Origin: Gammaproteobacteria bacterium
Lineage (GTDB): Bacteria; Pseudomonadota; Gammaproteobacteria; GCA-001735895
NCBI GenBank assembly: GCA_009937625.1
Contig: JAACFA010000035.1
Location: 1 to 44,681 of the forward strand
Reading direction: 5' to 3'
Length of the DNA: 44,681 bases
The notes beneath the pieces are model-generated. The model was not told the DNA's origin and did no database searches. It worked only from the letters and a program-made list of their open reading frames with translations. Of this stretch, positions 1 through 44,681 are shown piece after piece (position 1 is the first letter of the stretch; each line of letters begins with the position of its first letter). The position numbers and the translations under genes are program-made.

Positions 1-133
1 TCGCCGCGGGCGCGCCGATGAGGACGATATCCGCGTTGCGGGTGTCCCCGGGCTCGGCGACGGGCAGGTCGAAAAAACCGCCGCTGGGTGCGCCGCCGAA
101 CATGGATTTCATTTTGGGAGTTTTCTGATTCAT
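1..133 (-). CDS. Ureohydrolase (agmatinase/arginase-like) N-terminus, truncated by window edge
   Basis: Reverse translation MNQKTPKMKSMFGGAPSGGFFDLPVAEPGDTRNADIVLIGAPAA; the 'ADIVLIGAP' start resembles ureohydrolase family N-termini. Confidence 0.5.
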   Translation of the reverse strand, partial: MNQKTPKMKSMFGGAPSGGFFDLPVAEPGDTRNADIVLIGAPAA

Positions 134-149
134 GCTGTTGCTCTTTATG

Positions 150-1919
150 CTAAGCGTCGCTAAGCGACACCAGCGTGTACAATTTTATCGACCGGGTCTG
201 GCCGCGTGCCGTGGTTTCACCGATTAGTTTAAGCTCGTCTTCCGACAGATGTGCGACCGCCGATTCCGACATTAGCAGACGGGTTCCGTATTCCTTGTTC
301 ATCGCTTCCAGGCGCGCCGCAAGATTGACCGCGTCGCCGTGCACCGTGTAGTTCAGCCGGCCCTTGGCGCCAATCGCGCCGGCGACGACCTTGCCGCTGT
401 TGATGCCGATTCGGATATTGAGCGGTTCACCGGCAAACTCGCTGCCGGCGACCGAAGTCAGCATGTCCTGTGCGGCCAGCACGGCATTGCGCGCATGCTC
501 GTCGTCTGCCACCGGAACATTGAAGGTAGCCAGGATAGCGTCGCCCTGAAACTGGGTGACTACGCCGCCATGTTGTTCGAGGATCTCCACCATGCGCGAG
601 AAAAAGGCGTTCAGCACTTCGACGATCTTGACCGGCCCCAGCGTTTCGGTGAGCCGGGTAAAGGCTTCGATGTCGCAAAACAGGATCGTGGCCTCGCTTT
701 GCTGGACCTCGAGATCGCCGCCGCCGGCCAACAGCGATCTGGCGACTTCCTCGGGAACGAATCGACCCAGCGTGTCGCGTATAAGCCTGCGGTCGCGCAG
801 TCCGCTGACCATGTTGTTGAAGGCCACGCCAGCATCGTCCAGCTCGCGAATACGGCTACCGCTCAAGGGTTCGATTCGGTCCAGCTCGCCAGCGTCGACC
901 GCGTCCGCGGCCCGCACGATCGCCTTGACCGGGGAACTAACCTTGCGGCCGACGATGATCGACGCGATGATCGCGAGCACGAGTACGATCAACCCGGCGG
1001 TTAGAGCCCGGATAGCCCGCTCGGCCTGCTCGTTCGGCATCAGGTTGGTGTTGATATAGGCACCGATAGTCCAGTCAGCGGGCCCGAAACGTTTGATATT
1101 GCGGTACAGGTACAGGTAGTAGTTGTCGCCCCAGAAGAGACCGCTGGCCTCGGTATCCGCCAGTGCCGACGAAATAAAGGCCGCATCCTCGTCCGGTGAC
1201 CAGATGCGTTGTAGTACCAGGTCGTTGAGTTGCTCGAGCCGCGGCAGCGGTTGTTGTTCATTGCTGCCGGTGATCGCCGGATGCGCCAGCACGTAGTCGC
1301 GGTCGTACAAAACAAATGGAGTCACGCCGGTATCCGCGTAACTTCGCGCCAGGAAGGCCGAAAGCTCCTGCACCGTTACGATCTGGGCGAAAATGCCGAT
1401 AAATTCTCCCTTGTCATCGTACAACGGAATATCGTGCAGCAGGGTCGTGGCGCTAACCGTATCGGTAAAAATCGGGTCGCGCCAGGCCGCTGTGCCGTCG
1501 GTTTTGGCCTGTTCGAGGTAGTCCCGTATCCAGGGTCTTTGCGACCAATCCTCGGTAATTGCGATCCGTTCATCGCGGTGCCAGCGACGAGCCAGGTTGT
1601 CGGGGGTGATTATGGCGATGCCCGCGACCTGGGGCGTCGCCGCGAGGACGCCATAAAAATAGTCGTCCAGTGCCTCGAGATCCGACAGATCCTTGATATC
1701 GCGTGCCACCCAATGCGCCTGGTCACGTACCGGCTGCAGGCGCGCGTCGAGGCTCTGTTCCATCTGGTCGATCAGGCCTTGTGCCTCGTTGGCCCACAGT
1801 TGACGGGTGGACTGCACGGCCTGGCCGAAACCGAGAAGCAGTACGATGGCGACGGTAAAGGCGAGCAGGCCGCTGGTCCCGAACACGGTGATCGCGGTAA
1901 TCGGAATACGATATTTCAA
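150..1919 (-). CDS. Adenylate/guanylate cyclase with extracytoplasmic Cache-like sensor, HAMP and class III cyclase domain
   Basis: N-terminal TM, ~270 aa sensor, second TM (LTAGLIVLVLAIIASIIVG), HAMP, then ATILFCDIEAFTRLTETL...VTQFQGDAILATF...IRIGINSGKVVAGAIGAKGRLNYTVHGDAVNLAARLE typical of class III cyclases. Confidence 0.93.
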   Translation of the reverse strand: MKYRIPITAITVFGTSGLLAFTVAIVLLLGFGQAVQSTRQLWANEAQGLIDQMEQSLDARLQPVRDQAHWVARDIKDLSDLEALDDYFYGVLAATPQVAGIAIITPDNLARRWHRDERIAITEDWSQRPWIRDYLEQAKTDGTAAWRDPIFTDTVSATTLLHDIPLYDDKGEFIGIFAQIVTVQELSAFLARSYADTGVTPFVLYDRDYVLAHPAITGSNEQQPLPRLEQLNDLVLQRIWSPDEDAAFISSALADTEASGLFWGDNYYLYLYRNIKRFGPADWTIGAYINTNLMPNEQAERAIRALTAGLIVLVLAIIASIIVGRKVSSPVKAIVRAADAVDAGELDRIEPLSGSRIRELDDAGVAFNNMVSGLRDRRLIRDTLGRFVPEEVARSLLAGGGDLEVQQSEATILFCDIEAFTRLTETLGPVKIVEVLNAFFSRMVEILEQHGGVVTQFQGDAILATFNVPVADDEHARNAVLAAQDMLTSVAGSEFAGEPLNIRIGINSGKVVAGAIGAKGRLNYTVHGDAVNLAARLEAMNKEYGTRLLMSESAVAHLSEDELKLIGETTARGQTRSIKLYTLVSLSDA

Positions 1920-1955
1920 CGAGGTTGCTAACTTAGGGCTTAATCAGGGGACAGG

Positions 1956-4900
1956 TCAAGGTTTGTAAATATCTACGCTATCGCCACCGTTGAATTTTTG
2001 GAACAGATTCGCCCGCTCCGACGCGACCGTCTCGATGCTGGCCTGTTTGACGTGTCCGAAGCCGCGAATCCTTTGCGGCAGGCGCGCAATTTCGACGGCT
2101 GTGTCGAAATTTTGCGGCTTGATGTCATTCAGCAGTTGCTCGACATCCCGCTCGTAGTCGGCGATAAGGCGCCGTTCGAGTTTGCGTTCGGCGCTGTAGC
2201 CGAAAACGTCCAGCGCGCCTCCGCGGAATTTTTTTAACTTTGCCAGCAGGCGGAACAGGGATAGCACCCAGCCGCCAAATTCGCGCTTCCGCGGAATGCC
2301 GGTTTGTGGGTCGCGTTTCGCCAGCAAGGGTGGCGCCAGGTGAAAACGCAGTCGGTAGTCACCTTCGAACTGGGTTGCCAGGGTCTTTTCGAAATCACCG
2401 TTGCTGTAAAGCCTGGCGACCTCGTACTCGTCCTTGTAAGCGAGCAGTTGAAAATAACTGCGCGCCACGGCCTCGGTCAAAGCGTAACTGCAGGCGGCGC
2501 CCGGCGCCTCCAGCGACTGTTCCAGCGCTCGCACCCGCTGCAGCAGCTTCAGGTAACGGTCGGCATAAGCCTGGTCCTGGTACTCGACCAGGCAGGCGCT
2601 GCGGTAATCGATGATTTCGTCGAGATCGGTTTGTTCAGCGTCGGTTTGATGTGGCTTTTCGAAACCGGCTGCACGCCTCACGGCGTCGGCGTCGACGGCA
2701 AAGCGGCGGCCCCACAGAAAGGCCCGTCGATTTTTTTCTACCGCGACCCCGTTCAGCTCGATTGCCTCGAGAATCGAATCCGCTTCCAGCGGCACCAGGC
2801 CGTTCTGGTAAGCCACACCCAACAGCAGGAAGTTCGAAAATATCGCGTCGCCGAGCAGGCTGGTGGCCAGCCGCGTGGCGTTGACGAAATGGCCTCGCCC
2901 CGGTTCGATCTGCTCCTCGATCGTCTGCTGCATATCGTTGACCGGGAAGATGGCATCCCTGTCATGGGTGAAATCGGCGGTTGGCGACAGATGGTTGTTG
3001 ATCACGGCATGGGAATGCCCGTGATTGAGCTTGGCCAGCGCGTCGTTGGCCGCCGAAACCACGAGATCGGCGCCGAGCAGCAGGCTGGCTTCGCCCGAGG
3101 GGATGCGTACCGAATGGATCTCCTGTTGCGTCGCGGCGATGCGCACATGCCCGGTCACGGCACCGAACTTTTGCGCGAGCCCGGTCTGGTTCAGCACCGA
3201 TACCCCTTTCTGTTCGATGTGTGCCGCCATACCCAGCACCGAGCCGACGGTTAGTATGCCGGTGCCGCCAATGCCGGTGATCAGGATGCTGAAGGTACCG
3301 ACCAGGGGCTGCTGCCGCGGTTGCGGCGGCGCCGCCCAGCTGTCGTCGCTGGCCTGTGTCGGACTCCTTCGTAACTGCCCGCCGTGCACGCTAACGAAGC
3401 TCGGGCAAAATCCACGCAGGCAGGAGAAATCCTTGTTACAGGCGCTCTGGTCGATCGCGCGCTTGCGCCCCAGTTCCGTCTTTTTCGGGATGATCGACAG
3501 GCAGTTGGATTGCACCCCGCAGTCGCCACAGCCTTCGCATACCGCGGCATTGATGAAGGCGCGTTTCGGTGGATCCACCAGGATGCCTTTTTTGCGCCTG
3601 CGCCTTTTTTCCGCGGCGCAGGTTTGTGCGTAAATTAGCGCGGTGCATCCCTCTGTATCGCGCAGTTCGCACTGGATCGCCTCGAGTTGAGCGCGGTGCG
3701 AAACGGTAACCCCGGCGCCGGCGACGCTGCGGTAGATTTCCGGCTCGTCGGATACCACGGCGATACGTTTGAGTCCCTCGGCGCGCAACTGTTCGACGAT
3801 CCGGGACACCGATAAGCTCCCATCGAAGGGTTGCCCACCGGTCATGGCGACCGCGTCGTTGTAGAGAATCTTGTAGGTAATATTGACCCCGGCCGCGACC
3901 GCCGCGCGTATCGCCAGCAGGCCTGAGTGGAAGTAAGTGCCGTCGCCCAGGTTTTGAAACACGTGCTTGTTATCGGTGAAAGGCGCCTGGCCAAGCCAGG
4001 TCGCACCTTCGCCACCCATCTGGGTAAAGGTGACGGTGCCCCGATCCATCCAGGTCGCCATGTAGTGGCAACCGATGCCGCCATAGGCCCGGCTGCCCTC
4101 GGGCAGCACGGTCGAAGTGTTGTGCGGGCATCCCGAGCAGAACCAGGGTTTGCGTTCCACGCGGTTTCGAGGCTTTGCGAGCGCGGCTTCCTTGGCTTCG
4201 AGAAATTTCAGCCGCTGCTGAATCGATTCGCTATCGAAAAATCGTGCAATGCGCGCCGCGATAACGCGTGCGATCATGCCCGGGGTCAGTTCGCCGAGGT
4301 TGGTAACCAGCAGGTTGCGATCCTCGTCGTATTCACCGACCACGCGGGGTCGGCGATCGACCGGCCAGTTGTAGAGTTGTCCGGTCAACTGGTCCTCGAT
4401 GACGCTGCGTTTTTCCTCGACCACCAGGATTTCCTCGAGCCCATCGGCAAACTTGTGCGTCATGACCGGTTCCAGCGGCCAGCTCATGCCGACCTTGTAC
4501 AGGCGGATGCCGATCTTCGCCGCCAGCCGTTGATCGATGCCGAGGTCGCTAAGCGCCTGCAGGGTGTCGAGATAAGATTTGCCGGTGGTGACGATCCCGA
4601 GGCGCGCATTATCGCTGTCGAGCTCGATGCTGTTCAGGTTGTTGGCGCGCGCAAACGCGCGGGCGGCGTATATCTTGTGACGCTGCAGGCGTTCTTCCTG
4701 CGCCATCGGCGAGTCGGGCCAGCGAGTATGCACACCGTCTTGCGGCAATTCGTAATCGTCCGGAATCGCGACCTGGACGCGCCCGGGGTCGATCTCGGCC
4801 GAGATCGCGGCATCCATGTTTTCGGTAATTGCCTTCATCCCGACCCAGCAACCGCTGTAACGCGAAAGCTCCCAGCCGAAGATGCCGAGGTCGAGCACTT

Positions 4901-5423
4901 CCTGCACGCCCGAGGGGTTGAGCACCGGGCTGGTTGCGCCGACGAACATGTGATCGCTCTGGTGGGGCAGGGTTGACGACTTGCAGGCATGGTCGTCGCC
5001 GACCACGGCCAGCACGCCGCCGTAGGGCGAGGTGCCGAAGGCGTTGGCGTGCTTGAGCACGTCCATGCTGCGGTCGAGCCCCGGCCCCTTGCCGTACCAC
5101 AGGCCGAACACGCCGTCGTACTTTGCGCCCGGAAACAGCCCCACCTGCTGACTACCCCAGACCGCGGTCATCGCCAGGTCTTCGTTAACGCCGGGCAGAA
5201 AATGAATATTGTGCGCCTCGGTAAAGTTTTTGGCCTTCCACAAGGCCTGGTCGAGCCCGCCGATTGGCGAGCCGCGATAACCCGAGATGAAACAGGCCGT
5301 GTTGAGGCCGCGATCGAGATCGCGCTGATGCTGCAGGATGGGTAATCGGACCAGGGCTTCGATGCCGGTCATGAAGGCGCGGCCCTTGTCCAGCGTATAC
5401 TTATCGTCGAGAGAGACTTTCAT
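1956..5423 (-). CDS. Indolepyruvate ferredoxin oxidoreductase, fused alpha/beta (1155 aa)
   Basis: TPP-enzyme/2-oxoacid:acceptor oxidoreductase architecture; FCSGCPHNTST, GGIGCHYMATWMDR, ferredoxin-like CEGCGDCGVQSNC, GIGGTGILTVG. Confidence 0.93.
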   Translation of the reverse strand: MKVSLDDKYTLDKGRAFMTGIEALVRLPILQHQRDLDRGLNTACFISGYRGSPIGGLDQALWKAKNFTEAHNIHFLPGVNEDLAMTAVWGSQQVGLFPGAKYDGVFGLWYGKGPGLDRSMDVLKHANAFGTSPYGGVLAVVGDDHACKSSTLPHQSDHMFVGATSPVLNPSGVQEVLDLGIFGWELSRYSGCWVGMKAITENMDAAISAEIDPGRVQVAIPDDYELPQDGVHTRWPDSPMAQEERLQRHKIYAARAFARANNLNSIELDSDNARLGIVTTGKSYLDTLQALSDLGIDQRLAAKIGIRLYKVGMSWPLEPVMTHKFADGLEEILVVEEKRSVIEDQLTGQLYNWPVDRRPRVVGEYDEDRNLLVTNLGELTPGMIARVIAARIARFFDSESIQQRLKFLEAKEAALAKPRNRVERKPWFCSGCPHNTSTVLPEGSRAYGGIGCHYMATWMDRGTVTFTQMGGEGATWLGQAPFTDNKHVFQNLGDGTYFHSGLLAIRAAVAAGVNITYKILYNDAVAMTGGQPFDGSLSVSRIVEQLRAEGLKRIAVVSDEPEIYRSVAGAGVTVSHRAQLEAIQCELRDTEGCTALIYAQTCAAEKRRRRKKGILVDPPKRAFINAAVCEGCGDCGVQSNCLSIIPKKTELGRKRAIDQSACNKDFSCLRGFCPSFVSVHGGQLRRSPTQASDDSWAAPPQPRQQPLVGTFSILITGIGGTGILTVGSVLGMAAHIEQKGVSVLNQTGLAQKFGAVTGHVRIAATQQEIHSVRIPSGEASLLLGADLVVSAANDALAKLNHGHSHAVINNHLSPTADFTHDRDAIFPVNDMQQTIEEQIEPGRGHFVNATRLATSLLGDAIFSNFLLLGVAYQNGLVPLEADSILEAIELNGVAVEKNRRAFLWGRRFAVDADAVRRAAGFEKPHQTDAEQTDLDEIIDYRSACLVEYQDQAYADRYLKLLQRVRALEQSLEAPGAACSYALTEAVARSYFQLLAYKDEYEVARLYSNGDFEKTLATQFEGDYRLRFHLAPPLLAKRDPQTGIPRKREFGGWVLSLFRLLAKLKKFRGGALDVFGYSAERKLERRLIADYERDVEQLLNDIKPQNFDTAVEIARLPQRIRGFGHVKQASIETVASERANLFQKFNGGDSVDIYKP

Positions 5424-5474
5424 AACACCACCAAACCAGCGCGAGGGAATCGCATAATTTTAGACCTGTCGAGC

Positions 5475-5559
5475 GGGAAAAAAATTTCCCATTTGTTGTA
5501 AAAGGAATGTTTTATGGAAAATTATTCCTATATTATTGGAATAATTAAAATTTTATTCC
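5475..5559. promoter_or_regulatory. Putative Lrp/AsnC operator array between divergent ior and lrp genes
   Basis: GGGAAA-AAAA-TTTCCC (5475-5490); perfect AATTATTCC-N9-GGAATAATT (5520-5546); GGAATAA-N8-TTATTCC (5538-5559) sharing a half-site. Confidence 0.55.
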
Positions 5560-5566
5560 AATATTA

Positions 5567-6052
5567 ATGAATTTATCGCCAATCGATGTCAAGATACTGG
5601 CCCTGTTACAGCAGGACGCTTCGCTCACGGCCGCCGAGATCGCCGAGCAGGTAAACCTGTCTGCCTCTCCCTGCTGGCGCCGGATCAACCGCCTCGAACG
5701 GGAGGGTGTCATCGATCGCAAGGTGGCGCTGCTCGACGCCGAAAAACTGGGCCTGGGGCTGGTTGTCTTCTCGCGTGTCAGCCTCGAGAAAAACGACGAG
5801 GTCGCGTTGCATGAATTCGAGGCGCGGGTACGCGAGTATCCGGAGGTCGTCGAGTGTTACACCGTGACCGGTTCCGCGGACTATTTTCTGAAGATTATTA
5901 CCCGGGATATCAAGCACTATGATCGTTTTTTGCGCCGGAAATTGATACAGATACCGCTGGTCAGGGATGTCAATTCCAGTGTTGCGGTGACGCAGATAAA
6001 ATATACCACCGGTCTGCCGCTGGAAACCCAGTTGCAGACCTCGAGCCATTAG
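5567..6052 (+). CDS. Lrp/AsnC family transcriptional regulator
   Basis: MNLSPIDVKILALLQQDASLTAAEIAEQVNLSASPCWRRINRLEREGVI HTH plus RAM domain; divergent from ior. Confidence 0.95.
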   Translation: MNLSPIDVKILALLQQDASLTAAEIAEQVNLSASPCWRRINRLEREGVIDRKVALLDAEKLGLGLVVFSRVSLEKNDEVALHEFEARVREYPEVVECYTVTGSADYFLKIITRDIKHYDRFLRRKLIQIPLVRDVNSSVAVTQIKYTTGLPLETQLQTSSH

Positions 6053-6178
6053 CGAGAGAGCAGCTGCCATTTGTGCGCCGATCGTCCCAACCCGGTCGCC
6101 GTGTTACAAGTGCTTGCAGAATAAATAACTTGTAGGCTTAATACGCATTTCCCACGGTTTGATAGGTGCTTTCAGCCA

Positions 6179-6622
6179 ATGATCAACAAGATTCTGGTTG
6201 CTACCGACGCGTCCGCGGCGTCGGGCCGCGCGGTCAGTTTTGCTGCACAATTGGCAGTGATACACGAAGCGGAATTGCTGATCTTGAACGTCATTCGGGA
6301 CATGCAGCTGCCCGACGAACTCAAGAATGCGCCCGAGTTCGAATCCTTTAACAACACGCGTGACGACCTGATGCGCCAGGCCGCTGACCGGATCCTGGAC
6401 GAGGCCAGGAAAAAGGCCAAAAAAGCTGGTGCAAAAAAGGTGCAAACCGCTATCGGCAGCGGCGATCCGGCGACCAGCGTCGCGGGTTTTGCCAAGCGCC
6501 GTAAAGTCGACCTGATCGTTGTCGGCACGCGTGGCCTGTCGAAGATCAAGGCTGCCTCGATGGGCAGCGTGTCGCGCAAGCTGCTGGACCTGACCGACGT
6601 CAACTGTGCCGTTATCCGGTAG
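6179..6622 (+). CDS. Universal stress protein (UspA family)
   Basis: NKILVATDASAASGRAVSFAAQLA ... VDLIVVGTRGLSKIKAASMGSVSRKLLDLTDVNCAVIR: ATP-binding Usp motif G-x2-G-x9-G(S). Confidence 0.95.
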   Translation: MINKILVATDASAASGRAVSFAAQLAVIHEAELLILNVIRDMQLPDELKNAPEFESFNNTRDDLMRQAADRILDEARKKAKKAGAKKVQTAIGSGDPATSVAGFAKRRKVDLIVVGTRGLSKIKAASMGSVSRKLLDLTDVNCAVIR

Positions 6623-6629
6623 GTTTGGC

Positions 6630-6735
6630 AGTCATCCCCGCGCAGGCTTGCGCGGCCCGGCGGGGATCTTGAGAATCCCTGACGATAACCATCAAAGTAC
6701 ATTGGGAGATCCCCGCTTGCGCGGGGATGACTCCT
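6630..6735. repeat. REP/BIME-like inverted pair
   Basis: agtcatccccgcgcaggcttgcgcggcccggcggggatctt ... gagatccccgcttgcgcggggatgact; same core at 33176-33203 and 37583-37655. Confidence 0.75.
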
Positions 6736-6771
6736 GGCGGGATGGCTCCCGGCGAACAGGACTCTTGTTAA

Positions 6772-9138
6772 TTATTCCGGGGGCGGAACGTCGCGTACTC
6801 TCGATTTGGTCGGATCGTAGAAAGGGAAGGGCACAACTTTCGCCGGCAGACGCTTCTGCTTGCCGTCGAGCTTGCCGACCTCGACTTCGGTGCCGGCCGC
6901 GCTGTGCTCGACCTGGATGCGGCACAGCGCCAGGTTCTTGCGCAGGATTGGCGAGCGCACCGCGCTGGTGATCTCGCCAACCTGGTTACGCCCGATGTCG
7001 ACGCAGTCGCCGTTGGCGGCGAGCTCGTCGCCATTCAATTCGAGACCGACCAGTACCCGTTGCGGATTTTCCTTGCGCCTGACCAGTGACGCCTTGCCGA
7101 TGAAGTCGTCTTCCTTGGTTTTGAGCGGGACGGTAAACCCGATCCCGGCCTCGAACGGGTCGGTTTGATCGCTGAACTCGTAGCCGGCGAAAATCAGGCC
7201 GGCCTCGACGCGCAGCATGTCGAGGGCTTCGAGCCCCAGTGGAGTCAGATCGTAGTCCTTGCCGGCTTCCCAGACCGCGTCCCACACGGCGGGCGCATCC
7301 TTGGGATGGCAGAAAACCTCGTACCCGAGTTCACCGGTGTAGCCGGTGCGCGAAACCACCAGCGGGATGCCGTGTTCGTCGCCGATGCGCGCGATCGAGA
7401 AGCGGAACCATTCGAGTTCGTCGATGGTGGCCTGGTCGGGGCGCGTCCAGATTATCTGGCGCAGGATATCGCGGCTCTTCGGGCCCTGTACCTGCAGGTT
7501 ATGCAACTGGTCGGTCGAGTTTCTCACCCAGGCCTGCAGCCCCAGTTTTTCGGCCTGTTCGCGCAACCAGATTCCGCTCTCGTCGCTACCGCCGATCCAG
7601 CGAAAGTTATCCCGGCCGAGGCGAAACACGGTGCCGTCGTCGATCATGCCGCCGTTTTCGTAACACATCGCGGTATAAACTACCTGACCGACCGCAAGCC
7701 TGCGAATATTGCGCGTGACGCAGGTTTGCATCAGCAACTCCGCGTCGGGACCGGTAACCTCGTACTTGCGCAGTGGCGACAGGTCGATCACGACCGCGCC
7801 CTCGCGGCAGGCCCAGTACTCGTCGAGCGCGCCGTGCTTGGTGTAGCTGTTGGCGAGCCAGTAACCGGCGTACTCGGTGAAGTTACGCGTGTGTTCCGAA
7901 GTGCGGCTGTGAAAGCCGGTTTCCTTTGTCATCTCTTTGTCTGCGTCTGCTGTCATTCTGAATGCCGTCGCTTTGGTAAATGAATTTTTGCCCGGGTAGA
8001 CGCGCAGGTGGATATCGGTCGGGTTCCAGCCGTTAGCGGCGTCGATGTCGCAGGGACAGGCCGACGATACGCACAGGATATCTTTCAGCGCACGCATCAA
8101 TACGTAGTCACCGGGGCGTGACCAGGGTTCGTCGAAGTACATCTGGTTGGCGTCGTCGATCCCGGTGTTGAAGAACAGGTTGATCGCCATCCAGCCCTTG
8201 CGCGCTTCCACGCCGTAGGGTCGCAGCGCCTGGTTGAAGTTGTCCGAACAGTTGACGTGGCCGGGATAACCCATGTCGTCGTAGTACTTGGCGGTGCAGG
8301 CCGTGCCGAAGCTGTCGTGGCGGCCGCAGGTGTCCTGCACGACTTCGAGCATCGCCTCGAAGTTCTGGTCGTAAAACTTGGAGTAGAGACCCGGGGCCGG
8401 GTAGGCGGCGCCGACCACGTGCCGGGTGCCGGTAGCGTCGAGGCAGCGCTCCACGCCTTTTTCCAGCATCGGCGCGTCGAAGCACTGGAGATCCGAGCAT
8501 TCTCGTCCCTCGACGTCGATGATCTGGATGTAGTCGCCGGCCTTGACCTCGTAGGCGTAAGCGGTACGCGCAGCGATGCGCACATCGGCCAGCGGATCGG
8601 CCAGCGGATCGGGCAATCGGATTATCGATTCCCGCTCGGCGCCAGGCTGGCGATGAACGAAGGCGACCAGGTCGGTGGACGTATCCTGCCGGTCGGCGCG
8701 CATATCGCCGCCCGGCGCGGCAACAATGCAGGTAATGTCCTGCTGGGCGGTAAATCGCACCGAATCACCGGCTGGTGACCGATCCGCGAACACGCGGGTG
8801 CTGCGCGCCTGCTCGAGCGATATGCCCTTATCTGCCAGCGCCGCCTGCAATAAACCGGCGCTGCCTGCGCCAGATTCGATAATCTGTTTCAGGCCCTCGC
8901 TGTTGCCGTCGTGGCGAGCACCGATCAACCCGCTGTCGCTGCGACCGTTGCTATCGAATACGCTGATCTCGCCCGGCTGCAGGCCCTCCGGGTTAACCAG
9001 TTCCAGTTCGTCGCCGGCAGCAAGGCTGAGCGCCGTGCTGCCGCCGCCTTTTACCAGGTAACGCTCGATGTTGGTCGGTAGCACGTTGAGGCCGGGTTTG
9101 CGAACCCTTGGCTGGCTGGTGAACAGCGGCTGGCTCAT
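6772..9138 (-). CDS. tdm: Trimethylamine N-oxide demethylase (aldolase)-like protein: N-terminal DUF1989, C-terminal GcvT/THF-binding domain
   Basis: 788 aa; DUF1989 region (ECSDLQCFD, HDSFGTACTAKYYDD, NCSDNFNQAL, CPCDIDAANGWNPTDIHLRV) fused to a GcvT-like half (VLMRAL... EGAVVIDLSPLRKYEVTGPDAELLMQ... GYTGELGYEVFC). This is the known Tdm architecture; tmm is in the same window. Confidence 0.82.
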   Translation of the reverse strand: MSQPLFTSQPRVRKPGLNVLPTNIERYLVKGGGSTALSLAAGDELELVNPEGLQPGEISVFDSNGRSDSGLIGARHDGNSEGLKQIIESGAGSAGLLQAALADKGISLEQARSTRVFADRSPAGDSVRFTAQQDITCIVAAPGGDMRADRQDTSTDLVAFVHRQPGAERESIIRLPDPLADPLADVRIAARTAYAYEVKAGDYIQIIDVEGRECSDLQCFDAPMLEKGVERCLDATGTRHVVGAAYPAPGLYSKFYDQNFEAMLEVVQDTCGRHDSFGTACTAKYYDDMGYPGHVNCSDNFNQALRPYGVEARKGWMAINLFFNTGIDDANQMYFDEPWSRPGDYVLMRALKDILCVSSACPCDIDAANGWNPTDIHLRVYPGKNSFTKATAFRMTADADKEMTKETGFHSRTSEHTRNFTEYAGYWLANSYTKHGALDEYWACREGAVVIDLSPLRKYEVTGPDAELLMQTCVTRNIRRLAVGQVVYTAMCYENGGMIDDGTVFRLGRDNFRWIGGSDESGIWLREQAEKLGLQAWVRNSTDQLHNLQVQGPKSRDILRQIIWTRPDQATIDELEWFRFSIARIGDEHGIPLVVSRTGYTGELGYEVFCHPKDAPAVWDAVWEAGKDYDLTPLGLEALDMLRVEAGLIFAGYEFSDQTDPFEAGIGFTVPLKTKEDDFIGKASLVRRKENPQRVLVGLELNGDELAANGDCVDIGRNQVGEITSAVRSPILRKNLALCRIQVEHSAAGTEVEVGKLDGKQKRLPAKVVPFPFYDPTKSRVRDVPPPE
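8583..8614 (-). repeat. 12-bp in-frame tandem repeat inside tdm (codes PLADPLAD)
   Basis: catcggccagcg gatcggccagcg gatcgggcaatc; protein ...RLPDPLADPLADVRI... Confidence 0.7.
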
Positions 9139-9141
9139 GCC

Positions 9142-9885
9142 TCAGTCCGTTTCCAGCAGATCATCGTGCACCCCGTAAAGGTGTTGCTTGATCAGTTTTA
9201 CCGCGCTGGAGGTGTCGCGGGCGGCAATCGCTTCATACAGCTTGCGATGCTGGCTATTGTAATAATCGATGCGGTCCGGGGTCAGCAGTTTGGACTTCAT
9301 CGTGCGCCATTGCGAGTGGCGCCGTACCTCGCTGATGCGTTCGTACAGCCAGTACATGAGCTTGTTGCGAGAACAGTGCGCCAGCGCCATGTGAAACGCC
9401 GCGTCGCCGCGCGCGAACTTTTCGGGATCGCCCCCGCAGTCCTCGCATTGCCGTAGCGCTTCACGCAGCTCGTCCAGCTCACGCGCGCTGGCGTTGGCAA
9501 TCGCCAGGCGCACCATGTGCGGTTCGATCGCTATCCGCACCTCGTTCATTTCCAGCGGGCTGGTGATGCTGGATATCTCTTGCTGATTGGCGATTTCCCG
9601 GTGGGTGACGTAAGTTCCGCTGCCGACCTGGCGCGTCACCAGGTGCTGTTGTTCCAGGATTTGCAGCACCGAGCGGATGGTACCGCGCGACACCCCGTAC
9701 TCCTCGGCCAGGTTGCGTTCGGCCGGCAGTCTTTCCTCGTAGGCGTAGTCGCCCTCGAGAATACTGCGGCGCAGTTGCGCCGCGACGTTACTGGTGGTTA
9801 CGCCAACGCGATGTCCGCTGCTTTTTCGCTCCGGCCTGGTCTCCGGGTCGGACGACACAAGGTTGCTGCTGTCAGCTGCTTTCAC
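9142..9885 (-). CDS. GntR family regulator (FadR/FCD subfamily)
   Basis: AAQLRRSILEGDYAYEERLPAERNLAEEYGVSRGTIRSVLQILEQQHLVTRQVGSGTYV wHTH plus FCD domain; 3 nt upstream of tdm on the same strand. Confidence 0.93.
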   Translation of the reverse strand: MKAADSSNLVSSDPETRPERKSSGHRVGVTTSNVAAQLRRSILEGDYAYEERLPAERNLAEEYGVSRGTIRSVLQILEQQHLVTRQVGSGTYVTHREIANQQEISSITSPLEMNEVRIAIEPHMVRLAIANASARELDELREALRQCEDCGGDPEKFARGDAAFHMALAHCSRNKLMYWLYERISEVRRHSQWRTMKSKLLTPDRIDYYNSQHRKLYEAIAARDTSSAVKLIKQHLYGVHDDLLETD

Positions 9886-9910
9886 GCTGATGAACTCCTC
9901 GCATTTAGGT

Positions 9911-9942
9911 ATTATTATGGTACTGTCAATTGGTACAATAAT
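9911..9942. promoter_or_regulatory. Candidate GntR operator upstream of gntR-tdm
   Basis: ATTATTATGGTACTGTCAATTGGTACAATAAT: imperfect inverted repeat with two GGTAC boxes, about 25 bp upstream of the gntR start. Confidence 0.45.
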
Positions 9943-10427
9943 GCGTCATTTCGGGGCTTAAATCAAGCCTGTATAGCGGGTAAAAAAACTGGATTCGATA
10001 CTATTGAGATAAAATTGGCACTAAGTCACAGAACTTCGTTGAGGCCTATGGGCTGTAGGTTGAAGTTGAACAAGTCATGCATCAATATACTCTAAGTAGC
10101 TGAACTAAAAGAATTAAATGTATAATAGTTTGATGCGCTTGCGGCCGCACAGTGCGTTTTGCGGCAACATTGGCAGTTACTTCCCGAACATAGACTTGCG
10201 AATTGGTCCACTAATAACGCGAATTACCGGCGAAATTGTCCAAAAAAAGGTGCCAGAGGTCTTGTCTTGGCTGACCGGATGGGTATACCATGGCGGCCTG
10301 TCGGGTTCACCCAAACGTCAGGCCGGGCGGCGAAAACCAGAGATTCCCGAAGAATAACCACAGATCGGGCGCTGCCCTGGTAGAACCGAAGAGAAAAAAA
10401 TATTGGTCTTAAACCGTGGAGGGCAAA

Positions 10428-11894
10428 ATGACTGATTTAGAAGCATGCGTCGAAGCACCAGGCCGCGCGGAGCTGGTGCAGCAGGTCCGGGAAAAAATCA
10501 ACGAACTCGGAATCACCTACATCTATTACCAGTTCATCTCGGTAACGGGTCGGATCGTCGGTAAGGGTATTCCGGCCGATCACTGGGAGCGAACCGCGGA
10601 AAGAGGCTTTCAGCTGGTTTACGGCTCTACCGCCAACCTTTTTATCGATCGCCACGGCGATTACATCGGTTACGGACCGGAAGCGATGGAGCTGGTCGGT
10701 ATTCCCGATCCCGAAACTTTCTGTCAGTTGCCCTGGGATAAGCGCGTCGCGCGCGTGTTCTGCACCTGTTACCGCAACCGTGAAGAGCGCGAGAACCCGG
10801 GTGGCGCACTGACTTCCGATTGCCGCGGCAACCTGAAGCGATTCCACAAGGAATTCCGGGACAAGTACGACATGGATTTCCGCGTCGGTACCGAGCCGGA
10901 GATGATGTGGCTGAAGCGTGGTGAAGACGGCAAACCCGACGGCGGTTTCTCGAATCCCTACTGTTACCACATCGACCAGTTCGAATCGCTGCGCCCGGTA
11001 TTCATGCAGGTGATCGAGTACTGTAACGCGATGGGCCTCGACATGATCCAGGGCGATCACGAGGATGCACCGGGACAGCTCGAACTCAACTGGACCTTCG
11101 ATGACGTGCTGCGTAACGCCGACCGCCTGTCGACCTATCGCCAGATTTGCGCCCAGGTGGCGCGCGAAAACAACCTGATCGCCTGCTTCATGACCAAGCC
11201 GTTCATGGGCGTATCGGCGTCGGGTTGCCATACCAATGTATCGTTGTGGCAAGGCGGGGAGGAGAGCATCAACGCGCTGCACAACGATCCGCTGCCGGGT
11301 ATGGAAGGCGTGTTTACCTACCGCACCGGCGGGGAAAACCTGTTCATGCCGGACACTGACGATATGCAGAAGCCGGGCAAGGTCGGCCTGCAGTGCGTTG
11401 GCGGTATCGTCAATCACCTGCGAGCGCTAACGGCAATCGGTTCCTCGACGGTGAATTCTTATCGTCGCCTGTGGGATACCGGTTTCTGGGCGCCTGTATT
11501 TGCCGATTGGGGTTACCAGAACCGCACTACCGGCCTGCGCATTTCAGCACCGGGCCGCTTCGAGTATCGCTCGGTCGACTCGATGTGTAATCCTTACCTG
11601 ATGGGTGCCGGCTTGCTCAAGGCATTCGAGGATGGTATCGACAACGATATCGATCCCGGGGAGCCGGAGAACCGGAATATCTACCAGGCGATGGAAGCCG
11701 GCAAGGAAGTCAAGAAGCTGCCGATGTCGCTCGGCGAGGCGCTCGACGCCCTGGCCCAGGACGAGGTTATCAAGTCAGCTATGCCGAACGAGATGTACAA
11801 GATCTACCACTGGTACAAGAACGACGAGTGGGAGAAATTCATGCATACCACGACCGAGTGGGACCTGGAGATGTATCTCGACTGCCTGCCATAG
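10428..11894 (+). CDS. Glutamine synthetase-like ligase (divergent GS, paralog of the gmaS-like gene)
   Basis: GS fold motifs: FRVGTEPEMMW, GDHEDAPGQLELNW, CFMTKPFMGVSASGCHTNVSLW, NSYRR, RISAPGRFEYRSVDSMCNPYL; ggaggg RBS before ATG at 10428. Confidence 0.9.
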   Translation: MTDLEACVEAPGRAELVQQVREKINELGITYIYYQFISVTGRIVGKGIPADHWERTAERGFQLVYGSTANLFIDRHGDYIGYGPEAMELVGIPDPETFCQLPWDKRVARVFCTCYRNREERENPGGALTSDCRGNLKRFHKEFRDKYDMDFRVGTEPEMMWLKRGEDGKPDGGFSNPYCYHIDQFESLRPVFMQVIEYCNAMGLDMIQGDHEDAPGQLELNWTFDDVLRNADRLSTYRQICAQVARENNLIACFMTKPFMGVSASGCHTNVSLWQGGEESINALHNDPLPGMEGVFTYRTGGENLFMPDTDDMQKPGKVGLQCVGGIVNHLRALTAIGSSTVNSYRRLWDTGFWAPVFADWGYQNRTTGLRISAPGRFEYRSVDSMCNPYLMGAGLLKAFEDGIDNDIDPGEPENRNIYQAMEAGKEVKKLPMSLGEALDALAQDEVIKSAMPNEMYKIYHWYKNDEWEKFMHTTTEWDLEMYLDCLP

Positions 11895-12002
11895 GCCGGT
11901 TTCGATCGAATCAAGCCCGGCGCCGGCCCCTGGCCGCGCCGGGAGTATTAACCAGGGGCTGCCCCGGTAGCCCGACTGTTAAAACTAGAAGAGGATATTC
12001 CT

Positions 12003-12941
12003 ATGTGTGGTATTGCTGGACTTATCTGGAAAGGCGGTGTTACCAGTGATATCGGTAGCGAGATGACCCAGATGCTGCAGGCGCTGAAGCATCGGGGGCC
12101 GGACTCGACCGGTTTTGCGCTCTACGGTAAAGGCGAGGAAGGCGTATACGTGTTGCGCTTCAAGGTTGCCGAGCAGGAAGACATGAAAACCGGCTTCGAT
12201 ATTCACAAGCAGGTGATCGAGCGCAAGGCGATGGTCGACACAAGGCTCGAGGAAATGGGTGCCGACGTTACCGCGCGCGAAGATGCGACCGAGTACGCCT
12301 TCCGCTATCACTTCAAATTCGGCGGCGACCTGAAGCGCCTGATCGATTTCATCGAGGACATCGAGGGGGTTGAAATCCTGTCGGTGGGCAAGGGCCTCGA
12401 ACTGATCAAGGACCTGGGTGATGCGGCCATCGTTGCCGAACAATACGGTCTGAAGGGTTTCGTCGGAACCCACGCCATTGGCCATACCCGCATGGCAACC
12501 GAATCCGACGTGGATATTCGCTCGGCCCACCCCTACTGGGCTTACCCGTTCAACGACGTTTCGGTGGTACACAACGGCCAGTTGACCAATTACTGGACGA
12601 AACGCCGCGACCTGGAGCGGCGCGGTCATCGTTTCATGTCGAACTGCGACTCCGAACTGATTGCGGTTTACGTTGCCGATCGTATCGACCAGGGCGACGA
12701 GCTCGAATCGGCGATGTCGCGTTCGATCGATGAACTCGACGGCGTGTTTACTTACCTGGTCGCCACCAGCGATCAGCTCGGCATGGCCAAGGACGTCATG
12801 GCAGCCAAGCCGATGGTGCTTTACGAGAGTGACGAATTCGTCGGCCTGGCTTCGGAAGAAGTAGCCATTCGCAGTATTTTCCCGCGTGAAATAGACACCT
12901 GGGATCCTTATCAAGGGGAGGTAAAAGTATGGGCAGCGTAA
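12003..12941 (+). CDS. Class II glutamine amidotransferase-like subunit (MgsA/GlxB type)
   Basis: MCGIAGLIW Ntn-Cys2 start, HRGPDSTGFALYG, GTHAIGHTRMATES, VVHNGQLTNYW, SNCDSELIAVY. Confidence 0.9.
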   Translation: MCGIAGLIWKGGVTSDIGSEMTQMLQALKHRGPDSTGFALYGKGEEGVYVLRFKVAEQEDMKTGFDIHKQVIERKAMVDTRLEEMGADVTAREDATEYAFRYHFKFGGDLKRLIDFIEDIEGVEILSVGKGLELIKDLGDAAIVAEQYGLKGFVGTHAIGHTRMATESDVDIRSAHPYWAYPFNDVSVVHNGQLTNYWTKRRDLERRGHRFMSNCDSELIAVYVADRIDQGDELESAMSRSIDELDGVFTYLVATSDQLGMAKDVMAAKPMVLYESDEFVGLASEEVAIRSIFPREIDTWDPYQGEVKVWAA

Positions 12942-13765
12942 CTACATCCCATGAAATGGGGCTGCACGAGGAGCAGCTGTCGGGTCGCACCCAGCAGATG
13001 TATTTCTCGGCGACCGAGGAAGAAAACTTTACTTATCCGTGGGCCTACGAGGTCGACTACGACAAGTCCGCCGAGTTCGACGCGGCGGACATGGGCATCT
13101 CGGAGATCAACCTCAAGATCCGCGAACTGATGAAGTCGGGTCACGGTTCGATAACCGTGCAGAACCCGCGCGCCAAGCATTCACTCGGGGTCGGTATCCT
13201 GAATCGCCTCAACCTGAAGTTCGAAGGCAGCCTGGGTTATTTCGGCTGCGGCCTGATTGACGGGCCCAACGTGCACATCACCGGCCGCGTCGGCTGGTCC
13301 TGCGCCGAGAACATGATGGCCGGTACCGTGGTCATCGAAAAGAACGCGGGCTCGCTGTTCGGCGCCGCGATCCGCGGCGGCGACCTGGTGTGCAGGGGTC
13401 AGGCCGGCGCGCGCGTCGGCATCGATCAGAAGGGCGGCACTATCATCGTCGGCGGCAGCGTCGGCGCCTTTACCGGCTTCATGATGCAGCGCGGTCGCAT
13501 GATCATCCTCGGCGATACCGGCGACAACCTCGGCGACTCGATGTATGACGGCACCATCTACGTGGCCGGCAAGATCGCGAGCCTGGGCGTCGACTGCGTC
13601 GAAACCGAGTTGACCGATCTCGACAGGAAATACCTGCAGGGCAAGCTCGACCTCTACGGCATGGAAGCGCCCAACGGTATCGACAGCATCGTCAAGCTGA
13701 CGTCGGGCAAGCAGTTGTGGAACTACGACAACCTCGAGCCCACCGAGAAAAAGCTGGTGCTCTAG
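12929..13765 (+). CDS. GXGXG-domain (glutamate synthase alpha C-terminal-like) subunit (MgsB/GlxC type)
   Basis: Repeated G-rich beta-helix pattern: GSLGYFGCGLIDGPNVHITGRVGWSCAENMMAGTVVIEKNAGSLFGAAIRGGDLVCRGQAGARVGIDQKGGTIIVGG. Overlaps the upstream gene by 13 nt. Confidence 0.9.
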   Translation: MGSVTTSHEMGLHEEQLSGRTQQMYFSATEEENFTYPWAYEVDYDKSAEFDAADMGISEINLKIRELMKSGHGSITVQNPRAKHSLGVGILNRLNLKFEGSLGYFGCGLIDGPNVHITGRVGWSCAENMMAGTVVIEKNAGSLFGAAIRGGDLVCRGQAGARVGIDQKGGTIIVGGSVGAFTGFMMQRGRMIILGDTGDNLGDSMYDGTIYVAGKIASLGVDCVETELTDLDRKYLQGKLDLYGMEAPNGIDSIVKLTSGKQLWNYDNLEPTEKKLVL

Positions 13766-13792
13766 GCATCACCGAGAATTTGGAGAATACAG

Positions 13793-15133
13793 ATGTCCGA
13801 AAAAAAGAAAGATCCATATAACCTCGGCAAGAGCTTCATCTTTCCGCCCGAGGTTATCAACGATATCCACATCAAGTCGGAGCTGGGACGTTACCGCATG
13901 CGCGGTTTCTCGCTGTTCAAGAAAATCCCGACCTGGGACGACCTGACCTTCATGCCGGGCACGCTGACCCGATTCGTGATCGAGGGTTACCGCGAAAAAT
14001 GTCTGACCAAGACCATTATCGGCCCGGAAGCGAAACGTCCGCTGGAACTCGATATACCGGTATACATCACCGGTATGTCCTTCGGCGCGCTTTCTTACGA
14101 GGCCAAGACGGCCCTGGCGCGCGGCGCGACCATGGCCGGCACCGCGACCTGCTCCGGCGAAGGCGGCATGATACCTGACGAGCGCCGTTATTCGTCGAAG
14201 TGGCTGTACCAGTGCATCCAGTCGCGTTACGGCTTCAATCCGAACCACCTGCGGCTGGCCGATGCCTGCGAATTTTTTATCGGCCAGGGCTGTAAGGTTG
14301 GCCTCGGCGGCCACCTGATGGGGCAGAAGGTCACCGACCAGGTCGCCGAAATGCGCTCGCTGCCGGCCGGTATCGACCAGCGTTCGCCGGCGCGCCATCC
14401 AGACTGGATGGGTCCGGATGACCTGGCGCTCAAGATCCAGGAAGTTCGCGAGGCTACCGATGGACAGATTCCGATCCAGCTCAAGCTCGGCGCGGCGCGG
14501 GTTTACGACGACGTGCGCATGGCGGCTAAAACGGGGCCAGACTCGATTTACATGGATGGCATGGAAGGTGGTACCGGCGCCGGGCCGCACCTGGCGACCG
14601 AGGATACCGGGGTTCCGGGTATTGCCGCGATTCGCCAGGCGCGCCAGGCGCTCGACGATGTCGGCATGTCGGGCCGTATTACGCTGGTTTACGCCGGGGG
14701 TATCCGCAACGGCGCCGACGTCGCCAAGGCGATCGCGCTGGGCGCGGACGCGGTGGCCATCGGCCACTCGGCGATGATGGCGCTGAACTGCAACAAGGAT
14801 ATCCCGGAAGCCGATTACGAGAAGGAAATGGGCGTCGAAGCCGGTTACTGTTACCACTGCCATACCGGTCGTTGCCCGGTGGGCGTTGCCACCCAGGATC
14901 CCGAGTTGCGCAAGCGTCTGGATCCCGACGAGGCGGCCGAGCGGGTCTATAATTTCCTGCACACGCTGACCATCGAGGCGCAGCTGTTCGCACGCGCCTG
15001 CGGCAAGACCAACATCCATTCGCTGGAGCCGGAAGACCTGGCGGCATTGACGCTCGAGGCCTCGGCCTGCGCGCAGGTGCCGATGGCCGGTACTCAATAC
15101 ACCGTCGGTCGCCCCGACATGACTCGTTTCTAA
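13793..15133 (+). CDS. FMN-binding glutamate synthase-like subunit (MgsC/GlxD type)
   Basis: PVYITGMSFGALSYEAKTALARGATMAGTATCSGEGGM, IPIQLKLGAARVYDDV, MDGMEGGTGAGP, CYHCHTGRCPVGVATQDPELR (3Fe-4S Cys loop). Confidence 0.93.
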   Translation: MSEKKKDPYNLGKSFIFPPEVINDIHIKSELGRYRMRGFSLFKKIPTWDDLTFMPGTLTRFVIEGYREKCLTKTIIGPEAKRPLELDIPVYITGMSFGALSYEAKTALARGATMAGTATCSGEGGMIPDERRYSSKWLYQCIQSRYGFNPNHLRLADACEFFIGQGCKVGLGGHLMGQKVTDQVAEMRSLPAGIDQRSPARHPDWMGPDDLALKIQEVREATDGQIPIQLKLGAARVYDDVRMAAKTGPDSIYMDGMEGGTGAGPHLATEDTGVPGIAAIRQARQALDDVGMSGRITLVYAGGIRNGADVAKAIALGADAVAIGHSAMMALNCNKDIPEADYEKEMGVEAGYCYHCHTGRCPVGVATQDPELRKRLDPDEAAERVYNFLHTLTIEAQLFARACGKTNIHSLEPEDLAALTLEASACAQVPMAGTQYTVGRPDMTRF

Positions 15134-15144
15134 GGAGGTCGAAA

Positions 15145-15534
15145 ATGACTGAACTCAGTATTAACCATTTCCTCGAGGGCGACGGCGTCGATACCGAGCG
15201 CGAGAAAATCATCGGTCAACACATCGGCTACCGTTACGATGTGAACCTGGTGCCGGATATGGATCGCTGTACGCCATTCCTGCGCAAGTACATGGAGATC
15301 ATGGGCTGGCAGGACCTGAACTGGCTCGAAGACGTGCACATGGGATACGAGGAAGGGCGGCCCGCGGTGTTCGATCGCAATATCAACGGCTGGGTGACCA
15401 TCCCGGAAGATATCGAACTGCCGGATAACCAGCAGGACCGTGACATGATTGCGCGCGAACTGCTGGTCAAGTTCCAGATGGCAAAGGGACATCCGATGGT
15501 CGATCTGCGCAAGGCTTACGAAAAGTTTGCCTGA
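15145..15534 (+). CDS. Conserved-looking hypothetical protein, 129 aa, last gene of the first GS/mgs operon
   Basis: Strong RBS (aaggaggtcgaaaATG); 11 nt after the mgsC-like gene; no family recognised. Confidence 0.75.
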   Translation: MTELSINHFLEGDGVDTEREKIIGQHIGYRYDVNLVPDMDRCTPFLRKYMEIMGWQDLNWLEDVHMGYEEGRPAVFDRNINGWVTIPEDIELPDNQQDRDMIARELLVKFQMAKGHPMVDLRKAYEKFA

Positions 15535-15564
15535 GGAAAGCGGTGATAAGTGAATAAAATTAAC

Positions 15565-15595
15565 GATTACCGGGGTTTCCAGTAATCCTTTTTTG
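15565..15595 (+). terminator. Rho-independent terminator after the first GS/mgs operon
   Basis: GATTACCGG-GGTTT-CCAGTAATC followed by CTTTTTTG. Confidence 0.7.
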
Positions 15596-15788
15596 TTTGG
15601 AAACTGACTGACGGCTCTTTAAATCTTAATTGATAAGGATCGTTGGTATAGGGTATAAAGATGTTTGATTTCTTTCGGGTGGTTAGGGCTTCCTGTGAAG
15701 GAGACTAGTCGCCTGGATTTAGATCAGTCGGATCTTATCCGGCAGTACGCTAGTATAAATTACAATCCTATAACAGAGGGGGGGGAAA

Positions 15789-17153
15789 ATGGATAACGAA
15801 CTATCGTCGCTCGTTATAATATTTACCGAGTTTTATTATTGGGTCACCGTCGTGTTCATGTTCCTGATACACGTCGGTTTCTGTATGTACGAGGTTGGCG
15901 CCTCACGCTATAAAAACCACACGCACACCCTGATGAAGAACACCATGCTTATCCCGCTGGTGACGATTACATTCTTCTTCTTTGGCTGGTGGATTTACTT
16001 TGCGGCCACACCCTGGAGCGAGCTGATGGGCACGCATATGGGTGGCGCGCCGGTTCAGGATACCCTGACCGCCGACGATACCGCCTATTGGGCGCGCATC
16101 AACGGTGTATTCTGGGCCGCATTCCTGCTGTTCTCCTGGACTGCTGCTTCGATCGTCTCCGGCGCCGTCATCGAGCGTATTCGTCCCAGCGCGTTCTGGA
16201 TCCTGGCCGTTGTGATCGGTTCTTTTACCTGGATCATCGACGCCTCATGGGGCTGGTCGTGGAACGGCTGGATGGTGCAAAAGCTGGGATACCACGATGC
16301 TTATGCTTCCGGCGTTATCCACGCGATCGCCGGTGGTTTTGCGCTTGGCGTGTTACTGGTACTGGGTCCGCGCATCGGCAAATTCCGTGCGGACGGCACG
16401 CCGAGAAATATCAATCCGCATAATCCGTGGCTGGTAACCATCGGGTTGTTCCTGATCTATACCGGCTTCTGGGGCTTTTACGTGGCCTGTAATATTCCCG
16501 TGATCGACGTATACGGCGGGGCCATGCTGGATGTGGAGGGTAAAACCTTCTTCAGCGCCACCAACATTTATTTACAGCCGACGACGCTATCCGCGATTAC
16601 CTTCAACTTTCTGATGTCGCTATCGGGCGGTTTGATGGTGGCGTATATCGTTTCCAATGGTGATGCATTCTGGACCTACTCCGGTGGTCTGGCCGGCGTT
16701 ATCGGCGCATCCTCGGGCAACGACCTGTATCACCCCATCCAGGCCATGCTGATTGGCGGCGGCGGCGCATTCATCGCCTTCAAGATGCATTACTGGGTTG
16801 AAAACAGGTTCAAGATCGACGATGCCGTAGGCGCGGTCGCGGTCCATGGTTATGCCGGTTTTTACGGTATCGTCATGGCCGGATTCATGCTGTGGGGCTA
16901 CCCGTCGTCGCCGTTCGAGGGTTATGCGGCCATTTCCCCATGGGGCAATTTCCTCGGCGCATTGATCATGTTCTTCGTACTGGGTTTTTTCCCGGCGCTG
17001 ATCGTCTCGAAGATCCTGCACGGTTTCGGCATGCTGCGTATCCCGCGCGAAATCGAACTGGTTGGCCTGGATATCAACTATGAATCGGCGCGTGCCGCCG
17101 ATGCCGACGAAGTGGCACAGGCAATTCGGGAAGAAGCCCGTAACAGCGCCTGA
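15789..17153 (+). CDS. Amt-family ammonium/methylammonium transporter (copy 1)
   Basis: Polytopic; conserved D and twin-His positions (GYHDAYASGVIHAIAGG; DDAVGAVAVHGYAGFYG), ERIR motif. Confidence 0.9.
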   Translation: MDNELSSLVIIFTEFYYWVTVVFMFLIHVGFCMYEVGASRYKNHTHTLMKNTMLIPLVTITFFFFGWWIYFAATPWSELMGTHMGGAPVQDTLTADDTAYWARINGVFWAAFLLFSWTAASIVSGAVIERIRPSAFWILAVVIGSFTWIIDASWGWSWNGWMVQKLGYHDAYASGVIHAIAGGFALGVLLVLGPRIGKFRADGTPRNINPHNPWLVTIGLFLIYTGFWGFYVACNIPVIDVYGGAMLDVEGKTFFSATNIYLQPTTLSAITFNFLMSLSGGLMVAYIVSNGDAFWTYSGGLAGVIGASSGNDLYHPIQAMLIGGGGAFIAFKMHYWVENRFKIDDAVGAVAVHGYAGFYGIVMAGFMLWGYPSSPFEGYAAISPWGNFLGALIMFFVLGFFPALIVSKILHGFGMLRIPREIELVGLDINYESARAADADEVAQAIREEARNSA

Positions 17154-17190
17154 TCGCATACCGTTAACAGATTACTGAGGAGAAAATACC

Positions 17191-17439
17191 ATGGCTACTG
17201 GAGCAGTTGATAATTGGCTCAATATTGATCAGTTCGGCGCAATCTATCCCTTCGTTGGCACGGAAGTATTATTGACGATTCTGGGATTTGCTTTCTGGAT
17301 CGGCTGGCATATCTACCAGTTGAAGAAGGAATCAGCCGAATTCAGGGAAGATATTGAAAACATCAAAAAGCAGGGCGGCCCCGGGAAAGTCCTCGAGGAC
17401 GAGGGCCGACGGGAAATGGAGGATACCGTGGGCCAGTAA
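17191..17439 (+). CDS. Small single-TM protein associated with amt copy 1 (82 aa)
   Basis: MATGAVDNWLNIDQFGAIYPFVGTEVLLTILGFAFWIGWHIYQLKKESAEF...; one TM then charged coil; good RBS (gaggag); 38 nt after amt. Confidence 0.75.
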   Translation: MATGAVDNWLNIDQFGAIYPFVGTEVLLTILGFAFWIGWHIYQLKKESAEFREDIENIKKQGGPGKVLEDEGRREMEDTVGQ

Positions 17440-17475
17440 ACGCCCGTGGTATGCCGCCGCGTTTGTAGTAACCAG

Positions 17476-17505
17476 ACCCCTTCGATTTCGGTCGAAGGGG
17501 TTTTC
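17476..17505 (+). terminator. Rho-independent terminator
   Basis: ACCCCTTCGA-TTTCGG-TCGAAGGGGT perfect 10-bp stem followed by TTTTCATT. Confidence 0.85.
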
Positions 17506-17522
17506 ATTATCTCCCCGGGTAT

Positions 17523-18026
17523 TTGATGATAAAAGATGCGCTCTCGGCTATACCGAGCCGGCCGGTCCTGTATATCGCGCCCGTTATCGTGATCGTGGTG
17601 CTGCTGCTTTATTACCGGGACCTGTATATCAAGTGCAGCGATATCAGGCAGCATCGTGAGTCACTAAACGAGTTGATACCGACACTGGACGCATCGGCGC
17701 AATTTCGGCTGGCGGAGTTCACCGGGTTTCGCTGGGATAAGGTCAGGATCATTGCGAAGCTCGAACCCGATGTCAGAACTGTCGAATGTCCCTTCGGCTG
17801 GAACTGGGTCAGTGGCCAAAGGGAATCGCTCGCAAATGCCGGATTATTGAGCGCATTGATATTTGCCCAGCAGGGCACGATCGTAAAATATCTCGAAGTG
17901 CGCAATGACGAAGTCGCGTTTCGTGGCGCCGACTCCAGTTTAACCCCGCAAACCGCGGTTTTTAGTGTCGCTACGAATTCCGATAGCGGCAGCGCCGTTG
18001 CTCTGATATTGAATAAAAAAAACTAG
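17523..18026 (+). CDS. Hypothetical protein with N-terminal TM segment
   Basis: 167 aa; hydrophobic VLYIAPVIVIVVLLLYY then soluble domain; no family recognised. Confidence 0.6.
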   Translation: MMIKDALSAIPSRPVLYIAPVIVIVVLLLYYRDLYIKCSDIRQHRESLNELIPTLDASAQFRLAEFTGFRWDKVRIIAKLEPDVRTVECPFGWNWVSGQRESLANAGLLSALIFAQQGTIVKYLEVRNDEVAFRGADSSLTPQTAVFSVATNSDSGSAVALILNKKN

Positions 18027-18251
18027 AGTCGTCGGAATATTCGGGCCGTTCCTGTGCAGCCCAAACATTGAAACAAGGTCGCCACAGGCAATCTCTATTT
18101 TCGAACCATGTTGCCGGCTTATCGGTACAGAAGATGTCGCTTTGGCGATGTTTTACCGATACGATAATCGTAAAATTGAGTGTGCGGTTCACGCGGCCGG
18201 GTCGCGCATCATAGCGCCGACATTCTAACTTGCTAACTGGGGGAATCAAAT

Positions 18252-19130
18252 TTGGCCACAATCATCGACGGCAAAGCATTTTCGGCTAACCTGCGCGGCG
18301 AAATCGCGCGCAAGGTTGCAATTCTCAAGCAGAATCATGCGCTGACGCCCGGACTCGCGGTAGTCCTGGTGGGGGAAGATCCGGCCAGCCAGGTTTACGT
18401 GCGCAGCAAGGGCAAGCAAACCGCCGAGGCGGGCATGAATTCCTACGAGCACAAGCTCGACGCGGCTACCAGTCAGGCAGATCTGCTGAGCTTGATCGAC
18501 CGGCTCAACGACGACCCCGACGTGCACGGCATCCTGGTGCAACTGCCCCTCCCGGGCCATATCGACGAGGAAGCGGTGATCAACTCGATTTCGGTAGACA
18601 AGGATGTCGATGGATTTCACCTTTCCAATGTCGGCAGGTTATCGATCGGCGCCGACGGTATCGTGCCCTGTACCCCTCTCGGTTCGTTGATGATGCTCAA
18701 GGATCATCTCGGCGACCTGTCGGGCATGAAGGCCATCGTCGTTGGCCGCTCCAACATCGTTGGCAAGCCAATGGCGGCACTCCTGTTAAAGGAAAGCTGC
18801 ACGGTGACGATCGCGCATTCGCGCACCCGCGACCTTCCCGGCGAATGCCGCCAGGCCGATATCCTGGTGGCCGCGGTCGGACGACCGGAAATGATCAAGG
18901 GTGACTGGATCAAGCCCGGCGCCACGGTAATCGACGTCGGTATCAACCGCATCGAAAACGAAGACGGCAGTACGCGCCTGGTGGGCGACGTCGAGTTCGA
19001 TAGCGCCGCCGAGGTTGCCGCTGCGATTACGCCGGTGCCCGGTGGCGTCGGTCCGATGACCATTGCCTGCCTGTTGCACAATACTATGCAGCAGGCCTGC
19101 CGGTTGAATGGCGTCGAGGTGCCGGAGTAA
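18252..19130 (+). CDS. folD: Bifunctional methylenetetrahydrofolate dehydrogenase/cyclohydrolase
   Basis: [81 protein letters not shown] start. Confidence 0.97.
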
Positions 19131-19212
19131 GGCGGGCCGGTTCTGTTCGAGGTCCATCTAGCCTGTTAAACATGGTAAATTCGGGTCGTTTCGTACCTGT
19201 GCCGGGCTGCTT

Positions 19213-19680
19213 ATGTCCCCGATCCTGAAACGTAGTTTGATATTTATAGTCTTGATGGCGGCCGGGCTGGTGTTGTACATGTCCTGGTACAACATCAAGG
19301 CTGAACGTTTTAACGAGACTGCAATTCCCTACCTGGAACAGGCCCTGCCAAAGTTAACCAGCTGGCAATATCCAGAACTCGAGATGCTGTTGTCTCCTAC
19401 GGCAAAGACCGTATTTGCATCCGATAAAGTTCGGGCTGCTTATCAAGAGTTTAGCCAGTTAGGGCAGCTGCAATCGATGAGCCGACCCGAATTCATGGGA
19501 AATCGCTCCGAGACTTTCGAGGAGCTGGGGGATGTCGAGTTAATCGCCTACCAGGTGCAGCTGGAGTTCGAAACCGGACCGGCCGTGATAAAACTGAACC
19601 TGGCCAGCGACGGCCAGCGCTACTACATCCATCACTTCGGTATTCACTCGCATATATTCGCCGATCACGACGATTCCTAG
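19213..19680 (+). CDS. Hypothetical membrane-anchored protein, 155 aa
   Basis: N-terminal TM (LIFIVLMAAGLVLYMSWY), extracytoplasmic soluble domain. Confidence 0.6.
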   Translation: MSPILKRSLIFIVLMAAGLVLYMSWYNIKAERFNETAIPYLEQALPKLTSWQYPELEMLLSPTAKTVFASDKVRAAYQEFSQLGQLQSMSRPEFMGNRSETFEELGDVELIAYQVQLEFETGPAVIKLNLASDGQRYYIHHFGIHSHIFADHDDS

Positions 19681-19954
19681 GCTTAATTTCCGCAGCCATT
19701 GCATGGTCATAGGCACCAACATGGTGCGAAAATTCTTTGTAAAACAAGAACATGGCTATCGTTATATAGATTGGTTATGATTGCGCGGTGCGGCCGGTGG
19801 CACTGCCGGAAGCCCGATAATAATTAAGCGCTCCAGGATCGATATGTGGCGGCCGCCGACCGGCCGGCATGGGCAAACGGACCGCAATCGCGGGAAGCAT
19901 TTGGATTACTGTTGGAGAACAGACACTATAACTTAACTAATAGGGGGAGGCGTA

Positions 19955-21259
19955 ATGACACCTGCAGAACTAGAGTCCGCGTTAACGTGGGCCAACACGA
20001 TAAACCTCGAGGTTTACTATTACTGGTGTACCGCCATCATGATCCTGATCCACGCGGGCTTCATGATGTACGAGATGGGCGCTTCGAGAGTCAAGCACAC
20101 GCTCGCCGCCGGTACCAAGAACGTCCTGGCATTTGCCTACATGATCCCGACTTTCTGGATGTTCGGATGGTGGATCTACCTGGCGATGTACCAGGGTTTC
20201 ACGCCCGACTGGGAAGCCGGCGCGGGTGGCGTACCCTGGGGCGATAGCATGGGCCCGAATCTGCAGGATAACGCTTCCGGCGTATTCTGGGGCGCGTTTA
20301 CGCTGTTTGCCTGTACCACCGCTTCGATCATGTCAGGCGCGGTTATCGAGCGCATCCGTATGACCGCCTTCATTCTCCTCGCGGTTATTCTCGGCTCGGT
20401 GGTGTGGATCCTGTCCGCGTCCTGGGGCTGGCATTACGCCGGCTGGATGGTCACCGACTGGGGTTACCACGACTTCGGCGCCTCCGGTGTGGTGCACATC
20501 ATTTCGGGTTTCTTCGCACTGGGCGTGCTGATCCATCTCGGCCCGCGTATTGGCAAGTTCAACGCCGACGGCTCGGCCAATGTGATCCGCGGCCATAGCC
20601 TGCCGATGACCATGGTTGGATTGATGCTGATCGTGACCGGCTTCTTCGGCTTCCTCGGTGGTTGCCTGTTCTACGGCGGCGGTGGCCCGACCGGTATCGG
20701 TCAGTGGACCAATATCTATGGTATGCCGACCACGCTCTCGGCTATCTGTTTCAACACCTTGATGGGTATCGCAGGTGGCATGATCGGAGCCTATACCAAG
20801 ACTCGCGATCCCTTCTGGATGATGTCGGGCGCACTTTGCGGCGTTATTTCGGTCGCAGCCGGCATGGACCTTTACTACCCGGGTCTCGCCTTCGTACTCG
20901 CCTTTGTGGGTGGCGTGATTGGACCGATGGCGGCGCAATTCGTCGAAAAGATGGGTATCGACGACGCGGTTGGCGCGGTCTCGGTGCATGGCGTCTGCGG
21001 CATCCTCGGGCTGGTGTTTGCCGGTATTTTCCTCGGCGGCTATCCCCAGTTTGCGGATAATATTCCGTCGATCACCTTCGGCGGCCAGTTCAAGGGCATG
21101 ATCGTTATGGTCCTGCTCGGTTTTATACCGGGATTCGTGTTCGCCTGGATCTTCAAGGCACTGGGTATTCTGCGCGCCAGCGACGGCGTCCAGGAAGTCG
21201 GTATGGATGTCGAAATCGAAGCCATGGCCTACCCTGAAGACATCAAGACAATCAACTAG
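19955..21259 (+). CDS. Amt-family ammonium/methylammonium transporter (copy 2)
   Basis: GYHDFGASGVVHIISGFFALG; DDAVGAVSVHGVCGILG; strongly similar to copy 1 throughout. Confidence 0.92.
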   Translation: MTPAELESALTWANTINLEVYYYWCTAIMILIHAGFMMYEMGASRVKHTLAAGTKNVLAFAYMIPTFWMFGWWIYLAMYQGFTPDWEAGAGGVPWGDSMGPNLQDNASGVFWGAFTLFACTTASIMSGAVIERIRMTAFILLAVILGSVVWILSASWGWHYAGWMVTDWGYHDFGASGVVHIISGFFALGVLIHLGPRIGKFNADGSANVIRGHSLPMTMVGLMLIVTGFFGFLGGCLFYGGGGPTGIGQWTNIYGMPTTLSAICFNTLMGIAGGMIGAYTKTRDPFWMMSGALCGVISVAAGMDLYYPGLAFVLAFVGGVIGPMAAQFVEKMGIDDAVGAVSVHGVCGILGLVFAGIFLGGYPQFADNIPSITFGGQFKGMIVMVLLGFIPGFVFAWIFKALGILRASDGVQEVGMDVEIEAMAYPEDIKTIN

Positions 21260-21269
21260 GAGAATAAAT

Positions 21270-21479
21270 ATGTTTAACTCAAGTCCAATCGAAACCTGGG
21301 ACGGCGCGGCAGCTTTCTTCTCCTTCGCCGGATCCGCCGGTATCTGGTTCTGGATTGCCGTAATCCTGTGTATCGTTCCGCTGTTCGTGACGCTGAAGAC
21401 CGAGAATCATCATGAAACTCAGCACAAGTTCAGAAGCGACGATAGCGACAGTACGCACGGTGTTGAAAAAGGCAGTTAG
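21270..21479 (+). CDS. Small single-TM protein associated with amt copy 2 (69 aa)
   Basis: MFNSSPIETWDGAAAFFSFAGSAGIWFWIAVILCIVPLFVTLKTENHHETQHKF...; aggag RBS; 10 nt after amt. Confidence 0.75.
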   Translation: MFNSSPIETWDGAAAFFSFAGSAGIWFWIAVILCIVPLFVTLKTENHHETQHKFRSDDSDSTHGVEKGS

Positions 21480-21497
21480 ATCCACCGCTTGAAAATG

Positions 21498-21531
21498 AAG
21501 CCTCGCCTGGAAACAGGTGGGGCTTTTTTTT
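21498..21531 (+). terminator. Rho-independent terminator
   Basis: AAGCCTCGCCTG-GAAA-CAGGTGGGGCTT (12-bp stem, two G-T wobbles) plus T-tract. Confidence 0.85.
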
Positions 21532-21578
21532 GTGCTGGCGGAAATTTTCTCGAACTCAGAATCGCCGCTCCAGCTGAC

Positions 21579-21959
21579 TTACAACTGCTTGAGCTCTTCC
21601 TCGTCGAGCGCCCGATTACTGCCGCGCAGCATCACCAGCAGGGTGCACCCCTGAGGCGCATGCGAGCTGTGTTTCGAGCCCGGGCCGAAACGCACGAAGT
21701 CGCCGGCGCGGTAGCTGCTGCCGTCGCAGTCGACGAGTTCTCCGTCCATCACCAGGAATTCCTCGAACCCGGTGTGTTCATGAGGCTTCGATCGGGCGCC
21801 GGCGTCCATGCGCAGCAGAAAGCACTCGAAGTCATCGTTCAAGCGCTCGCCGCTAAGCGGCAGCCAGGACATACCCGGCACCGGGGTGCCGTAACGATCG
21901 TAGGGGATAAAGTTTCCATCCCCGGTGTTGATGATTTGCCGCAAACTGGTGTCGAGCAT
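21579..21959 (-). CDS. Cupin-domain protein (ChrR-like cupin)
   Basis: DDFECFLLRMDAGARSKPHEHTGFEEFLVMDGELVDCDGSSYRAGDFVRFGPGSKHSSHAPQGCTLLVMLRG. Confidence 0.85.
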   Translation of the reverse strand: MLDTSLRQIINTGDGNFIPYDRYGTPVPGMSWLPLSGERLNDDFECFLLRMDAGARSKPHEHTGFEEFLVMDGELVDCDGSSYRAGDFVRFGPGSKHSSHAPQGCTLLVMLRGSNRALDEEELKQL

Positions 21960-22206
21960 GATCTCTGGATTCTCCGCCTGATACGCCTTTGTAAACAGGC
22001 GCAGTTTCTGTCGATTGCGCAGGGATTACAAGCCCCCGCGAGCGCCGATTCTGCGCGCCCGTATCAATTTTACGGGTGAGCTGGCGCCCTATTTATAACC
22101 CGGGGCGAGTGTCGATTGATTCAAGTGGTTTTCGACCGCTGCCGAAGGCCAAAGAAAGGGCGCGCCGCCCGGCACGCCCCTTGAGAGACTACATTGAGAG
22201 AGGTAG

Positions 22207-23550
22207 TCAGGATTCCGCCAGGTAACTCTCCAGTGAATCATCGAGTGCGTCTTTCCACGGTGTGTGGTGCGCCGGCGCCATGGTACCGGTCAGCGCCGAC
22301 TTGTAGCCATGATCGCGGAAAGTCATGATGTTTTCCTTTTTGTGCTTCTTCCACTGGAAGAAAGCCTCGTTCGAACCGGCACAGTCGAACTCGGGATAAT
22401 CGGTCAAGGCCATGAGGTCCATCGTGTACTTGCCCTGGAATTCGATCGCGCCGTAATCGTCCGGAATGTTGTCCTCGGCCTCGCGCCATTTTTCGATGTC
22501 GGCGTTCATTTCGGCTTCCGACGGCAGGTCGAGCCGACCCATGATGACGTCACGCGCGTACCATGCCTGCGCATCGAACATGTTGAAGGTATACCACTGA
22601 TCCTGCATGCCGAGATACATCAGCTTGGGATTCGGCGTCCACACCACGCCGTTGTAGAGGTTGACCGGGTACAGGCGGTTATTGGTCTTCAGCTTCAGGT
22701 TCTCGGCCATGAACGGGAAGTGGTGCAGGTAGCCGGTGCAGAGAATAATGGCGTCGACTTCAGCGGTAGTGCCATCCTTGAAAGTCGCGGTGTTCCTGTC
22801 GACCTTCTCCAGCAGCGGCACCTCTTTCCAGTTGTCGGGCCACTTGTAGCCCATCGGTGCGGTGCGGTGCGAGACCGTGACCGATTTGCAGCCGTATTTC
22901 CAGCATTGCGAACCGATATCCTCGGCCGAGTAGGAAGTGCCGATGATCAGGATATCCTTGTCCTTGAATTCCATCGCGTCACGAAAATCGTGCGCATGCA
23001 GCACGCGCCCGTTGAATGTATCGAAGCCCGGGAACTCGGGTACGTTCGGGGTCGAGAAGTGGCCGGTAGCGACGATAACGTGATCGAATTCCTCGGTGTA
23101 CTCGACGTCTTTCTCGTGATCCTGCACGGTGACGTGAAACATGCCTTCGTGCTCGTCGTAGTGCACGTGACGCACCGGCGAATTGAAACGAATCCAGTCA
23201 CGTACGCCGGCTTTCCTGACGCGGCCCTCGATATAGTCGAACAGTACGGCGCGTGGCGGGTAAGACGCGATCGGCCGTCCAAAATGTTCCTCGAAGGAAT
23301 AATCCGCGAATTCGAGTCCTTCCTTCGGGCCGTTGGACCAGAGATAGCGGTACATGCTGCCGTGCACCGGTTCGCCGTGCTCGTCGAGGCCGGTTCTCCA
23401 GGTGTAATTCCAGAGGCCACCCCAGTCGGACTGCTTCTCGAAACAGACGATATCCGGGATGTCGGCGCCTTTTTCCTTCGCCGACTGAAATGCCCTGAGT
23501 TGCGCCAGGCCGCTCGGGCCGGCACCAATGACTGCAACACGCTTGCTCAT
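22207..23550 (-). CDS. tmm: Trimethylamine monooxygenase (bacterial flavin-containing monooxygenase)
   Basis: [86 protein letters not shown] motif, [12 protein letters not shown]; near full-length resemblance to remembered Methylophaga-type bFMO/Tmm. Confidence 0.95.
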
Positions 23551-23759
23551 CTAGTCCTCCAATTACCTGATTCTGGATAAATTCCCTATGTGCACAGGGC
23601 TTTAATTATGAGCCGCCAAGATTAGGCAATAACGCCACGATGGTCAACTAAATGGCCTGAATTCGGGCGGGGTTCCCGGCTGCCGGCTTTAACCTCGATT
23701 TGCAATCGCAGGTTCGGTGCGGTTTGATACGTATCCCACTGTAGACGGTACAAAAATCG

Positions 23760-24392
23760 ATGTCCGATCACGACAAGCAACAGGCCAGGGACGATACGAT
23801 ACAGCAACACAGTGTCGAGGCACTTGAGATTGCGATTGGCAAGCAGGTGCGCGCGTCGCGCAAGCGCCTCAACCTGACAGTTGCCGCGCTCGCCAAGCAG
23901 GCGCAGCTCTCGACCGGCATGCTGTCCAAGATCGAAAACGGCCAAACCTCACCCTCGCTGGCGACGCTGACCTCGCTCGCCAACGCGCTGCAGGTGCCGG
24001 TGACCTCCTTTTTTCGGGGCTATGAAGAACAGCGCGATGTCACCTATATCAAGGCGGGGGAGGGACTGCCGATCGAGCGGCGCGGCTCTGGCGCCGGGCA
24101 CCAGTACCAGCTGCTCGGGCACACCATCGGCAAGCCCTACAATATCGAACCCTACCTGATTACCATCGACGACCAGTCCGAAGTGTTTCCTGTGTTTCAA
24201 CACGCCGGCACCGAGCTGATTTACATGCTCGAGGGCCGGGTTATCTACCGCCACGCCAATAAAACCTACACGCTGGAGGCGGGTGACACGCTATTTTTCG
24301 ATGCCGAGGCCTCGCACGGCCCGGATGAGATACAAAAACTGCCCTGTCGTTACCTGTCGATCATCGTTTCGGAGTCGTCTGCTGCTCAGTAA
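23760..24392 (+). CDS. XRE-family HTH regulator with C-terminal cupin domain
   Basis: GKQVRASRKRLNLTVAALAKQAQLSTGMLSKIENGQTSPSLATLTSLANALQVPVTSFF then cupin (QHAGTELIYMLEGRVIYRHANKTYTLEAGDTLFFDAEASHGP). Confidence 0.93.
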   Translation: MSDHDKQQARDDTIQQHSVEALEIAIGKQVRASRKRLNLTVAALAKQAQLSTGMLSKIENGQTSPSLATLTSLANALQVPVTSFFRGYEEQRDVTYIKAGEGLPIERRGSGAGHQYQLLGHTIGKPYNIEPYLITIDDQSEVFPVFQHAGTELIYMLEGRVIYRHANKTYTLEAGDTLFFDAEASHGPDEIQKLPCRYLSIIVSESSAAQ

Positions 24393-24409
24393 GTTTCCTG
24401 TAAGGAAAC
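24393..24409. promoter_or_regulatory. Perfect palindrome, candidate operator upstream of the second mgs module
   Basis: GTTTCCT-GTA-AGGAAAC; 7-bp perfect arms. Confidence 0.5.
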
Positions 24410-24424
24410 AAAATTTCATTTCAG

Positions 24425-24453
24425 TTGACCTTTGGCGTCGGCTTGAGTAATCT
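24425..24453 (+). promoter_or_regulatory. Candidate sigma70 promoter for the second mgs module
   Basis: TTGACC-N17-TAATCT, 37 nt before the ATG at 24490. Confidence 0.55.
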
Positions 24454-24489
24454 CAGGCGGTTAAATTTTCTCTCGCGGGAGTAACCGAC

Positions 24490-25364
24490 ATGTGCGGAAT
24501 AGCAGGTGTTTTATACAAGCAGGCGGGCAACCACGAAATCGGCAAAACGCTGATCGAAATGCTCGATGGCTGCCAGCATCGCGGACCGGACAGCACCGGC
24601 TTCGCGCTGTATGGCGAGGATAAGGATTTGCTGCAGCTGCGATTTATCGTGCCGACCGATGCCGGTGCTTGCCAGGACGCGATCGACGGTATCGCGACGC
24701 TGCTCGAGCGCCACGGAGCGACTATCGAATCCGAGCTGTCGGTGGGTTGCTCCTACCAGATCTCGGTCAATTTCGAAGGTGACCTGCTGGCTTTCACCAA
24801 GGACATCGAGGAACACGCCAAACTGGTCTCGGTCGGGCACGCGCTCGATATCATCAAGGACGACGGCACCGCGCACGAACTCGACGAGCTTTATCACGTC
24901 GGCGAGGTCAGGGGTACCCACGGTATCGGGCACGTGCGGCGCACCCGTTCTGGGCCACCGGCTTCGAAGACATAGCGATCGTGCACAACGGGCAGATCAC
25001 CAATTACTGGAAAATGCGCCGCCGGCTGGAACGCCGCGGTTTCACCTTCCATACCGATAACGACAGCGAACTGGTCGCGGTGTATCTCGCCGACAAACTG
25101 GAACAGGGCGAGACGCTCGACAGCGTGCTGGAAACAGCGATCGCGGACCTGGACGGCACGTTTTCGTTCCTGGTGTCGACGCCAAACGAAATCGGCTACG
25201 CCAAGGACAACCTGGCGGCCAAGCCGATGGTGCTCTACGAAACCGACGACATGATTGCCATCGCCTCCGAGGAGGTCAGCCTGAATCGACTGTTTCCAGG
25301 GCAATCCATCAATTCAACCGAACCGGCCCCGGGGACCTTTCAGACATGGTCACGATCGATTTAA
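24490..25364 (+). pseudogene. Class II glutamine amidotransferase-like subunit (MgsA/GlxB type, copy 2), disrupted by frameshift/microdeletion
   Basis: ORFs 24490-24975 and 24981-25364 together match copy 1; ...GTHGIGHVR joins out of frame to HPFWATGFEDIAIVHNGQITNYW, with the segment equivalent to MATESDVDIRSA missing. Confidence 0.8.
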
Positions 25365-27322
25365 GTCATACCAGCATCACCGATGCAAACCAGCAGATTC
25401 GCGACTGGGCGCGTGACGGCCAGGACGTGGAAATTATCAATCCCGACGCCCGTCACAACATCGGTGTCGGCCTGGTCGATCCTATTACCGTGCGGATCAA
25501 GGGTTCCGCGGGTTACTTTTGCGGCGGTCTGTCCGACAGCGCGCACTACGAGATCGAGCACAACGCCGGTTGGGCGGTAGGGGACAACATCTATAAAGGC
25601 TCTGTCGTCGTCGGCGGCAATGCCGGCGCCATCGCCGGGGTTGCGATTCGCGGCGCTGAAATCGTCGTGCGCGGCAACATGGGCAGCCGCGCCGGCCAGG
25701 TGATGAAGGCCGGCACGCTGTGCTGCGGCGGTAACGCGGCTTTCATGGCCGGCTACATGATGTACGGCGGGCGCATTATCATTCTCGGCGACGCCGCGGA
25801 AAAAGTAGGACAGGACATGAGCGCCGGGGAAATCTTTGTCGGCGGCAACATCAAGAGCCTCGGCAACGACACCATGATCGTCGATATGGAAGCCCACGAG
25901 CGCGATGAAATCATGGCGTTCCTCGAGCGCTATAAATTGAACTACCGGGGCGATTTCACCAAGGTCGTCAACGCCGGCAAGAAACTGCGCTACGCCAACG
26001 CCGAGCCGCGCTCGCGCCCGCAGCCTTTCTTCGTGTCGTCGAAGTCCAGCAATTACTGGAATCCGAAAGTGCAGGAAGATATCTGGATCAAGGGCGAGGT
26101 CGGTCGCTACCGCATCCGCGGCTACGGCGCCTCCAAACCGGTGCCGCATCTGAATGACATCGCGTTCGCCAAAGACGTTTCGGGCGTTGCCGCGAGGCCC
26201 GAAGAGCTCAAGGATATCAATCTCAAGACCACCGTCGGCGGGCGCTTCGGCGCCAAACCGCTGAGCTTATCGATGCCCGTTATGATTGCGCCGATGAGTT
26301 TCGGTGCACTCAGCCGCTCGGTCAAGATCGCGCTGGCGCGCGCCTCGCGCCTGTCGGGCATTTCCGAAAATACCGGCGAGGGCGGCATGCTCGACGAGCA
26401 GCGCGCCGAGGCCGATCAGCTCATCTTCCAGTGCCTGTCGGGCCGGCTCGGCTGGAACGTCAAGGACATGCAACGTGCCGACGCGATCGAAATATATATC
26501 TCGCAGGGCGCCAAGCCCGGCCTCGGCGGTCAGCTGATGGCGAAGAAGGTGACCCCGGAACTGGCCGCGATACGCGGAATCCCGGTGGGTATCGATTTAC
26601 GCTCGCCGTCGCGTCACCCGGACGTGCTCGGCGCCGACGACCTCGTCATCAAGCTGCAGGAATTCCGCGAAGCGACCTTCCACAAGGTGCCGATCGGCAT
26701 CAAGATGGGGGCCGGCCGCGTCAACGACGATATCAAGATCGCCTACAAGGACGGTTTCGACTTTGTCGAACTCGACGGCCTGCAGGGCTCGACCGGCGCC
26801 GCCAGCACCGAGGTGCTGGAGAATGTCGGCATTCCGACCCTGTCCGGGGTGCAGGAAGCGATCGACGGCCTGGCCGAAATCGATGCCGGCGACGATATGG
26901 ACCTGGTGATGATGGGCGGCATCAAGGATGGTGTCGATGTCGTCAAGATGCTGGCGCTGGGCGCCGACTGTACCTCGGTCGGCACTTCGGCGATCATCGC
27001 CGGCGGCTGCATCGCCTGCATGCAGTGCCACGTCGGCACCTGCCCGGTGGGTATCGCCACCCAGGACCCGGAGCACGAGGCACGTTACGACATCGACCGC
27101 CAGTCGATGAACATGCACCGTTACTTCGAGTCGCTGCGCTGGCAGATCGCCGCGATCACCAAAGCGTTGGGCTATGACGACGTGCACAAGGTCAATCGCG
27201 GCGACCTGGTGGCGTTGACGCCGGAGGCGGCCGATATCACCGGCTTGCCGTTCAGGCCCGAGCATCGTGAAACCCGGCGCCCGCTGACCGGGCTCGAACT
27301 CCTCGACCGGCAGGCGGGCTGA
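25346..27322 (+). CDS. Fused GXGXG + FMN-binding glutamate synthase-like protein (MgsB-MgsC/GlxC-GlxD fusion, 658 aa)
   Basis: N-terminal GXGXG repeats; C-terminal APMSFGALSRSVKIALARASRLSGISENTGEGGM, ELDGLQGSTGAA, CIACMQCHVGTCPVGIATQDPEH. Confidence 0.92.
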   Translation: MVTIDLSHTSITDANQQIRDWARDGQDVEIINPDARHNIGVGLVDPITVRIKGSAGYFCGGLSDSAHYEIEHNAGWAVGDNIYKGSVVVGGNAGAIAGVAIRGAEIVVRGNMGSRAGQVMKAGTLCCGGNAAFMAGYMMYGGRIIILGDAAEKVGQDMSAGEIFVGGNIKSLGNDTMIVDMEAHERDEIMAFLERYKLNYRGDFTKVVNAGKKLRYANAEPRSRPQPFFVSSKSSNYWNPKVQEDIWIKGEVGRYRIRGYGASKPVPHLNDIAFAKDVSGVAARPEELKDINLKTTVGGRFGAKPLSLSMPVMIAPMSFGALSRSVKIALARASRLSGISENTGEGGMLDEQRAEADQLIFQCLSGRLGWNVKDMQRADAIEIYISQGAKPGLGGQLMAKKVTPELAAIRGIPVGIDLRSPSRHPDVLGADDLVIKLQEFREATFHKVPIGIKMGAGRVNDDIKIAYKDGFDFVELDGLQGSTGAASTEVLENVGIPTLSGVQEAIDGLAEIDAGDDMDLVMMGGIKDGVDVVKMLALGADCTSVGTSAIIAGGCIACMQCHVGTCPVGIATQDPEHEARYDIDRQSMNMHRYFESLRWQIAAITKALGYDDVHKVNRGDLVALTPEAADITGLPFRPEHRETRRPLTGLELLDRQAG

Positions 27323-27324
27323 GC

Positions 27325-29841
27325 ATGAAAATATCTGACGCTGATTATCAGTTCTCGGTTACCGCGACGCCGGATCTCGAGGACGACACCGCCGATATCC
27401 ATTACGTGCCGGCGCCGTGCCAGGTCGCCTGCCCGATCGGCACCGACGCGCCCTCGTATATCGCCTATATCTGGGAAGGCAAGAACGAGGAAGCGCTCGA
27501 AGCGATCACCGCGACCAACCCCTTTAGCGCGATCTGCGGCCGCGTTTGCGATGCGCCCTGCGAACCGGCCTGCCGGCGCGCCGACAGCGATGGCGCGATC
27601 GCGATTCGCAACCTTAAGCGTTACGTGCTGGATTCGTTAGGCCCGGGGTTCGCATTGCCGCCGGTCGCGGTGACCCGCGAGCAGACCGTCGGTATCGTCG
27701 GCGCCGGTCCGGCAGGGCTGACCGCGGCGCACGATCTCGCCGAGGCCGGCTACGAGGTGCACGTCTACGAGGCCACCGATAAGCTCGGCGGCATGATGTT
27801 CTGGGGCATTCCGCGCTTTCGTCTGCCCGAGGAAGCGGTGCAGCAGGATATCGACCGCATGACCGCGCACTGCCCCGGCATCAAGATTCACACCAATACC
27901 GCGCTCGGCGACCAGGTTTCGCTGGACCAGCTGAAGCAGCAACACGCGGCGGTGCTGTTGTCGATCGGCGCCTTTGTCGGCAAGCCGATGGGGATTCCGG
28001 GCGAGTCCGAGCCCTTCGTCAAGGACGGGGTGGGTTTCCTCTACCACGTCAACGCCGGCGCTCGGCCGACCCTGCCGGAAACCGTGCTGGTGATCGGCGG
28101 CGGCGACGTCGCGATGGACGCCTGTCGCGTCGCCAAACGGTTGCCCGGCGTCAAGCACGTCAAGGTCATTTACCGGCGTGACTACGAGGCGATGCCGGCG
28201 CGACGCGAGGAATTGCAGGGCGCGATCGACGAGGGTATCGAGATTGTCTATAACACCCAGCCGGTCGAGGTTATCGACGGCAAGGCGCTGCGCTGCGTGC
28301 GCACCGAAATGGGAGAGCCGGACGAAGACGGTCGTCGGCGGCCGATCAATATCGCGGGCTCGGAGCATGAAATCGAATGCGGTCTCGTGATTGCCGCGGT
28401 CGGCCAGAAGGCCGAATGCGATGAGCTCGCGCAGAGCGGCCTGATGGACTGGGACCGCGTCAAGACCCGCCTCGAGGGCATGGTAACCGAGGATGCGAAG
28501 GTATTCGCCGCGGGCGACGGCGCCTTCGGCGGTTCGACCATCGTCGAAGCGATGTACCAGGGCCACCGCGCGGCCTACTATATGAAGGCATATCTCGAAG
28601 GTAACGAAAATCCCTTGCCCTATCGCACGCCGTACCGCACCCGGCACGTACCAATTTGTAACGATCCGGCCTGGGAAATCAACCCGCGAGTTCATCAGAA
28701 ATTCCATGGCCTCGGCGAGATCCCGATCGAGTTCCCTGAAATCGAATCGACCTACACCGCCGACGAAGCGAAGTTCGAAGCGGCACGCTGTTTTCGCTGC
28801 GACGCCGAAACCGGTTCGGCCGACTATACCGTGACCAGCCGCGAGGCGATTTTCGCGATGTCGCGCATCAACCCGCAGGACGCCGAGATCGAGTCCAGTA
28901 TCCTGCAGGGCAGGCTGGAAAACCGCGATAATCCGTTCGGCATCGAGCACGTCGCGACGCTGGACGACCTGGTATTCCTGCCGGCCAACCTGTCGCGCCT
29001 GGTTATCGACCCGTACCGCGAGGATTGTAAAACCGCGACCGAGCTCGGTGCTATCAATAGCCTCAAGCTCGAGATCCCGTTCGTGGTGGCCGGCATGGAT
29101 CTTGCGCCCGACGAGATTCGCGAAGCCTACGCCACCGCCATTGTGGCCCACGGCGCCGCCTATATCGGCGCGAAACCTATTGGCGACGACGCCAGCTGGA
29201 TACAGATCGCCGAGACCGAAGCCGACACCGCTGCCGATGCCGTCGTATTCAGGGGGGGCCAGGCCATCGAGGCTAGCAAGGTCGAGCGCGCGCGTGATTC
29301 CCAGCCGGTCGGATTGCTGGTGGACAATCACAACCTGGCGCAGGCGATACCCTTCGCGCTGGAGCAGGAAATCGATTTCCTGGTGCTCGACGCCGGGGAC
29401 GGTTTGCCGGGCATCGAAGCCGAGCTTGCGGGCGCGCCCGATATTTCGATTTTGCATCATGCGGTTAGTCAGCTGCGGGCGCTCAACCGCGAGGAAGATA
29501 TCGACCTGGTTTACTTCGGCGGTTTACGCACCGGTACCGACAGCGCAAAAATTCTCGCGCTGGGCGCGACGGCCGTGATCATTGGCGTCGCGGCGGCGCT
29601 TTCGCTCGGCGCCGATATTTCCAGCGGCAGCCCGCTCTACGATGCCGACCTGGATGCCGAGGAGCGCGCCGAGCGCAGTTACAATCTGCTGCAGGCTTTC
29701 AACGCCGAGGCCGCGATGATGGCGCGCTGCACCGGCAAGACCAACGTGCACAACCTCGAACCCGAAGACCTGCGCGCGATCACGCTGACGGTGTCGCATG
29801 CCGCGGGCGTGCCGATGGCGGGGAGTTTGAATCAGCATTGA
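27325..29841 (+). CDS. GltD-like FAD/NAD(P) oxidoreductase fused to a degenerate FMN glutamate-synthase-like barrel (838 aa)
   Basis: PCQVACPIGTDAPSYI...CGRVCDAPCEPACRR (4Fe-4S), GIVGAGPAGLTAAHDLAEAGYEV, VIGGGDVAMDACRVAKRL, AAGDGAFGGSTIVEAMYQGHRAA; then LDDLVFLPANLSRLVIDPYREDCKTATELG...KTNVHNLEPEDLRAITLTVSHAAGVPMAGS aligning to the MgsC-like protein but without its Cys loop. Confidence 0.88.
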   Translation: MKISDADYQFSVTATPDLEDDTADIHYVPAPCQVACPIGTDAPSYIAYIWEGKNEEALEAITATNPFSAICGRVCDAPCEPACRRADSDGAIAIRNLKRYVLDSLGPGFALPPVAVTREQTVGIVGAGPAGLTAAHDLAEAGYEVHVYEATDKLGGMMFWGIPRFRLPEEAVQQDIDRMTAHCPGIKIHTNTALGDQVSLDQLKQQHAAVLLSIGAFVGKPMGIPGESEPFVKDGVGFLYHVNAGARPTLPETVLVIGGGDVAMDACRVAKRLPGVKHVKVIYRRDYEAMPARREELQGAIDEGIEIVYNTQPVEVIDGKALRCVRTEMGEPDEDGRRRPINIAGSEHEIECGLVIAAVGQKAECDELAQSGLMDWDRVKTRLEGMVTEDAKVFAAGDGAFGGSTIVEAMYQGHRAAYYMKAYLEGNENPLPYRTPYRTRHVPICNDPAWEINPRVHQKFHGLGEIPIEFPEIESTYTADEAKFEAARCFRCDAETGSADYTVTSREAIFAMSRINPQDAEIESSILQGRLENRDNPFGIEHVATLDDLVFLPANLSRLVIDPYREDCKTATELGAINSLKLEIPFVVAGMDLAPDEIREAYATAIVAHGAAYIGAKPIGDDASWIQIAETEADTAADAVVFRGGQAIEASKVERARDSQPVGLLVDNHNLAQAIPFALEQEIDFLVLDAGDGLPGIEAELAGAPDISILHHAVSQLRALNREEDIDLVYFGGLRTGTDSAKILALGATAVIIGVAAALSLGADISSGSPLYDADLDAEERAERSYNLLQAFNAEAAMMARCTGKTNVHNLEPEDLRAITLTVSHAAGVPMAGSLNQH

Positions 29842-29896
29842 TCTGTCATTAGAATGCCAGCATCGATATAACCATAAAGCCTAAGGGGGTAAACAA

Positions 29897-31213
29897 GTGG
29901 CCAAAGATCTCGAAGCGATCGCAAAAGCAAAAAAAATAAAGTATTTCCTGGTGAGCTGGGTCGACCTGTTCGGCGTGCTGCGCGCCAAGCTGGTGCCGGC
30001 GCGCGCGATCAAGGGGATGCAGAAAGACGGCGCCGGCTTTGCCGGGTTCGCGGCCTGGCTCGACATGACGCCGGCACACCCGGACCTGTTTGCCATTCCC
30101 GATCCCGACAGCCTGATTCAACTGCCGTGGAAACCGGAAATCGGCTGGGTCGCGGCGGACCTGTGGATGGATGGCAAGGAAGTCGAGGCTTCGCCCCGGG
30201 TCGCACTCAAGCGGCAACTCGCCAAAGCCCGGAAAAAAGGTTACCGCATGAAGACCGGGGTCGAGTGCGAGTACCACCTGATTACCTCTGACGGCAGCAG
30301 CATCGCCGACGCCGCCGACACCCAGTCCAAACCCTGTTATGACCAGCTGGCCTTGATGCGCCAGTACCCGGTGATCGGAGAAATTTGCGACTGCATGCTC
30401 AAGCTGGGCTGGAATCCCTACCAGAACGATCACGAGGACGCCAACGGGCAGTTCGAGATGAACTGGGATTACGACGATGCGCTGAAAACCGCCGATAAGC
30501 ACGTGTTTTTCAAGTACATGGTCAAGACGATTGCCGAAAATCACGGCCTGCGCGCGACCTTCATGCCGAAGCCGTTCACACATCTGACCGGTAACGGTTG
30601 TCACGCTCACGTCTCGCTATGGGATCGTGCCGGCAAGAAGAACCTGTTCGCCACCGCTCGCAGGGAGCCGCGGGACCTTGGCCTGTCACCGCTCGCCTAC
30701 AAGGCGCTGGGCGGCATCATGCACAACGCCCAGGACTTGACCGCAATTTTCAATCCCACGGTCAACAGCTACAAGCGCATCAATGCACCGCGCACGCTAT
30801 CGGGCGCCACCTGGTCGCCCAACGCGGTGACCTACAGCGGTAACAATCGTACCCACATGATTCGTGTGCCCGAGGACGGGCGTTTCGAACTGCGCTTGAT
30901 GGACGGTTCGGCTAATCCCTATCTAATGCAGGCCGGTGTGCTGGCCGCAATTCTCGACGGCATCGAGAACAAGCGCGATCCGGGCGATCCGATCCATCTG
31001 AACATGTACGAGGAAGGGCACAAGGTCAAGAGTGCGAAGAAACTGCCGGGTAACCTGCTCGATGCATTACGCCAACTTGATCGTAACAAGGAAATCCGTG
31101 CCGGTCTGGGCGACGAACTGATCGACGCCTACATCAAGCTCAAGCTCGATGAGTGGACCAACTACATGAGCAGCCTGAGCGACTGGGAACGAGCCAACAC
31201 GCTGGATTGCTGA
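29897..31213 (+). CDS. gmaS: Type III glutamine synthetase-like; probable gamma-glutamylmethylamide synthetase
   Basis: YFLVSWVDLFGVLRAKLVPARAIKGMQKDGAGFAGFAAWLDMTPAHPDLFAIPDPDSLIQLPWKPEIGW, NDHEDANGQFEMNW, NPTVNSYKRINAPRT, C-terminus WERANTLDC, as remembered for GlnT/GmaS proteins. Confidence 0.82.
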   Translation: MAKDLEAIAKAKKIKYFLVSWVDLFGVLRAKLVPARAIKGMQKDGAGFAGFAAWLDMTPAHPDLFAIPDPDSLIQLPWKPEIGWVAADLWMDGKEVEASPRVALKRQLAKARKKGYRMKTGVECEYHLITSDGSSIADAADTQSKPCYDQLALMRQYPVIGEICDCMLKLGWNPYQNDHEDANGQFEMNWDYDDALKTADKHVFFKYMVKTIAENHGLRATFMPKPFTHLTGNGCHAHVSLWDRAGKKNLFATARREPRDLGLSPLAYKALGGIMHNAQDLTAIFNPTVNSYKRINAPRTLSGATWSPNAVTYSGNNRTHMIRVPEDGRFELRLMDGSANPYLMQAGVLAAILDGIENKRDPGDPIHLNMYEEGHKVKSAKKLPGNLLDALRQLDRNKEIRAGLGDELIDAYIKLKLDEWTNYMSSLSDWERANTLDC

Positions 31214-31215
31214 AC

Positions 31216-31300
31216 AATCGGGGACAGTTTACTGATGCGCCGGTAACGCCATGCGAATCAACGCAGATGTTGGCTAAATAAGTAGACTGTCCCCCGAATT
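31216..31300. repeat. MITE-like element with terminal inverted repeats
   Basis: AATCGGGGACAGTTTACT ... AGTAGACTGTCCCCCGAATT in an 85-bp intergenic segment between gmaS and fhs. Confidence 0.6.
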
Positions 31301-31458
31301 ACCCTCATCGATTCTTAATTTAAGTGTCGCTTTCGAGATACTTTCGCAGCTATCGAGCCCCTATGATACGCCGACTGGGAATCCTGCCGGCGCAAGCCTG
31401 CATGGAGGTAAAGATGCGCGCAGACGCATGTAACCGTTGATAATTTTCTACGGAGATA

Positions 31459-33135
31459 ATGATGGCTAAAAGTGATATCGAAATTGCTCGTGAAGCAACC
31501 CTGAAACCGATCACGGAAATCGCGCACCGGCTCGATATTTCCCCGGACGATTTCAAACCCTACGGGCACGACAAGGCGAAGCTGACATCCGAGTTCATCA
31601 ACTCGCTGCAGGACAAGCCCGATGGCAAGCTGATCCTGGTCACCGCGATTTCACCGACGCCGGCGGGCGAGGGCAAGACCACGACCACGGTCGGGCTGGG
31701 CGACGGTCTCAACAGCATCGGCAAGCAAGCCGTCATGTGCCTGCGCGAGCCCAGCCTCGGACCCTGTTTCGGCATGAAGGGCGGGGCAGCCGGTGGCGGC
31801 TATGCCCAGGTGGTGCCGATGGAAGATATCAACCTGCACTTCACCGGCGACTTCCACGCCATCGGAGCCGCACACAACCTGCTGTCGGCGCTGGTCGATA
31901 ACCACGTGCAGTGGGAAAACAAGTCGGGTATCGATGCGCGCCGCATTACCTGGAAGCGCGTCATGGACATGAACGACCGCACCCTGCGCGATATCACCAT
32001 CGGCCTCGGCGGACCCGGCAACGGCACCCCGCGCGAGAGCGGCTTCGACATCACCGTGGCCTCGGAAATCATGGCAATCTTCTGTCTCGCCACCGACCTC
32101 GACGACCTGAGTCGCCGTATCGGCAACATCGTGGTCGGCTACACGCGCGACCAGAAGCCGGTGCTGGCGCGCGACGTCAACGCGCCGGGCGCGATGACGG
32201 TATTGCTGAAGGATGCCTTCATGCCGAACCTGGTGCAGACGCTGGAAAATAACCCCGCCTTCATCCACGGCGGCCCGTTCGCCAATATCGCGCACGGCTG
32301 CAACTCGGTGATCGCCACCAAAACCGCGCTCAAGCTGGCCGACTACGTCGTCACCGAAGCCGGTTTTGGAGCCGATCTCGGCGCCGAGAAATTTTTCGAT
32401 ATCAAGTGCCGCAAAGCGGGCCTGAGTCCCGACGCGGTGGTGCTGGTGGCGACCGCGCGAGCGTTGAAAATGCATGGCGGCGTGGCCAAGGATCAACTCG
32501 CCGGTGAAAACGTCGAGGCCATCGTCAGGGGCTGCGACAATCTCGGTCGACATATCCGTAACCTGAAACAGTTCGGCGTGCCGGTGACGGTCGCGATAAA
32601 CCGTTTCTCCGCCGACACCGAGGGTGAATTGGACGCGATTCGAGAATTTTGTGACGCGCTCGAGGTCAAGGCTTTCGACTGTAACCACTGGGGCGAGGGC
32701 AGCAAGGGAACCCAGGAACTAGCGCGGCACGTCGCCGAGGTTGCGGATTCCGGGCAGTCGCAGTTCCACACGCTGTACGACGACGACATGCCCTTATGGG
32801 ACAAGGCGCGCCATATCGCGCGCACGCTCTACGGCGCCGACGATATCATTGCCGACAAGAAAGTACGCGATCAGTTTGCCCGTTTCGAAGCCGACGGATA
32901 CGGCCACTTCCCGGTCTGCATGGCCAAGACCCAGTACAGTTTTTCCACCGACCCTTCGCTGATCGGCGCGCCCAGCGGGCACGAAGTGCCGATTCGTGAA
33001 GTGCGCCTGTCGGCCGGCGCCGAGTTCATTGTTGCGGTTTGCGGAGACATCATGACCATGCCGGGATTGCCGCGGGTGCCCTCGGCGGACAATATTCACC
33101 TGAATGCGGACGGCCAGGTCGAGGGCTTGTTTTAG
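31459..33135 (+). CDS. fhs: Formate-tetrahydrofolate ligase
   Basis: [93 protein letters not shown]. Confidence 0.98.
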
Positions 33136-33175
33136 CCGGGAGTGGAACCCTCACTGAATAATAAAGGAGTCCGGG

Positions 33176-33203
33176 GTCATTCCCGCGCAAGCGGGGATCT
33201 TGT
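33176..33203. repeat. REP-like element (single)
   Basis: gtcattcccgcgcaagcggggatcttgt. Confidence 0.65.
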
Positions 33204-33303
33204 ATCAAACAGGAAGCATATTCTTCAAGATTTCCGACCGGTCGTGCCGGTTTTCTGAAGCGAAGCATGTGAACTGAGTTCAAATTAGGAGCGTATAGGT
33301 TTT

Positions 33304-33831
33304 ATGGACCCCGCCGAACAGTATCAAAGTTTTATCTCCTGGCAGTGCCGCCTGCGTAAGCTCGCCATGCGCGAGCGAGACGGGCGCCCCAGCGAGGGCA
33401 TGAGAGCCGGTATACACGCGGTCGCCGGGGGTGACGAACAGGCCCGGATCAACGTCCTGATCAACCGTGTGAACTCATCCGATCGCACCAGCGAGTTCCG
33501 TCATATCATCCGCAAAACGCACGATTCGAGTCAATGGGTAAAGAACGGACTGCGGATCCTGGCCGAACTGCATTATCACGAAACAGATCAGTTCGTGAAC
33601 GAATTATCCGCGCTGTTCAGTTACGACTCTTCAATCGCCTATGCCTTGCTAAAGGCAGGGCAGTGCAAGCTGAGGTTCGCCGAGGGCAGCATCGAGCATG
33701 CTTTCGATTTCGATGTCAGGTCGCTGGACCAGGATGACGAGCTGTTCCAGGCAACCTACTGGCACAATCACCTGTTCAACCCCGCGCTGCCGGGCAAGGT
33801 GCGGGTGCTGGCGTTTACGCCGCGGTTATAA
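33304..33831 (+). CDS. Hypothetical protein, 175 aa
   Basis: MDPAEQYQSFISWQCRLRKLAMRERDGRPSEGMRAGIH...; no family recognised. Confidence 0.65.
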   Translation: MDPAEQYQSFISWQCRLRKLAMRERDGRPSEGMRAGIHAVAGGDEQARINVLINRVNSSDRTSEFRHIIRKTHDSSQWVKNGLRILAELHYHETDQFVNELSALFSYDSSIAYALLKAGQCKLRFAEGSIEHAFDFDVRSLDQDDELFQATYWHNHLFNPALPGKVRVLAFTPRL

Positions 33832-34548
33832 AATTTTCTTAAAGTTTTCGTAGAGCAATTCCGCCAGCCGGTTCATCTCCGGCATCGCGGCACGGGCCCG
33901 CTGGTCGAACTGTTCCAGGGCATCGGTGCCGAGGCTGTTTACCAGCGCCGACCTGTACTCCGGGACACAACCCCACTGCATCACCGTATCGGCACGCACT
34001 TCGATGTGAAACTGCACCGCGTAGGCGTGCTCGCGGTACTTGAAAATCTGGTAGCGGGTGCTGTCCGAGGAACCCAGCACGGTCACCTCGGCGTTGTTCT
34101 CGAGATCGCACACCTCGTAAGAATGCCACTGCACCGCCGCGATGGTTTGCGGGTAGTCGCCGAACAGCGAGTCCTGTCGTGCCGCCGGCGTCATGTCGAT
34201 ATCGAGCACGCCGATTTCCGGCGGGTCCGACGGCTGCACCTTGCCGCCCAGCACTTCGCCGAGCAGCTGGCAGCCGAGGCAAAACCCGAGGAAGGGTTTT
34301 TGCAGGTCTACGACCCATTCGCGGATTCGCTTTTTTTCCTCGACCAGCCATGGGTGCTCGTCTTCCATCCAGGTGTCCATCGGACCGCCCATGCAAAGCA
34401 TCGCTTCAAAGTCGGCGAGGTCGGCCGGGATGGTTTCGCCCGCGTCGAGCTCGATCTGGGTCAACCTGAATCCGTCAGCTTCCATCAGGTCCTTGATATA
34501 GCCGGGATCTTCGATCGCGATATGTTGTAACACCAGGATATTTTTCAT
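33826..34548 (-). CDS. Class I glutamine amidotransferase-like protein (GMP synthase GATase family)
   Basis: MLCMGGPMDTWMEDEHPWL, PFLGFCLGCQLLGEVLGGKV (Cys nucleophile), AVQFHIEV. Confidence 0.92.
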   Translation of the reverse strand: MKNILVLQHIAIEDPGYIKDLMEADGFRLTQIELDAGETIPADLADFEAMLCMGGPMDTWMEDEHPWLVEEKKRIREWVVDLQKPFLGFCLGCQLLGEVLGGKVQPSDPPEIGVLDIDMTPAARQDSLFGDYPQTIAAVQWHSYEVCDLENNAEVTVLGSSDSTRYQIFKYREHAYAVQFHIEVRADTVMQWGCVPEYRSALVNSLGTDALEQFDQRARAAMPEMNRLAELLYENFKKIL

Positions 34549-35051
34549 TGGTCTTCCAGGTAGATTGAGAGTTCCCGCAAATGACGTTCGTCGTCGTGAT
34601 CGTCGATCGACTGCGTGCGCGCGATGTGTTCGACGTAATGCGACGGAAATTCATGCTCCAGCGCGCCGCGCAGCACGTGCTCCTTGTACCAGTGATAGGG
34701 CCGTCGCCGCCGATCGATTTCCAGCGCGAAGTAGGTAAAGACCTCGATGCCCTCGCCGTGCAGGGCGGTAACCTGGATCTCCCGGCGCTCGTAGCCGATA
34801 CCGGCACCTTCGTAAACATCGAGCTCGAGCCTGTCGTCGTGCGTCATCAGATAGACCGCGCCATAGACGATATCTCCCGGATTGCCGGTAAAGTCGATAT
34901 CGCACTTGCCCGATAAATCCCGCCCTTTCTTGTGCCAGCAAAGTTGATGCTGATGCAGCGTCGCGACGCAATGTTTTGAGGCCTGGGGGATGCGTTCCAG
35001 CAGGCGCGCGCTCGACAGGTTCGAGCCGAAAGCGAAATAACTAGTCTTCAT
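34545..35051 (-). CDS. Gamma-glutamylcyclotransferase-like (GGCT/AIG2 family)
   Basis: MKTSYFAFGSNLSSARLLER...DIVYGAVYLMTHDDRLELDVYEGAGIGYERREIQV; FGSN substrate loop plus conserved Glu; overlaps GATase by 4 nt. Confidence 0.88.
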   Translation of the reverse strand: MKTSYFAFGSNLSSARLLERIPQASKHCVATLHQHQLCWHKKGRDLSGKCDIDFTGNPGDIVYGAVYLMTHDDRLELDVYEGAGIGYERREIQVTALHGEGIEVFTYFALEIDRRRRPYHWYKEHVLRGALEHEFPSHYVEHIARTQSIDDHDDERHLRELSIYLEDQ

Positions 35052-35583
35052 TCGGGTCCGCCGGCCCCTGTTCCAGTTTGGCATAAAGCTGATTGACGCT
35101 CGGCTGAATCAGCCAGATGCCGAGCGGAAAAATGAACAGCATGAAAAAGGTGCTGCTGAAAATCATGAAATCGGCTTCCGTGTTTTCCTGCAGCGACTTG
35201 AGCTGACGCGCGGTATACCACAGGCCGTAAAATGTGCCGACCATCGAAAACATGTGCATCGGCAGCAGCCAGAGCGGCGGTCTCGACGGTACGCCGTCCT
35301 GCAGCAGGGGGATATAGAGGAAGATGTACATCAACAGGTAGACGATCGGAAGCAGCAGGCCGACCGCGAAAGGGAGCGGGCTGCGTTGGCGCGACTCGGG
35401 CAACTGTCGATTCGCCCAGGCGCCGATGCTGAGCATCCAGCCAAACAGCACCAGTAACATGAACAGTCCGATCGTCGCTACCACCAGCGGTTCGAGCGGG
35501 AGGTCGAACATCAGGCTCATGATGGTCGGCAACGCCAGCATCAGGAACAGCTCCCAGTGACGCAGTTTGAGAAAAAATGTCAT
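35041..35583 (-). CDS. Hypothetical multi-pass membrane protein, 180 aa
   Basis: Four or more hydrophobic segments; overlaps the GGCT-like gene start. Confidence 0.7.
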   Translation of the reverse strand: MTFFLKLRHWELFLMLALPTIMSLMFDLPLEPLVVATIGLFMLLVLFGWMLSIGAWANRQLPESRQRSPLPFAVGLLLPIVYLLMYIFLYIPLLQDGVPSRPPLWLLPMHMFSMVGTFYGLWYTARQLKSLQENTEADFMIFSSTFFMLFIFPLGIWLIQPSVNQLYAKLEQGPADPNED

Positions 35584-35662
35584 GCGCGGAGTTTCAGTGT
35601 TGCGATACCGCGCAATTATAGAGGGGCGTGCCTGTCAACAAAAGCACACTAATTTCGGGGGT

Positions 35663-37510
35663 TCAGGCGGCGCTACTGCGAGCAGCGCGCTTGCGTTCGT
35701 GCTCGAGCAACAGTTTCTTGCGAATGCGGATATTCTTCGGCGTTACCTCGACCAGCTCGTCGTCGTCGATAAACTCGAGCGCCTGCTCCAGCGTCATCCG
35801 CACCGGTTTGGTCAGGATCAGGTTTTCATCGGTGCCGGCAGCGCGGATATTGGTCAGCTGCTTGGCCTTGAGCGGGTTTACCACGAGATCGTTGGCGCGG
35901 CTGTGGATGCCAACCACCATGCCCTCGTAAACCGGTTCCGCGTGGCCGATCATCAGGCGTCCGCGCTCCTGCAGGTTGAACAGGGCGTAAGCCAGCGCCT
36001 TGCCGGTGGCGGTCGAAATCAAGACGCCGTTCTGGCGCTGACCGATGGCGCCATCGATCTTCGGCCCGTAGTGATCGAACACATGGTAAATCAGGCCGCT
36101 GCCAGAGCTTAAGGTCAGGAACTCGGCCTGGAAGCCGATCAGGCCGCGTGACGGAATCACGTAGTCTATGCGCACGCGGCCGTTGCCGTCGGGCAGCATA
36201 TCCTTGAGTTCGGCCTTGCGCTTGCCGAGCGCTTCCATCACCGCACCCTGGTTCTGTTCCTCGACATCGACGGTAAGCTGCTCGTAGGGTTCGCAGGCCT
36301 CGCCGTCGATTTCTCGAATAATGACTTCGGGCCGGGATACCGACAGCTCGAAACCCTCGCGCCGCATGTTTTCGATCAGGATACCGAGATGCAGCTCGCC
36401 GCGTCCGCTGACGCGAAACTTGTCGGCGTCCGCCAGCTGCTCCACGCGCAGCGCGACGTTATGCAGGCACTCGCGCTGCAGGCGTTCTTCGATCTGGCGC
36501 GAGGTCAGGAATTTCCCGTCCTGGCCGCAGAAGGGTGAACTGTTGACGCTGAAGGTCATGCTGACGGTGGGTTCGTCAACCGTCAGCGGCGGCAGCGCCT
36601 CGACCCGGTTTCGATCGCACAGGGTGTCGGAAATGAATAATGGATCGATGCCGGAGAACACGATGATGTCGCCGGCCTGGGCGGATTCGACCTCGATGCG
36701 CTGCAGCCCGTCGAAACCGAACAATTGCATCATGCGGCCGTCACGAAGCTTGCCCTCGGCATCGATTATCTTGATCGCGGTGTTGCGTGCGATCTGGCCC
36801 CGGGTAATGCGACCGATACCGAGTACGCCCTTGTAGCTGTCGTAGTCGAGGCTCGATACCTGCAACTGAAACGGGCCGTCTACCTCGACGCTGGGAGGCT
36901 CGACGTGTTCGATGATCGCCTCGAACAGCGGCGTCATATCGCCGCTGCGATCCTGGTCGTTGTCGCTGGCATAACCGTTAAGCGCCGAGGCGTAGATTAC
37001 CGGGAAGTCGAGCTGTTTTTCAGTGGCGCCGAGCCGGTCGAACAGATCGAATACCTGGTCGATGACCCAGTCGGGTCGCGCGCCGTTACGGTCGATTTTG
37101 TTGATCACGACGATCGGGGTAAAGCCCATGGCGAAGGCTTTTTGCGTGACGAAGCGGGTTTGCGGCATTGGCCCCTCGACCGCGTCCACCAGCAGCAGCA
37201 CCGAGTCGACCATCGACAGGATGCGTTCGACCTCGCCGCCGAAATCGGCGTGCCCCGGCGTATCGACGATATTGATGCGGAAGTCCTGGCCGCTACCCGT
37301 TTGTTGCCAGTTGATGGCGGTGTTCTTGGACAGGATCGTAATGCCACGTTCTTTCTCGAGCTCGTTCGAGTCCATGACGCGCTCGCTGTCGTCGGCGCGG
37401 CTGTCCAGCGTGCCGGACTGGCGCAGCAATTGATCGACCAGCGTGGTTTTTCCGTGGTCGACATGCGCGATGATTGCGATATTTCGCAGGTTGTCTCGTT
37501 GCGTGCTCAT
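35663..37510 (-). CDS. typA: Translational GTPase TypA/BipA
   Basis: [56 protein letters not shown], full TypA length 615 aa. Confidence 0.97.
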
Positions 37511-37582
37511 AGGGGGATTACAGGGCAGGGTAAGGCGCGCGATTATAATGGTTTGGGGCTATTCCACAACCCCCCCAACGGG

Positions 37583-37655
37583 AGTCATTCCCGCGCAAGC
37601 GGGGATCCTGTGAGAGTGGCAGCGTTACGAGATTACCGCTTGCGCGGGAATGACT
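37583..37655. repeat. REP/BIME-like inverted pair
   Basis: agtcattcccgcgcaagcggggatcc ... gattaccgcttgcgcgggaatgact. Confidence 0.75.
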
Positions 37656-37695
37656 TGCGTCTGTGGCAGCCCGGTGCGGACACCGGAATGACTGG

Positions 37696-38163
37696 CTAGC
37701 CCAGTCCCTGCACCAGCTCCAGCATCGCCTGCGCGTGGCCCTTGGCTTTCACCTTGTAGTCGACGTGTGCCAGCTTGCCCTGCTTGTCGATGACAAAGGT
37801 CGAACGACCGATGCCCATGTAGGTTCTACCCATGAACTTGCGTTCACCCCAGGTGCCGTAAAGTTCACACAGTTCGCCGCCGGTATCGGCCAGTAGCTTG
37901 ACCTTGAGGTCGTGCTTGTTGATGAATTTCTGGTGTTTTTCGCAACTGTCCTTGCTCACACCAAGCACCACGGTATCGGCGGCGCCGAACTGGTCGATGA
38001 GGCCGGTAAACTCGTTGGCCTCGACGGTGCAGCCCGGGGTATCGTCCTTGGGATAAAAATAAAGCACGACATTCTTGCTGCCGCGGAATTGCGCGAGGCT
38101 GATCTCGTCGCCGTTCTGATCGATCGAGGTGAAATCGGGAGCGAGCTGATTCTGTTCAAGCAT
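37696..38163 (-). CDS. bcp: Thioredoxin-dependent peroxiredoxin (Bcp/PrxQ)
   Basis: VVLYFYPKDDTPGCTVEANEFTGLIDQFGAADTVVLGVSKDSCEKHQKFINKHDL. Confidence 0.96.
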   Translation of the reverse strand: MLEQNQLAPDFTSIDQNGDEISLAQFRGSKNVVLYFYPKDDTPGCTVEANEFTGLIDQFGAADTVVLGVSKDSCEKHQKFINKHDLKVKLLADTGGELCELYGTWGERKFMGRTYMGIGRSTFVIDKQGKLAHVDYKVKAKGHAQAMLELVQGLG

Positions 38164-38404
38164 AGGGAGCGTCCGTTATGAATGGTAAGCGATGGAAACG
38201 AGCGCCAATGATAAGAGAGCCTCCGCCAAACATCAAAGCACAAGCCGTAGGGTTAATTGCCGCGGCTAGATCTTGCTCGATCCGTCACGGCCCCTGAGGA
38301 AACAGATTACCCGGGCCACCGGGAGAATCCCGGGCCCGGGTGTCGTCTCTGGCGCCCTCGGTAAGACTTCGAGAAACCGAGATTACGGCGACCGACGCCG
38401 ACCC

Positions 38405-38863
38405 TTAGTGGTAAATGGCGGCCGTAGTGTTGCTTTCGGGCGGATTCGACAGGTAGAAATCGACCTCGATGGCGTCGAAATGAGTTACCGACAGTGGTTT
38501 TGTCACCTTGCATTCGATGGCTTCCTGCAGGCCCTCGGCGTCCATCCAGCAGTCGAAATATTCTTCTCTGATCACCGCGCCCATGGTATCGAGGAATTTG
38601 ACGCGGGCATTGAATTGCGCAAGGTCCTGGCCGCTGCCATTAGAAAACATGACGTTGATGGTGCCGTTGCCCTCGCTATCGGTGACGACGTTCATGTAAC
38701 CGTAAGCCTGTTCGATGGGGCCAAGCTGTGCATCCACCATCCTGGCATCGGCGTGAAATTCGAACGGGTGCGAGGCCGCGGTGGCCGGCTGCGAGCACAG
38801 TAGCGACACGAAAAGCACTGCCAGCACCTGGAAATATGAGCTTTGAATTGACATTTGATTCAC
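38405..38863 (-). CDS. Hypothetical secreted protein, 152 aa
   Basis: Signal-peptide-like N-terminus (VLAVLFVSLLCSQPATAASH). Confidence 0.6.
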   Translation of the reverse strand: MNQMSIQSSYFQVLAVLFVSLLCSQPATAASHPFEFHADARMVDAQLGPIEQAYGYMNVVTDSEGNGTINVMFSNGSGQDLAQFNARVKFLDTMGAVIREEYFDCWMDAEGLQEAIECKVTKPLSVTHFDAIEVDFYLSNPPESNTTAAIYH

Positions 38864-38967
38864 CTTTATCTGCGCGGTTTCTGTTTCGATGAACAGATTT
38901 ATACCGGGGTGCTGTGAAAAATCGGTGAAAAACAGAAATTACTTTGCCGTTTGACCCTGAACTCCTG

Positions 38968-39714
38968 TCAGAGGCCACCCAGCGCGGTGACGATAATGTA
39001 AACGCCGAGCGCCAGTAGCGCGATAAAAAACACCTTTCTGAACAGCGATTCGGAAATAACCCTTCGAATGCGCTGGCCCAGCAGCATCCCGATGACCGCC
39101 GGGAGCAATGCCAGCGCCGAGTAGGCGCCGAGTTCCAGGTCGAGCAGGGCGTTACCCTGCAGGGCCACCGCAAGCGCCAGTGTCGACAGGGTAAACAGCA
39201 TACCCATCGCCTGGATTAACGCGTTGCGATCGAATCCAAGCGCCTGCAGGTAGAGGACGCCGGGCACCACGAACGATCCAGTCATGCCGGTTAGAGTCCC
39301 GTTTACCAGGCCCAGCAGCGGTCCGAGCCAGCTCGCCTGGCGCGTCGAAATCGACAATCGAAACCCGACCAGGCTGACGACCGAGTAGGCCGTGAGCAGG
39401 GTACCCAGCAGCGCGGAAAGCAGCGACAACTGCAGGTGGTTGAGCGCCTGCGCCCCGAACCAGATACTGAGCGTGGCTGCCAGCAGGAATGGCCATGTCC
39501 GCTGCAGGATAAGCCTGGCGTAACCGCCGACCATGGCCTGCCAGAGGTTGGTGACAAACGATGGTACCAGTAGCAGGGCCATCGCCGTCGGCAGATCGAT
39601 CGCCACGGTCAGTATCGCGAGGCTGACGGTAGGGAGGCCCAGGCCGATAACGCCCTTGACCAGGCCCGCGAGCAGGAAGGTCGCCAGAATCAGAACAACG
39701 GTGGCGTCAATCAT
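38968..39714 (-). CDS. TSUP (TauE/SafE) family permease
   Basis: LVKGVIGLGLPTVSLAILTVAIDLPTAMALLLVPSFVTNLWQA ... GLVNGTLTGMTGSFVVPGVLYLQALG. Confidence 0.93.
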   Translation of the reverse strand: MIDATVVLILATFLLAGLVKGVIGLGLPTVSLAILTVAIDLPTAMALLLVPSFVTNLWQAMVGGYARLILQRTWPFLLAATLSIWFGAQALNHLQLSLLSALLGTLLTAYSVVSLVGFRLSISTRQASWLGPLLGLVNGTLTGMTGSFVVPGVLYLQALGFDRNALIQAMGMLFTLSTLALAVALQGNALLDLELGAYSALALLPAVIGMLLGQRIRRVISESLFRKVFFIALLALGVYIIVTALGGL

Positions 39715-39882
39715 CCCGGGACGCGACCTGTTTCAGGGCAGGTCGCGGATCAACAAACCGCTCGGGAATCGCCGGAATCGAGGTAAACATTCTTTTGTTA
39801 TCACCAACTATACATCGTTCCCAGAACGCCTCGCCTCGGCAGCCGACGGGACGCGAGACGGTTTGCCGATCCGATCTCGTGG

Positions 39883-40326
39883 TTACGATCTATTCTGGGA
39901 CCAGAAACTGTGGAGCACGATTTGAGCCGTGCTCGGGTTATCCCCGGGCATTTCAAGAATCATTTCGATCAGCTTTCTTTCGCCGGGCGAGCCGACGTAA
40001 CCTTCGACATCCCTGGTCCGGTAGGCCATGGCCCAGTCACCAAACTGGCGGCTCTCGATGGCCTCCCGGGACACCAGAATGATCCCGCTGTGCAGTTCGT
40101 CTTCCTGAATTATCTTATAGATGATATCGACATTATCCCTCGGACCTTCAATGTATTGCATGAAGTTGCCACCGATGTAAAGCAGGATGCCGGTAACGCC
40201 ATATCCCTTGTTTCGTTCCCGTGCCCGTCTTAACAGGTAATCGATCTCCTCATGACTCAAAAGCCGTACGGCTGACGAAACGTAAACAAGCGAATCTAGA
40301 TTTTCGTCAGACATCTCTACACCCAA
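39883..40326 (-). CDS. BLUF-domain photoreceptor protein
   Basis: LVYVSSAV...ARERNKGYGVTGILLYIGGNFMQYIEGPRDNVDIIYKII; flavin-contacting Tyr, Asn and Gln positions present. Confidence 0.93.
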   Translation of the reverse strand: MGVEMSDENLDSLVYVSSAVRLLSHEEIDYLLRRARERNKGYGVTGILLYIGGNFMQYIEGPRDNVDIIYKIIQEDELHSGIILVSREAIESRQFGDWAMAYRTRDVEGYVGSPGERKLIEMILEMPGDNPSTAQIVLHSFWSQNRS

Positions 40327-40474
40327 AGCTCATATCAGCGGCCTGGCTTTAACCCTCGAAGGATGTTAAATGACATTAACTCATTGATATAAAATAACTT
40401 TTTAACCCTAAGACTGTTCTTCTGTCAACCTGAACAAGCTATCTTAACAGAGTATTCGTGTTGCCTGAATGCGG

Positions 40475-41461
40475 CTAGCGGTAGCACCAGTACTTGACTG
40501 CCTGGCGGTCGAGGAACGCCTCGGCTTCCTTGCCCTGCAGCATCGCTAGCGTGGACAGGATGCCGGCCTCGGTGCAGGTAGCCGCGGCCACCGTCACCGA
40601 GAGCGGGGACTCGGTGTTGGGCCAGCCGGTATTCGGATTCAGGATGTGCCCGTAGCGTTTGCCATTGTGCAGGATGAACTTGAATACGTCGCCGCTGGTG
40701 GCGAGCGCGCCGCGCTTGAGTTGGATCACCGCGTTCGCGTCACCCGCGCGGTGCGGGTTTTCGATGCCGGTCATCCAGGCCGAGCCGTCCGCCAGCGGCC
40801 GGCGGGCGTGGCAGTCGCCGCCAAAATTCACCAGGAAACTGTCGTCGGTGTTACGGGATAAGAGGCGCAGCGCGGAGTCGACGGCATACTCCTTGCCGAT
40901 GCCGCCGAAATCGATTTCCATGCCCGGGGGCAGCGTCAGGTAGGGTTTGTCCCAGGTGACTTTTTGCCAGCCGATGTGGGGCAGCAGGCGGTCGATTTCG
41001 GGCTGTGTCGGTATGCGTCCGCCATCGACGAACTTCCAGGCGCGGCGCAGAATGCCGGATGTGATATCGAACCAGCCGTCGCTCAGGTCGTAGCAGTTTT
41101 GCGCGAAGTCGAGCATGAGCGCGGTTTCGGCGTCGACTTCGATACGCCCGGCGCCGCTATTGATTTGATGGACGATATTGTCGTTGCGATAGCGGCTGAA
41201 TTTTTGCTCGATACGCAGCGCTTCGTTTTGCGCCAGTTCCAGCAATTCCCGCGCTGATGCCTTGCTGTTTCCTTCGAGCAGGACTTCGCAGGGACTGGCC
41301 ATGCATTGAAACCGGCCGACCCACAATTTTCCGCGTCTGCTGATGCTCAAGGATTTCGTCACTGCCGTCGATACCGCCGTCGTTTGCGAACACACGCTCT
41401 CGGCCAATGGCGGGCGGCGCTCCGATGAGGTGCATTTTAGCGCCGCATCGGCCCGGGGCAA
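40475..41461 (-). CDS. apbE: FAD:protein FMN transferase (ApbE family)
   Basis: FSRYRNDNIVHQINSGAG, DGWFDITSGILRRAW, MEIDFGGIGKEYAVD, LVNFGGDCHA; true start likely internal. Confidence 0.92.
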   Translation of the reverse strand: MPRADAALKCTSSERRPPLAESVCSQTTAVSTAVTKSLSISRRGKLWVGRFQCMASPCEVLLEGNSKASARELLELAQNEALRIEQKFSRYRNDNIVHQINSGAGRIEVDAETALMLDFAQNCYDLSDGWFDITSGILRRAWKFVDGGRIPTQPEIDRLLPHIGWQKVTWDKPYLTLPPGMEIDFGGIGKEYAVDSALRLLSRNTDDSFLVNFGGDCHARRPLADGSAWMTGIENPHRAGDANAVIQLKRGALATSGDVFKFILHNGKRYGHILNPNTGWPNTESPLSVTVAAATCTEAGILSTLAMLQGKEAEAFLDRQAVKYWCYR

Positions 41462-41477
41462 AATCGGTTATGGCGCG

Positions 41478-42683
41478 TTACCACCTGAACGAGTAGTTGA
41501 ACTGGACGATCGTGGCTTCCACGGTCGGGTACAGGTCCTGCTGGGCCAGTTGCCCGAAGGCTTCGGATGGCGACGAGTCTCCCTCCTGCTCGTATAGCTC
41601 CAGGCGGAACGACCACGAGCTTTGCTCGTCGATCTGTCTACCGAACTTGAAGCCGACGGTAGTAGCTTCCATTTCACCCAGGCGATAGTCGGCGCTGGCA
41701 TCACTCGGAAGCTCGCCGTCGCGCAGGAAGTAATAATAGAAATCGGCTTCAGATTGCTCGTACCAGCGCAGACGCGGTTGAAAATAATAGCCGTTGTCGA
41801 GGGTCCAGCGGTAGCTGAAGTCGAAGGTGTTCGAATCGACCCCCCAATCGTCCGTCATGAAACGGTACGACGCGGTGAAGATATCCTTGTTGGTAAGAAT
41901 CTTCTTGTACTTGCCGTAGATACTCTGCCGCGAGCGCGAATCGGGGCGGCTTTCGAACAACTGGTTGATCGGTTCGCCGGTAACATTATCGACCTCACTG
42001 ACGAACTTGTAGGGATCGGTCAGGTAGCCATCGGCTTCGCTCAGCGACAGGTTTACCTGGAACAGGCTGGAGCGATCGATTACCTGGGTAACCCCGAGCA
42101 AGAAATCGACGACGGTCCTGGTATCGGTATTATTTTTATCCTGCGCCAGCATATCGGTCAACGGTTCGGGCGCGCCGCCCACCGGGTCGATGTCATCGAA
42201 CTCGACATTGACGCCATAGGACCAGGTCGTATTCTTCTGGTTGGTATCGCGCTGCCACATGGCGTTGCCGCTGAGGGAGGTAAAATCGTATTCCTTCGAA
42301 AGCTTTTCCCAGTTCATGCTGAAGCTGACGCGAGTATCCTTGAAAGTGTCGTCTAACGGGGTCTCGTTGGGCGCGACCTGGTAGCTCCCGTTACCCGACG
42401 GACGGATAAAGGTCTGCACCATAGTAGAGGGCACGGCACCGCTAGCCGACGCGCCGGTCAGGCTGTCGAGCACCAGCTTCATGGTTAGAGATTCGTCGTC
42501 GCCGAGATCCCTGGTGCCGCTGATAACCGGCTCGAAAGCCTCGACGCGATCGTCGGATTCACTGTAGAACAGCACCGCGGTGTCGACATCCCAGTCGCCC
42601 TCTTCGGCCTGCACCGGCGCACCCAGCAGCGAGCAGGTTGCTGCGGACAACAAACCTGCAACCTTTTTTTTGCTTAGTTGCAT
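41478..42683 (-). CDS. DUF3570-like outer-membrane beta-barrel protein
   Basis: Signal-like N-terminus, amphipathic strands, C-terminal ...VQFNYSFRW aromatic end. Confidence 0.85.
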   Translation of the reverse strand: MQLSKKKVAGLLSAATCSLLGAPVQAEEGDWDVDTAVLFYSESDDRVEAFEPVISGTRDLGDDESLTMKLVLDSLTGASASGAVPSTMVQTFIRPSGNGSYQVAPNETPLDDTFKDTRVSFSMNWEKLSKEYDFTSLSGNAMWQRDTNQKNTTWSYGVNVEFDDIDPVGGAPEPLTDMLAQDKNNTDTRTVVDFLLGVTQVIDRSSLFQVNLSLSEADGYLTDPYKFVSEVDNVTGEPINQLFESRPDSRSRQSIYGKYKKILTNKDIFTASYRFMTDDWGVDSNTFDFSYRWTLDNGYYFQPRLRWYEQSEADFYYYFLRDGELPSDASADYRLGEMEATTVGFKFGRQIDEQSSWSFRLELYEQEGDSSPSEAFGQLAQQDLYPTVEATIVQFNYSFRW

Positions 42684-42895
42684 CCACAGCCCCCGCCAGC
42701 AAATCCCTGTCCGCCGCTGGAGGCTTCCTTACTGAAGTAAATGTGTTCGTCGAAGGCAAGATCGAGCGCATCCGCATTCATCAGCATGTCCTCGCGCGCC
42801 AGCAAATCGCGTTCCCAGGGTTTGACGCCGAGCGAAGAACAACCGCTTGCGATCAACGCGCCGCATAAGATGAGGCTATGGCACTTGATATTCAT
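42674..42895 (-). CDS. DUF4266-like small lipoprotein with Gly/Cys-rich C-terminus
   Basis: Lipobox LIASGC; VKPWERDLLAREDML; C-terminal SSGGQGFAGGGCGCN. Confidence 0.88.
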   Translation of the reverse strand: MNIKCHSLILCGALIASGCSSLGVKPWERDLLAREDMLMNADALDLAFDEHIYFSKEASSGGQGFAGGGCGCN

Positions 42896-43312
42896 AGTAA
42901 TTCCTCGATTTCACGTTCGTACTTTTCGATGTCCTTGGTGTAGAAGCCGATGTGCTTCTTAACCACCTTGCCGGAGGCGTCTATCAGGTACGAGGTCGGC
43001 ATGCCCTCGACCTTGAATTCTTCGGCGATCCGCCTTCACCTTGCTCAGAAAGCGATGCATGGCCTCGGATTCCGCATCCAGGTTAACCGTGACTACGGTA
43101 AAGGCATCGGCCGGGTATTTGGTTAGCAACTGGTTCATCCAGGGGAATGATCTCTGGCAGGGCTTGCACCAGGACGCCCAGAAGTCGAGGTAGAGCACCT
43201 TGCCGTGGTAACTCGAAAGGTCGAGTTGTTTGATGTCATAAATCTCGGCCCTGGCCGGAATTGCCGCCAGCAGCAACAGCAAGAAAATCGGTTTCATGAG
43301 ATGTCTCGTCAC
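42892..43312 (-). pseudogene. Thioredoxin/TlpA-like protein, frame disrupted
   Basis: DFWASWCKPCQRSFPWMNQLL in ORF 42959-43312; after FLSKVKAD the frame is lost, and another frame resumes IAEEFKVEGMPTSYLIDASGKVVKKHIGFYTKDIEKYEREIEELL* up to the DUF4266 start. Confidence 0.8.
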
Positions 43313-43369
43313 GTTATTTTCCTATTTGACACTAACGGCAATACTAGTGTTCCCCGCGTTAACGGTTTG

Positions 43370-44607
43370 TTAATCCGGGAACCGGACTTTCGCGATCATG
43401 CCGCCCGCGGGATTGGGCGCCAGTTCCAGCCCCCAGCCCTGGTAATCGCAGATTAGCTTGGAGATGTAGAGTCCGACCCCGTAGCCCTGACTGTTTTGCC
43501 CGCGATAGCCGAAATCGAAGATGTTTTGCAGGGATTCGCTGTCGATGCCGATACCGCTGTCGGTTATCGTCAGCAGCGACGCCTGCATGTCGATTCTGAT
43601 CGAGCTCTGCTGTCCGTGCTTAACCCCGTTTTTGATCAGGTTGGTCAGGACCACGGTAATTAGCGTCCTGTCGGTTTCGAGAACAATTTCATCGGCGAGC
43701 CGGTTTTCGACAGCGATCTGCTTGGCGTCGAGTTCGAGGCCCAGACTTTCGATGATTTCGTCGACCAGCGGTCGCAGTGCAATCCGCTCGCCCGTGTTGC
43801 GGGTCGGTTGGTCGCGGGTTACGGCCAGCAGCGCGTGAATCATATTGGCCATGTTGGCCGAGGCACGCTGGATCTTTTCCAGGTGAGGCACGGTCTCGGG
43901 GTCGTCGTGGCGGCTGGAAATCAGGTCTGCCGAGGTTTGCACGATAGTCAGCGGCGAGCGCAGCTCGTGGCTTGCCATCGCCGCGAAAGCCATTTGTTTT
44001 TCGACGTAGGAATCCATTTTTCGGGTGTAGGAGTCGAAAGCCTGCGCAATTCTGCCGACCTCGTCGTCTGCGAAGCGATCGCTGAGGCGAACACCACGCT
44101 CTGTGCGATCGGGCCGGACAGCTTCTTGCTCAAAATCCTGGAGATGACAAACACGACGACTAGCAGCACCACCCAGGCAACGCTCAGGATAATTTCGAGC
44201 ATTGCCTCGGAGCGTTCGATTTCGGTAACGTCGTGTCGAATGTAAACCCGATCGTCGCCAACCGAAGCTACCGTGACGTGGTAAGCCTTGTCGTCGATCT
44301 TGATGTCATGATGCACGCCCGCGTCGAGTTCGGCGAGGTAGTCCGAAATCGGCTGCGTCTGCTGTCGGCTTTCCAGGTATATGCTCAGGCTAGCCGAGCG
44401 CGGCAGCGGGGCAGACGGGTTCTTTGCCAGCAATTCCCGGATGTTCTGCAGTTCGTATTCGGTTTGCCTGGCGAGCAGGTCGTCTTCGAGTATTTCGTTC
44501 GAGTAGTAGACGACGAGGGTTAGCAGCGACAGAAAAAACACCGATGCCAGCAGAAAACTGACCATGATTCTGCGAAACAGCGGTGAGCCGCCGAGCAACG
44601 ATTTCAC
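43370..44607 (-). pseudogene. Sensor histidine kinase, frame disrupted inside the HAMP region
   Basis: ORF 43948-44607 has TM, sensor, TM and RILSKKLSGPIA; another frame resumes ERGVRLSDRFADDEVGRIAQAFDSYTRKMDSYVEKQMAFAAMASHELRSPLTIV... through GYGVGLYISKLI. Confidence 0.82.
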
Positions 44608-44681
44608 CGCGCTTCGCTCCCGATACGATAACCAACGCCGTGGATGGTATGGATCAGTTCGCTGTCGAAAGGCTTGTCGAT
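44604..44681 (-). CDS. OmpR-family response regulator C-terminus, truncated by window edge
   Basis: Reverse translation ...IDKPFDSELIHTIHGVGYRIGSEAR*; GVGYR winged-helix end; stop overlaps the kinase GTG start. Confidence 0.8.
   Translation of the reverse strand: MDKPFDSELIHTIHGVGYRIGSEAR

Follow-up and report, generated by a model that had tools for sequence, protein, structure and literature searches.

N-methylglutamate synthase, MgsABC (GlxBCD type), has GATase, GXGXG and FMN-barrel parts and occupies a slot beside gmaS, the gene for gamma-glutamylmethylamide synthetase. Paracoccus aminophilus carries an annotated mgsABC-gmaS operon (PMC4543880), and the classical enzyme was reported to carry out a redox-neutral exchange between glutamate and methylamine, according to the passage of PMC6237917 that cites Pollock and Hersh. 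NADPH glutamate synthase, GltBD, has a GATase, an FMN barrel with a 3Fe-4S loop, a GXGXG helix and a GltD-type reductase. The electron path of GltS leads from NADPH to FAD, onwards through two 4Fe-4S clusters and one 3Fe-4S cluster, and ends at FMN; a further barrel of GltB is truncated and carries no cofactor (PMC8097209). In dihydropyrimidine dehydrogenase/PreTA, a single chain carries a GltD-like module and, after it, a TIM barrel. This barrel is an active FMN enzyme, and the protein has a further ferredoxin domain.

As a source of nitrogen, methylamines are widespread in the sea, and the locus described here came from a marine bacterium. We analysed a 44,681-nt stretch of its DNA (the whole of contig JAACFA010000035.1, here called the window), and all coordinates are window positions. 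A gene for an 838-aa protein adjoined genes for methylamine use, the operon order being XRE-cupin regulator, GATase, 658-aa protein, 838-aa protein, gmaS and fhs, with tmm and tdm nearby (Table 1). The 838-aa protein joined a GltD-type reductase to an MgsC-type barrel without catalytic motifs (the dead barrel), and the 658-aa protein joined GXGXG to an active FMN barrel; together with the GATase they formed a trio. In comparison to MgsABC, which has neither a reductase nor a dead barrel, the trio had both, and the parts that are separate as MgsB and MgsC were fused. In contrast to GltBD, the trio had no Glu_syn_central domain, and its second barrel was fused to the reductase and apparently derived from MgsC. 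This origin, and the loss of activity, distinguished the barrel of the 838-aa protein from that of dihydropyrimidine dehydrogenase/PreTA. The preliminary description called the predicted subunit plan unfamiliar; as a whole it is new, although dihydropyrimidine dehydrogenase and the truncated second barrel of GltS provide parallels. No GltD-linked N-methylglutamate synthase was found in the open-licence literature. We consider it probable that the trio makes N-methylglutamate at the expense of NAD(P)H and that its dead barrel docks the reductase on the active barrel.

Table 1. Features of the trio operon in the window
Feature	Position	Strand	
XRE-cupin regulator, operon head	23760..24392	+	
Class II glutamine amidotransferase (GATase, MgsA-like); open in relatives, broken here	24490..25364	+	
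658-aa protein, GXGXG joined to active FMN barrel; retains Cys loop and GEGGM	25346..27322	+	
838-aa fusion of a GltD-type reductase to a dead barrel of MgsC type	27325..29841	+	
GltD-type part, residues 30-500: 4Fe-4S region at the N-terminus plus Rossmann domains for FAD and NAD(P); permuted as in NfnABC/StnABC	27412..28824	+	
Permuted CxxC pair C489, C492, invariant	28789..28800	+	
Dead barrel, residues 540-834: 8 predicted strands, without Cys loop and GEGGM/KPGxGG	28942..29826	+	
DDLVFLPANLSRLVIDPYRE arm: near-invariant in dead barrel, degenerate in active barrel	28963..29022	+	
Retained beta7 motif YFGGLRTGTDSAK of dead barrel	29512..29550	+	
gmaS, gamma-glutamylmethylamide synthetase; matches 7CQL, 624 bits	29897..31213	+	

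The GATase gene of the window was split into two frames, with a 34-base gap near 24935 relative to the close relative L039. It was intact in relatives, and the break was either an assembly error or a real lesion. The window also held a second complete cluster (10416-15534) that encoded a GS/GmaS-like protein of 492 aa, a GATase, GXGXG, an FMN barrel and a conserved 129-aa protein with no family match. The FMN barrel of this cluster (13793-15133) kept the Cys loop and was 86-90% identical in distant Gammaproteobacteria; no reductase adjoined the cluster.

The reductase half and the dead barrel

The N-terminal half of the 838-aa protein had the N-terminal 4Fe-4S region and the FAD and NAD(P) Rossmann domains of GltD. 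Namely, the Pfam search found Fer4_20 at residues 30-104 and Pyr_redox_2 at 122-413, the two dinucleotide motifs were GAGPAG (126-131) and GGGDVA (258-263), and cysteines were present at 32, 36, 71, 75, 79 and 83, which agreed with the GltD-like half proposed from a first reading of the sequence. The protein missed the curated GltD/GltA cut-offs (407 bits against 516 for the best NCBIfam model, and 274 against 472 for gltA). The closest solved relatives of the GltD part were the large subunits of NfnABC and StnABC, and GltD. These large subunits and the NCBIfam PRK12771 family were the nearest sequences and shared a permuted C-terminal CxxC with the 838-aa protein, but they had no MgsC-type barrel, and the protein scored below the curated cut-off of such GltD-type NCBIfam models. 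In comparison with E. coli GltD, the N-terminal CxxC of cluster I was absent and a CxxC was found at 489-492 instead. Since the RCLxC arm at the N-terminus of 4YLF chain B aligned with residues 470-493, this CxxC appeared to be permuted to the end of the reductase. It was invariant in 61 sequences and was located at the reductase C-terminal end, just before the dead barrel. It was likely that C489 and C492 replace the missing pair and complete 4Fe-4S cluster I.

The C-terminal half matched the window's 446-aa MgsC-like barrel (13793-15133) at both ends, as had been noticed before (34% identity over 223 columns and 46% over 52). It also matched the 658-aa barrel (25%, E 2e-16) and PF01645 (E 7e-7), and hhalign aligned the dead barrel with MgsC-type barrels over its whole length (residues 540-834, 300 columns, probability 99.95, E 3e-38), a match well above chance. 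In the alignment, the MSFGALS, GEGGM, KPGxGG, SPxRHPD and GGTGA motifs, the strand-5 lysine and the 3Fe-4S loop were all missing. Moreover, the Cys loop, GEGGM, KPGxGG, SPxRHPD and GGTGA were absent in all relatives checked, and none of the best 80 of 182 relatives had the 3Fe-4S Cys loop or the GEGG/KPGxGG motifs. Conservation was strong in three stretches, namely in the DDLVFLPANLSRLVIDPYRE arm, in the beta7 motif GGxRSGTDxAK and in CTGKTNxHNxEPEDLRA. The beta7 motif, which is the phosphate-gripping position in FMN barrels, was kept as GGLRTGTDSAK in the window protein and as GGxRSGTDxAK in 79 of the best 80 of 182 relatives; it may hold a phosphate ligand. The AlphaFold2 model of the 838-aa protein was confident (mean pLDDT 87), and its barrel had eight strands with the helices after strands 2 and 3 missing. 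Within the genus, dN/dS was 0.09-0.24 for the dead barrel against 0.03-0.12 for the GltD part. The lost motifs, the confident predicted fold and these dN/dS values together indicate that the dead barrel is a maintained, non-catalytic barrel under purifying selection, which bears out the pseudo-barrel without a 3Fe-4S loop and GEGGM of the preliminary description.

In the barrel tree, the dead barrels formed one clade (100/100) inside the MgsC lineage, next to the MgsC-type protein of the second window cluster (96/85). The 658-aa active barrels were a separate clade that also grouped with MgsC, and GltB was outside. By this tree, the dead barrel descends from MgsC, the FMN subunit of N-methylglutamate synthase, rather than from GltB. 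Because the stem of the dead clade was long (2.1 changes per column), its exact sister and placement are unsure. A tandem duplication of the adjoining 658-aa barrel was unsupported, since the dead barrel grouped with the window-type MgsC, albeit on this long stem. Descent from the GltS central domain was rejected, as hhalign gave a probability of 0.3 against the GltB central domain; the 838-aa protein had no Pfam match to PF04898, the GltS central domain. For GltB itself, profile comparison supported a common origin of its FMN barrel and its central domain (L150-L155; probability 93, E 3e-7).

Distribution of the trio and its exchange with mgsABC

We scanned one genome per species (84,980 species) with the dead-barrel alignment, found 182 relatives and analysed the best 80. 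These best 80 came from Gamma- and Alphaproteobacteria, several former Deltaproteobacteria, Planctomycetes, Lentisphaeria, Gemmatimonadetes and a Spirochaete. The order of the three genes was nearly constant across the 80 loci, and the fusion was full-length in 68 of them, in several phyla, the remainder being mostly cut by contig ends. The dead barrel was always accompanied by an active barrel and, with one exception, by the reductase. The exception was L122 (1947-5000), a locus from a Desulfobacteraceae MAG, where a GXGXG-FMN protein was joined in frame to the dead barrel and the reductase was missing; this fusion was found in a single MAG, where the assembly could have joined the two parts. 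The trio was uncommon, with 7 carriers among 369 Gammaproteobacteria genomes. A plasmid search with the whole 838-aa protein returned GltD relatives only and no fusion.

In the window genus, the trio was located directly upstream of gmaS. Six sister genomes from the same genus had separate GATase, GXGXG and FMN (MgsC) genes in the slot of the trio, and this MgsC was 77% identical to MgsC of the P. aminophilus operon. The GmaS tree contained well-supported branches that forced at least three swaps between the trio and mgsABC. This exchange of places with a known N-methylglutamate synthase suggests that the trio is an NAD(P)H-driven version of it. GmaS was present in all seven trio genomes and in 15 of the 362 other Gammaproteobacteria; the naive probability of this co-occurrence, 1e-9, is too small because some genomes are related. 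The window GmaS, which matched the crystallised enzyme (7CQL) at 624 bits, had the amine-pocket pattern Q-x-D-x-E...E-x-N, readable in QNDHEDANGQFEMN, whose residues are given in PMC7948447. Outside the window genus, gmaS followed the trio in 13 of 66 loci, and SoxBA-like (NMG-dehydrogenase type) genes were downstream of the trio in other loci. Both the linkage to gmaS and the substitution of mgsABC for the trio at one position were found, although not in every genome. Counting against an N-methylglutamate synthase, one genome (G117) had a complete XRE-mgsABC-gmaS-mgd operon elsewhere while its trio stood alone among unrelated genes, and G434 was similar, with gmaS beside canonical mgsABC and the trio elsewhere. 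Several trio genomes (Planctomycetes, Lentisphaeria, Desulfobacterota) had no close GmaS, the partner being a more distant glutamine-synthetase-like protein. These separations and gmaS-poor genomes imply that the substrate may differ between lineages.

It was considered whether the same kind of synthase serves one or more other amines, such as ethylamine or other alkylamines, with methylamine used in some lineages only. The coexistence of the trio with a full mgsABC-gmaS-mgd set in G117 would fit, as would the trios of Planctomycetes and Desulfobacterota, which were accompanied by SoxBA-like genes and by GS-like proteins that shared no more than 37-42% identity with GmaS. However, the neighbours in the window genus were Tmm, Tdm, GmaS and folate C1 genes, and we regard this reading as unlikely. 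An ordinary split NAD(P)H glutamate synthase that uses glutamine and makes glutamate was judged distinctly unlikely, even though every GltS-type part was present and the trio was unlinked to gmaS in many genomes. Of the 55 trio genomes, 49 also encoded a true GltB with its central domain; the trio is thus no substitute for GOGAT, and the possibility that it was the only GOGAT of its genome was ruled out. Slot swapping with mgsABC beside gmaS and the grouping of the active barrel with MgsC, not GltB, also spoke against glutamate as the product.

The remaining alternatives concern the dead barrel itself. It could still bind FMN or another phosphate ligand and act as a sensor or a second electron stop, in line with the nearly universal beta7 motif and the retained beta8 glycine; but the strand 1-6 motifs that hold the flavin ring and the substrate in MgsC were gone in all relatives, which makes such a role improbable. 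A fusion that arose by chance or during assembly, or a pseudogene in decay, might be suspected from the broken GATase gene next to it in this assembly. This has next to no probability, as it was refuted by the conservation of the same full-length fusion in 68 loci and disagreed with the dN/dS of the dead barrel.

Proposed electron input and docking

The preferred reading, a reductase-driven N-methylglutamate synthase, can be compared with the distribution of the 3Fe-4S cysteines. The active barrel of the trio kept them in 61 of 61 loci, unlike the GmaS-linked MgsC proteins, which mostly had none. Namely, all four plasmid MgsC proteins next to a GmaS with 57% or more identity to the window protein had lost the cysteines (two from Paracoccus, one each from Methylobacterium and Rhizobium). 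Of 15 further close relatives of the Paracoccus MgsC from other Gammaproteobacteria, 11 had lost them, and among the 11 of these relatives that had GmaS in the stretch analysed the loss was seen in 7. Most slot MgsC proteins of the window genus were also without them, with one copy (L134) keeping two. Four GmaS-linked MgsC proteins retained the Cys loop with no adjoining reductase, so the link between cysteines and reductase was not strict, and a rule of 'no reductase, no cysteines' was ruled out. Judging from these sequences, the 3Fe-4S cluster is dispensable without a reductase and always retained with one, as would be expected if electrons are fed into the trio, while the reductase-less enzymes carry out a redox-neutral exchange. 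Within this one enzyme family (L144-L148, L157-L170, L176), cysteine loss was variable: most GmaS-linked copies lacked the cysteines (YDDWHEGKDPAGITTQ) and few had them.

The preliminary description had also suggested that the pseudo-barrel may dock the reductase on the 658-aa barrel. In the AlphaFold2 model of the 838-aa protein, pTM was 0.64, so the reductase and the dead barrel were not fixed to each other. In the model of the natural L122 fusion, pTM was 0.88 over 1018 residues, and since the dead barrel made up a third of this chain, this pTM suggests that it is confidently placed on the active barrel. For the alignment of this model, in-frame neighbouring genes were read through one stop and served as anchoring rows only. 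The contrast between the two pTM values, one of them from a single MAG sequence, fits docking of the dead barrel on the active barrel, and this part of the suggestion can stand as a prediction. Foldseek searches with both models were dominated by GltD/DPD and by GltB/glycolate oxidase matches and did not settle the docking geometry.

Under the preferred reading, the 838-aa protein would bring electrons into an amine-glutamate synthase made of three parts. The GATase would split gamma-glutamylmethylamide made by GmaS and hand on the methylamine, which the 658-aa protein would add to 2-oxoglutarate, reducing the imine to N-methylglutamate; with the GATase and GmaS among the partners, N-methylglutamate is the most likely product. 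It is plausible that NAD(P)H drives the reaction. The GltD part would take hydride from NAD(P)H, and its 4Fe-4S clusters would relay the electrons to the 3Fe-4S cluster of the active barrel and from there to FMN. The dead barrel, as a decommissioned MgsC, would keep the reductase on the active barrel through a contact that replaces the one between two MgsC subunits, and it may help to line a tunnel or an electron path, like the truncated central domain in GltS. A more far-reaching version, possible but rather doubtful, is that a decommissioned MgsC independently became the counterpart of the GltS central domain, docking the reductase, lining the amine tunnel and gating electrons, so that methylamine is fixed with ATP and NAD(P)H through a GS/GOGAT-like cycle. 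On the preferred reading, the trio would give a second example, besides the GltS central domain, of a dead FMN barrel recruited alongside an active one. As the reductase-bearing version alternates in one slot with a mostly Fe-S-less version, reductive and redox-neutral synthesis can be compared directly by experiment. Family-level annotation would label the trio genes as plain parts of glutamate synthase.

Two further loci were observed. In one genome (L142, G000:C195), a GltD-like 547-aa protein adjoined a separate FMN glutamate-synthase-type protein of at least 618 aa. The Olavius algarvensis Gamma 3 symbiont (L029/L053), a worm symbiont from the window genus, had the trio, but in its assembly the fusion gene was interrupted by a stop and by a break of the frame.
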